A stretch of 64,000 nt of DNA from Tomocerus qinae (taxonomy: Eukaryota; Arthropoda; Collembola; Entomobryomorpha; Tomoceridae): the NCBI GenBank assembly GCA_020055645.1, contig CM034546.1, positions 130,097,875 through 130,161,874 of the forward strand, in the 5' to 3' direction. A program made the translations under genes and the position numbers. Each line of letters begins with the position of its first letter. The first letter of the stretch is position 1. Positions 1-64,000 of the stretch are shown here, one piece after another. Below the pieces are notes generated by a model, which was given only the letters and a program-made list of their open reading frames with translations, was not told the origin of the DNA and made no database searches.

Positions 1-1396
1 AACATTATGCATAACTATTAAAAGCATGTGTACATTTCTGTCACACAAATAAGTTAATAACCACATAACAAAATTTTATACTTTTTCCAAAATTTGTTCT
101 ATTATAGTCCTTAACCAGTACACTTTTAACATTCATGTTTTAATTTATTCGTCGCATTATTTAATTTACATTTTGTTATTACATTTACATATTTATTACT
201 TTAGATTTGGTGTTATCGTTATCGTATATAGTTTTTGAAGTCTTTGTTCCTGTTGATGACAACGAAAATTATGTTTCGTAAATCATTTATATTTAGATGT
301 AGTATTAACTGTAAATAAATGGAGGAAAGTTACCTTAAAACTGATTTGGCACTATTGTGCTCGTGTAATGAGTTTTTACAAATTACTTTTTCATTTAGTC
401 TAATTTAGCACGGGAAAATAGTTTACTTAAACTCCAAAATAGTCTGTCAAAAACGGAAAAAATGTTACGTAGTTACCTATAAACATTGTTTCTTAAAACT
501 AGATATTGGAAATTGGAAATCTTTTGTTACAGTTGTGGGAAACACGTTTTGGGAAACCCAATTTTCTGATGAGAATTTTATTTATACAACTCTATATACC
601 ATGTCAACAGTCCAATTCAATTTTACTACATGCTCAAGAATTGACGTTGTACTTTCCAAATGTAATATAAACATTATAATTTAAGTGATAATAACATGCA
701 TGACTAACAACACTACATAAATAACAATTTGATTTAGTTAATTAATTTTAATTGCATTAATATTCATAACCGTATGTTACAATAAAGGGATATGAAATCT
801 GAAATGGTTAAAAAGATCAAAGATGGAAGTAAAACTTTATGTTTGGGCTTCATAATATAATAGGGCGGCAAATATTAAGGTTCCACCACCCCTCACTTGA
901 GGTAAAATCTAACGAAATTTTATATGAACTCGATTTATTTACATTTAAGTTGAGTACAAAACATATCCTTTAAACAACTAAATGTAAAAAACTAATTTTT
1001 ACTAATCATTCTTGGAGCACAGCTTCATTTTGTTCAAAAAATGTTTTATTATTTCACAAAAAAATTCTAAATTTAACCGCCAAGAATAATTTATTTTGTT
1101 GATGAATAGATCACACTACTATATCCATTACAGGTCATAAATGTAATAAATCTGAGCCTTGTTATTCTACAGACTGTAGTCTTCATTTTGACACAAACTA
1201 TATCCAAAGGCTATAGATTTATTGAAAATTATGTGAGTCATCCATAATGATTAGGGAAACGCATGAAAAACCTTCCTGAACTTGATTTTCTTTCCATTAT
1301 TAAGAAAAGCAAAGTTATTTGTTAGTATTTTAATATTCATTCAGGGAAGAAAAACAAATAATAAATAGGGACATCAAATGTATACACTTCTCCTTT
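1..1396. other. Intergenic, no gene seen
   Basis: AT-rich sequence downstream of the P450 gene that ends at 1397. No exon with convincing splice sites or protein similarity was seen on either strand. Confidence 0.5.
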
Positions 1397-4300
1397 TTAG
1401 TACCGGTCGAACAAACTGATGTGAAAATTTTCAAGACCGTTAATTGCACATGTTCGTTTCCTTGGTCCAAGAATTTCTGAATCATCAGCTTTTCTAACAC
1501 TGTACTTCTGCAGAATTCCAACACCAAATGTAAATGAAACAGCATTGGAGATTTGTTCCCCTGGACAAGCTCTGGTCCCTGTAATACACAGGAAACATCT
1601 AATTATGTGTTTTCGAAAAATTTGGCAGGGGCTTCAGCGTCCAAGCCATAATAGTACAAAAGTGAAGATAATACCACAAAAAATAATATACTGACAGTTT
1701 TGGTAGTTTCCTATTTCTACTTTACTGCTACAAGGTTTATTTATTAATGCCATATCGAGTATTACCACTTGAGAATATGAGCAATCGGTCAACTTTTTCC
1801 TGGACTAATAAGCCATTGTCATCCAAAAAATTTTCAGGATAGAAATCGAAAGGTTTTTTCCAAAATGTTTCGTCCAGTCGCAGTCGAAAGTAAATATTGA
1901 GGATTACAGTACCCTGCATTAAACGTATAAAAGTATAGTATAACATTTGTTCAACTCGCCTGTAAATAAAGGTAAAGATGGTAGTGGCTGAAATGAAATG
2001 ACCTATATAGTCTAGTGACTGGCCAACAGGGTTGTGGGTCGGGTTTTTTATGGGTTGGGGTTTTTTGGGTTTTTTGGCAAAAAACCCACCCCGCTTTACT
2101 TAAAAAACCCCGGGTTTATTGGGTTTTTTGGGTTTTTTACAAAACATACAAAAATGTGCACTACAGCTCCATCTAGATACGCAATACATACTAATTTCTA
2201 TTCAAAAATGTAAACAAATGCATAATCAGGTGGAAACAAATATAGCTTCTACACTTCTACGCGTAATTAATGTATCGCAATGTGAGGACTTAATATTAAT
2301 TTTATGTATACTTTAGTCATTGCATCGTAAAGATTATGTTTATAATATTGTTGTACTCATAATTTCAATTTATCACTTACATATTCATTACTGTAATGCT
2401 TTGCAATTAAAGCTTCAAATTAACAAAGGAATAATATCATAAAGTCAATATAATCAGTAAAATATTATAATGCTTAATATTTCACTAGTTGTTATCAAAC
2501 AGTAATAATAATATAGGTGTTCACAAAAATACTGCATTTGCTACGTTACAACATAAAATTAAACTATTTATGCTTTAATTTTTCTTTTCATTGACGTAAG
2601 TAATAGTAGTTGATACGGTTGTTGTTGTTGTCAGCTGTAGTTTTCATATAATGGTATAGTATAGGCTTGTATTTATACCTATAGTTATATAAAAAACCCT
2701 TAAACCCAAAAAACCCTAAAAAACCCAAAAAACCCGGGGTCGAGGGTTTTTTCCTAAAAAACCCGGGTTTTTCGATACCTTGCTGGCCAACATCATTTTT
2801 AAATAACCATTAGGCTTTTTATATAAATTGTGTTTATAATTACTTTAATTGAAAGGCAGGTTTTGATTTTTAATTTGGGTTTTCTACACTACGGGGCAGT
2901 GATGTGTGACGCATTGTGATGCATCGCAATCCCTATGGAAGTGACCATTGCGATTGCAATGCATAAGTAGATATGAAAATAATAAGGTTATGGTTTTTTT
3001 CATAATTTCCCATAAGGAGCATGTAATCCAATCCCTATGGTCACTTTTAGCTGCCCCGTACTGTACTTGAAATTTTTTTAATTTGAGTACCTTTTGTAAA
3101 TGATGACCCGCAATTTCAACAGCTCTGGCAGTCTTTCTTGGAAGCACTGGTACCATAAGGTTTAATCTGTGAACTTCCCAGAATACAGCCACTGTGTAGT
3201 TCATGCTGTGAACAAAAATACGTCGTTATCATACCTTAACACCAGTATTTACAGAGATTAATAAGGTTAGCTGTTTCAGGAACAAAAGGAATTGTGCTTC
3301 TATAAACGAATAATTATTATTTTAATTATTATGATCATCAAGCACGTATCTAGTAGGGGGCGGGAGGGCGCAGTACCCCCCTAAATCTGAGAAAAAGAGA
3401 AGATTTTTCCCAAAACAGATCAAAATTTCGAAATTTTTTCTTTGACATTATTTTTGATTGCGCCCCTCCCCTTGACCAAATTTCTGGATACGTGCCTGAT
3501 GATCATTACCAATTTTTGCGTTGTTAGCTGGCACACAGTAGTCTTATGTATACTCAGAGGTGTAACCCATTATTTTTTATTACTCATTATATTAAATAAG
3601 ATTCTTCCTATAAGGTGAAAGAAATAAATAATTTTACATGTAGGTCATTAATTACCAATAGGTTTTACAGGCACGTATCCAAGAATTTGAACAGGGGGAG
3701 CGCACATAAATATTGTCCCAGGAACGATTTAGCCTCAATGCACTTTTCGTTTTATGCACGAAATAGCCTTAATGCACTTTTCGTTTTGTGTATTAATGCA
3801 TTAAGGCTATTTCGTGCACAAAACGAAAAGTGCATCAAAGCTATTTCGTGCACAAACGAAAAGTGCATTGAGGCTAAATCGTTCCTTAAAGGACGATATA
3901 TTGGTAAAATAATTTTTTTGAATTTTTAACCTTTTTTGACAATGTAAAAATACTGTAAAATATCCTTCTAAATCTAATACACAACCAACTGTTAATAATT
4001 TAATAACCAACAAACTTTAATATGGTTAAAGGCAAATTAGTTTTTTTCGTTGTGTTAATTTTACCTTGATTTACATTGATAATAGCGAGGTAAATCGCTG
4101 GTTCCCAGCACTGCATCAATTTCTTCTTGAACTTTACGCTGGACATCAAGATTCAAGCACATAAACATTAGTAAGTTTTCCAAAAATTTACTTGTAGTAT
4201 CCATTCCAGCCATAATGAGATCTTGAAGCGTTATAACAAGTTGCTCCTTACAAAATACTGTATTTAGCTCAGAGTTGTTTCTTTGTTTCTCAATTTCTTG

Positions 4301-6127
4301 AAGGAAAAGATCTATAAGATTATCAGGATCTAGATTGTACTTTGCCTTTGATGCATTTTCTGAGATGAAGTTCTACAGCCAATACAATTTAATTATTAAT
4401 ATTTGATTTATGCAAATATCGTCCATGAAGGAAGGAATAAGCCTATATCCATTTTTCGTTTGGTGCAGGAAACAGCCTAACTCAACTAACAAGCGTATGG
4501 ATATAGGCTTTTTCCCATACCAAACAAAAAATGTATATTGGCTTTTTCCGTTCTTAAGGGGCGATATGTTATTGGTTTTTACAAAAAATAATAAGTAAAT
4601 ACTTTAACGATTGAAAAACCAAACAATAATGCAATAGAGTACGTATAACCTTTACAAATGAAAGCCTTTTTGAGGAACTAAGCAAAGTTGGCCGGCAGTG
4701 AATAATGAATTAAAACAAAATAAATAATCGCTAACCTCAATTAACTTTTGCATATTGCTGTATAACTTGCAATGATGACTGTAGCCAAATAAATCACGAA
4801 GAATCCATATATTTTTTGACAATTGTACTGCTGTAACATTGCTGATAGAAAGGTTTGTAATATCTGTTGATAATTTAAGTAGAGTAATAAATTCAGGATC
4901 ATCACAGGAAAATTTCCTTCCAAGAGTGGAAGTTGCAATGATATTGATAACTGCCGCCGAAAATAATCCAATGGCTTGTATTTTGTTATTTGATTGGGTT
5001 TTCATTTGTTCAACATGATCCAGTAATTCAAATAACTGATCTGTTAGCATTGAGGTCATGATTTCTTTCTTTCTGAGTCCCAGCTGACCTAATTTCTTTA
5101 CCACAAAATGCTTCAAAATTCGGCCTTCCTCCCCATTGTTCATTATGATTCCTTAAACATTAAAAACTTTTAGATTTAATCTACTTGAAGATTTTCAATT
5201 TAAAAATGTTTTTCCTTTCTTTCACAATCATTTTGAGATTACTTTTAAGTATGTTGAGATTTATCTAATGTTATTAAAAGTGTACCAAAAAACGTTTCTG
5301 ACTGCGATTGTTAATGAAAAACAACTGAGAATTTTTTTAAAGGTCATTGATTAAATTGAAAATGTTTACCCTTCGGTTTTCCTCCACAATACATTTCCAC
5401 AATGTTGTCTGAACTCCTGTCATGACATGCATCACTTCGATTCGCTTCTTGAATTGTTTTATAGTTGGCATTAAAGAAAACTTTAATAAAATTTAAAATT
5501 TAGTTATTCATAATAGTATACAGTTTTGTATTCATTTTTATTTGGGATGGATTTTCTGCGATCGCCTCGAAAATTAAAAAATACTTTCCAATGAAAAAAT
5601 CAGGCAATATTTTGTCAGAAATAAAACATTGTGGTGCTATTTTTTGCGACTTCATTTTCATTATTGTTTTAATTTGAAAACTAACCTTTGGTTCCAAATA
5701 GATTAATCACAACCGGATCCTTTGAGTAAATTGAATCAGAAGAAAGATATTTCTTATAAATCTTTATGTATGGAGATACTTCTTGGCCAGAAACAATTTC
5801 ACGCTTGGCAAACATCAAAATGTAGAGAATATGAAGTAATTCAGCGAGTCCCAAAGTCTTTATTTGTTTTAATCCTAAAGGATTAAGTATTTCAATTTTT
5901 CAGCATTCATATTATTTACAAACCTATTTCTGTGCCAAAAATAACTTTAAAATTGCATTTATTAGATTTATAACTTGATTCAGTTAATAATTTTTCTATT
6001 ATAATTAAACTTTCATATAATTTTCACCTTTACTCGAATTCCGTAATTTTGACGTTGTGACCCATAGAAATAGAAATAAAGCAAGTGAAAGTGCAAATTG
6101 AATGAAGTATTTGCCGTTGATATCCAT
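1397..6127 (-). CDS. Cytochrome P450 (CYP2-clan type), 8 exons
   Basis: Haem monooxygenase, by family an ER-anchored enzyme oxidising xenobiotics or hormones with NADPH-P450 reductase. Exons: 6127-6028, 5874-5686, 5447-5370, 5151-4736, 4372-4065, 3205-3091, 1913-1766, 1578-1397. All phases close, giving 511 aa, a normal P450 length. Residues 1-30 form a hydrophobic membrane anchor. The I-helix motif AGMDTTS begins near 316. The ExxR motif is EVHR at 374-377. The PERF-like segment is FYPENF in exon 7. The haem loop FSSGTRACPGE is split across the exon 7/8 junction, with ligand Cys456. Two oddities: no proline-rich PPGP hinge follows the anchor, and the C-helix Trp and Arg that usually contact the haem propionates read Gly and Lys (NGEEGRILKHF). 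The introns carry several transposon copies. The family assignment is secure, the subfamily is not. Confidence 0.9.
2027..2782. mobile_element. hAT-type non-autonomous element with 8-bp TSD
   Basis: The 756-bp element lies in the last-but-one intron of the P450 gene. It starts CAGGGTTGTGGG and ends CGATACCTTG. It is flanked by identical 8-bp copies of CTGGCCAA at 2019-2026 and 2783-2790, as expected for hAT transposition. Both ends are rich in GGGTTTTTT and its complement, so the termini are inverted. No transposase frame is present. Confidence 0.8.
3339..3498. mobile_element. hAT MITE, CAGGCACGTATCC family
   Basis: A 160-bp element with terminal inverted repeats CAAGCACGTATC and GATACGTGCCTG, and a C/G-rich subterminal zone. 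The 8-bp duplication ATGATCAT at 3331-3338 and 3499-3506 is exact. It lies in the P450 intron between 3205 and 4065. Related copies begin at 3668, 10649, 16589 and 20229. Confidence 0.85.
3668..3930. mobile_element. Partial hAT-family copy with nested inverted repeat
   Basis: The terminal motif CAGGCACGTATCC begins at 3668. Inside lies an inverted repeat at 3721-3885. Its arms start with GGAACGATTTAGCCTCAATG and end with the complement, and carry internal copies of an ATGCACTTTTCG unit. The right border of the hAT copy was not found. Confidence 0.5.
4425..4580. repeat. Inverted repeat related to the 3721-3885 repeat
   Basis: The stretch contains two inverted copies of a unit with ATATCCATTTTTCGTTTGG and its complement, followed by a GGGGCGATAT tail. 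The 3721-3885 repeat has the same order of motifs (an ACGAAAAGTGCAT unit, then GGACGATAT). It lies in the P450 intron between 4372 and 4736. Confidence 0.5.
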
Positions 6128-6522
6128 TACAAACAGTGATTATAGTTGTTACACTAGAACTAAATGTCTTGTCTGAAATTCAATTCCTTACAGGTAACTC
6201 AAGGAAGAACTGCCTTTTCTACATTATACGTTAGGATTTTTTAATGCATACCTTGACCATAGTCGATCTCAGGGTCCCCATTCAGTGAATTATATTGAAC
6301 AAACCTTATTAAACTTCTTGCATTGTTATTATTTTACAGTTTATGGTTTACCTGTATAATATCAGGCTTAGTAGAATATAGAGCGTTAATTGTTTCTGTT
6401 TCGCGGTGTATCGAGTATGTTGAAAATTCTTAAAACATAATCCAACAAAAAATGGTGTAGTGCAATTCCTATTTTAACAATATGCAATTTTCTTAGCTGG
6501 TAAACAACTACGTCTTTAAAGT

Positions 6523-6697
6523 CAGGGTTGTATATTATCCGGGGGCGAAATGAAAATTGTCCTGGGTGAAACTAGTTTTATCCATGGATGAAACTAATTT
6601 TGTCCACTTTTGTTCTGGGAGAAACTAATTTTATCACGTAAGAAATTGATTTTATCCAATTTTAACCACTCATTCTATTTCAGGCACCGCAACCCTG
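6523..6697. mobile_element. Short hAT-like MITE
   Basis: Begins CAGGGTTGTATATT and ends GGCACCGCAACCCTG, giving imperfect terminal inverted repeats around CAGGGTTG. The start resembles the 2027 element. The interior has repeated GAAACTAATTTTATCC-like units. The flanks (TTTAAAGT and TTAAGTTC) are only partly alike, so the target duplication is uncertain. Confidence 0.55.
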
Positions 6698-7039
6698 TTA
6701 AGTTCTGAGTGGTTCTTGCTCTAACAATTTGCCACTTGCCAGTTTTATCCTCTGGGTTTCTATGCATATTGGCATTCTACATAAAACTTAATTTTTTCCC
6801 ATTATCGTAATTATTCTCACGAAGTTATTGTAAATCTCCAATTTGGTTGAGTGGTAGCACTGGAGCTGTAATTCAAAAAAGACCTTGCTTGGTAGTTAAA
6901 CCAGATTTTTATTGTAAATAATAATTGTTGTAGAACTTATTCTTCTGAATGGCAACATAAGTAGCATTGGTGCAAATGTCAAGGTTTGTATGCCTTTTAC
7001 TGTGAACGGTCTACACTCATTAACAACACGTGTGCAAAT

Positions 7040-7430
7040 TTTAAGGTTGGTATAAGTTGGAATCTAATACATTGAAATGTCTGTACAAAAATCTCGAGAA
7101 CGGTTGAATGGAAGTGAAAAATGTTAATGGAAATTTAAAGTACGGATCTAGACCTCGGACCCAAGGCTCTTACATTTTCAAAATGTGGTTTGGTGACCGA
7201 GAAATTGGCACCGACATTTTCGCGCGGTTTTTTTAATGGCGCTAAAATGTCGGTACTTATTTCTCGGTCACCAAGCCACATTTTGAAAATGTAAGAGCCT
7301 TGAGTCCGAGGTCTAGATCCGTACTTTAAATATCAAACAAAACCTTTCATTTCAATTCAGCCGTACTCGAGATTTTTGTACAGACATTTCAATGTAAAAG
7401 AGTACAACTTATCCCAACCTTAAGTATACG
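7040..7430. repeat. Foldback (long inverted repeat) element
   Basis: The arms are about 175 bp and near-identical in the inner part. For example, GTACGGATCTAGACCTCGG at the left matches CCGAGGTCTAGATCCGTAC at the right. The outer parts share CATTGAAATGTCTGTACA and its complement. The centre is near 7222. There is no coding capacity. Confidence 0.8.
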
Positions 7431-10200
7431 ACTTTGTATTTATTGTCAAATCATATAGTTTAGTTATGTATACATTAACTATAAATTTTGTGGCCGAGAA
7501 TTGATATAATTTTCGTTTAAAAACGAAGTCAAGTTTTGGATATGTTTAAACTGGACCCTATCCCAAATATTTTTAATGGTCCAATTAGACTAACTTTTGT
7601 TTGATACGATTCCATTGTCAAATGAAATAGCTTTCAGAATTTAATTATAAATTAAACTTACTGATTAAATGGCATTTCTATGCTAATTATTAATTTTTTA
7701 TTATGCATTACTAATATATAAACAATGGAAAAAAAATTATTATGCAACTGATAGTCCATAATTCTTAATTAAATTACTCGGTAGAAAACCGGTTTACCGA
7801 AGACTCAAAACCGAAATTACCTACCATTTTACCGATACTTTTCAAAGCATTCTGTAATGGATGCCCTACTCGTCATATATATCTCTTGGTTTCCTTTACC
7901 TGCAATCAAATTCTTCTTTGTAATTCTCCCAGAATTATCCACGTTCTGAATGAGAACTTCTCATCAATCATCATACATAATTGATATAAAAAAATGAAAA
8001 CCTAATTACGGTGTCTACAAATTTTTACCGACTCCTCTTTAATTTGAAAAAGTATAATGCTTTGAATTTTTTTCTAGAGACTCCTGGGTCAATGCTTTAC
8101 TAAATGCCAAATTTGATTGAAGACGAATTTTTTACCGGTATAAGCCGAATTGCAGATTCTTCATTAGTATATTACACCAGTTTCTCTTATATTTACGGAT
8201 GATGAGATACCATTCATTTTGTTGACAATATTTTTTGTGCATCCCCTTGACCAATTTTCTGCTACTAAGTCTACTATTCAAGATGGCTTAGAAAAACAGA
8301 ATGAGTTTCTCCAACAATTAAAAATAGCTTCAACACAGTCAATAACTCAATGTGTTTACCTGTACCCAGTACATTAAATCTGAAATTTTGCAAACTCTTG
8401 TTCAAACCATTCGAAAGTTATCATGCACAGGGATTTCCTTACAGACAAAAGGAAATAGTAATATAGTAAAACTATATACTAAGGTCTCCTTAGTAAGGAG
8501 ATAAACTCGTTTGAATAATAAATAAGACATCCATAATTCACTGATCAATTTGAACTTGAAATGAAATTTTAATTGTACTAACTGCGTCTTGAAGCAATTT
8601 GAAGCAGACAATGCATTAAAGAAATATTTTTATCAGCACAAATAATCATTATGTGAATAAAAATGAACAGCAATTATCAGTTAATATTTAGAATATTCCC
8701 TTGTCTAATCTCGCTTCTGTTATGTATTTGTATAGCTGCATGTCTAAGTTTTGGTCTTATTTTTAGTGGTTTAATATGTAAAAGTATCTGTTCAATTTTA
8801 CATTACAGAAACCAGAGTTAACGTTAGTGATGTACGTTAAACATATTTTATAAAATAGTTTTGCTTATTATCAAACTTGATATAGAAACCCAGAAGTCTA
8901 ACAACTATTTTGATTACATAATAAAATTATTTACATTTAATGTGATATTCATTGACTTACGTCAAAGGAAAATGAAGGTAAAATGTGATAAAAGATTATC
9001 ACAGTTAGGATATAATTTGTTTGTAAATAGAATTATGTGCACGCTTCAAATAAGAGTTGGCACAGTAGTTCAATTATATTATTAGTATTAATCATCTCCA
9101 TCAATAAAACTTCCTTTCCCTATGTATAATTTGCATTTTGTTGCATTTTAATACAAATCAGACAACGACATGCATAGGAAAGAGATGCAGTAATTGCAAC
9201 ATGTCATTCATGATAAAAGTGTACTTATAGATTAGTTCATAATCTATTTCTCACAGAAAGTCTTCGTCTTGTCGTATATGCTAATTTTAAACAAACATGA
9301 TTTAGTTTGAGATTTCAGCATGTCTGCTATCCTTCTTCTAAAAAATATGATCTGGCCAGTGACGGTTTTTATTGAACATAAATCTGGATTAACCCTTGGG
9401 CTAAATTCCAATTGGGGATTTTAATAAGAAGCAACAATTATTTCCAAAATATGTCCAGTATGTAAATAATTTTATAACATTTTGAATATTATTTTAGATA
9501 ATGAAGAATAAAAGGAATTAATGCCTAGGAAAATAACTAAAATTTTGCTAAATCTGTGAGGAAAAATAGATTCGCCCTAATTATTGCCATTTTGACCGGT
9601 AAAAACGAAATACGTCATAAACCTGTTTTCCAACTGTGTGGCTAAAACTTAGTTCTGTACATTCTGGTATATATTTTGTTAATTAGGATATCTAAATTGC
9701 ATATAGCCTTGCAGCTTCACTCTTATCTACTATGCATTTATAGAGTTTGTTTGTTATCAGATCAGAAACATAAGCCCTGATAACATTATTAGTATCAGCT
9801 AAAAAAATATTTTTGTTCTTGTATCAAAAAGGAACTTCTATCTTGGGTTCTATTTTTAATATTGTGCCAGTGAGAGACGAACATCTTCAATAAATTCTAT
9901 ATAAATGAAAGCATTTTATAACAAAATTATTAATAGCTTTTGCAAGTCCATAAGGTATCCGTGTCCAAAATTTAAATTTATAATAGAAGTAACGACAATG
10001 TAACAAACACTGAATAAAACTTTAACCCACATAATGGCAGATTTGACCTCCGTTAAAACCAGTTATTATAACCAAAACCATTAAAACCTAAACCATCAGT
10101 TTGTTGTTAGTTTTAAGTATTTTTTTAAAACAATTAGCGAATTGTGAAATTTTATATAACAATTTGCTTTTCCACAATAATCTGTTTCCTCTGTGATCAA

Positions 10201-13200
10201 ATGATAAAAGTCATGAATTTATATTCAACATTTTCAATTTTACTGATCGTTACTGCTGCATTTGGAAAAACGGAACAGGAAAAATGCTCACCGGAAGATC
10301 AAGGAATTGTACGTCAAATAAAATTTAAGACGAAAGTTTTAAATATAATTTCTTTTTCAAACCAAAATTTTTTATAGGATTTGGCCAACAGAAATACTGA
10401 ATCCGTGAAAGTTTTAGTGTACAAGGTGGAGACAAAAATTCGGCTTCGCTACAGTGAGACTACGGTGACAACCATTCTTCAAAATACACATTTGTCGAAA
10501 ACGGCATTTTACCCTTGGAAAGTTATTATCCCAAAACTAGCATTCCTCTCTGCTTTTCATTTCTTTTACGTGTAAAGGCATTTTCATTTTCTAGATTAGT
10601 TTCGAGTCGGTATTTAATAATTAGTATAAAAAATATCTGCATCGTTTACAGGCACGTATCCAGAAGTTTGGTCAAGGGGGGCTTATTTTGTGAAATTTTA
10701 GGTTTACTAATTTATTTAGTTAATTTTTTTAGCCATACCCCCTTTGCTCCCTATTGGTTACGTACTTGATCATTTACATCCTTCTTTTGTTTGAATTTTC
10801 CAAGTCTATTTTTGTACGTCAATTATATTAAAGTCTTGATCATTATGCTCCAGTAATATTATAAAATAAGTATTCAAAATTTTGAAGCATTTATTTGTTT
10901 GCTTTAAACTTTAATTGTGGCGACCGTTCCTTTGGTTGGGATAACACTTTGTTTCAGGTCACTTGAGTTTGATGCGATACAGGGTACCATTTCAGTCAAG
11001 AATCAAAACGGAACCCGCGGAGTTTCAATGTGGTAAACCTTATGAATTTTAATTAGTGATAATAATGATTAGTGTAAACTACATGTTTGTGTCAGTGTCT
11101 AGAGTGCTATAGGATTGTGTATATTGGCATTAAAAAGATTGCTTTTGAACGTACTTAAAAATGTCGAGATATCGGAGCAGGTCGAAGAACAACACAATTC
11201 GCTCTACATACTAATTTAATAATTATAGTGTCTAAAGTAGTCCCCATTTGCGTTTAAATTACTTTAGTGGATCCAAAATGGATTTAGGTCAAAGCCTCCG
11301 CAAACCAATTTTATTGAACTAGCCATGGTATTTCTTAAATTTTTGTTTTTGCCCATTTAAGGCTATTTTAATTTTAGCCACTACCATTATAACTAGTAGT
11401 TACTCAAACACTATAAGACTGTCATACGAAAATATGATTTTATAGGAAACTTTAGCAAATACAAATTTTAAATATAGCAATTAATGTTACTTTCTTGATT
11501 TTTTCTTAAAGGGTAAGAAATGCAAACCTTTTTTCTGTGGATCTTCAGATAAGACCTTTGTCAGAAGTGCAAGCATCTATCTCGTATGGAGAAGTACTTG
11601 AAAGAAATTTAGGATATTATCAGCAAAATGTTTACATTCTTCCGGAAGTCGTAAGTGCAGCCTTAATATAGAAAAACGTGTTACGGATATAGAGCTATAC
11701 ATTAATGATTAATGAGTTATTAACATCAGGATTGATCACAACAATTAGGTTAAAACAATATTTTTAAAAATATTTCTACTCGCCTATATGGATTTCCATT
11801 GTAAGGCATTAGGCCAGGCTATATACCATTATCCGATGATCATGACCATGACCATGCAAGAAAACTTGCCAACATTTATCATTCAAGTTTAGTTTGTAAA
11901 TTGCATTACTTACAAAGTTTCCTTTTCAAACCCTTGTATGATTTATTAGTATAGTTAATTATTATATCTCAATGAAAATCTCTGAAAATTTTCTCAAGAG
12001 TCTGAAAAGCAGAACTTACCTACAGCAACTATTTATTATTTATATACTTACCTGTTACCATTTCTATATGAACCTGGAATTGTTTTAAAACTTGTGTATC
12101 AAGATGTAAAACCTGGTTCACTGAAACTAATTTTGGTTGCAGTAATGCAGTGCTTTGTTTGCACAGATACATGTATTAGTGTTTTAATTAGGTAAATTAG
12201 GTTAGGTCGACTTCAAACGATTACAAACTTAAAATCTCCTTAACAGATTTTCGCAAATGTTTTCGAATAAATTAATTTTTTAGGTACAGTCTGCGAAATC
12301 TTTAATTATCACCACCGAGATCCAAGAATCTGATGAAATCAAATTTGTTCGTATTCCTTTTAGTAAGTGATGATAAAATGCTTTCAATGTTCATAATACT
12401 ATTATTACCTATGGTAGTAATCCAAAATTAAATGAAGGTTCTTGTTAACAGACATTCAAGACGCAGCAATTGTTCACAAAACAGCCAACCACACAAAAGT
12501 GGTGTGGAATCCAGATGTGTACAAAGTTGTCAATCCCAGGTGCTCAGTGTCGCAATATTCTGTACAGTACGATGTGCGGAGAGGAGGAGGAGGAGGCGGC
12601 AGCGGAAATGGAAACAATGGAAATTCGGGATCGGACTACGATGATGATGGGGGCGACGGAAATGGGGGAAATGGATCGAAAAACCAATCTGGAAATAAAA
12701 ATGGTGGTGGAGGTGCTGGAGGGACATCAGGGAATACGGGAGGAGGAAGTGGAGGTTCGGGTGGAGGAGGAGGAAGTGGGGGTTCAGGGGGAGCAGGAGG
12801 AAGCGGAGGTTCGGGTGGGGGAGGAGGAGGCAAAGGAAGCGGCAATGGAGATGGATCTGGTAAGGGTGGAGGTTCCGGCGGGAGAAATGGAACGAGCAGT
12901 GGCACTGGCAATGGAAATGATCGAAATCGGAATGGTACAAAAGTTGGGGAGACTGTGAACAGTGGAGATATAGTGGTAATAACACCATTAACACCAAATA
13001 TTTTACTCTTTAATTCATTATCATTCCCATTGCCCCGCCAAAAAATTACAAAAGGCCAAATAAAAATAAGTTTTTGATATTACTTGTTGGGTATGGTCAT
13101 TAACAAGCAGTGAGTGATCAGAATAAATTTCTAGGACTAATATTATAATACTCTTAGTATTGTTTTCTTGCTTTTCATTTTTATTTTGTAGGTTATTTCC

Positions 13201-15832
13201 AACTATTTATTCCATTTCCTGGTTCCTGTGGATTTGAAATCCTTGAGAAAACATTTAATTTTCATCCAAGATATTTCTGGATCGATGAATGGTCGAAAGA
13301 TAGATCAAATGAAAGCTGCCATGACAAAAACTCTAGGCGATTTAAGACCTGACGACTATTTTAATATCATAACGTTCAACGGTGCCGTTAAGGTTGAAAA
13401 ATTCAAACAAGTTTTACATAATATAGAAAATGCAAATTAATGTAGCTAATTTTTAAATTGTTTCAGCATTGGAAGACTGACAGTAGTACAATAGCAGCAG
13501 ACTCTAAAAACATTACTAGAGCGAAAGATTTTGTGAAAACATTGGAAGCGGGAGGCCGTACGGCGATCAAAGGATCTCTTGAAGAAGCCTTCAAATTAAT
13601 AAATGACATTGATGATTCGCAAACTTTACCTGACAATGTGAAATCAACTTTGGTATTCATGACAGATGGTTTACCGACAGATGCAAATACTAGCTATATT
13701 TTAGCGAATACCCAGAGGCTGAACAAAAATCTGTCGATTTCAATTCATGCGCTGGGTTTTGGGAACGAAGCTGATATGAACTTTTTGAAAGCCCTCGCGC
13801 TACAAAACTTTGGACTCTCGCGGCAAATTTTTGAAGGAGCCGATGCCGAAGACCAGCTGAAAACGTTTTACAACGAGATATCCACACCAGTACTAACTGA
13901 TGTGACTATTACATACAATTCTCCAGATTTCACAATCACTGGCTTGTCGATAACCAATTTTACAACTATTTTTGGAGGTAAAGAAATAAAGGTCACTGGG
14001 AAAATAGTTCCAAAAGTGCCGGGAAGAGGGCCATTCAGTCTTACTGTTACAATCAAAGGAAATAGTCGGCGGGGACCGGTCCTTATCAAAAAAGTTGTGT
14101 CACTCCTCCTTTCTCCGGAATTTGCTAACAGTTTTAGCAATAAAGAGAATACTGTCGAAAATACTACTGGAGTAGGTGGAGCTAACCAAAAAAGGAAACA
14201 GATCAAACCTGGTCAGGTGGGAAACAGTGGCGGAAGAAATAGCACCAGTAGTGGCAATAGAGGAAGTGGTAGTAATAACCGAAACTCTAGCGGAGGAAAT
14301 GGAAGCAATAACCGAAACTCCAGTGGAGGAACTTCTGGCGGCTCTCAACTTGGAGCTCCAAACAGGCGTAACAAATTTCAGTATTTACCAAGTCGGGGCA
14401 GTGGGGCTGCTTATGGCGAAGAAGACTATGTCAACAAGATCTGGACACAAATAACAATGCAACAGTTACTTGACTCTTATTTGGCTAGTGGAAATTCATC
14501 TATCCTGGATGAGATCAGAAAAATGGCTTTACAGGTAAACGCTTCTCGTTTCTAATTTCGATAAAAAATTTATACTTGTTACGAAAGGAAAAATTTCCTT
14601 GAAAATGCAATCTTGGCATATATGGAAAATCTGTCACCAGACATGGCATTAATTTCTTATTTCAAGGAATTTTTCTTGAAAAATGAAATATTTGAAATTA
14701 ATGAAATTAATGAAATTTTTGAAATAAATGAAATAAATACAATGCGCATGTGTACACGCATGCGCAATTCATTTATTTCGCGCGAAATTTATTGAAATAA
14801 ATGCCATGTACCCCATTTATTTCAAATATTTTATTTTTCAAGAAAAGTGAAATATTTTGCGAAATATTTCAAAAATTTCTCCTATTTCCGTAAAATATTT
14901 CAAGTGCCATGTTTGTCTGTCTCTGACTCTAACTGTGTGACAATGGCATCTGAATCTACATCTGTCTTAGTACCCAATTATAACTGAAGAGCAATTGACT
15001 ACGGAAAAATCAATGCCAATGTCCCTTTTGAATTTTATTTAACTGGTAAGGTAGAAAACGATGGATACTTTTGAAAATCAGCGATTTTTAACTCGCGTAT
15101 TTTAGTGGAGATTTGGCAGATTTTTCATACCCATAAGATTCAAATAATACAATGTAAATAAGAGCAATTTTAATCATAGAATGGAATAGTTACGCCGTAT
15201 ACTTCAATGATGACTCGTTTTTCGCCTTGCACGCCTAAAGTTTTACTAGATCCTTTGCCTATTGAAGCGATTGACGGAACTAATTGCAGTTTTGGAAATA
15301 TTGTTCAACCGATAGAATCCATTCGGTGGTTCAATCCAAAATTGTCATCTGTCAAGATTGACGGAGTTGTGTACAACATTTCACAGTCTCGTTATGAAAT
15401 TGTAATAAATATATTCATTTATTAGTCACATATAATATTTCTTGTTACTAAATAAATGATTTTACTTTTCATAGGATAATGATTCAGTGCCTGGAGAAAG
15501 TTGCATTGTGAAAACTAGAACGACTCATGGAAAAGGAAGTTGTAAACATTTAATAGACTGTCCTCAAACGGATTTCAAAGACAGTTTGGATGTTTACAAA
15601 ACCAGTTACTTTTGCAGTATAAAATTTAAAAGGTTCTGGTTTATTTAAAACTGTGAAGTATTAAATTAAAATGGCGACAAAAGTTAACCAATTCAGATCA
15701 TCTGAATTAGTTAACTTTTGTTGCCGTTTATATCTGAATCAGATGCTCCAATGACTTCATTAATGGATAATTTAATCATGTAGATCAAAATCCTCTTCTT
15801 TTGCCGGAGTTTGTTGTCTTAGTTCGGATTAA
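10201..15832 (+). CDS. Secreted ITIH-like protein (VIT-VWA) with C-terminal CLIP domain
   Basis: Exons: 10201-10308, 10378-10571, 10958-11032, 11512-11650, 12284-12362, 12452-12975, 13192-13410, 13467-14534, 15180-15401, 15475-15632, 15784-15832. All phases close, giving 944 aa. A signal peptide (about 1-22) is followed by a VIT domain (about 37-245), including FSVDLQIRP and SYGEVLERN. A Gly-rich insert spans about 243-365. The VWA domain starts near 375, with MIDAS residues DISGS (Asp400), a later Thr (GGRTAI) and Asp (MTDG). A second Ser/Asn/Gly-rich stretch lies near 690-740, then ITIH-type VNKIWTQITMQQLL and VTPYTSMM. The end is a CLIP-like domain with Cys 886, 899, 905, 923, 939, 940. 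By family, ITIH heavy chains bind extracellular matrix, while CLIP domains mediate interactions in protease cascades. The combined role is unknown. The exon 7 donor (GTTTTA) is weak. Confidence 0.85.
10649..10768. mobile_element. hAT MITE, CAGGCACGTATCC family
   Basis: A 120-bp element in intron 2 of the ITIH-like gene. It starts CAGGCACGTATCCAG and ends GGTTACGTACTTG. The flanks ATCGTTTA (10641-10648) and ATCATTTA (10769-10776) differ at one base, consistent with an aged 8-bp duplication. Confidence 0.75.
12576..12940 (+). repeat. Low-complexity Gly/Ser-coding tract
   Basis: A purine-rich GGA/GGT/AGT run inside exon 6 of the ITIH-like gene, encoding stretches of GGGGGSGG-like residues. The frame stays open through more than 350 bp, and family motifs resume on both sides (YDVRR before, SGDIV after), so it is an in-frame insertion rather than intron sequence. 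Confidence 0.8.
14670..14845. repeat. Imperfect inverted repeat in ITIH-like intron
   Basis: The arms are CTTGAAAAATGAAATATTTG and CAAATATTTTATTTTTCAAG, with GAAATTAAT/GAAATAAAT repeats. At the centre is the near-palindrome TGCGCATGTGTACACGCATG. It lies between exons 8 and 9. Confidence 0.6.
15672..15727. repeat. Hairpin in the CLIP-domain intron
   Basis: Short inverted repeat, about 26 bp per arm (GGCGACAAAAGTTAACC with its complement GTTAACTTTTGTTGCC). It lies in the 151-bp intron that splits the CLIP domain between its fourth and fifth cysteines. Confidence 0.7.
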
Positions 15833-16588
15833 ACGCTCAGGATTTGCTGCATTACCAACATAAATAGGATCCAGGACGAATGCTTATAAAATTATAAATG
15901 AGTATTATTACTACACGATTTAAGTTAATTAAATTATCATATTTTATTAATATTAATATGTACCTACTAAATGTTTATAATGATTTTTTTGAAAATATCT
16001 ATTAATTCTGATATTCATTTACAATAAAGTAAGTAGTCATTAGCTAAAATTGGAAATAAATATCAAATAAAATAAAATATTATATACTTCACAGACGTTG
16101 AATATTAAGTTGCCGTTTGTTATAAAGCGCAAAGAAAGAAATCCTAACTATTCTGTTTCAATTAAAGTACTTTTACAACACAAGGTAACATTTGTAAATA
16201 GCAAACATTTGTAAAACATGTCGTCAAATGCATGTAAAATATTGTACATCACTTCCTTTGTTCAGTTTGTGACAAAGGGATTGCCACGAATTTCCGCAAC
16301 GACTTTGTTCTATCCTAGCTCAGAGCAGATATTATGCTTTGTAACCTCGAGGATTTTTGTATTTGTCATTAAAGCGTTATACTTGCATTTTGCGTTACAC
16401 TAGTTGTACATAGGTAAACTCCCAATTTCCCGTTTGTATAGTAAATAGCATTTTTTCATTTTATGTTTCCTGCCCAACTATATCCTCTGATTTTGTGCTC
16501 CGGATAGTAGTATTTATAGCTATTTATTACAAGAACCGAAAAATGAATGTTAGCTTCGTATACAAATGACAAAGCTGATTGTGCCGCA

Positions 16589-16712
16589 CAAGCTCGTTCG
16601 TAGGGGTGGGAGGGGCGCAGCGTCCCCCCTAATTCTGACAAAAAGAGAAGCTCCCAAAGACCTACGGCAAGCCGTAACAAAAGATCAATTTAGTAAAGGG
16701 GACCGTGCCCTG
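16589..16712. mobile_element. Degenerate hAT MITE copy
   Basis: Starts CAAGCTCGTTCGTAGGGG and shares the CCCCCCTAATTCTGACAAAAAGAG core with the copy at 3339-3498. It ends near GACCGTGCCCTG. No matching target duplication remains. Confidence 0.5.
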
Positions 16713-16779
16713 TAATCTCTTTTTAGTAGTATATATATAGAGTTCGATTTATGTATTTAAATTACTAAATTAAGCAGTA

Positions 16780-17045
16780 ATTCAAAATAGACCAATATTG
16801 ATCATAATTCAAAATTAGGAAACAGAAAATCTAGATAGGTTAATGTTGATTATCAAAATCAACAGACGACAGAAAATCAAAATAGAGTAATGTTAAATGT
16901 CTAAATCAACAGAAATTCAAAATAGATTAATGTTGAATGTTGACTCAAAATCCACAGAAAAACAATTAGATTAATGATGACTCAAAATTCACAGAAAAAC
17001 AAAGTAGATTAATGTTGTTTATCAAACTCAACAGAAGATCAATTC
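16780..17045. repeat. Minisatellite, about 40-47 bp unit
   Basis: Five to six diverged copies of a unit containing ACAGAAAATCAAAATAGATT followed by AATGTTGA. The AATGTTG motif recurs near 16842, 16888, 16926, 16970 and 17009. Confidence 0.65.
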
Positions 17046-18181
17046 TTTGTTGGCGACTGACTGTAAAATGGGAAGGAAGTTGAATATCGTCAAAAACATA
17101 CTTTACTTTTTAGATGACAATATGAAGAACATTTTTGTCTCCTTATATTTTTCAATTAAGTTATTAGTTTAAAAGCCTTTGCTACTTGAAATTGAAAAAT
17201 ATGTTATAATTTCAATGTAAATGGCCAAATTTTTAAATTTTCCCGCATACTGGGGTACTTAATCCATCTTAATCTCATTGTTCCTCTCCCGCCTGAATTC
17301 TGCTGACTGTTGATGGAAGAAACTTATCAAACACTGTTGGATTTCTCGTATTCTCTCTTCATATTGTTCGCTGATTGTGCTGATGTACTTATCAAACACG
17401 CACTGTTGGATTTCTCTTTACTCACGCTTCATTGCCCGCCCGCTGATTATTGTGCTGATGTCTGATAGCCTATCCAAGTACCCAAAATTCCACTTGGCTT
17501 TTCAGTTGCTAAATTACCTCTTCGAATTTCATTTGATTTTGTATCTGCAACGTGTAGTAGGTAAGTATAGTACTTTTACAGTTGACAGTTAAACGTTTCG
17601 TGTTAAGGGTTTAAGTTATTGCTAGAGGTTTATTTCATTATAATTTGAACCTGTGACTGGTGACCTTCTGTGGGCAGAAATAGTAGCAATCTGCTAGTCA
17701 CTAGTAAGGGCTTCACCTATCAGAAAAGGGAAAATTTTAGTAACTTAACTCACTTACCTGTCTCCTGTACCGTCAACGTCAACCATACCGGATCTTGAGA
17801 TCTCTGTGTTCAAGTCTTCAATGTTCAATAAATAGTCCAATCAGGATTCAATCGAAAAAGTAATACGAAGAATCAAAGTCAAACAAAGTCAAAGGGACAT
17901 ATAATATCAAATATGTACCCTTTCTTACTGTTGACTGTGACTCTGCCTCCTTGGTTTCAGCGCTTGGTCGTTTTCGTGTTGATCCCATTTTACTTGTGCT
18001 GCATGATTAGGTTATTGTGATATTCGACTGACAACACTCAATTGATTATATTAATAACGTTGTTCTATTATTTTTGATTTTTTGGAAGGCACCGTACTTA
18101 ACGAAGGTAATCAACGATCATCATTTGAAGCCTATTTTTCTTAAGTGACCCTGGCTGACACTGTTTGAGGGAATAAAGAAA

Positions 18182-19303
18182 ATGACTGCATATCGCAATG
18201 ATTCACAAGTGTATGTCGGAGGTCTGAGCCCGGTGACAACTGTAGAAACGTTCCATAAGTATTTCTCCATATTCGGTCCTGTATTTCAAGCAAAGATTAT
18301 TAAAAATCCAGAGACAAATCAAAGTCGTGGATATGGCTTTATTACTTTCAAAGAGGTGGGTATTGTGCCCCGTGTGTTGGCAATTGGTAAGCACATTTTG
18401 GAAGGAAGACGGCTCGTTGTAAACCCAGTCAAACCCCGTATTTTAAACAAAGTCAGGAAGATATTTGTGGGGGGTATCAGTCAAAAAACGTCAGAGGAAG
18501 ACCTCAGAGCTTATATGTCACAGTTCGGAATGATTGAAGACGCCCGGATTTTAATGGATACCGCAACCAAACGTCATCGCGGTTTTGGATTTGTTACGTT
18601 TGATTCCAATGAATCGGTGGACTACGTTTGTGCTATTCGCTACCATACAATCAAGGGAAAAATGGTCGAGTGTAAGATAAGTGTACCGAGGGACCCCAAG
18701 TTCATTGTTTTGACCAACAGAAATCTTCCCCCAGCAGCTGATTTTACTTTTCCACAGCAGTCATTTCCATCATTACAAAATGAGTTAGCTACGACAATGA
18801 GGGATATCACAATGTCAACGGCGGTCACAACTAGCTATTCTCAACGGTTAATGAGCTCTAACTCAAACTACCAGTACATTGGACAGCCCTTGAGCTACAG
18901 ATATACGCCTTATCCATATCCATTGCCAACTTCAGTAAGTCTCCACATTTATTGTTTCATTTTCATTTTGATCATGTATTTAAACTACACTGTATTTAAA
19001 GGCATGACTATTAATGACATTGTCTTTAATAGTCCTGCCGGATTCTGATTGATTCCAGATGATTTTTATTATTTTAGGTACTTTGTATTTCATAATATTT
19101 GCCTTATTATTTTCATGTCTACATCTAAAAGAGAATTTAAACTTTTTCTATTTCAGAGTGCAACCGGTTTAGATCCTTACATGGGACTGGACACAGACGC
19201 TTACTGGGCACCGACTTATCCTCTTCCTTCGATTGATTTCGCTAGTTTCCAAAATATGGATTGGTCAGCATTCTTCAACGCCATTTCTAATATGACATAT
19301 TGA
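18182..19303 (+). CDS. Two-RRM RNA-binding protein, Musashi/DAZAP1 class
   Basis: Sequence-specific RNA-binding protein, presumably acting in mRNA translation or processing. Exons: 18182-18934 and 19157-19303, joined at TCA|gtaagt and tttcag|AGT in phase 0, giving 299 aa. RRM1 (about 9-87) has RNP2 VYVGGL and RNP1 RGYGFITF. RRM2 (about 94-172) has RNP2 IFVGGI and RNP1 RGFGFVTF, plus the Musashi-like KRHRGFGF and KGKMVECK. The tail is rich in Tyr, Pro, Ser and Gln. Both RRMs lie in one uninterrupted exon, unlike the exon-rich genes nearby. This could reflect an old retrocopy that later gained a 3' intron. RRM1 is more like DAZAP1/Hrb27C, RRM2 more like Musashi, so orthology is unresolved. Confidence 0.85.
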
Positions 19304-20843
19304 CTTCGTGTCATTTATTGTAACTTTTCCTACTACGTATTGCCTTAATTAATTGCTGATATTTATTATTTTGGACACTTATTATTAATTTAGATTTTGT
19401 CGGAATTAGTTATTTTTTTCTATTTTGTGGTAATTTTTTAACTAATAATGTAATGTAGTGTATCAGTAGCTTAGTTGAACGCCTCAGTTGAATTAAATTT
19501 TGAGGCATTCCTAAAGTAGACATTCCTAAATTCTTATCTCGTAAATGGTAGTTGTGATCCAAAAATACATTTGGCAGTAATTAATATTCAAAACTGAATT
19601 TTATGGGCCTGTCTCGTCCATTTATTTGTTAAGTAAGGAATTTATGAACATGTTTATTATTATAATATTGTTACGGGTTGGTATAATATATAGTAATATA
19701 AACAATTGACTGAGCTTTCTACTGAGGATGACCTTTTGTAATACATAACGATAATTATTAAATTAGGGATTAATTAACTATTAGAAAGAATAAAGGTTTA
19801 TTGATTTGTAAAGATAAAAATTCCATTTCGTTTTCATTGACAGTAATTTATCAGTTGCATCCTTGCATCTCAAGCAGGTAATTTAATATATAATCGAATA
19901 CTACTCATTGTAGATATTAGAGCAATAATGTACCTACACGTAATTAAATAACTCACTAAGTTTGGAGTTGCCATAATAATTGGGCATAAAAATAAATGGA
20001 TAATAATTTTGGTCTCCAAATCGTCTTTGATCAATGATCAACTTTGAACCTAAATGTAAGCTAGTGGATGCAGAACAAAGTCAGTCGTAATTATGGAACA
20101 GGTTTTAACGTTTTATTTACATATTACATTGATGCTTGATTTAAAATACCTTAAAATCACGTATTGCTAATTGGGGTGGCTGCGGGCATGCAGGAGGATT
20201 GATTGTAGCTTTCCAAATCCCTTGATTGCAGGCACGTATCCAGAAATTTGACCAAGGGTGGCTCATCAAAATATTTTGCTAAGGCTAAAATTATGACATT
20301 TTTTGCGCTAATTATTTTTTTGAATTTTAAACCTTTTATGACAAAAAATCTTTTGAGAACTTAGGGGGGCCGTGTCCCCCCTCCGCGTCTAAAAACGTCG
20401 GTATGATTGATTAGGTTAATATATTTTTTCGTTTATTAGACGTTTTTATTAGACCCTCTCGTAAAATCTATGAAACGAAGACTTTTTTCAAAGAAGGCCT
20501 AGAGAAGTTTTCGCAACCCCCACATCCATGCCTGATAAATATTATTACCTGTCAAATAAATGTAAAAAAGTAGCGGATATATATAGTGATGTTTTGGGAT
20601 GTTACATACAGTATTGTGAGTTATATTTCGTATGACCCTGCCTACCTTGACCTTAACCAAACTCAATTTTTGTTTTTGAACCCCGCCCCCATGCAATGTG
20701 TAATTTTGCCAATTTCCAAACTCGACATTTTCATTCCTAGATTAAGTACAGAAAGAACCTCACACCGTTCTGGAGTAAACGTGCTCATAGACAGAAATAC
20801 AGATTGTGCATTATTCCTATAAAGGACCTTCGCTACTTAGAAA
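19304..20843. other. 3' flank of RRM gene and intergenic
   Basis: AT-rich and probably includes the RRM gene's 3' UTR (a candidate AATAAA signal lies near 19789). It contains a hAT-family copy at about 20229. No further gene is visible. Confidence 0.45.
20229..20410. mobile_element. hAT MITE, CAGGCACGTATCC family
   Basis: Starts CAGGCACGTATCCAGAAATT and has the family's C-rich 3' zone (CCCCCCTCCGCG). The left flank is CTTGATTG and a related TGATTG follows the presumed right end, so the duplication is decayed. The end coordinate is approximate. Confidence 0.6.
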
Positions 20844-22618
20844 TTAAGACAGCAAAATTGTAACGACCGAATTCGCTACAAAATCCTGAGTTTCGAGAAA
20901 AAACGACTTAGTAACCTCCAAAAGGCCAAACTGGGTTGCGACTGGTCTTAATGCTTTCAGGCGTTGCAATAAGTATCTTGGACCATAGGCCCGATTTTTG
21001 TGGAGGGTTTCAAAGAATGTCTCATTCTCTTCAGAGATTTCGAAAACTTCTCGAGTAAGTAGGGCGTTCACTGCCACAGCGACTGTCGTGCACCCAACCC
21101 AGGAGGCAACTAACGCCGGAGTGAGCGTTTCCCAATATTTTAGCAACGAGTACAACCCAAATATCTCCACTGAAGAAGTCACCAGAAATCCGATGGACAG
21201 TATCCAGGAGAAACATTCGCAAAACGATGACATAGCCATGGCTATGGCCGAGTACATCACAAACTTCTCCTCACTTGCCTTAAAAGTCCTCGAATCCATT
21301 TCTGTGTAGCGACTGAAATCAAACAAAAAAGTAAAATGGTTGGATCGTTGGATGCATTTTCGAGCACTTGTATTATTTCATACTCAACTAGATTCAGGGT
21401 TTACGCTGACAATAATATAGTAGAATCACTAACAAGAAATTCAGAGCTATAGTGAAATTTTCAATTAACTAAAAAAACAACCAGCAAACGAATTTTAAAG
21501 ATAATTAAAACTAAATTGTACTTAAGGGAATAGTGTGTGGTTTATTTGCAAATTTATACCAAACTATTTTTATGCTACATACTTTCTCTTTGGTTGTATG
21601 TACATATATAAAAAAAATTACTGAGTACAGGGACATTAGTACTTTTTAAAAATATTTCTAAGGCATGTGCCACCCAACAAAACTATATACGAATATATTT
21701 CACAAATTAACAATTATCCAAATTAAAAAAATCATCTAACCTGAGCGTCCTTATCATCTGCTCTCCATATGTCAGCAAATCAATTGCTAAAATGACCATG
21801 AACGGTGAGTAAAATATAGCAACATGGAGTAGTACACTCCAACGGAGAAAGATATCAACAATGGTCCACGCAATTGATTCCAGACCTAAGAATGTCGTGA
21901 AGCTCAGCCTTGATTTGAATGCTACGTAAATCGGAAACCCGATCAGACTGGTTGACCAACAATCCATAAGTTGCATCAAACCTAGAATTTCCAAAAACTT
22001 GATGTCCCGCAAAACGTGTGTTCTTTTTTCTATAAAACATTTAAAAAAATTTAATACCTGAAAGGACAGATTAACATGTCTTGTATAACGTGTATTCCTG
22101 AAAGAAGTCTACTGATTAATTATCAAAGTTTGTAAGTAAGCGAATCAAAATGCTCAAAAGTGTAAAATCGAAAAGAACTTACGCATGCTGATTTGCAGCA
22201 GTTGAAATTTCGGATACATGATCGGTATGCTGTTCATCGACTGGAGCAAAGTGATTACCCCTATGTAGAAAATGAAAATAACAGCAAGAGACAGCATATC
22301 AATTATTGAAGGCGAAGTAAAAGATTCTTCCCTCGTGTACAAATAATACGAATAAAGAGACCCAATGCTGTAAAGACTTGTCACGAGAAGGTTGGTACCC
22401 CAGATAGCTCTTCTTGGGGCACTTGTGAATACAAATGAATCAATCGAATCATCCCAATCGTATGGAGAGTAGCAAAACAAATTGGCCAATTTTACACACA
22501 ATTTGATTGAAGTCGGCGTCTTTGCTATTAGAACTTCATTTGCTTTTTTGTACGGATTTTTTAAACTTAAATTGTATAAAATTTTGTTTTTCAAAGATAA
22601 TTTTTTCATTTTGGTCAT
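20844..22618 (-). CDS. Gustatory-receptor-like seven-TM chemoreceptor
   Basis: Probable ligand-gated chemosensory channel of the insect GR family, in the plasma membrane of sensory neurons. Exons: 22618-22183, 22029-21741, 21312-20844. Junctions are CATGC|gtaagt / tatag|AA, CTCAG|gttaga / ttcag|TC, and the phases close to 397 aa, a normal GR length. The N-terminal part has FCYSPYDWDDS and then RRAIWGTNLL, like the intracellular start and first helix of GRs. Several hydrophobic helices follow. The C-terminal exon carries LRPVATQFGLLEV and ends NSVVTILLS, in the place of the GR TYxxxxxQF signature, which is not intact. I take the first ATG after an upstream stop. Family membership rests on topology and weak motifs, so a different small membrane protein family is possible. 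Confidence 0.65.
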
Positions 22619-22811
22619 TTGGAATACGAAAGGGAACTGGTTGCTAAAAAGGTTCCTGTTTATGTCTCTGATTAAAAAACAACTCAAAACTCAGCCTATT
22701 ATGTATGCTGCTACAACTACAACATATAATTGCTGCCTACAATAAAAATTCGTGATGAAATACTAAATCTTATCTTACCGCTATGCTCTCTCTTACACAT
22801 ACAGTACATGT

Positions 22812-23037
22812 CAGGGGACAATAACAGGACCTTTTTTTTACTTTTTTGCTTTTTTTAATAAAAACGGTAGGAACAAGTTTTTTTAAAGCAGTCCTTTTGT
22901 TGCTTTTTACCTTTATTGATGTATCACCGTGTCCACTTTACTTGTTAATAAGGTAAAAAAAGGTGAAAAGGACTGGTTTTCTTAAAAAAGTAGTACTTCA
23001 CTTTTTTGTGAAAAAGGAGTGCCTTTTTTGTTTCCTG
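22812..23037. mobile_element. hAT MITE with perfect 8-bp TSD
   Basis: The 226-bp element starts CAGGGGACAATAACAGGACC and ends TTTTGTTTCCTG. The 8-bp direct repeat GTACATGT at 22804-22811 and 23038-23045 is exact. The interior is A/T-homopolymer-rich with imperfect inverted symmetry and no coding capacity. Confidence 0.8.
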
Positions 23038-23246
23038 GTACATGTAAAGTTTGTGAAACTTAAACTACTAGTACCTGTCAACATCCTAACTATTACAGGT
23101 TGATTTGAGACAAAGATATATCGAATCTTTCATCTGTTGTCCGAAATGCTTGAACATGACAGTTGTAATGTAAGTAGTAATTACGGGTTCCGTAGGAAGT
23201 TATATTTAACGAGAAACGCAGCCCGTCCTACGGACGGGGAAATAAC

Positions 23247-24212
23247 TGTTGGTTAGCGATCAGGAATTTATTTAATTCTTAAAATGTTTGAATCCGTTAA
23301 TGTACTGTTTGAGAAAACCGCAGCGTAATTATTTCTAGCAATCAAGACTTTGAAAACGGCAATTTGGCTATTTAATGTTTATTCTAGTAAAGCAAAGACT
23401 AACATTTAAAAGTTAGGAGTAAATAAATGCATGTATTTCTCTACACTTTACTTATCACCACCCAATTCCATATTTTCATCCAAAAGAACCAACTCATCGT
23501 CAGTCACATATCCATCATTAGGCTTCCTATTGGAGTCTATGGGAGAGACAACGGCTGCTTGGGCCAACTTTCCTTTCTTTGACTCTGAACCTTCTTCGCT
23601 GAGTGATGGTTGAAACGACTTGAAAAGTTCAAGTTTCTCGGCATGTTGCTTAGCATTCAGACTCCAGTTGGCTTTTTGAAACCGCTTCCCTATAATAGAC
23701 ACACCATTGCAAATGATACATCGAAAGTATCCCGGCCGAACTGGAGCTATTTTGCATTGTTCGCACCATTGCCAACATTCAGGGAGGTCTGGTAGTGCAT
23801 GGTTATATTCTTTTCCACACTGTTCGTGGGGGCACTTGTCTAAAAAAGGTAATGAAATAAAATTACCATCACAGAAGAAAACAAAAAAGCATTACTAATA
23901 ATTTTGTTTACAAATTAAAACATTGTACTTACCTTTCTGATAGAAGTCACTCACTTTTCGGGAACAGAACGGACAAAATCTATCAACCAAAGAGATAGGG
24001 AGCCGCCCTAATTCGTTAGCATTATTTTTATTTGTACTGGAAGCTGACCCACTTGAAGTTATGTTTCTTTTCGGAATCCTGAATTGTCCAGAGTTTGGCG
24101 TAGTATTACCACTACCACCTTGGGAACCACCACGGCGATTCATTTTCTAAAAAAATTAAAAAGAAGCATTAAATATCTTAACCGAAAGCTTCAACTGTTG
24201 GTTAGCGATCAG
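23247..24212. repeat. Direct repeat pair bracketing the zinc-finger gene
   Basis: A 21-bp sequence beginning AACTGTTGGTTAGCGATCAG occurs at about 23247-23267 and again at about 24192-24212 in the same orientation. The complete two-exon gene lies between. A weaker relative (GGTAGCAATCAGTACTT) is near 24342. Confidence 0.55.
23448..24143 (-). CDS. Unknown small cysteine-rich (zinc-binding) protein
   Basis: I do not recognise this family. Exons: 24143-23933 and 23839-23448 (junction CAGAAAG|gtaagt / tttag|AC), giving 200 aa. Residues 1-50 are low-complexity, rich in Ser, Asn and Gly. Residues 57-114 hold nine cysteines and a histidine in pairs: C57-C60, C73-C78, H84, C92, C96-C99, C111-C114, with the fragments FCPFC, CPHEQC, CEQC and CIIC. 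That spacing would support two or more zinc sites, as in RING-like or zinc-ribbon folds. The tail is acidic (TDDELVLLDENMEL). There is no signal peptide or membrane segment. The matching splice junction and clean frame suggest a real gene, but flanking direct repeats raise the chance of a mobile origin. Confidence 0.6.
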
Positions 24213-24670
24213 GACTTTAGAAATTAATATCATAAAAGATAAAAGTCTGTGATGTCCTAGGAAGAAATTAAAAAGTTACAGTAGACACATAATATTATAC
24301 TGCAGGGAGACAGAAAGGTTTACGCACCACGCTACGGTGTTTGGTAGCAATCAGTACTTTTTATTATTTTTTTTATTGCGATTGCGGCGGCTGGCCTTAG
24401 TGGCAGTCGGAGCTGGCTGCTAATAATTCCGAAAGCCATTCTGTAAAACGGCCGTTTATGTCGCATGGAATTCATTTTATTATCGACTTGATAGAATCTT
24501 GTCTATCAATTGCACTGCCAAAATTTACTTCCCCTTGAGGTAGTGGAATAGCCGGACTGAGGTTAACTATGGGGTTTCGGCTGTGAAAATTGACGCAATT
24601 TTCGGGGGCCTTTTTCAAATAATAACCGCAGTGAGAATTTGCTAAAATGTTCCCACCGACCACTAAATAA

Positions 24671-24844
24671 GACTGTACAATAAGACTGCTATTGACGTAT
24701 TATCCCCATGCCATGGTGCAGTTTATATACCCACGTGTTAGGGTAACAACCAATAACCAAGGGTAACAAACAATGGCCAAGGGTAAGAACCAATAAGGAA
24801 GTTGCAGCTATATCTCAATAGCATTAGCAGTCTTATTGTACAGG
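24671..24844. repeat. Inverted repeat with short terminal arms
   Basis: The ends are GTACAATAAGACTGCTATTG and its complement (CAATAGCATTAGCAGTCTTATTGTAC in two parts). The interior contains three copies of a short AGGGTAACAACCAATAA-like unit. It has a MITE-like shape. Confidence 0.6.
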
Positions 24845-24954
24845 GACATGTTATAGTCTATGAAATGTTTCCATTTGGGTAATCTATAGTCTGGGGTCTT
24901 TTACCTCATTTTCCCCTCCCCATCTTTTCCGAATAAAAATTGTAACTGTTGACT

Positions 24955-25352
24955 TTGTTACCGGAGTGACTTAGCCACTAATCCCTTCCATACTAAATTA
25001 CCACACGGTTAGATCTGGTGTGTGCTAAAAGTGATTTTAACGTGTGAAAGCCATGTCACGCCCTTCTGCCCTGTACGAAAGTCAAATTTTTTTGAACATG
25101 TACAGAGTACAGACGGAAAATAACGATTACCCAATTTTGTTTTTCACATTCCTGCACCGGAACTGGTGGAAACAGCCGGGAGATCATTTCCAAAATGACT
25201 TCCGTACAGGAAAGAAGGGCGTGACATAGCTTTCACACGTTAAAATCACTTTTAGCACGCACCAGACGGGCGAAAAATCTAACCCTGTAGTAATTTAGTT
25301 AGTATAATATGGAAGGGATTACCGGCGTTGTTACTCCGGTAACAAATTCAAC
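24955..25352. repeat. Foldback element with ~130-bp arms
   Basis: The left arm (GTTACCGGAGT... through TTTAACGTGTGAAAGCCATG, GTCACGCCCTTC) is matched in reverse by the right arm (GAAGGGCGTGAC, CATAGCTTTCACACGTTAAA, ending ACTCCGGTAAC). The spacer is about 110 bp. No protein frame spans it. Confidence 0.8.
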
Positions 25353-25535
25353 AGTTAGCTTACTTTCCACAGTTACTATAGGTCGTATCACAGCATTTTG
25401 ATCCCCAAGGCTACTCCCCACATACAGTAATGCCCAACCCAAAATAACAAAAATTTTGCACCCACGTTGAAGGAGCTCATGGCATTGGCAATAGAGGTTT
25501 CCCACAATTAGTGACCGGTCACTAAATTAACATGA

Positions 25536-27405
25536 ATAGGTATTGAAATGACTACTGTACCTGCCTGTGTTATATCCTCTAGAATTGTAGGAAACGTCTA
25601 TTTGAGTGTCAATTCCAGTGTTTTATTTTAGCCGGCTTTTTTACATTTTAGCCAGCCACCTGGATAAAATGGTCATAGTGGACAAAAATGGACAAAAGTG
25701 GCTTTTTTGGCTTAAAATAAAGAATACATAAAACATCGTTCCTTTTGAACGCCATTCGATTCTGTGTGCACCACGAAATATATTTTCACGAACAATTGAT
25801 TACTTATGAATTTATTGATTAGTTATATATACAAAATAAAATAAGGCATGAATTTAATTTTTAATATTGCATTGCACCTAGACTCCCAATATGGATCTAG
25901 ATTGTACCGTTTGAGACTTTGCCAGTAGATTGTTGGTACTTGCTTCTTTAGATGTACTTCTAATTGAATGCTTGTAATAAATCATTGTTACAGCTGAGCA
26001 AACAAGATTCCACAAACAAAGATAGATATAACTACAGCACATCTGGAATGTTCATTTCTAGATCGCATCAACCCTTATAAGAATTAAATTGACATTTCAT
26101 TCTTATATAGGTTTATAAAACGTTTGTAAACAATTTATTTTAAATAATTTACGCTCTTTTGTAGTTTTATCCATTTTAAGCCATTTTGTCCACTGGCCAG
26201 CAAACATTTTAGCCAGCCACTAGACCATTTTGTCCACTACCATTTTATCCACTAGCCGGTGGCCAGTCAAACACTGGTCAATTCTGCAAACTGCTATTAC
26301 TATTGACTCCACGTGGTGAGCAGCAACCCCAAAGAACCTTGAATACGGAAGGAAAGGCAAATAATCAAATTTTGATAAAAATTCCATGGCTATTAAAATT
26401 AATAGTAAGTACAGCAATGCAAACTATATGCATCACGTCATGAGTATCAAATCACGTGTTAATAGGTATTGAAATGACTACTGTACCTGCCTGTGTTATA
26501 TTCTCTGGAATTGTAGGAAACGTCTATTTGGTTGTCGATTCTGCAAACTGCTATTACTATTGACTCCACGTGTTGAATAGCCACCTCAAAGAACCTAGAA
26601 TATAGAAAGAAAGACAAATAATCAAATTTTGATAAAAATTCCATGGCTATTAAAATTAATAGTAAGTAATGCAATGCAAACTATATACATCACTTCATGA
26701 GTATCAAATCACGTGTTAATAGGTATTGAAATGACTACTGTACCTGCCTGTGTTATATCCTCTGGAATTGTAGGAAACGTCTATTTGGGTGTAGATTCTG
26801 CAAACTGCTGTTATTATTATTGACTCCACGTGTTGAAAAGCCACCCCAAAGAACCTAGACTACAGAAGAAGAGGCAAATAATCAAATTTTGATAAAAATT
26901 CCATGGCTATTAAAATTAATAGTAAGTAATGCAATGCAAACTATATACATCACGTCATGAGTATCAAATCACGTGTTAATAGGTATTGATATGACTACTG
27001 TACCTGCCTGTGTTATATCCTCGGGAATTGTAGGAAACGTCTATTTGGGTGTCGATTCTGCAAACTGCAGTTATTATTATTGACTCCACGTGTTGAAAAG
27101 CTACCCAAAAGAACCTAGAATATAGAAGGGAAGACAAATCAAATTTTGATAAAAATTCCATGGGTATTTAAATCAATAGTAAGTAATGCAATGCAAACTA
27201 TATTATACATCACGTCATGAGTATCAAAATACGTGTTAATAGGTATTGAAATGACTACTGTACCTGCCTGTGTTATATTCTCTGGAATTGTAGGAAACGT
27301 CTATTTTGGTGTAGATTCTGCAAACTGCTGTTATCCTCTGGAATTGTAGGAAACGTCTATTTGGGTGTAGATTCTGCAAACTGCTGTTATTACTGACGAC
27401 GGCAG
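25536..27405. repeat. Tandem satellite, ~260-bp unit, about five copies
   Basis: Units begin at AGGTATTGAAATGACTACTG near 25538, 26464, 26722, 26983 and 27240. Each contains GGAAACGTCTATTTGGGTG, GACTCCACGTGTTGAA and CCATGGCTATTAAAATTAAT, and ends near ATCACGTGTTAAT. The first copy is split by a hAT element. The last is truncated after a local 67-bp duplication. Small repeated frames inside are a by-product of the repetition. Confidence 0.9.
25616..26276. mobile_element. hAT-type element inserted in satellite unit
   Basis: The 661-bp element starts CAGTGTTTTATTTTAGCCGG and ends GGTGGCCAGTCAAACACTG, with inverted ends. It is flanked by the exact 8-bp duplication GTCAATTC (25608-25615 and 26277-26284). 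Removing it restores a normal satellite unit. Internal subterminal repeats are TTTTGTCCACT and TTTTAGCCAGCCAC. No transposase is present. Confidence 0.9.
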
Positions 27406-27519
27406 AGTAGTCGTAGACGCGACACGATGAAATGCTGATTGTTAGAAATAACGTGGCAGATATATGAATCTGCCGCAAGAAGCAAAAGTTGGTGCAAGGA
27501 TGAACGAAAGAAATGTGGA

Positions 27520-27808
27520 ATGGGAAGGCAAGCAGTGCTTGCTTGCTTGTCTTCTCATCTCAGTCCAGCCAGCCAGCAGAGCCGAGTGAGTAGGGTAGTA
27601 GAAGGCAGAAGGACGGCAAGCAGGCATAAGCACTACACACTGCTTATGCCTGGCTCCGCCAAGGATGAGAAGGCAAGCAGAGTGCTTGTCTTCTCATCTC
27701 AGTTCAGCCAGCCAGCAGCCGAGTGCCGAGTGAGTAGAGTAGTAGAAGGCAGAAGCACGGCAAGCAGGCATAAGCACTACACTGCTTATGCCTGGCTCCG
27801 CCAAGGGT
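27520..27808. repeat. Tandem duplication, ~138-bp unit
   Basis: Two copies of a segment containing TTGTCTTCTCATCTCAG, a CAGCCAGCCAGCAG stretch, GAGTAGTAGAAGGCAGAAG, and the hairpin GGCATAAGCACTAC...CTGCTTATGCC, each ending CTGGCTCCGCCAAGG. Confidence 0.75.
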
Positions 27809-29452
27809 AAACCGTCTCACATTGTTTTCTACAATGTCTTGCGACATCCCAGGTACATTTTTGGTTGACGAAACGAAGTCACTTACATGCTCTCTCTCTT
27901 TTTATTGTTCAATTGAGTTACCCTGGCCTTGCTGGCTTCGGGAGAAAAATGTCTTGTTGTGTAAGTGTAGATAACGAATTATTAAATTAGAGCTTCGTAA
28001 ACATTTTCCTCAATTTCTCGTAAAGCAATTATTTTTACATCTCAGCAAATAATCAGAAGTATTTCCCATGTGCCGAGTTTCTATCTCGATTTAAATAAAC
28101 CACTGCAGGCAAGGTGGGCAATACTAATACTATATTATTGTCTTTGACTGTCACTGTAAAAACTTGTACATACATCAAAGATAAAAATAAAATAATATGC
28201 GGTCTGTGAATACAAATTTGTGTGTAGATCATAAATGTAAACATCTCATCCATTTTACCAAACATCCTCATCCCATCCACTCCCATCCGGATGTTTGGAT
28301 GGGCTGGAAGGGATGGGGACAATTACTTGGAAGTTAATGAAGGGCTGGAGTTGATGGTTTAATTTTTTTGAATGTTGGTAATGGATGGATGGGATGGGTT
28401 AGTTTTGCACATCCTTTAGGTTTAGAGTGGATCGGATGGATCGGATGGCAAACAAAATTCCAAATAAGCTTATTTTTACGACCACAGGTTTTGAAATAAC
28501 CGACCGCAAGAAATGTCATGTTATTTTTCTAATTCGCGTTCACATAAATACAAATTAATGTTTGAGTTAAGCAACTAGTACGTATAGGTACTTATGAAAG
28601 TATCCTTAATGCTTCTAAGCTCTGACATCGAATATGTTCAATGTGCTGGATGAGAACCAATACCTTCCCAATTCTCATCTTAATGTTATGATGGATTGGA
28701 TTTGGTATTTTCTTGGATGTTTGGTGATGGGATAGATGGGTCCCATATTTTGGAGTGGATTGTATGGGATGTTTACCTACAATTTACCACTTTTGTGTAG
28801 ACCAGGACGCAGCAGAAGTCGACAAGTGACTCCTGAATCCATTATAAATTATTTTTTAAATGCTAAAAGTCATAATTTGCTGTAATGCCCTTCTTTCTTG
28901 GTGACTTTTTTTTGCAAATGTCTTTGAAACAAGCACGCAGAATATTTGCGGTTTAAAAAATATATATATTTGGCCTTAAAGACGATTCGCTAATTTTTGA
29001 ACATTTTGGCTTATTTTCATAATTTTCAGGGCCTTGTAACATTGTACCGGTCATGATGAAACGGTTTGTCGCAATGTAGCGGTCATGTGATAATGTGGCT
29101 TAAGGCTTATCTTATCGCATTGTAATGTTAAATAGACAATAAATATAACTTATACAGTTTGAGTAAATATTTTTTATTTAAAAATTGTAAATTTGTCTTC
29201 CTCACTATTCCTGTATGTAAAATAAGAGAACATTAAAAGAGAGTAATAATGTTCCTTGAGGCATAAGCAGTAGGAAAGAGAAAGTTTTAAGAAGAAAGTA
29301 GCTGTTGATAAGAAATAAATATTTGTGCTTCAGTGTCCTTCACGATGTTCATGCAGAGATGGGTCAAGGCTAACATATTTTAACTATCATGCGTGACCAT
29401 GACTTTCTTTCCTCTTGAAGTTCTTTGTCAATTTGTTGATTTTATATCTAAT

Positions 29453-29548
29453 TAATGTTTTCGATAATGTACCCCAACGCATACCTCTATGTACTAAATT
29501 TAGCACATGAAGGTATGCATTGGGGTACATTATCGAAAACATTAATAA
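29453..29548. repeat. Near-perfect hairpin, ~45-bp arms
   Basis: The left arm ATTAATGTTTTCGATAATGT followed by ACCCCAACGCATACCT is matched by the right arm AGGTATGCATTGGGGT followed by ACATTATCGAAAACATTAAT. The short loop contains TGTACTAAATTTAGCACA, which is itself inverted. It is either a MITE or a hairpin RNA precursor. Confidence 0.75.
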
Positions 29549-30031
29549 CGAATCTATATCACAAATGCATATAATGAGACATGAGAGACAATTTATATTC
29601 TACATTGCTCATACTTTTATAGCTGGATATCCCGGGTCACATCTTGCATCAACAATAATTTCCATTCCCAAAAGACTCTGATTTACATACTCCTTGTGAA
29701 ATTTCTAGTAAGTTATGTCTTGGTCCAGAAAGGAAATTTTCAAATACTATTGGGACTCCCTGAAGTCTTGTTCTAATTTGTTTTTCTGTTGCACTTTGCT
29801 TTAAGTGTCTGTGTATACTTAATACTTATCACTAAACAGCGTATTCTTCTGACTTCTGACCCAATGACAGGTATGCCGAATGCAGGTAGTCTTTGGTCTT
29901 GTTTGTAAACTGCCCAAGTATTTTTGCATATGTTTGAATATGAAGAAATATGTACCCAAAAATATCAAAATATTCTGTACCTAATCTTCATGGGATATTA
30001 TCAATTGTGCGATTTCATGTGTCTAACTTAC

Positions 30032-30230
30032 CCGTGATTGACCATATTATTGCTTTACACTTAAACCTTGATACACGATTACATTTTAAGACTCCTTTGA
30101 AATTATTATAGTATTTGTGTACTCGTATTTTGTTTACTATAGTTAACTTTTCCGAAGTAAAATCAGTGCAACTTGCTAAAAATTTCCGCTTCCATAAATC
30201 TTCTTCGCTTAAATGATTATACCATACCAT
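30032..30230 (-). pseudogene. Orphan exon-like frame, F-box-like remnant (weak)
   Basis: An open frame on the minus strand reads WYNHLSEEDLWKRKF, which resembles the end of an F-box (Trp, Leu-Ser-Asp/Glu, Leu-Trp), then about 45 mainly basic residues, and stops at a good donor (CACGG|gtaagt). No neighbouring exons were found upstream or downstream, so it is likely a fragment or chance frame. Confidence 0.25.
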
Positions 30231-30981
30231 ACAGATTTACCTGGCGTTGGACATAATAGAAAATACCAGCAGTTAGCAGAGTGATAAATAAAATTCAAAT
30301 CGGCCGTCCAAAGTCATAAATTATTATGGATTAAAATTAGTTAAAATGGCTACATTAAATAAATCGTTCAATTACTATTATTTATTAGTACACTTTCAAT
30401 GTATAGAAATTAATTAATTAATTTAGTTAGTCCTTTTACTTAGTTGACACGAAACAACATTTAATACATTAACATACTCTGTGCTTATATGTATAATGAC
30501 TTCTCATATCAATATAGAATATAGAAGTTAGCACTTGTTTGTTGTAATAAAGTGCTTCCACAGGTATTGAAGAAATCTATATGTTTGCTTCTCGTGCACT
30601 ATAGTGTGAAAATATCTTAATGCTTTTTCAGCCTTTTAGTTAAACAGGATTACATTACAGCAACCCAAAGAAGCGAGCTCATAGATCAATAGACTGTTCG
30701 TTCGTTAATACATTAACGGGTTTTCGCTTACTTATTATTGAAAACATTAATTACCCATTTTGATAGCAGAATAAACTAAACCGAGTTTAAATTGTCGATT
30801 TTGTTCGGTAGTCGTAATTAATCTGTTTCGATTATTTACAAAATTTACTGAAATGATAATTTACTTCCCAATCGAAAAAAACTTTACTTGGACTCGTACT
30901 CGGCTAGCAGTTTTTTATTTGTAAATATTTACGTAGCAATAAGATAGTCAATATTTCTACCATTGAGATTGAACGATTGAA

Positions 30982-33437
30982 ATGACTCCAATTTTGTTTT
31001 GCGTGGTTTTGCTGTCCCAAATATGTTGTGGATGGAAATTAAAGGAAGCACTCCAGTTTGAAAATAATTGCTACATTAATTTGCTTTACCAGCAAAATAA
31101 TTATGGGAAGGAATCAGAAGCTTTTGAATTACAGGAAATAGATATCCCTTACGCGTTAACAAAATTGAAGTTGGATACACAAGAAAATGCGTGCACAGCA
31201 AAATCTGTACTTATTAAACCAAAAGAAAAGAGTATTTTTCCAGAAATGGAGAGTATCAGGGACTGCATGTGGTCTATACGAGAAAGTAAGCCAAATATAT
31301 CATCTCCAAGATTGTTGAGTCGTTTTATTTGTGTAGTCTACTTTGTTCTCCATTTCAAGCCTGTGAATATTATGGATGTCATGCTGATCAACTACATGAG
31401 TCAAACGTTTTATAACGAAAAAGAATATTCCGAGAATTACTTCGCACGAACCCCCTTTGGACAGAGATGGTACCATTTTGCAGAGTACACTTCTGTGTAT
31501 CTGTTTGTAGATAGGGATGTTCTAGCGTTGGCAAAATCGGGTTCTAATTTTGTTTTGAATATTGCGGAAAGAAAAAATAAAAACGGAAATCTATTATATT
31601 ATTTATTTTGGTCCAAATCCTGGTTCTTGTTGTCAGATGAAGATGATCCAGCAGTGTATTTCGTTATTCCGCAGTTTGAAATAAGGACATATTCCTTTAA
31701 CAGACGGTATACATTCACGTTGATGCCCATATGTACAGGAAGACGCTGCTTTAATCTAAAAATTCGGGCTGCCGCCACACAAATATTCATTAAAAGAAGT
31801 AATATTGCCACAAAAGCACAAATTTACTTAGAAGATGGCAGTATCCTCAATAAGAAACACAATTATATTGGACCGCCACTTGGAAATTTTTATTTTACAG
31901 ATAAAAACATGATGAAAAATGGTATCTCTCTTCAAATGGCGTCTCTTGTTTTCAAAAATTTTCGAAATTGTACAATTAGTACTCACTTTACAAAATATTA
32001 TTATAATAGGATGGATTTTGAATTTCAAACGGATATCTTTCCATTCAATGTATTGTACTTCTCCTCGATTACGACAATGGAAGATTCTTACAATTTCATT
32101 TCTTGTGTTGTTCTGGAAGATGAGAATCTCTCTTTTTATGGCTATATCCGAGCTTTTCAACTTCACGCTTGGCTGGCCATTATTGCTTAATGTCTGTAAT
32201 TGTTTTCGTGTACGGTGTATCATTTGGCAAAAAAGATTCGTTCATTCCAATTATTTTGATCTGTTACGCGTACATCTTGGAAGTTGGTTTTTCCTTATCA
32301 AAAAGAGTAGAGAAAAAAGTTTGGATTAAATTAATCATTGGGCCATTGTTGCTCATGCTGATAGTACTTACCAACTGTTACAAAGGGATTGCCATCTCGG
32401 ATTTAGTTGAGTCGAGACCTGCAAAAAGAATTGAGTCCATTGAACATTTGGTAAATCTTTCAGGTTTTACAGCTTTTGGCGCCATTGTTGAAACAAATGA
32501 ATTTGATCCTTTTCATATCTCAATTGAAATTCAACACACGATAATGCGTAATTACTACCACCCAAACAAAATCAGTCATTCTACTGACGATTATAGTATT
32601 TTTGCCAAGAGTAACCGAAGTTCAGTTGAGTCTGCTGTTGACTACTTTTCAAAATCCAATGATTTTTATGATTACTTTTTCAAATGGATAAGAGAAACAG
32701 CATCATTTTTCTATATTTATGAACAAATCGGATTTAAAAAATATGTTCATTTGGGTGAAAGAGTTAAGAAAACTTTTGGAATTTATCCCGAATTTCCTTA
32801 CATTTCTCCCCAGCAATGGATATCAAAGTGCAATAAGTCTGCATTGATACTAAGAAGTTCTAAGCTACATCGTCTCCTTAATGATTCTCACTGGAATCCC
32901 AAGCATGGAGGAGTCCAACCCCAGAAAACTTTATATTTCGGAAAGGAGGAACATTCTATTTTACGAGCATCTGTTTACACTAATATTAAGAGTGAGAATA
33001 TCCCGTTGTTTACTTCGCTTCTAAAGCTAAGGTTATTAGCTCTCAGTCAATCGGGAATATTCAATTTATGGTTAGAATACTATAAGGCATTTAATTTCAC
33101 GAAATGTGCTACATGCTGGGGAAGAAAACTGCCACGACCATTGTCGTTATACAATTCGAACATTTCTACCATATTTTATATTTGCTTCGGCCTTACGCCT
33201 GCTTTTGTAATAGTCTTGCTTTGGGAGTGTCGAAAATATCTTAAAACCCTTATGAAAATTATGTATAACAACATCGTTAAAGCTGTCTGGGTGCTGCGGC
33301 ATGCTTTTACGAGGATATTTTACTGGATTGTTGGTGAGAAACAAAAACAGCAACGCAGTATTGCACATTGTATTAATAAAATTTGCGTTCTCCCACGAAG
33401 AACCTCTCCTTCCTCACAACCTTCAGACAACAAATAA
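30982..33437 (+). pseudogene. Divergent ionotropic-receptor-like gene with a -1 frameshift
   Basis: Related to ionotropic glutamate-like chemoreceptors (IRs), ligand-gated cation channels of sensory cilia. One intronless unit of about 815 codons in two frames: 30982-32190 starts with a signal peptide (MTPILFCVVLLSQICCG) and holds the extracellular domain up to the start of M1 (QLHAWLAI). The frame then ends, and the rest of M1 (LMSVIVFVYG) continues one base back, to 33437. After it come a pore/M2 stretch (SFIPIILICYAYILEV), M3 with the IR-like NCYKGIAISDL, the second ligand lobe and M4 (ISTIFYICFGLTPAFVIVLL). The break lies in the 32169-32190 overlap, within M1. Apart from that the gene is intact, so a recent pseudogene, an allele or a sequence error are all possible. 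No slippery heptamer is evident. Confidence 0.7.
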
Positions 33438-36386
33438 ATTTTTGATAGCTAAACTACTGTAGGACATTTGATTACAATTATTGAACTGATTCATATTTTT
33501 GCAAAATTCAGCTTTCAAATAAATAGTTCGCCATATCGAAATTATTCGTTCATCCAAAATCCTAAATTAAGTCGTTTTATATACATTGGGCAATAATACG
33601 AGGATTTATATTATATACTCGTGAGGATTTCAAGAATTGGGTTCTAAACGAGGATTATCATATAGTCAATTATTAATCGAGCATTCTTTTCTATAATTCT
33701 ATTGTCTAATTCGTTGTTTCCAGTTTAATTTAAATTCTGGTTGATAGTGCTTCGTAAATTCGTAATAGGTAGGTAGAAAATCGTGTCTAGTGTCTTCTGT
33801 TCATTCTGAGTAATTACACGGCAAGTCAAGATTTTTTAAGAAACAGCCCGTTTCTTAAAAGTTACAATTTGCGTCGTACATACTCACTCTGAGTAATTAC
33901 TTGTAGTTTGTAAGATCAATAAATGGTCACACCGATACCCGATACGTGAAAGTGACGAAAAACTTTACAATTTCTTAATACTGTTCATGCCATACCCGGT
34001 TAGCCTAGTCTTAAATGAGTGTAGACTAATTAATAATAAGGTGTAATGAAGTTGGAGTGCTTATTTGACACGAACAATACCATAAATATATTCAATATTA
34101 TTTGTTCAATATTTATGTCATTAATTAACATTTATTTTAGCGTTCATGCAACAGAACACAAACTGATATAATTGTCCGGGTTTTTTTCAATTTTAAGAAG
34201 CGTTTCGTTGTTAAAGTTCTGAAAACACAGTCAAACATAAGTACCTAGATGGTCAGCAAGAAAATAAATAAGAAAGGAAAATACGGTAAAAATGAATAAA
34301 AATTATGCTTTAAAGCCCAATGACAAAGAAACGGCGGCAATATTGTATTTAGCATCTTGTGCTATTATGACATGTTAAAAAATAACTACTAAAATTTCTT
34401 TCGTAAAAAGTTAATTTTTATTGTGATTGATTTGCTTTCCCAAACATAAATCAAATAAAACTCTATATTATACCAATTATAAATAAATTGCCTAAGGATG
34501 GTATACTTGTCTATGCATCTTAAGGGCAACAAAAATTACTGTTTACTGTTTGCGGAAATAGTTCCAAGCCCAGGTACACTTCAAGGTACATTGAACTACG
34601 GGTTTTTCAGACGTCAAATGAGACTCCATTCCCAAATCAGCACATGTTTTCCCGCAGGCTTGATAGTCACGCTCTGGGTCGCAGCACAACCGTCTTTACC
34701 CCTAATTCCACAGTTTTTTGATAATATGAATTTGTACCGGCCAGCTCCTCCAGTAACATCAGTTGTGCAGGCATGTTGTGAGAAATATTCACATATTCAT
34801 ATTACATGGACTTAAACCTAGGTACTTACTAAAGTAGAGAAAATCGGAAATTCTATTACCCCAGACGAAAGGCTGTTCCATTGCCAAATTGCCATCACTA
34901 GCTCAATCCAGAAAATATCCTTCTTGATTGTTTCGTTTCGTTGGCTCTGTTAATCTGAAACGGTGACTACCTAAGACTTACTTTATACTTAGCAGTACAC
35001 AATTTATGCCCTATATGGCTATACCGCACCGCATTCTAACTGTTAAATTAAGACCCGACATACCATTATTGCACAGCCGATGATCTAGTTTTATTTACTC
35101 GACAGCGAACATAATCGTAGCTACCCATAAGAAAGACAACCGACTCACGATATTAACTTTGTTATATAACTACCCTTCTGACTGTTTTTATCTTTTGCCC
35201 CTCCCCTGGTCAGGGGTTGTGGCCTATATTTTCCATTTACAGCCTCATTGCATATTTACATGTAGATTGTATACCCTGAAAATTTGAGCAATGACCGTTC
35301 AATCTTGCACAGGGATTTTCAGACGGACTAACAGACAGAAATGTTATTTGCATACAGGAGATCTCTTTGAATAAAAATGTCAATATTACAAAAGCCTTGT
35401 GTCTATGCATGTATTGATGCAAATAGACCTTCCCCTTTGCATTGCAGTTTAGAGTAAGTAGAGTTCGAATCGAGGATGCTATTTATTGGGTAAATGAAAT
35501 AATTTAAATATTCAATGAATAACGATTTAATCGGTAAATGCTGAAGATTTAAATGGGGATAATTTGAAAAAGTCAATACATAATAATTTAAAAAGTCAAC
35601 GCTAACGCTGAATGTGTAAATGGCAGTTGCTTTTACATAGAAACCTTAGAAAATGCCCAGAAAACAGTAAGAGACGGCCGGCTGAGAGTTTGAAATAGCA
35701 CGAGGCAAAGTGAGAAGTAGGGAAATACACTAACTCAAATGACAGAATATTCACGGTTTGTTGAAATGGGTGAGTGAGAGCTGAGAGGTGAGACTGCAGA
35801 TGCACTCATTCATTCATGCATTGAAATTGAGACTTTAAGAGTCGAAGACTTTTTGAGAGTCGAATTGAGACAACCACATCACAGAATAGGAAGCTATAGG
35901 TCAAAAATATTTTAGTTAGGCTATCACAATACCCCAAAAACGCAAAGTTGCATATGACTATGGCCATGGCCCATTAGCAATTTCATAAAATAATATTAAC
36001 CAGTGGAACTAGTGGAACGAAACCATAAATGCAATGGCAAACAACTAGTAAAATAACCACAAGAGCTAATTTAAACTGTGAAATGAATGAAAAATAGATT
36101 TTGGCAATAATTCCATCATAGGTTTTGCAACGTATTTGTATATCAGTATTTATAATATTGTATTTTATTAGTGGTGTTTATTTAATTAACGTCTAAGTTC
36201 ATGTTATAATGTTATTTAGGTTTTGGGCATCAAACGGGCATGTGTAGGTTAATTGCGTGATAAAATTCATGTCTATAGAGTATACAATTGTATTAAGGAT
36301 ATTTAAAACCACTGACAGAGATTTTAATTTTAAGTGAGGCTGAAGAACCAAAAGGCTTGTCTGTAACACTTTGCATAATATAGCAA
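33438..36386. other. Intergenic, no gene seen
   Basis: AT-rich flank of the receptor gene and the 3' flank of the phosphatase. An ATG-less frame around 34498-34815 (+) has no splice support or recognised motif. No repeats of note. Confidence 0.5.
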
Positions 36387-37217
<831 letters not shown>

Positions 37218-40200
37218 TTTTGATTTTCTACTTCCTTCTTTTCTGATACTAAACAGTCGAACTCGATTCAAACCTTGGCTTTCTAATGCAATACAAAACT
37301 TCAGCCTACAATTATACAGACTCTTATGTAATACGGATAAGCTGAAAATATCGTAGCAGCTTAGATGACAACTTTCCCAACTTAGAATAAGACTTTTTAA
37401 AACATGTTCAGTGCTGTGCTGTTCTGTATGTTAAGTAAAATAAATAATAATGAATAGGTAGTGTGAAAAAATATCTAATTTTGGATTGACCAATTTGTTA
37501 TGATGGATAAGTAACATTTGTTATTGCGCCCAAAAAACGGCAATGTGGTATGTAAGCTACTACACTCCGCTCTGCTTATGTTACTCCACCCGAGAATAAA
37601 TAAGCCATGATGACAAAATGGATATAAAGAAGTAGCTTTTATGTCATACGAGGTTTGCATGCATGCCAAGAAGATCTTATGGAGTTTATAAAATATATAA
37701 AAATAATAATTTAAAGTTAATCTGTATTTTAAAAAAATTATAGCTTTTTTGTTTCAATGGTTTTGACCTTTTGGTTCAGCTATTAACGTTTAGACTTGCT
37801 TATTATTATTCTTTTTCAGAAAGATGTCCCTTAAGCAAAATTATAGATGTGCCAGCATTAGAATTTCTACTACACCCAAATTCCAATCAAAAATGTCAAA
37901 AACTATTAGTCAGAATGTATTGTAATGATAGGACAGAAAAGCTAAATATTCAAGTCATTTCATAAAGCTAATTTACCAATTAATAACAAATATATCTACA
38001 TCCCAGAAGATCCCAGTCTTCAGGAACGGAATTAAATCGGAACTGTAGGTGGGTGGGTATAAGGTAGAGCAGATCATAAGCTATAGACTATAAAGTTTGG
38101 CTCACGAACGTAATTGAATTACAACCGTAGTGGAACATCAACATGAGTATGAGAAATATAAACTTGGAGGTCAGACTCATCGTCATTGGTTGGACTGTGT
38201 TAATATAGAAGTTGTATACACATTACGCATTTACAGCAGAAAGTCCCGATTACTTTGGTGAGTAAGATTCTCCGTCGTAAGAAAAATGTTTTAGCTAGTG
38301 GAGAACTATATAGTCTGACTTATCAAGATTTCCTGTTTTCTATTCTTATTTCTTCGTAATCAGAGAATCAAGAGTCTGAGTCAATTTTTTTGAAAATCAT
38401 CATAGTTACTAGCTAATTATAAGGATGTTGATTTAAAATTCCACCCTTTCTTTTTAGAATAAATTGGCACAAAAAACATACTACATAAAATGGTATAGTA
38501 CATGGTAGTATATGGTGACAATCTAAAAAGCATTTAAAAAACTCACTTTAATATTTCAGTGTACCGACTTATGCTAAATAGGAATTGAGGGAAAAAAAGC
38601 AAAAAGTACTCAGACTCCTAAGTCTGATTCTGATAGCTGTCTGCATATTCGTTGCCAACTTATAAAATCTTGATGACCTTATCCTTCTTTGAAATATTGT
38701 CAAGCACAGTTGTTTCATCAAGGTTCCCATGCATGCAAGCAATACTTATTCATACTGGCAACACATCAAAACATTTGTTTTTGATCATCTAAAAATTAAA
38801 GTAGGACGTCCAGGGGCAACTGGTAAATTACTTTGACTATCATATTGCCTCTTAGCTTTTTCGCAGCAAAAGAATCAACGCAAAAACCAATAGACCTACA
38901 AAAAAGTTTAAATAGGAGAAAAGATGCTCCATAACCCACACCCATTCGGCTTCGAACGAATATTTTAAACTTTTCTCTGTAGTTGCAATTAATTGCAAAT
39001 TCCGCACGAAAACGTTTATATCTTCAGGACCAATGTGTTTGAAATATTATAAAAGTAAGTCGGATTTACTCTGTGTTATATGTTCTTTATGATCTAAAAA
39101 ACTGTAACTCGGGTTCAGTGAATAAATTGCTTGTACTTGTCACCTTGTCAGTCAGTTTAATATGCTGAAGAGCTAGAATAATTATATAATCAAATTTTTT
39201 ATGATATTCTCCTGCTATTTGTTTTGACGGTGTCCATACAGGTCTAGATGACCCGATAGATTAAGCCAAAATCCCTTTGGTAGGGCCAAGGCCAAACTCT
39301 CAGTCAACTTAAAGTGGGGCGGCGAATGAGGCATGACTTTTCTCTTTTCTCTACTTAATTTATGTAAAATTGATTTTTCAAAAAACGATTTCAATCTTAC
39401 AAAATCTAGTTTGAAATGGAAAAGCATCTTGAAAACATGACAGTTTTGTTGAATTGAGTTTCCAATGTGCTGGAGGTCCAATCACGCATCCAGGAATTTG
39501 ACCTAGGGGGAGAGGGCACCAAAATATTTGTAAAATTAAGGAATATTCGCGCAAAGCCCGAACCCGTGAGCATCTCGATTTGCCCATGCCCGGTCGTAAG
39601 GGCATGTCGGGCACACGATTTTAGGCTTTTTCTACTATATATATTTACGGGTAGTTACGGGTGCCCACGGGCAGCATGAATTTTCCTGCCCGCCCGTGAC
39701 ATACCTTACTCGGTCACTACCCGCCCGTGCCCGTCCGTAACAATCGTTGGCCAGTATATGTGCCCGCCTATACCCGCCCGTGAGTATCCTTAATCCAGCC
39801 CGTACCCGACCGTGCATGCCGTGCAACTCTCTACATCAAACTCACTTTGTCACTCAACCTCAACACCAACAGTGAAAGAGAGTGAGACAGTGACAGTGAG
39901 ACAGATTGAATGAAGTTAACTTTACTTCGAAAGAAACTGTTTGTGTTTCAGTTCAGGTTCAGCAATACAGTACAGAGTACAGAGTACCGTGCAATTACTG
40001 CAATCTTAAAACTGCGAGAGAGCAAAGCCCGCGGTAGTTTTAAAAATTGAGGAAAAATGATTTTGATTTTCACGTTTCATTTAATTCGCTAGTTTTCATT
40101 CAGTACTAAATACTAAATACAATAACAAATAACCAATAATAATTACCAACATTTTAAACAGGTGTTTTAAACGGTTAAGAGAAGTGGAAATGGGCTGATT

Positions 40201-40284
40201 TTTGTACGGTAAAACTAAATAGTAATGTTTTTTTTCGTATATTTATATTTGGCCATAATTTTGATTTCTAAAATTGACCATTTG
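37218..40284. other. Intergenic; two orphan exon-like frames
   Basis: Two unassigned traces. A 3'-terminal-exon-like frame (+) at about 37820-37965 follows a good acceptor (tctttttcag) and contains LEFLLHPNSNQKCQKLL. A frame (-) at 38852-39044 ends in a hydrophobic segment (FVGLLVFALILLLRKS). Around 39480-39830 there is a diverged CACGCATCCAG hAT end followed by repeated CCCGTGCCCG/GCCCGCCCGTG motifs. Nothing else is seen. Confidence 0.35.
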
Positions 40285-41142
40285 ACTGTTCTGTATTCAC
40301 GCAGCGGCCGGCTGAATTTAGGCAGCGGTACCTCGTTGCCGATGTCGCCGGTGTCGCCGGTGTTGCCGGTACACATTGTTGCCAAATCATTTTTTACCGG
40401 CGACACCGGCAACACCGGCGACACCGGCAACACCGGCAACACCGGTGACACCGGCGACACCGGCAACACATTCCACATACCCATCTGATTGCCTTTATCA
40501 CTTATAGTTTAATATATATAATTGAACAAGCGGTCTATATATTCCGGATATCTATAATATAATCCTAGACTTTTTAAATTTATCCACCTATGTATGTATG
40601 GTAGGGAGAGCCGAATGATTTCATAATATGCAAATATCCAGTCCATGTTGTAATCCCAGACTTGATAAGCACTATGCACAATTTCTAGTAACTAACAAAC
40701 ATGAAACATAACATAAATGAAATAAACAAATTATCGACAGTTATCATTATGAATAAAAAATTATTAGGTTATGTTCGTTATATTCATAATATAAGTGGTA
40801 AAGGCAATCAGATGGGTATGTGGAATGTGTTGCCGGTGTCGCCGGTGTTGCCGGTGTCTCCGGTGTTGCCGGTGTCGCCGGTAAGAAAGTTATTTGGCAA
40901 CAATGTGTACCGGTAACACCGGCAACAACGGCAACACCGGCAACGAGGTACCGCTGCCTAAATTCAGCCCAGCGGCCCATTAGCGAGACACTGAGACATT
41001 AAAAACATAGACCCAACAGCTGAGTTTCGGTCCGCCGCAGTGTCCATAAACCATTAGGCGGTCGGCCGAAAGTCGGCTGTAGGTCTATCTTTTTAATGTC
41101 TCAGTGTCTCGCTAATGGGGCGTTGAGTGAATAGCCAACTGG
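40285..41142. repeat. Composite foldback with CCGGTGTTG/CCGGTGTCG 9-mer arrays
   Basis: The arms at about 40300-40510 and 40785-40978 are inverted copies. Each carries GCAGCGGTACCTCGTTGCC (or its complement), a run of 9-bp CCGGTGTTG or CCGGTGTCG units, and the sequence beside ATGGGTATGTGGAATG. A second inverted repeat, 40978-41119 (CATTAGCGAGACACTGAGAC and complement), is attached to the right arm. The outermost ends TATTCACGCAGCGGCC and its rough complement near 41120-41140 suggest one composite unit. The array frames are not protein genes. Confidence 0.75.
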
Positions 41143-41393
41143 TCCGTTGGTTTAACATTTATCTGGATTTCTGCAATGATGGTCTAAACTAAAGTCTAAA
41201 AATACGCCTCTGCTTTTAATACTTTTAGATGCAGGGCGGTGACCTAATATGATTGGGGGATTTACATCAAGACAAAATAAATCAAATACAGAGGAAAAGT
41301 CAATTATTAACATTAGGTCGCGTGTGTGGAATTATCCTTTTGTCTCCTTCCATAAACAGTAGCAAAAAACAATTGGCCAGCTTTATTCGTTTG

Positions 41394-42263
41394 ATGTCCA
41401 AATCAAAATCTTGTTTATATTTTAGTAGTAAAGCTATTGAATATACTAGCAAAATGGCATACAGATGGTACGTCCCTGTGGGTCAATGGCAGCCAACCGA
41501 AGATCAACTTCTTCGGATATCGTCAGTAATTCAGCCAGAAGAAAAAGCAAGAATTGCCCGTTTTCATTACATGAAGGACTCAAAGTCTTCCGTCGTAGGT
41601 CGTCTTCTTATTAGGAAACTACTGTGTTTGGAGACTAAATCTGAAAACCATCAAATAAAACTAATACGGGACAGTCGCAATAAGCCAATTCTTAAAGAAC
41701 CTTCATCCAACATCAATTTCAACGTTAGCCATCAGGGAAATTTTGTTGTTATCGCATCAGATCCATCGGTGAAACAATTAGGGATCGATGTGATGAATAT
41801 TGAAAGACCACGAAGCTGCGAAAGTATTGACGAGTATTTCCGGCTGATGAAAAGTGTATTTACGGACAACGAGTGGAATCAAATTAAAGGAACCAGTTTA
41901 AATTCACCCATTGCTAATTTTACAAGATTTTGGTGCTTAAAAGAATCATATGTTAAAGCTATTGGTTTAGGCATTGTAATTGATCTAAGATCTGTAGATT
42001 TTTATACCCAAAGTGATTTAAAATCAGGAGATGTGATAACCGACACCAAAGTTAAAGTTGATGGCATTTTACAAAAGGTTTGGACATTTGAAGAGCAATT
42101 TTTAGACGCTTCTCATATTGTTGCAGTAGCAAAAGACGGAAGTAGCCCAGCTGTTGATTTTCAAGAAAAGGATTTGAACTATTTGATTGAAGATATGAGC
42201 CAATTATGCGACTCTGATGAAAATTGGAGCAAATCATTTTTAGATAAGCCTATTAGCCCTTGA
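41394..42263 (+). CDS. AASDHPPT: 4'-phosphopantetheinyl transferase (AASDHPPT type)
   Basis: Transfers the phosphopantetheine arm of CoA to acyl-carrier domains (fatty-acid synthase, aminoadipate-semialdehyde dehydrogenase, 10-formyl-THF dehydrogenase), in cytosol. One uninterrupted frame of 289 aa from the ATG at 41394. A second in-frame ATG at 41454 (MAYRWYV) aligns best with the family start, giving 269 aa. Signature segments are INFNVSHQGNFVVIA, then LGIDVMNIERP with the metal-binding Asp, then FTRFWCLKESYVKAIGLG with the conserved Trp, Lys-Glu and Lys. The 20-residue N-terminal extension, if used, is Ser/Lys-rich and could be a weak mitochondrial signal. The gene lacks introns, so a retroposed origin is possible, but the frame is clean and the active-site residues are kept. 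Confidence 0.92.
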   Translation: MSKSKSCLYFSSKAIEYTSKMAYRWYVPVGQWQPTEDQLLRISSVIQPEEKARIARFHYMKDSKSSVVGRLLIRKLLCLETKSENHQIKLIRDSRNKPILKEPSSNINFNVSHQGNFVVIASDPSVKQLGIDVMNIERPRSCESIDEYFRLMKSVFTDNEWNQIKGTSLNSPIANFTRFWCLKESYVKAIGLGIVIDLRSVDFYTQSDLKSGDVITDTKVKVDGILQKVWTFEEQFLDASHIVAVAKDGSSPAVDFQEKDLNYLIEDMSQLCDSDENWSKSFLDKPISP

Positions 42264-45200
42264 AATGCGTTTATATTGTAAAATATTATAAAATTATAAA
42301 CTGTCATGTACGAAAGTCACTTCCGAGGACAATAATTTTTGATTAGGTATTCAAAAATATGATAGTTACCGATAGACTGAGGACATTTTTAGTACCATAC
42401 TGGTACCACTCAATCTCAAGCAATGTAATGAATCTATCTATCTTTGGCCATAACCATCGATTTAATAAATTGGCACAAAACTCATGTATAAATTCTAGAA
42501 ATTATTGGTACATTTTTAATCCGATATTTTTTCTCACATTTCACATTTGTATTCACGTCACGACTTTCCGAGAATAGCCATGAATGCATAGTAGCCAACC
42601 CTAAAGAATTTTCTATCTGGCTGTTGCCTTGATGGCTTGGTATTTTTATAACCTTACCTTACCTTATAATATTATCTAATTTCCTTTTCGTAATGTTACG
42701 ATACTTCTATAATCTAGCCATATTATATAACATTTTTATAAATATAAAATATTTTATATCTGTCATTTATGGGATTTCCTTTCAAAACTATTGAAAAATA
42801 TTGTTTATGGTGAGTACAGGAAATGAGTTTTGTGGAAATAATAATATAAAATTTAAAGAATAAATCCTTTATACTTTGTACTGGTGTCGTTTCTGTAGAT
42901 TATTACTATTTTATTAACTGGCAACTTGTCGCATAAGTTTATGGGAATACCCATACCCATCATCTCTCCGTTCATCTGTCGAGGTTCAGATTTTATTTCT
43001 GTCAGATTTCAGTCAATCAGACGGCTATCCGCAACTCCCCATGTACATATTATATCTATTGTGATTGTGAATATATGCACATTTACAGTAACTATAAACC
43101 TATGAAACAACAAAAGGAACCATTATTTCAATATAAGTTATTTTGGGGATTTTTCAAATTCGGAGTTATAAATTCATCAGAATTTACTGAAATTTTCTAC
43201 TTTTATTACCAAAAAATATGTCGACTGCTTGCTGGTGGTGGTGGGCAAGGAAGTTGGAAATTCTGAGAGGTTAGCCGACATGGAACGGTTGTTTATTTAA
43301 TGTTGACACCCATCTGACCTTACATTCGTTTTTATGAAAAATTTGGATTTAAGACTAAATTGTCAATTTTCGCAAAATAACATTTCAGAATTTAATGCAT
43401 GGAGAAGGCCTGTTTCAACTCCCTATTATTTATTCTTGTACTATAGGTCTGTACTGCAGGTAGCTAGTTGTACAGGTTGGATCAGTTGTCATGTTGTCAA
43501 AAATACACTCAGATTCAGCTGTAGTTCATGAATACAAAATACACTCAGGCCTCGACCTCTTCGTTTTCACTCCTCCGTTCTCCCTCCACCACACAAATTA
43601 CCACTTGACTCATTGACCCCATAAGCGTGACTTCAGTGAACTTCTTGGAAGAATTTCATTCTGACATCGGCACTAATAATCTACAAATACGACACCTGGA
43701 TATTCATGCAATATTTGATCACAACCTGTAGCCTTGTAGGGTTTGCGGGCTTTGCAATGCAATAGAGGAAGTTCATGAACACCATCATCGGCGTCTATCG
43801 GTGTACGTTCAAAACTCCACGCAAAGGCATCCGACATGAATGAATTCTTGTATGCTCCACAGCTATAACCATGGCTTCAAATTACTTCTAGAAAAGAACA
43901 AAATTTCAAAAAAACATTTTGTTTGAAAATGTAATATACGCTTAATCAAAGTCCATTGCTACCTCTATATTGTAATCGTAGACTTGATAAAGCAATAAAT
44001 TCACCTACCTATACATTATCTATGTATGTATGTATGTCTTGGTATGGCTGTCGTAAGAGCAATATGCATATTACAAAAAATGAACTACGCTTTGGGTTAA
44101 TATTTAGTATTTTGAAATTCAACCTAAATGTTGACACGTAAATCTTTCGAAATTCAATAGCAACTCTGGTGGCCTAGTGCAGTATAAATGTAATGGTGTA
44201 CGCTATAAAGTGTACGCAAGGCCATATTGAGGGGAGGGGCATTGGGGGCAAATACCCCCCCCCCCGAAATACAAGAAGGGAAATGTTTTCTCAAAATACC
44301 AAAAAATTTCGCGTTTCACGTGATTTCATGTGATTTTTAGGCTACTTTTGACTCATTTTAGACAAAATAAGCCAAAATTTTTCGCGAATATGCCTAATAT
44401 ATATAGTCCTATCATATCATTGCCCCATCCTAAATCGACTTCTAAATACGGTCTGGGTGTACGGAAAACATATAATTATGTGTGCTACTGAGTTCATTGA
44501 TGCACGGAATTTTTTTTCGAAAGTGAAAATAGTATTGAATTTTTGTTTGTTTTTTTTGGATGAAAAATAAAAAATAGTTAATTTGTAGGCCATGATCACA
44601 GCCATGCCATGAGGCATACAAGACTTTATGTCGGGTGCCTTTACGGGGACCTTTCAAACGTACACAAATGGTGGTTTGCTTGGTGTTTGTTGTGGAACTC
44701 TTCTATTATCTTCCCGCTTCGTGCATGCTTAGCGTAAGTAGCCAGCCGTTCAGCTGTTCAGTTCTTTAGATGCATGCACAATACACACAACGAAAGTAGT
44801 TCTTTTGGTTTTAAATTTTTGGGTGAGCTAGTTTTTTGACAGTTAGTTTTTACAACAATCATTAAAGCAAGTCAAGTATTTTCTAAACCTTAAAGGCACT
44901 TGTTAATTAAGATTAAAAATAAGGTACATGCATTTTATACTTTTTACGATGAAAGAATTCAACTAACTGACTAACTATCAACTACTATGAACTAGGAACT
45001 AGAATTCGACATGTTTTCTTAATAACTCTTTTACACTTGTCTTGTCACTTGTCCTTAATTCTTTTTCTGGCCTGTCATTTGTTACTAACTAAACAGTAAT
45101 TAATTTCTACAATTTTCAAAATTCAATGTTGTTGACTTCATTCTGGTATTATGGTCTGATTTCTGAATCATTAATGTCAATCATTTGGTTTCTTGTCCTG

Positions 45201-45398
45201 GTGTAAGACACTACCAATATAATAAGTAAGTAAATAATCGAATTTACCGACGGACCAGGAGGTTACCAATTAAATTGTTAGCAGGTGTATTAAATAGTTT
45301 TATATTTATGGCATAAACGGCTCGCTTGGGATGTATCATTTAAAATCAATATTTAATATTCTTTAATTTTTCAGTAAGCTAAAACCAACGAAGCTAAG
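42264..45398. other. Intergenic, no gene seen
   Basis: AT-rich. Around 44224-44290 there is a GGGGAGGGGCATTGGGGGC stretch followed by a run of C, resembling the subterminal region of the window's hAT MITE family. A likely 5' UTR splice acceptor for separase (ttttcag at 45368-45374) lies at the right end. Confidence 0.45.
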
Positions 45399-48300
45399 AT
45401 GACTACCAGACAGCAAAGACCACAGAGATTTATGAGCCGATTTGCATGGCGTCACAAAGGAACTTTATTAACTCTGAGGGAGAGACCAATTAAAGAAAAT
45501 GAGAAAGATGATAATATCAAATCTGAAACTTCGGTTGTCGATAAAAGTAAGCAAGTCACCGCCAATGCAAATTGTGAACTGTACTGGAACCACGTAGCTA
45601 GAATGAGATTGAGTGAAGTAAACAAAGGGAAAGAAGTAAAAGAAAAAGTCCGAGAAAAAACTATTATTTTAAAAAAAACAAAGTTGGAAGTCCGTCGTCA
45701 CTATCTGAAATCCATCGTTCTCGATCCAAATCATGAGATACACAAAAAGGAGATTCCTGAGTTTATTGCCATTTTCCAACAAAGTTATGCCACGCTGCGA
45801 GATTGGGCAGTTATAGAAGACGCTATTAAGAAATGGGAAAAGAATTCTAAATCACCATCTCGCGAGTCAGTTGCTAAACTATTAAATATTTCATTAGCGA
45901 ATTTGAACTCTTTTAACATATATCCAGCATTTACAACCATCAAAATGGCGGAATGCTTAAAAAAGTTGACTTGTCATTTTAATTTTGTCGGTAAGTAAAA
46001 ATGGTCCTTCTGTCGAATTTGAATAACAAGATTTTAATTGTGTTTAAAACACTTTTTAACATTTAATATAGTATTTATTTGCAATATTTGATGTTTTCAT
46101 TTAGATATTTGTAAAATTGATGGAATTTCCGCTTGGCAGCAAGGAAATTTTGAACGTTCGGCATACATGTTTTCAGAAGCACTTGGAATTAGGCTAAAGA
46201 AGGAAACGATTCACAAAAACTTTAAACAAACAAAGTAAGAAATACCCAACAGGAACTTATTGTGACAGTATTTAATAGAAAGAGTGTAATTAAAGTTTTT
46301 TGTTTTTCTTAAACAGTGATCGTTACAAAAGGTCGTATATGGAAACTTTAGAAGACAAGGAGAAACAAGACAATAGCAAAGTTTTTAATCAGCGTATAAA
46401 AGACAATATAACCTTTGGGAAAGACATGAATTCGTTTTATACAGATGTCAACTCTTTAAATCCAAGTAAATAAGCTCTTTATTAATTTTAGAAATGTTTC
46501 TTGTACGTTTTGAAATAGATTTAACTTTAATGCACTCATTTTCAGATTGGAATATTTGTCAATTTACTACTGGACTGCACAACAAATGCCGATTTGGGAA
46601 TAAGTACATAAGGAAAACATACAACCCTACTTTGTTTTTAAGTAGCTTCAATGGCGTTATGCTGAAAGTAAGAATTGGTGGAATTAATTAAATTTTTATT
46701 TTTATTTTCAAAAAAGTAATTATTACATTAACAATTTTGTCATAAAGAAATCCAAATGCACATTTGTCGTAAATCTTGCTCCACCGGAAGAAAACGAAAT
46801 GCCTTGTAATTTAATGGCTCGATTTCAAAATATTTTGAAGAGAAACAAACAAAATACAAGCCTTCCCTGTACAATCAGTCGTGCTGAGTATTGGAACCGG
46901 AGAAAAGTTCACAATCAGGCATTAAAGGTAGTTCATTGAAAATTTATCCGTAATGAAAACCTAATAGTCGATTATAATTTAATTGCAATATTTATTGTAA
47001 ATAGGAATTTACAATTTCAATGGAGGATTGGGTTGGATTTTGGACATTTTTGCTTCCCGGGAACATAAAGAGTACAAATATACAGAACAAAATAAAAAAA
47101 GCCATCAAGGACATTGCCATTAAAATTAACAGAACTTTAAACGAACACGAACAATTATTCTTGTACAAACTAATAGAAAATTTTAACTTTCTTCAACTTT
47201 CTGTAAGACAAATGTACAAATATATCGGACTGATTTTAAACGTAAGCCCAGATCTTAATGAATCACTAATTGAGAAAATAGCGTCAGTTTCTTACTCTTT
47301 TGATGAGTTAAGCCCAAGACATCCGACAATTTTAATATTGGATAACGTAAGTAAATTTTTTATAATTTTTCTTCGTGAAATTCCTTCTAGCGTGGATTAC
47401 AATTAATCTTAATTGCTTTTGTTTTTATTAACAGGTAGTAGAAAGCATGCCTTGGGAATGCATCAGCTGTTTGAGAACAACTGATGTTACACGAATGCCG
47501 TCCATTGGTTCACTCAAGTGTCTGGTCAATACAACTAAAGCAGTTTGTCCCAAGTACCCCACCGTTGCCAAGAAAAATCAATGTACATTTATTGTCAACT
47601 CTGATGGGAGCCTAAAGAAAACACAAGAACGGTTGGAAACTTATTTCAGAAGCCGTCCGTCTTGGACTCCTTTTGTTGCTCAAAAACCAAGTTTACAAGA
47701 AGCTCAACAAATACTGAAAAGGAAGGACATAATGCTGTAAAGAACATTTTAAATCTATTCAACTTGTGTAAAATAGTTAATTTTTTAGCGTTTTGACTTT
47801 AACGTATTAATTAAATAATGTATCAGTATCTCTAATAGTGTATAATGTTAACATAATATTATTATATTCAACCAAAAATCTTTGATAGGCATTATAAATA
47901 ACAGTCAATTACTATTTATCAAGTTTGCTCAACTTTGAAATTATTTTTGAAAATGTTTCATTTGATTTTAGTTATTGTGGTCATGGAACTGGTTCGACAA
48001 TTTTCCCCGACTTCATTGTAACAAAGTTGCTGTGTAAGTCTATTCCGTTGGTCATGGGATGTTCTAGTGTGAGACTTAAAGGACTTCAACATAGGCGATT
48101 CCCAAAATATATAGTTAATGCCTACATGTCTTCAGGATGGTAATTTCAGAAATATTATTCAAGTTTGTACATTATTCAAGAACATTTGTGTTAAATTATT
48201 ATTATTTATTATGTAGCATCAGCATGGTCGGATTTTTGTGGGACATCACGGATCTTGACTGCGATAGACTGACAATGGATTTGTTGGAAAGGTGGATTCC

Positions 48301-48463
48301 AGGCTCTGATCTTCCTCCAGTACTTCCGCTTTTTGACAGTAGTACAAAGCGTGAAAGGACAAAATGCCTCGCAACATCTGTTCGATTGTCCCGAAGTGCC
48401 GCAGTTAATTTCCTCACTGGAGCCGGTATTGTTAATTATGGAATACCAATTAATTCAGACTAA
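45399..48463 (+). CDS. ESPL1: Separase (cohesin-cleaving cysteine protease), compact
   Basis: Clan CD protease that cleaves the cohesin kleisin at anaphase and is held in check by securin. Nine exons: 45399-45990, 46105-46234, 46317-46465, 46546-46667, 46748-46927, 47005-47346, 47435-47736, 47972-48139, 48217-48463. All phases close, giving 743 aa. The C-terminal protease domain starts before MPWECISCLR and VTRMPSIGSL. The catalytic His610 sits in YCGHGTG and Cys636 in VMGCSS. FLWDITDLDCDR is the conserved segment after the active site. The N-terminal 500 residues are helical with basic stretches. Vertebrate and yeast separases are 1600-2200 aa, while the fly enzyme is about 630 aa with a separate partner (Three rows), so this gene resembles the short arthropod form. 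A splice acceptor just before the ATG suggests a 5' UTR intron. Confidence 0.93.
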
Positions 48464-49305
48464 GAATTAAGACTATACTTGTGCAATTATTTGGAGTATT
48501 CTGGGACTTCAAAATTCTAAATATCAATGCAATTAAAATGCGGCAAATCTATTTAATTACTATATTATCCTCTCCCGACGTACAAATTATTGTGTACAAT
48601 GATTTGTGATTTTTAACTATTTTATATATTATATACAACCAGCTTAACCCAGGTGTAACTTGTATCTGCGTAATCAATTAACAAAAATTATGCATGAAAA
48701 GAGATTCAAATTATATGACTCAGCATCGTCATAACGTCATTTAGTATAATATTATGCCACGTACAAACTGGAAAACTAAACGAATTACAAAATTGCAAAA
48801 ATTGTATTCTCAGCACATATTTGTGTACAACTAATAATTAATGACTTTTATATTTATTGTACGTATTTTGTGTGAATAAAAATGATGTTTCACTTTTCAA
48901 TTTTAAATATAATCCTGTTAGTTGCTAATATTGAATTTTTGTTGGTTTTGTTGTAAACATATGTAAAGTCGACATTAAACTAAAATTGTACCATGTTGGT
49001 ACAATTTTAGTGCAGTGCAGTGTTAATTTTAGTGCAGACTTGGAATTAAACTCGGAATGAATAGATGTCTGCCCTAGCCTAATGCGCTTATCAACTGTGC
49101 ATGTATATGTAACGGCATTGAAAAATAATGAGGCAGAGAGTGTGGGTGATAAAATGGATTTATTTGATTCCCATGTACACATTAATTAGTATAGATAAAT
49201 ATTTTAGTTGTATTTATAAGTGTCGAGGTCAATTTATTTAGTTGGAGATTTTTGGCAGCAGAATTGTAACTTAAGGAATCACCCGTGAATTATAAGTCAG
49301 TCATT
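48464..49305. other. Intergenic between convergent genes
   Basis: Shared 3' flank of separase (+) and the myofilin-like gene (-). It contains AATAAA-like signals (for example near 48876) and a local inverted repeat ACCATGTTGGTACAATTTTAGTGCAGTGCAG region near 48990-49040. No exon is seen. Confidence 0.5.
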
Positions 49306-50094
49306 TCAGTACAAGTATCGTAATCTTCGTTTTTCTGTGAGGGCAGTAGAGGGTGACCAGACCTCGGTTCCGTAGAGAGTATTAGCATAGAATCCTAATC
49401 CGACAGTGGTTTTCATCGGTTTTCTCCAAGCTGCAGTTCTTGGATCGTCCAAAGCTTGTCGGAGATTAAAAATAGAACTTTCCCTCTCCTCACGTCTCGC
49501 CATTTGGACGAGTTCATCCAAGTCGCGGTTCCTTAGCCATTGTTCTTCAATGTAGGCATCAATATCTTGAGGCCAACGGGCCAAGGACCTCTCCCGGGAT
49601 CTCCTAATTAATCGATCGTCGTTTTCCTGGTAGCTAGCAGCATACCTGGACCTAACTGGGGAAGGGGAGCGAGATCTGGAAATGGATCTGGATCTGGCCC
49701 GGATATTCCTGGAAGATTCTTCCACCACCAAAGATCGTTCTCTGGACACGGAGCGACATCTGGACCTATCCCGACGGATACTTTCTGCGCTATCCCGCAC
49801 ATCTCTCACCAAGTAATCCCCGTTTAAAAGACGCGGGAGTGACGAAGCTCGAATAAGTCCCCGATTGCACAATTGGCTCAGGGTTTCCGTTCTTCCATAA
49901 AAGGGATCTGCTGCCCATCGCTCCATGAAAGTTTGAGCTCCAGGGGGACCAACTGTTCTCCGCCCTGTTCCAGATGTCTCAATATATTTCACTTGTGGTT
50001 TGTAGTATGACTCCGCCACTTCATAATTATATTGGTACATCCGGCTGGCGGGACGTCTCCAGTGGGTAAAGGCCGTTGCGTCTCTTTTCGACAT
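49306..50094 (-). CDS. Possible myofilin-like muscle protein with an RS-rich middle
   Basis: A single coding exon of 262 aa, starting at the ATG at 50094. The N-terminus reads HWRRPASRMYQYNYEVAES followed by YYKPQVKYIE. From memory this resembles the W+RPA..LY.YNY...YxP..DYI pattern of insect myofilin, a thick-filament protein. The middle (about 105-165) is Arg/Ser-rich, with RSRSISRSRSPSPVRS, as in SR-type regions. The C-terminal third is charged, then ends WSPSTALTEKRRLRYLY. There is no signal or membrane segment. A 5' UTR intron is likely: acceptor tactttag near 50128, donor AAG|gtaagc near 50519. A TATA box lies upstream. If the myofilin idea is wrong, an SR-like or cytoskeletal protein is the alternative. 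Confidence 0.7.
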   Translation of the reverse strand: MSKRDATAFTHWRRPASRMYQYNYEVAESYYKPQVKYIETSGTGRRTVGPPGAQTFMERWAADPFYGRTETLSQLCNRGLIRASSLPRLLNGDYLVRDVRDSAESIRRDRSRCRSVSRERSLVVEESSRNIRARSRSISRSRSPSPVRSRYAASYQENDDRLIRRSRERSLARWPQDIDAYIEEQWLRNRDLDELVQMARREERESSIFNLRQALDDPRTAAWRKPMKTTVGLGFYANTLYGTEVWSPSTALTEKRRLRYLY

Positions 50095-53000
50095 TGCTCT
50101 CCTATTTCAATTTGTCACGATACACCTAAAGTAGAAATACAAATTTAATTCGTTGGCTAATTTAATTCTACCTTTCGTAATTCTGAATAAATTATCTAAT
50201 TTCAATTCCCAAGCTGAAATTAGATTTATTTTCTTTATTTTCTTATTTTAAACTTCAAAATTTGCGAATGCTAATTACAGCTGAAGAAATTTATAATTCT
50301 GTAAAAAATATTAGAATGTATAATTTAAGAAATTATTACATAAATTCTAATTAATTACAATCTTTAAAATTCATTTTAAGTAGTATGCGGTTAAAAACGA
50401 ATTACAATTTTCTTCCAAAAACTATACTTCTGAATAAAATACGAAAACGCTTTTAATTTTTAACGATCCGTGATAAATTGATCTAACTGCACGATTTAAG
50501 ACCGTTGCACGCTTACCTTATTTTTTTACCAGACACAGCAGAAGGAGATATCAGTCGTAGAGCCACGATAGAAATAAAGTCTTCTGAGATATCACTAAAT
50601 GCAATAAGCCACTCGGGATGAGTCGAGATTTATAGATGTAGAATTATTCCCAACCGTTGAGCACAGCCAATTTCGTTGAAGTGTGAGCTGAGAAGTGATG
50701 TGAAGCAGCCAAAATTAAAAGATGCTAAACTTTTTTCGTTTTCTACTGACGCGTTTGTTCCACTTGTGTGAGAATTGGCTTTATAATCTCATAACGATCG
50801 GATCGGATGAAAACCTGCACTGCGCATTCCCTATTGCCCTTATCTAGTGCTCTGATCCGTCACTCACACTATAATAAATATATATACAAGACTTGAGACA
50901 TGCCAGATCCACGGAAATTAAATTCTTCACTGAAAACAAACTTGTAACGCATCAAGGTTTCGAAGTTTGGAAAAAGAAATTAAAAAATATCAAGAATTTA
51001 CGCTTATTTTCAAAATTATGTTTTAAAAATCTGTTTTATTCTTTAATCGATGATTTAATTAAAATTATAATATACTTAACGTAGAGTCCATTCCATCCAC
51101 ATTTTCATCTGCGTCGAAAATTCAAATGTTTCGTTACAATCGTTAGGGTCAATAGTATGAAGTCGCGAATGTTGACATTTCTTGCAATTTATAATAACAA
51201 TAATGACATTTTTTGAAATTAACCTCTCAAATTAACTATAAAAATTAATGTTGGGGAAAGCGATTGTAAACGAGCCAAGGGAGTGAATTGTATTGGAAAT
51301 ATGAATCCTGTTCAATACGACCTTGGTGGAGATATTCATCCGTAATCTGCAGATTCTTCCTGAAGACAAGGCGGAACACATCGTTTTGTTTTGTGATTGT
51401 GACTTTGATACAGAGTTTACAGTCTCCCAAAATAGTACATTAATGTTTATGTACTAAATAAAGAACAGAAGTAGGACGACAAGGTGAATGCCAGCACAAG
51501 ATGGAAATCCGAATGTACAATACTTAGGTGAGTTCTATTCTTAACTCTGACACAAAACGAAGGAATAGTTTGAGAACAAGATCATCAAATGACTCATCCT
51601 TCTAAAATTAAGTATTGCACATTGCAGTACGTGTGAACTAATAAGTTGCCCTAGTTCTCCCAAATATCAATTGCATTAAGCCAACTAATTAGGAACATGT
51701 ACTAAGTAATATATCATTCAATGCTATATCTTAACCACTTTCATTAATTGATAATAAATCTTACAGGAATTGTCACAGATAAAATCTCGAATTACTAATA
51801 ATTTATTTCTTCAATTGTTACAAAAGAAGATTCAAATTCAAATAGCAATTATTGAGTAAACATACACTTTAAATTGGCATATAGAATTGTTCACAGCCAC
51901 AGAGAGACATTTCACATTGCAGCATGAATGACTCACCACCGAAGTCTTTAATTACAGACTCATGGACACCAGGACCCCAAAATGCCAAGCAACACAGGAA
52001 ATTATCTCGTGTAATGTTACTCTTCTGTTGTTCTCAATGTTCTCTATAGTTCTAAGTGTTGACGTAAAGTAAAAGTATTTCATGTCTGCCAGAATGCTAC
52101 CAATATACTTTTCTTGGATGGAATAGGGAAATAGGAAACCGTTTTTGCATAAGTGTATATTATTTAACCTTAGTGCACAACATGGAATTTGGGAATAACA
52201 AAAAATATATTTTATTTCAAATTTAACAACAATAATTATTTAAAAACAACAAATTAACAACAATTTTTAACAATCTACTATACTAAATAACGTTTGAAAA
52301 GTTAATTGTTATTTTTGTCGGTTTTTGTCCAAAATAGTCAATCTAAACCATATCAGAGCGTCCTATTAAGTAAATGTACTAGGATTGTCGCATGTTAGTT
52401 AGTAGTGGTCACAGAGTGTACTGGTCAAACTGTCCTAGTAGTATTGCGGTAATAGCTACTGTTTTAGTCATTGATCGTAGTTCAGTCAAGTTTGTAATAA
52501 TAAAGTGAAAAATTTCAAACAAATTAATAAATAGTAAATAAATTCAAAAATAAAACAAAAAAGTATTAGCCTTTAGTAAAATTTTGAATTTAAATGCAAC
52601 TAAATTATATTTTTTAAAGTTCTGCTTTGAGAATACGTTTATAATTAATTCTTAAATTAAATAATATTGCATTAAAAGCGTAAATTTCAAAAATTTTAAA
52701 TGGAGTTGATTGTAAAGATTCTTAAGTTGGGTAAATAGTATTTACTGCTAACCTAATTCTATTAGGAACTTTTATACGTAATAAAAAAGTCAAGTCAAGG
52801 AGTTTTAGTTGGCTTCTGTCAATGTAAGTCAGTCTATGTACGTGTCAGTCTCATAAGTGTCAAATGTTTTATCAGTCTGTCAGTTACTTGTAAGAGAGTT
52901 AGTTGTCGTTGTCCGATGTCGATATATTGTCATAAATATACTTGTCATTTGTCAATGTTGTAGTTGTATCGTCCAGTTTACAGAATTAAAACGCGTGATT

Positions 53001-53100
53001 TGTAAATTACACGCTTCCTGCTATTACTTAAAATATGGTAATAAAATAACAAAAAATAAAAGGACGTTTTCAATAAATACGTAATTACAATTTTTTAAAA
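50095..53100. other. 5' UTR/promoter of the myofilin-like gene and intergenic
   Basis: The first 550 bp probably hold a 5' UTR intron and leader exon of the minus-strand gene. Beyond 50640 no gene is supported. A 61-codon minus-strand frame at 51245-51430 has no splice sites. From 52140 the sequence is very AT-rich. Confidence 0.45.
50628..50634 (-). promoter_or_regulatory. TATA box of the myofilin-like gene
   Basis: TATAAAT on the minus strand, about 110 bp upstream of a good donor (AAG|gtaagc near 50519) that would end a non-coding first exon of the gene at 49306-50094. Transcription would start near 50600. Position and spacing are the only evidence. Confidence 0.5.
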
Positions 53101-54774
53101 TCAATCTGAGCTTCCCTTGTCTTGTTTGCCTTTTCTACCTTTACCATATCTATCTGCCATTTGAGCAAACATATTTTTTATCGTGTCGAAAATATAACAT
53201 TTGCTGTACACAGAGCAAGGTTGAGACTTAATTCCATCGTGCATTCCTCTCGACAATTTCTTGAGGAAAGGATCAGTAGAATTCTGAGTGAATGATCTGA
53301 AACTGAAAGTATCAGCCGTCCTGAAACCATCAAAACCAATTGCATTAAATCCACTATTTTCAATAGCCCAAATGAATTTTTATAGACAATAAAAATGAGA
53401 ATATTTTAATAAATTATTCTGTATGAAAATAAGATATTGATATAAATAAAAAATAATTTAATAACTTAATGTAATTTTAAACAAATAAATATGGAAAAGA
53501 TAAATTAAATAGTTAAATGGAATATAAAAAATCATTCCGAAAAGAAAATATAATTTGTAATAATTTAAATAAAAGAAATATTTACAAAAATATTTATAAA
53601 CACTTAAAATAGAAATTAGAATATATTTATAGTGCGAAATTTAACTTTAAGTATCCAATAGTAAGTGTAAAATAATAATAAAATCGTAATAAAATAAACT
53701 CACTGATTGCTTTTTGTTTGGAAATTGGATGTCACATTAGGGTGAACCCATTCGTCTAAATTTTGAACAGCCCATTTCAAACTTTCTTTCATGGAGGACT
53801 TGCGACTGATTCGAGTAGAAATCTCACAGGAGAGTCTTTCGACACAGTTTTCCTTGTCACTGAGAAGATTGTCCATAAATTGCCTGCTGGTCAATTGCAA
53901 ATTCCGTCTTCCTTGAACGGGAATAGTGACAACAGGAATTTTAATGAATGGTATAAGCAGAGGAAAAAGTGGTAAGAGAAATAGGAAACCCAAGACAAAC
54001 GGGAGCAGTGGTAGGAGCCCTTTAAGTCCGGCAAGTCCTGCGAGACCTGCTAAACCTGCCAAGCCTCCTTTACCCTTTTTCCCGTCACCGCCCTTTTCGT
54101 CTTCCTCTTCTTCCGGACCGTAACCGTACCCATATCCTGCGGTATTCCAAAAATATTGACAATAATTATAATAATTATCATTTTCACCATAAAATAATTT
54201 TTCATCAGCGACAGCGAATAAGTAAAATTAACTGAAACGGATTTTGCGGGGTATTTACATTAAATAGCCGCGTGACTGACTCGACTGGCAGAATGAAAAA
54301 ATTTGTGGACTGACCTTTCATTGGCATAACGTGATAGTGGTACGTGTCACTCATAGCCATTCCGTAAGCTTTGGCGGGCATCCCATAAGTGGGCATAGGA
54401 CTCCCGTAAGCCTTCATTGGGGTTCCATATGCTTTCATAGGGCTTCCGTAACTTGAAGCTGGTGCTGCATAGGAAGATGGCGGTGCATAATACCCGGTGG
54501 ATGGACTGTCGTAGCTTGCACTTGGTTCAGAGTATGAGGAAGATGGGGCAACCCCTCCTCCTCCCGTCGTGGCAGAATTCCCGAAATTACTGGCGGAAGA
54601 AGACGCCGCATCCAAATACGAATCTTGGCGGGCCATTATCGGATTGTAATAGTAGTTTGTAGGATGGTGAGATCTGAACGAGGATTCGTACACTGTAGAA
54701 TTAGCCCCTTGGACGACTGCACAAGGGGTCAAAGTCAATGTCACAAAAACACAAAATGGTATCTTGGCAATCAT
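53101..54774 (-). CDS. Secreted Tyr/Ala/Ser-rich protein with hydrophobic LAG-repeat segment
   Basis: Not assigned to a named family. Exons: 54774-54315, 54136-53704, 53320-53101, phases closing to 370 aa. A signal peptide (about 1-23, ending VVQGA) is followed by a Ser/Ala/Tyr-rich part with repeats of the type YGSPMKAYGTPMKAYG (about 105-145), then GYGYGYGPEEEEDEKGG. Four LAG units (about 178-189) lead into a long hydrophobic stretch (LLPLLPFVLGFLFLLPLF) of roughly 35 residues. The C-terminal third is folded-looking, with two Cys pairs (ENCVERLSC; CSVYSKC), ending in a basic tail (RYGKGRKGKQDKG). Proteins with Gly/Leu-Ala-Gly spacers and a hydrophobic core are common among uncharacterised arthropod secreted or cuticle-associated proteins, so that is a guess at role. 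A TATA box upstream fits. Confidence 0.75.
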
Positions 54775-57270
54775 GTTTCAATATCATAAGTATTTCAATT
54801 ATTTATTTTAAAAATTAAATTGATTATTTTAGGTTCTCAATTTTGTAGCCGGTTGATTGACTTGAGAAATCCCATGAATTTCCCAGTCCGACGAACTATA
54901 CAACTAAATGCACAATCAGAAGAATTTGCAACATCCATCATCTTATATATACTGTCCACTTCAGTCAGACTCTATTCCAAATTAGCACACTGATTGGGGA
55001 ACAGAGAACACGCAAATGGTATTAGCATTGTTGCATGAACACTCAAACGTTCATGATCTTGTATTTTTATTGTTGACTGTTGAGTGTATCTGTTCGATAA
55101 GTACATATGAACTGCCAGCATACAAAAGTACTCTTAGGGATCTGCAAAAAGTGGTATAGGAATAACTTCTGCAGTTTTAACATTTTTTGCCATTAAGTAT
55201 GTCAACAAATAAGATACCAACATTTTATTTGCTTATAAATATAGTATCAGAATTTACTATGTCCATTTTCCGTTAGTTAGGAGTAGTTTATATTTAGCTG
55301 TATACTAATCTATTATCAATCAATCTAATTATAATTGAATTTCAAAATAATTTTTACATTTAAAACTCCATTTTATCCGAATCAAATGATACAACCTGCA
55401 ATTTTGTATGACCACTATTTATTATAGGTATATTTTCTAATGGACTAAAATAATTACTAATTGTTAATAATATAATAATACAGATAGTAGAAATCATTAT
55501 TTATGTCAAGAAGAAATTAGAAATATTTATGATTGAAGGATTATAATATTGACTCAATATCCGGTATTTACTTATTAAAAATAATATTTTAAAATATGTG
55601 TTATCATAATAGTATACGCATGTTTATAATAAAGTATGTATATAAATTATGTGGGTAATGTTTTGTATGAGTAAAGCTTATGAGGAGGATGGAGGAAGAA
55701 TACAAACATTGAGTACTTGAGTGAAGAGACTGAAGAGAGTAAAGTTACACACCTTATTGTAATTAGTGAGGCAAGCAAACAAAGAGATCCCACATCCACT
55801 TACCGACACTCTTGCTGACAACGATGCACAAATGCTAAAGATCCGTCATCCACCCACATAGTACATAAATCCACTACAAATTGTAAGTGAAAGAGCCGAG
55901 TCAGCGTATAATGAAGCAGAAAGCACCTCCATTTATTCTATCTCCACGAGATTCTCTTCCAGGTGGTCTTGGAAGGACTACTATTTATAATTCCAATATC
56001 TCCTCCTAACATATACTTTTGCCTGTCAGTTTCATTCCCAGACTTATACTAATTCTTTAAGCCACACTTTATATCTATCTTTACTAACAACTGCAGATGT
56101 GGGACTTTTAACTCATCAGTCCACAATCTCATTTATAAGGATGATAGTAATAAAATCTAGGTTATGTATATATAGGATAAGTATGAGAAAAGATCGGGGG
56201 CAGATTGAACAAATATTGAGATTGGCCAAAGTATTAGATTAAGTGCATTTGACTGTTAACAATGGTTACTTAGTGAAAGAGTATTAATAGTTCGATTTGG
56301 AATTACTTATTGATCAAAGGGTAAAGTAAGCCAAGTACTATATATTATTATTGATTGGAAATAGTACGGCGATATTGTACAGAAGTACGGCGGCGAAGTT
56401 AGTAAATACAATTATAATTAAAAGCACAAAAACTTTAACAAATATTTGTAAGTAAGGGTAATTGTAAGTACTGCATAATAAATGCATTTTACTGCAAAGA
56501 CCCGATAATATGATAAAGCGACCACTTAATTTAAGATTAGGGCATTTTTTTCAACACAAAATAATTGATTGTACTGTCAGGAGGCGATCCTTAATTTATG
56601 ATATACAAATATACCCGTTGCAAAGAAATTGTATACGTATGGTTTATAATGCTATGTTTGAATCTATAGGCTCACTTTTTGTGGGTTGTTCGTGTTGGGA
56701 ATAAAATCAACTGACATGGTTCGAAATAGATCTTTTTAAATGTTGACAGAGTGAGTGAATGTCAAGTCAAGTGAAGATTGAGAGGACACTTGACATCTTT
56801 AATTCATCATTGCTGAGGAAAACTCCCGGAACTTAAGATACGCTCTGCTCTTTCATTTTGCCCAAGACATTATTATAGCCACCTAAGAGTTCATTTATAC
56901 GACGAATCACTTAAACGCACATTTTCATAGGCAAGATATAGAAAATTGTAAATACATTTGATTGCTATGTTGATTTCCTGATATTGCATAGTCATAGAAA
57001 ATCATAGCTCAACCAAACTGTCAGACCACACGATTAGTTAATAAGTAGCTATAATAGCATTTATTGGGAAAATAATAAATTATATTACAAGTAATTGGTT
57101 AATTTTGATGGATGATTCCCTAGAACAAAAGGAACTTTAGAACTTATAAGTAAAGTAACGGTGGAAAGTCAATTTCATTCGCTACTAAATATTTACAAAC
57201 CGCCAATTAAAGCAAAAAAAAACTCAGGTGTAATTGATTTTGAAACGATTTTTATTCGTCTTAAAGATGG
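54775..57270. other. Intergenic, no gene seen
   Basis: About 2.5 kb of AT-rich sequence upstream of the secreted protein gene. No exon, RNA gene or clear repeat was recognised. Confidence 0.5.
54941..54949 (-). promoter_or_regulatory. TATA box of the secreted protein gene
   Basis: TATATAAGA on the minus strand, about 170 bp upstream of the ATG at 54774, giving a predicted start near 54915 and a 5' leader of about 140 nt. Only sequence and spacing support it. Confidence 0.55.
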
Positions 57271-57348
57271 TTTAAAGCGGGGTACCTTGAGCATACACTT
57301 TGTATGCATTAGAGTATAGCCCGTATTTCAGGCATCGAAAAAATTTAA

Positions 57349-58565
57349 ATTTCCACAGTAACAAGCTCCTCCCACTCTCTAATTTCCACACTTTAGCTCC
57401 GCCCCAAGCCACGCCCCCTGCGGGGGCGTAGCTTGGGGGCGGGGCTAATCCAAATTTCCAGTGCAACATAATTTTTTTAAATTCCAATTTTTCCCGAAAT
57501 TTTCCCAATTTTCCAGTTTCATCAAAATTTTCCAGTTCTTTCCAAATTTCCAGTTTTTTCCAAATTTCCAATCTATCCCTAAATTCCATTTTCGCCCAAA
57601 TTTCCAGTTTTTCCTAAGTTTATAAATTCTATCAAATTTCCATTTTTCCTAAATTTATAATTTCGATCAAATTTCCAGTTCTTTTTAATTCTCCAGTTTT
57701 TCCCAAATTATCAGGGTCCTCCAAATTTCCTGTTTTCCCCAAAATTTCAATTTTACTCCAAATTTTCAGTATCCCCCAAATTTCCAGTTTTTCCCTAAAT
57801 TTCCACCTTCACCCAATTTTGTAGTCTTTTTCACGGTTGAGGTATTCGGATAGGGAGGTGTGGACAAATTGGATAAAATGGTTTTTGTTTACTGGAAAAA
57901 ATGATTTTATCCGGATAAAATTAATTTCGTCCGGACAAAATGGTTGTCTAGTGGACGAAATGGTTTTGTCCAGTGGACATTACCAATTTCATCCGGCAAA
58001 AACGCAAACCCGGTCTTTTTCCAAATTTCCAGCTTTTTCCTAAGTTAATAATTTCTATCAAAGTTTTTATAAATTCTCCAGTTTTCCACAAATTTTCATT
58101 TTTACTCCAAATTTTCAGTTCCCCCCTAATTTCCAGTTTTGTCGCATTTTTTCAGTTTCTCCTTAAATTTCAATTGCTCCCCTAATTTCCAGTTTTCTCC
58201 AAATATGATTTTTTCACAAATTTCCAGTTTTCTCCAAATATGATTTTTTTTACAAGTTTCCAGTTTTCTCCAAATATGATTTTTTTACAAATTTCCAGTT
58301 TTCTCCAAATTTTTACTCGATTCATACGTCATACTCGTCTTTGATGTGTTTCATACAAAAAACCCATTTCCAATCAATTAAAAAAAATTTTAAACGGACA
58401 AAACAAATTTTCAACGTAATCCACGAGCCCTAATTTCGGATTTCCATTTTTTAAATTTTCAATTTCCACACTCCACACTCCAATTTCCACACTAAGCCCC
58501 ACCCCCTTCGGGGGCGGGGCTTAGTGTGGGAGGAGAAAGATCTGATTTCCACAGCAACCACGTTG
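57349..58565. repeat. TTTCCAG-rich tandem array bounded by GC-rich hairpins
   Basis: Many diverged copies of a roughly 17-bp unit AATTTCCAGTTTTTTCC fill about 57440-57835 and 58010-58330. Between them (57836-58005) is a block of GGACAAAATGGTTTTGTCC-like units. At each end lies a GC-rich hairpin: GCCACGCCCCCTGCGGGGGC near 57411, and AGCCCCACCCCCTTCGGGGGCGG near 58493. TTTCCACAGYAAC occurs in direct orientation outside both hairpins (about 57350 and 58551). Confidence 0.75.
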
Positions 58566-60251
58566 CAAGGTTGCAAGAGATTTTCGATGCCTGCCGTATT
58601 TATTATAAGCCAAAAGTATTCAAAATTTTCAAAAAATGGCAAAAACTGAACACCTCGATATAGCTCCTAAATAAATTTCTAATGCCAACGCTATAATAGG
58701 AGTGGGTCAAAAACAGAAATATAAACTTTCTGTCATTAATATTTCCGTTTGCAATGGTTAATTAAAACTGTGAATGAATGCTGTTGAGCGCTGAAAGTAC
58801 TATTATAGTATAGTAATTTCCCGTTCAAGAGAATAGTAACTCATTAGAATTATTCCTTGGAAAGTAATGTCGTAATTCTTTATTTTTCACATTTTTCAGT
58901 CTGAAGCTTTAGGAGCTGTGTTTAAAGAACAAGAAAAGGTGAAGGACTTATTACTACAATTTGCGCTGGGGAGTTATAAAAACCAATCTTTCCAAAATGA
59001 AAGTTATGATCCTTATCCTTAAGGAATAAATAAATTCGTTCAATCAATTGCCTTTCCCTATTGATTTACGTAGGAAAAATCACAACTTGTGATTCACAAG
59101 CCTAGGACCTGGCATGTATATTCTATATTAGATTCGCTTATTTGAACAGTCATTGGTTTATTTATATTCAGGAACAGATCTTGAGTAGTTTTTAGTAATA
59201 ACAGAACGCCTTTTGGGGAAGGCTAAGGCTGATAATACACTCGCAAAGAATATATTGCTTAAGCAGCTGTTAGCAGAAATCTTGTCGTACATACATCAAT
59301 AAAACTACCATACAATATATAGATGCGAATAATGTTTATAAAAGAATAAATAAGATGCTAATATTGCTTCAACAATTAATTTAGGTCAGAATCTATCTGC
59401 ACATCTGTTTACTAAATTGCTCCTCTAAATTATTATACAATTTCAGATCAACTTAATTGTTTTAAGCACTCATAAAAACATTGCTGACACAAGACATTTA
59501 GTTACAATGCTTAAAATATTTTTCAACCAAACCTCACAATAGGATTCGATCATTAGTCAATTATACTTGCAGCTTTTTTAATTAAATTTTATTCTTTTCC
59601 ACGATCTACTTTACAATTTACAAGTAATAAATGAACATGCAAGAAACTTTTCTTATAAAAGTTGTCATACTTCTTAAAAATGAAATAGAGCAATTAAAAT
59701 GTTACTAAAAATTTTAAACATTACGAAATAAAAAAGAAATCTAAAAGATTGATATAGTGGTATCATCGATAAGTATTTTTCACATAGTTGTGTGAAAAAG
59801 TAAATTAAAAAAAGTAGAAAAGTAAAAGTGTTTGCTGTGGTTTTGCGCGCACAAAGTACATAGTAGAGCTTGGTAAAAGATGAGGACCTAGAAATGGAAG
59901 TCTTAAGTTCAGTACATAGCCCATTCAATCCAAGAAAGGGTTACGACGGTTAACATTTATTAACTAATATATTATATTCACTGGTATTTACATTACATGG
60001 CATGGGAGCCAATAGTGCAGTGGTTTGTGCATACCTACTAATACATACTTTTTAATTTTAACAACCCCTCGATAAAGTATGTTGACTGACAGTCGTGTAC
60101 TTTTACACGAGATTTTTAATACATGCAAACAACATAGGCAAAAGTTACCTAAAATTATCACAAAAACGATCGAAATGCAACGCAGTCAATAATTTATCAC
60201 TTTTATAAAACTTAATAATGTATCACTTTTGTTTTGTATTCCTCTTCAGTT
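58566..60251. other. Intergenic with one orphan terminal-exon-like frame
   Basis: Apart from the possible exon at 58901-59021 (+), nothing coding is seen. Sequence is AT-rich up to the end of the CtIP gene at 60252. Confidence 0.45.
58901..59021 (+). other. Possible 3'-terminal coding exon, parent gene unknown
   Basis: A strong acceptor (acatttttcag) opens a frame reading SEALGAVFKEQEKVKDLLLQ and about 20 more polar residues to a TAA, followed at once by GGAATAAATAAA, a polyadenylation-type sequence. The peptide looks like normal coding sequence, but no upstream plus-strand exon was found within the preceding kilobases, so the parent transcript is unidentified and the frame may be a remnant. 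Confidence 0.35.
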
Positions 60252-62760
60252 TTAATACTCTTCATAATGATCATCATCATCAGAATGTACAAACGTATCT
60301 GTGCGAAATGCTTTAGTCTTTTTCAATTCTAATGTTGATGGAATATCAATATCCCAGAAACCTAAAGTTAAATCATGAGCTTGAAAATTATTCAATTTCA
60401 ATAATATTCATTATTATTATATATCTTAGCATTTTTGTAACATTACCTGGTGGAGTCCCGTTGAGATTGGCCGGATGTTTAGCACGATGTTTTGAACATT
60501 GATTTTTCATTTGCTGGATAAATGAGGGATCCCTATCAATTCCTACTGCTTCGTAGTACTAAAATTAAAATTAAAAAAGTGAATGTAAATATCAGCGATT
60601 ACAAACAACTGGACTTGTATTCACCCTCCAAAAATGAATAAATTTTTTATTTAAAAAAGAGAAACGTGCTTGGATCTCCATTTTCTAACTATAATCAATA
60701 AAAAATTGAAAGTTCGTACTTTACGACAATCGTCACAATCCCATCCAGGAAGTTTGGCCCGTTCTTCCTTTTTTCGTATAGCTCGTTCTGGTTTGTATGC
60801 AAAAGCAGGTTCTTGGGATTGGTTATTAGGCAACCTAATTTAATAAGTACATATGGTCAAGTTGTAACTTGGGTTATTATGGGAAGGTGCAGATGGCTTG
60901 GGTTTAGAATTTTTTGAATGTTGCATAATATTATGCATTCAACAAGTAATTTTAAATTTTATTAACGTTTACCTGTCCAAATCTGCAATTAGGTTGGCAG
61001 TGGTATTTAAGTCTTTCTTTTCTCTTCTAAATACTTTAGAAGACGACTGCTTTGTTAGGTCTTGGAATGCAATTTCCTCAAAACGAGTCTCATCTGCACT
61101 TTGTAGATTACTTCTTGCACAGTTTTTAATGGGGGTATCAAGCGTATTTTCACTTCCCTTTTTTTCGTCTGATTTTCTCTTTAGTGAATTTGGCCAAACT
61201 CCACCATCGAATTCTTCTAGGGTTGAGATGTCAACATTAACGTCTTTAGCAACCTTCTTTTTCATTTGTAGTAATGTCATCTGTTTAAATTTTGTGCCTT
61301 TGTTTGGAGGAGGTTTAAAGTTGATCGACGATAAGAATGATTTTTTGCCTTTTTTAGTATCAGTAGTAACCCAACCATTTTTATTGCCTTTTCTTGAGTT
61401 TTCTACTTTAGATGGAGGGGTAGTTGTTGTAATATCTAGTACAGAGGGGCTAAATTGAGATGAAATTCGAGAATTGCGAGGAAAACATTTCGAGCTGCTT
61501 TCAGGTTCTAGTTCTAGGGTTCCTAATCCAAAACTGCCCATTAAATTTCGAACAGGAATTCTATCAGCCATTATAGAAGGACTGATACCAGTTTCGTCAT
61601 ATTTGTCATCATGGTCAGGTGTTTTAGAACGTTGTAACGCATCCATTGTTTCTGATGCTCTTCGGATAATAGGAGTCATGGCCTCGTCACCTTCCATATC
61701 TTCAATATTGTCGTTAGGTTGTGCGGAAACACATATCTTAACTTCCTTCTTAAAAACATGTTTTTGATTAATTATATTACTTTCTGGGGGAGTTGGAAGT
61801 AAAATGTCAACACTGTCATCGAAACTATCACCATTAAGGCTTGCACCTACTTTATGTTCCACTAGCACTGTAGGCGACATAATTATGTTATTAACAGCTG
61901 GTTTCAAAGGACTTATTTCTTTCTTTTTCTTCTTCGGTGTCAGCGAATTTTTGATTTTCATATTTTCATCATATTTTAAACCTACTGAATTTTGTGTAGA
62001 ACAATGGTTTGGGCTTCCAACAAATTGACTCTCACACTCACTGTTCCTTGGTAGTTGCCTTGGACTAAAGTATTTAGCAGAGATATCTCTGTTCCTAGCG
62101 ATATTACCAGCGGATGATTGAATTGGAGACAAGGGAATTCTGCCAGCATTTTCCCCTCTTTTCGGAGTGCATGGTTTTGCTATTTGTTGAGAATCCACAA
62201 AACTTTTCGCCCGTACTGGATCCAATGTATAAACAAGAGAAATTAGATGCTCGTAGCGTTTAGTTACATCCGACATTTTAGAGTTCATTTTCTCCAATTT
62301 CTCAGTCATCACCACACAATTTTTACATTCTTTTTTCTGGACTCTAAAGTAGAAAATGGCATAGTAAATAAAATTATGGTTTTCATTTTGTTAAGAAACA
62401 AAAAATATCCAGCATTAGTATGTTCAGGTGCATAACGGATGACAGAAATCAATAACAATCTTTAATTTATGAAACAATATTAAAGAGTGTATTCAAGTAG
62501 TCATCTCTGGATTAGTCGCGAGTATTTTTAAAAAAATAACCAAATTGTAATTACTTTTCGAATAAAATTTTGGTTCTCTTCGCCATAGTCGTCCCCATCG
62601 AAAACAACCACTGTGTAAAATATAATTCTGGAGCGTCAGGATCATATTCTGCTTTTGAAAGGGGATATTGTCCACAGTTTAAACTTTCTTCTATGATTCC
62701 ATTGAAATAATTTGAAATTTCAGTCGAATTTACAATTTCTGTATCCATTTCATGTATCAT
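60252..62760 (-). CDS. RBBP8: CtIP/RBBP8/Sae2 homologue, DNA end-resection factor
   Basis: Partner of the MRE11-RAD50-NBS1 nuclease that starts 5'-end resection at double-strand breaks, in the nucleus. Exons: 62760-62555, 62343-60973, 60834-60720, 60558-60447, 60361-60252. Phases close to 637 aa. The C-terminal Sae2-type domain is clear: KKEERAKLPGWDCDDC (zinc-type CxxC at 559/562), then CSKHRAKH (Cys585, the conserved RHR-like motif), then NGTPPGFWDIDIPST. The Thr near 599 sits where the CDK site of vertebrate CtIP lies. A CxxC-containing coiled-coil start (KECKNCVVMTEKLEKM) is in exon 2. The large exon 2 is disordered, with many Ser/Thr-Pro sites (SPIQ, SPRQ, SPLKP, TPPES). The first coding exon does not look like the usual CtIP tetramerisation region. 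An acceptor upstream of its ATG (tttcag, near 62793) suggests a 5' intron. Confidence 0.9.
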
Positions 62761-63434
62761 TCTACATCCAACAGCGACTCCAAATTCTCTGAAACCAAAA
62801 AGTATAATAAAATAAATACTTTAATGTTTTCAATGATGAAAAAATAAAGGATCTTAAAATCTAAACCCGTCTTACCCGTACTAGTTTATACACAAGTGAG
62901 AGTTTTGGGTAATTCAATAGAATAAAAGAACATAACTTAGTGAAATCGTTTTAGCTTTTGAAAAATTAAAAGCGACGGTTAGAAAATGATTTTAACAGCC
63001 AAATATGGTGAAGGAAAATATTTACTAATACAACTGTTTACCAATTCAATGTACCCGGCAACTTTCCCACCAACTGTTGTAGGCTAGATAATGTAATAAC
63101 CATCTGAACAAGGCTATATACTGCAAATATTCCTTGTGCACTATTTCTGGCGGGAACTCCGATCGGCACCCGATAACTTGTAGATCAAAGTGTAAAACTG
63201 AATTAAACTAATTAATTTAATGACTAAAAGATGAATTCTATTCATTCTATTGTCTTATGTAACCGGATGGATGTTACTAGACAAATAATTTGTTTTAGGA
63301 ATGAAAAACATTTTTTTTTAAATAAAAAACATTAATCTTTGTATTTCGGCATAAATGATTACAGGCTCTGACTGCAAAAGGTTTACAAAATCATGATCAA
63401 AACTGACTTAATATTTTGGGCGTACAAATACATT
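62761..63434. other. CtIP 5' region / GatA 3' flank
   Basis: The 674 bp between the GatA stop and the first CtIP ATG, both on the minus strand. It must contain the CtIP promoter and probably a 5' UTR intron (acceptor near 62793). No additional coding exon could be matched. Confidence 0.45.
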
Positions 63435-63977
63435 TCAACATTTGTATGGAAATTGAAACGAATTTTCTAAAAACTTTGCTATGTGCAAAAGTCGACTTTC
63501 GCTTAGCTGTGGTCCAATGAGTTGAAGACTAAGCGGTAACTTATCTTCACTCAACTTAATTGGAAGGCTCAATGCGGGTAAACCTAGAAAAACGACCCAA
63601 TTAAGTATCAGATTGTGTTCTTCTTAATATCTACTGTAAAACTCATAGATACGAAATTTATCATTTAACTATAGTGTACAGCAAACTATTACATTATCAG
63701 TATAATCACTATCAACGTATAGTTATAATAATGAGGTTAAACATATTAAGTATACAAAAATATGCTCTCACCTGCCATATTTGTTGACTGCGTACAGAAA
63801 TCTTGAACTGAGCTTTGTTTTCTATTGTCCCATTGTATAAAATCGCTATAGAGTGGGGCAGAAGTAAGAGTAACAGGGGTAAGAAGAAGATCAAAGCCTT
63901 GCTTCCATAGTTTATTAAAGTCTTCCGTAATAAGTCTTCGTACTTTTAAAGCTTTCTTGAAATATGTTTCATAATTC
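63435..63977 (-). CDS. QRSL1: Glutamyl-tRNA(Gln) amidotransferase subunit A, C-terminal part
   Basis: GatA is the amidase subunit of the mitochondrial GatCAB complex, which converts Glu-tRNA(Gln) to Gln-tRNA(Gln). Only the last two exons lie in the window (63977-63772 and 63583-63435). The gene continues past the right edge. The exons read [20 protein letters not shown], then [13 protein letters not shown], then [16 protein letters not shown] and [15 protein letters not shown], which follow the family's YxxAxxxRxLIxxDF, LPT-type, NxAGLPAISIP and GLQLIGPxxxE segments in order. The catalytic Ser-cisSer-Lys part would be outside the window. Stop codon TGA at 63435-63437. Other amidase-signature enzymes (for example fatty-acid amide hydrolase) are less likely given the DF...R spacing. 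Confidence 0.85.
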
Positions 63978-64000
63978 CTGCGGAAAGGATAAAATCAAAA

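Follow-up and report, generated by a model that had tools for sequence, protein, structure and literature searches.

A gene of the ITIH type with a C-terminal CLIP-like module in Tomocerus qinae

The locus raises the question of whether a protein of the ITIH type can carry, within one and the same gene, a CLIP domain at its C-terminus, as had been proposed in an earlier note on the 64,000-nucleotide stretch analysed here (the window, C1:130097875-130161874; the genome searched amounts to 334 Mb in 115 contigs). The gene model comprises 11 exons (10201-15832; Table 1) with GT-AG borders throughout and no stop codon at the joins, giving a single frame of 938 codons; it bears out the in-phase joining described in that note, with an exact match at the junctions 14534/15180, 15401/15475 and 15632/15784. 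The product, previously given as 944 aa, has 938 aa in the model, which places the six-residue difference upstream of exon 10, and the cysteines listed before as 886, 899, 905, 923, 939 and 940 were each numbered 6 too high (Table 1). The VTPYTSMM motif of exon 9, which starts at residue 800, and the six-cysteine pattern over exons 10 and 11 ending in VCC are indeed read in the same open, spliced frame. Elsewhere in the window, matches at E <= 0.01 were obtained in 4 of the 10 frames scanned.

Table 1. Features of the window gene, of its paralogues and of other parts of the window (positions refer to the window unless a contig is named)
Feature	Position	Strand	Remark
Exon 1: start codon and hydrophobic N-terminus reading as signal peptide (MIKVMNLYSTFSILLIVTAAFG...)	10201..10308	+	signal peptide by eye
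Exon 2: VIT, first half	10378..10571	+	Pfam VIT profile positions 4-52, sub-threshold
Exon 3: VIT continues; usual central VIT loop looks shortened	10958..11032	+	by eye against paralogue frames
Exon 4: VIT end and start of ITIH hybrid-domain region	11512..11650	+	alignment to 6fpy
Exon 5: ITIH core, VIT-to-VWA interval	12284..12362	+	alignment to 6fpy
Exon 6: ITIH core strand into VWA; holds Gly-rich insert	12452..12975	+	
Gly-rich insert in exon 6	12577-12954	+	in-frame
Exon 7: VWA start, MIDAS motif DISGS (Asp400, Ser402, Ser404)	13192..13392	+	
Exon 8, VWA part: remaining VWA, TDG Asp507, post-VWA beta region	13467..14534	+	beta region by ITIH homology
Exon 8, linker part: low-complexity Asn/Ser/Gly, KRK (682), RR (740)	13467..14534	+	
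Exon 8, 3' part: helical tail begins	13467..14534	+	helical tail by ITIH homology
Intron 8: 48-nt inverted repeat (81%), 80-nt spacer	14671-14846		possibly a small non-autonomous element
Exon 9: VTPYTSMM, Cys813/Cys832, pre-CLIP segment IRWF...VVYNIS	15180..15401	+	
Exon 10: CLIP-like module, C1-C4 = Cys880, 893, 899, 917	15475..15632	+	
Intron 10: 30-nt inverted repeat, 90% complementary, 1-nt spacer	15669-15729		likely a hairpin between two exons of the CLIP-like module
Exon 11: C5C6 = Cys933-934 (AGVCC), then stop codon	15784..15832	+	paralogue last exons
Cytochrome P450 match	4652-5152	-	
RRM match, two stretches	18149-19048	+	
Dual-specificity phosphatase match	36681-37430	-	sub-threshold
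Phosphopantetheinyl transferase AASDHPPT match	41253-42263	+	
ITIH-like loci, tandem pair	C1:80.6905 and 80.6965 Mb		51 and 50% identity to exon 8 query
ITIH-like locus	C4:2.005 Mb		47% identity to exon 8 query
ITIH-like locus	C4:2.0156 Mb		45% identity to exon 8 query
ITIH-like locus	C4:4.899 Mb		40% identity to exon 8 query
ITIH-like locus	C1:89.175 Mb		39% identity to exon 8 query
Module, CLIP-model score 12.4 bits	C4:2.015 Mb		shuffles as good: cysteine-fixed 1/250, full 0/250
Module, CLIP-model score 5.0 bits	C4:2.005 Mb		shuffles as good: cysteine-fixed 10/250, full 7/250
Module, CLIP-model score 2.4 bits	window		shuffles as good: cysteine-fixed 38/250, full 18/250
Module, CLIP-model score -0.7 bits	C4:4.899 Mb		shuffles as good: cysteine-fixed 154/250, full 143/250

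The ITIH core

In phmmer searches with a query of 538 aa that omitted the Gly-rich insert and the C-terminus, the core aligned with human ITIH1 (6fpy; E 1.6e-56, query residues 28-499) and with ITIH4 (9c4f; E 1.1e-54, query residues 46-515), that is, from the VIT region through the VWA, so that the order characteristic of the family, VIT followed by VWA in a secreted protein, is present, the signal peptide being read by eye. The ITIH-like VIT/VWA assignment proposed before therefore stands with respect to this alignment and to the Pfam VWA profile, which matches the product over its cut-off (E 3.4e-15), whereas the Pfam VIT profile stays below its cut-off of 26.5 bits, with matches of 15-17 bits (E 0.0068 and 0.025); the interval between the VIT halves looks short by eye in the window gene and its closest paralogues, and such a shortened stretch would explain the weak VIT score. 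The MIDAS motif is intact, since DISGS (400-404) and the Asp of TDG (507) align with HC1, for which Asp298, Ser300, Ser302 and Asp403 are reported as the MIDAS residues (PMC7170535). Neither the Pfam ITIH C-terminal domain nor a trypsin domain was matched in the product at E <= 1; the Pfam and NCBIfam searches also returned bacterial families bearing VWA domains, all of them below their cut-offs. A VTPxTSM-type motif after the VWA region, such as the one opening exon 9, is a trait of ITIH proteins. The Gly-rich insert, located just before the VWA, encodes 126 aa (51% Gly) and has a GC content of 56%, the ten introns ranging from 16 to 31%; no such insert was seen in the frames that were read for the two nearest paralogues, in which GD or GE comes within a few residues after YDV.

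The terminal exons and the paralogues

A search of the genome with 219 aa of exon 8, in which only the best candidates were scored, revealed at least six other ITIH-like loci, seven including the window. Five further places with VIT similarity (C4:11.95, C1:68.08, C2:13.08, C5:23.81 and C1:120.58 Mb) were read by eye as the intracellular VIT/VWA5A type and left out of the seven. The spliced exons 9-11 gave nine matches at E <= 10 among the best candidates scored: three in the window, two to exon 9 of the C1:80.69 Mb pair, three to a CLIP-like exon 10 and one unrelated (E 1.5). The three exon-10 matches, at C4:2009981 (E 1.7e-5), C4:2017018 (0.011) and C4:4898298 (0.25), each lie 0.9-4.4 kb downstream of an ITIH VWA match that has the same orientation; among the best candidates scored in the 334-Mb genome, no other place matched exons 10-11 below E 1. 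In all three C4 paralogues the last exon, reached after a phase-2 intron of 82-90 bp, reads F-x-G-[ST]-CC followed by a stop; the last intron of the window gene is likewise in phase 2, with a length of 151 bp.

The module is thus found at the C-terminus of four of the seven ITIH-like loci, the window gene and the three on contig C4. The four copies share six invariant cysteines among 13 invariant columns, the spacings C2-x5-C3 and C3-x17-C4 and a stop codon 3-6 residues past the CC; in each of them, C4 and C5 are separated by an intron in phase 2. An HMM built from the three paralogues without the window, and run against 3434 sequences, namely the six-frame translations of the window together with the spliced module, recovered exon 10 with E 3.8e-11 and the spliced module with E 1.4e-12, the next match being at 0.028; exon 11 alone is weak, both with the profile (E 1.6) and against itself in the genome search (0.33). 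The two C4 genes near 2 Mb (C4:2000001-2020000) are tandem and diverged from each other, each with its CLIP-like tail, and the C1 pair (C1:80684001-80700000) consists of two closely similar tandem genes in which no such tail was found.

Around the three tail-less loci (regions L016, L017, L021, L036 and L040) no CLIP-like exon was detected, although the search could have missed one that lies far away or has diverged strongly. In the C1:80.69 Mb pair, exon 9 is 51 and 54% identical to that of the window over its first 41 residues and reaches a stop soon after GTNCSS. In a tree of the VWA exons of the seven loci, midpoint-rooted and with one long branch, the window gene groups with this tail-less pair (98/98); the simple reading is that the tail was lost in the pair and at C1:89.175 Mb, although the tree does not distinguish loss from gain. 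Downstream of the tail-less C1:89.175 Mb gene a reverse-transcriptase-like frame was noticed by eye (L021:1-1605, minus strand), which may be linked to the loss of the terminal exons.

Kinship of the six-cysteine tail

The tail was compared with twelve CLIP domains, nine from places in this genome matched by PF12032 and three from the PDB; six of the 15 PF12032 places, in which the exon with C5C6 had not been located, were left out for that reason. Six cysteines with adjacent C5C6 and C2-x5-C3 are present in all four modules and in all twelve CLIP domains, and the full framework arose by shuffling each module in only 13, 13, 24 and 19 of 50,000 cases. The successive spacings are 9-12, 5, 17, 12-15 and 0 in the modules and 5 or 9, 5, 14-29, 8-11 and 0 in the CLIP domains, of which the C1-C2 spacing (9-12 against 9 or 5) and the longer C4-C5 interval count against a CLIP assignment. 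A forced global profile alignment places all six cysteines in register, with shuffles scoring as high in 2 of 150 cases (ends fixed) or 5 of 150 (all cysteines fixed). Profile-profile comparison with the three PDB domains gave E 4.7e-4 (probability 33%, 21 columns), and the local comparison with all twelve was weak (E 0.0093, probability 4.4%, 13 columns only), being equalled in 7 of 200 runs with shuffled columns and in 6 of 200 with the cysteines kept in place. Scores with the CLIP model vary widely among the modules (Table 1), the best of them, at C4:2.015 Mb, standing at 12.2 bits after a one-residue correction.

The Pfam CLIP profile matches none of the four modules at E <= 10, and for the window none of the full product, exons 9-11 and exons 10-11 at E <= 1; conversely, PF12032 matches the genome at 15 places, and no ITIH locus is among them. 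In several of these places the frames run on, as read by eye, into protease-like sequence, and six of the 15 lie within about 0.4 Mb (C2:66166821-66568328), perhaps a CLIP-protease array. CLIP domains normally precede a protease domain, so that the lack of one in the product counts against CLIP kinship. Searches of the PDB with the window module gave no match and, with the four-module profile, only an NPL4 homologue at a chance-like E of 0.79; an LRV_FeS match on one paralogue module (E 0.006, 16.9 bits, cut-off 27) was sub-threshold and was taken as a coincidence of cysteine spacing. Of the complete CLIP domain claimed in the earlier note, the cysteine framework is therefore retained, whereas Pfam recognition fails and the profile tests are only suggestive, and in view of these mixed results the tail is termed CLIP-like. 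Judged from the sequences, true kinship with CLIP domains appears rather probable, and the tail is probably disulphide-knotted.

Two other explanations bear on the gene as read here. In one, the fusion would be an artefact of the gene model, with exons 9-11 being part of a different gene, a possibility raised in the earlier note; the long intron 8 (645 bp) with its inverted repeat and the 15 complete sense codons of exon 11, not significant by themselves, would agree with it. However, exon 9 opens with the ITIH-type motif, order, strand and last-intron phase are repeated in three paralogues, and exon 10 is recovered by a profile that had not seen the window, all of which makes a separate gene very improbable. 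In the other, which we regard as rather doubtful, the tail is a six-cysteine knot of non-CLIP origin, defensin-like or specific to the family, that reached a similar spacing independently and, without any link to CLIP proteases, caps the protein, dimerises it or is released as a small peptide. This would account for the failure of Pfam on all four copies, for the weak profile scores, for the C4-C5 interval and for an intron phase that, as read by eye, differs from those in three CLIP domains of the genome, and the terminal CC is also found in beta-defensins; nevertheless, the spacings of beta-defensins are shorter throughout, C2-x5-C3 with the terminal CC is common to all CLIP domains compared, the short C3-C4 loop has a counterpart in one of the CLIP domains of the genome (L053, spacing 14), and the CLIP model gives one module a score of 12 bits. 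In summary, the window gene is, with high probability, a single gene of the ITIH type that ends in a CLIP-like module.

Possible role and relation to known systems

An association with hyaluronan, which the earlier note suggested as one option beside the matrix, is not supported, since the DPHF motif is absent from the whole 938-aa product and arthropods, to our knowledge, are without hyaluronan. The DPHF(II)-type motif is the cleavage site for covalent transfer to chondroitin sulphate or hyaluronan, and ITIH4 is not transferred by this route, so that its absence bars the hyaluronan function and not membership of the family; coupling of the window protein to hyaluronan is, on its sequence, unlikely.

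Several precedents serve as models for a mechanism. ITIH4 is reported to inhibit MASP-1 and MASP-2 through non-covalent complexes formed after its cleavage, its standing as a MASP inhibitor in vivo being uncertain (PMC10855846); the MIDAS of HC1 is reported to serve both dimerisation and the binding of C3, the cleavage of which is inhibited by HC1 (PMC7170535); partner binding in insect cascades may reside in clip domains (PMC10732536); and inhibition of proteinases is ascribed to a secreted VIT/ITIH-like protein from Argulus (PMC7029603). On the model of ITIH4, HC1 and clip domains, an ITIH protein with a CLIP tail might act, once docked, as a brake or scaffold. The best explanation overall, put forward tentatively, is a secreted CLIP-tailed ITIH acting as a docked regulator of a CLIP cascade, and we are slightly more reserved about the particular mechanism, drawn by analogy with ITIH4, of bait and docking. 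Such a protein would consist of the VIT, the hybrid/VWA region with its intact MIDAS motif, the helical tail and the CLIP-like end. Its ITIH core would act as a haemolymph regulator whose flexible linker is cut by an extracellular trypsin-like protease, the stretch with KRK and RR between VWA and tail region being our guess for the bait; the cut core might then hold the protease non-covalently, away from large substrates, as reported for ITIH4 on MASPs. The CLIP-like tail would serve as the docking module to the CLIP-protease cascade (melanisation, Toll or clotting) or its cofactors, MIDAS and VWA could engage a further partner or another copy of the protein, and the whole would restrain or scaffold the cascade from its docked position and would not cross-link hyaluronan. 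Against the docked-regulator view, the tail was not found, within the reach of the search, in three of the seven ITIH loci, the two nearest relatives of the window gene among them.

Alternatively, the protein may be mainly a fat-body, egg or matrix protein, like the ITIH4 of hemipterans with its part in vitellogenesis and egg production, and the tail a structural end-piece. The precedent is Nilaparvata lugens ITIH4, reported as a protein of 907 aa with signal peptide, VIT and vWFA, expressed most highly in the fat body, the knock-down of which delays vitellogenesis and reduces egg number and hatching (PMC8951764); ITIH is also listed among the abundant serum proteins of the silkworm (PMC8367846), which speaks for the same role. 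Nevertheless, a reproductive role leaves the conserved six-cysteine tail of four loci unexplained and is compatible with a second, immune role, and as the main explanation we consider it unlikely.

In the literature covered by the search, the scope of which did not extend to arthropod protein databases, no VIT/VWA/CLIP (ITIH-CLIP) fusion was found, and the term C-terminal clip domain, where encountered there, refers to Spaetzle (PMC8023496). The architecture may be widespread in arthropods and simply unannotated, and since none of the four copies of the module is recognised by Pfam, it is worth looking again at how other ITIH4-like proteins of arthropods end. That arthropods hold an unrecognised family of CLIP-tailed ITIH proteins, docking on the melanisation/Toll cascade with an ITIH4-like trap as the counterpart of ITIH4-MASP, is an improbable extension. 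A CLIP-like tail that several paralogues have retained would give ITIH proteins a physical connection with the CLIP-protease cascade, and binding of the tail to CLIP proteases, SPHs or prophenoloxidase offers a testable entry.

Compared with known systems, the window protein shares with ITIH1 (6FPY) and ITIH4 (9C4F) the VIT-hybrid-VWA core, the MIDAS residues and the VTPxTSM-type motif after the VWA region, and differs from them in the apparently shortened VIT, the insert before the VWA, the lack of DPHF and the CLIP-like six-cysteine end. It resembles PF12032 CLIP domains (2IKD, 2IKE, 2XXL) in the six cysteines ending in CC, in C2-x5-C3 and in reading as a secreted protein, whereas its tail is C-terminal on a non-protease, lies below Pfam detection, has a longer C4-C5 interval and carries an intron in a phase unlike that of the three CLIP domains read. 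An insect parallel, Nilaparvata lugens ITIH4 (MH069652), likewise combines VIT and vWFA with a signal peptide in about 900 aa; in contrast to the window protein, VIT and vWFA are the only domains named for it in the source (PMC8951764).
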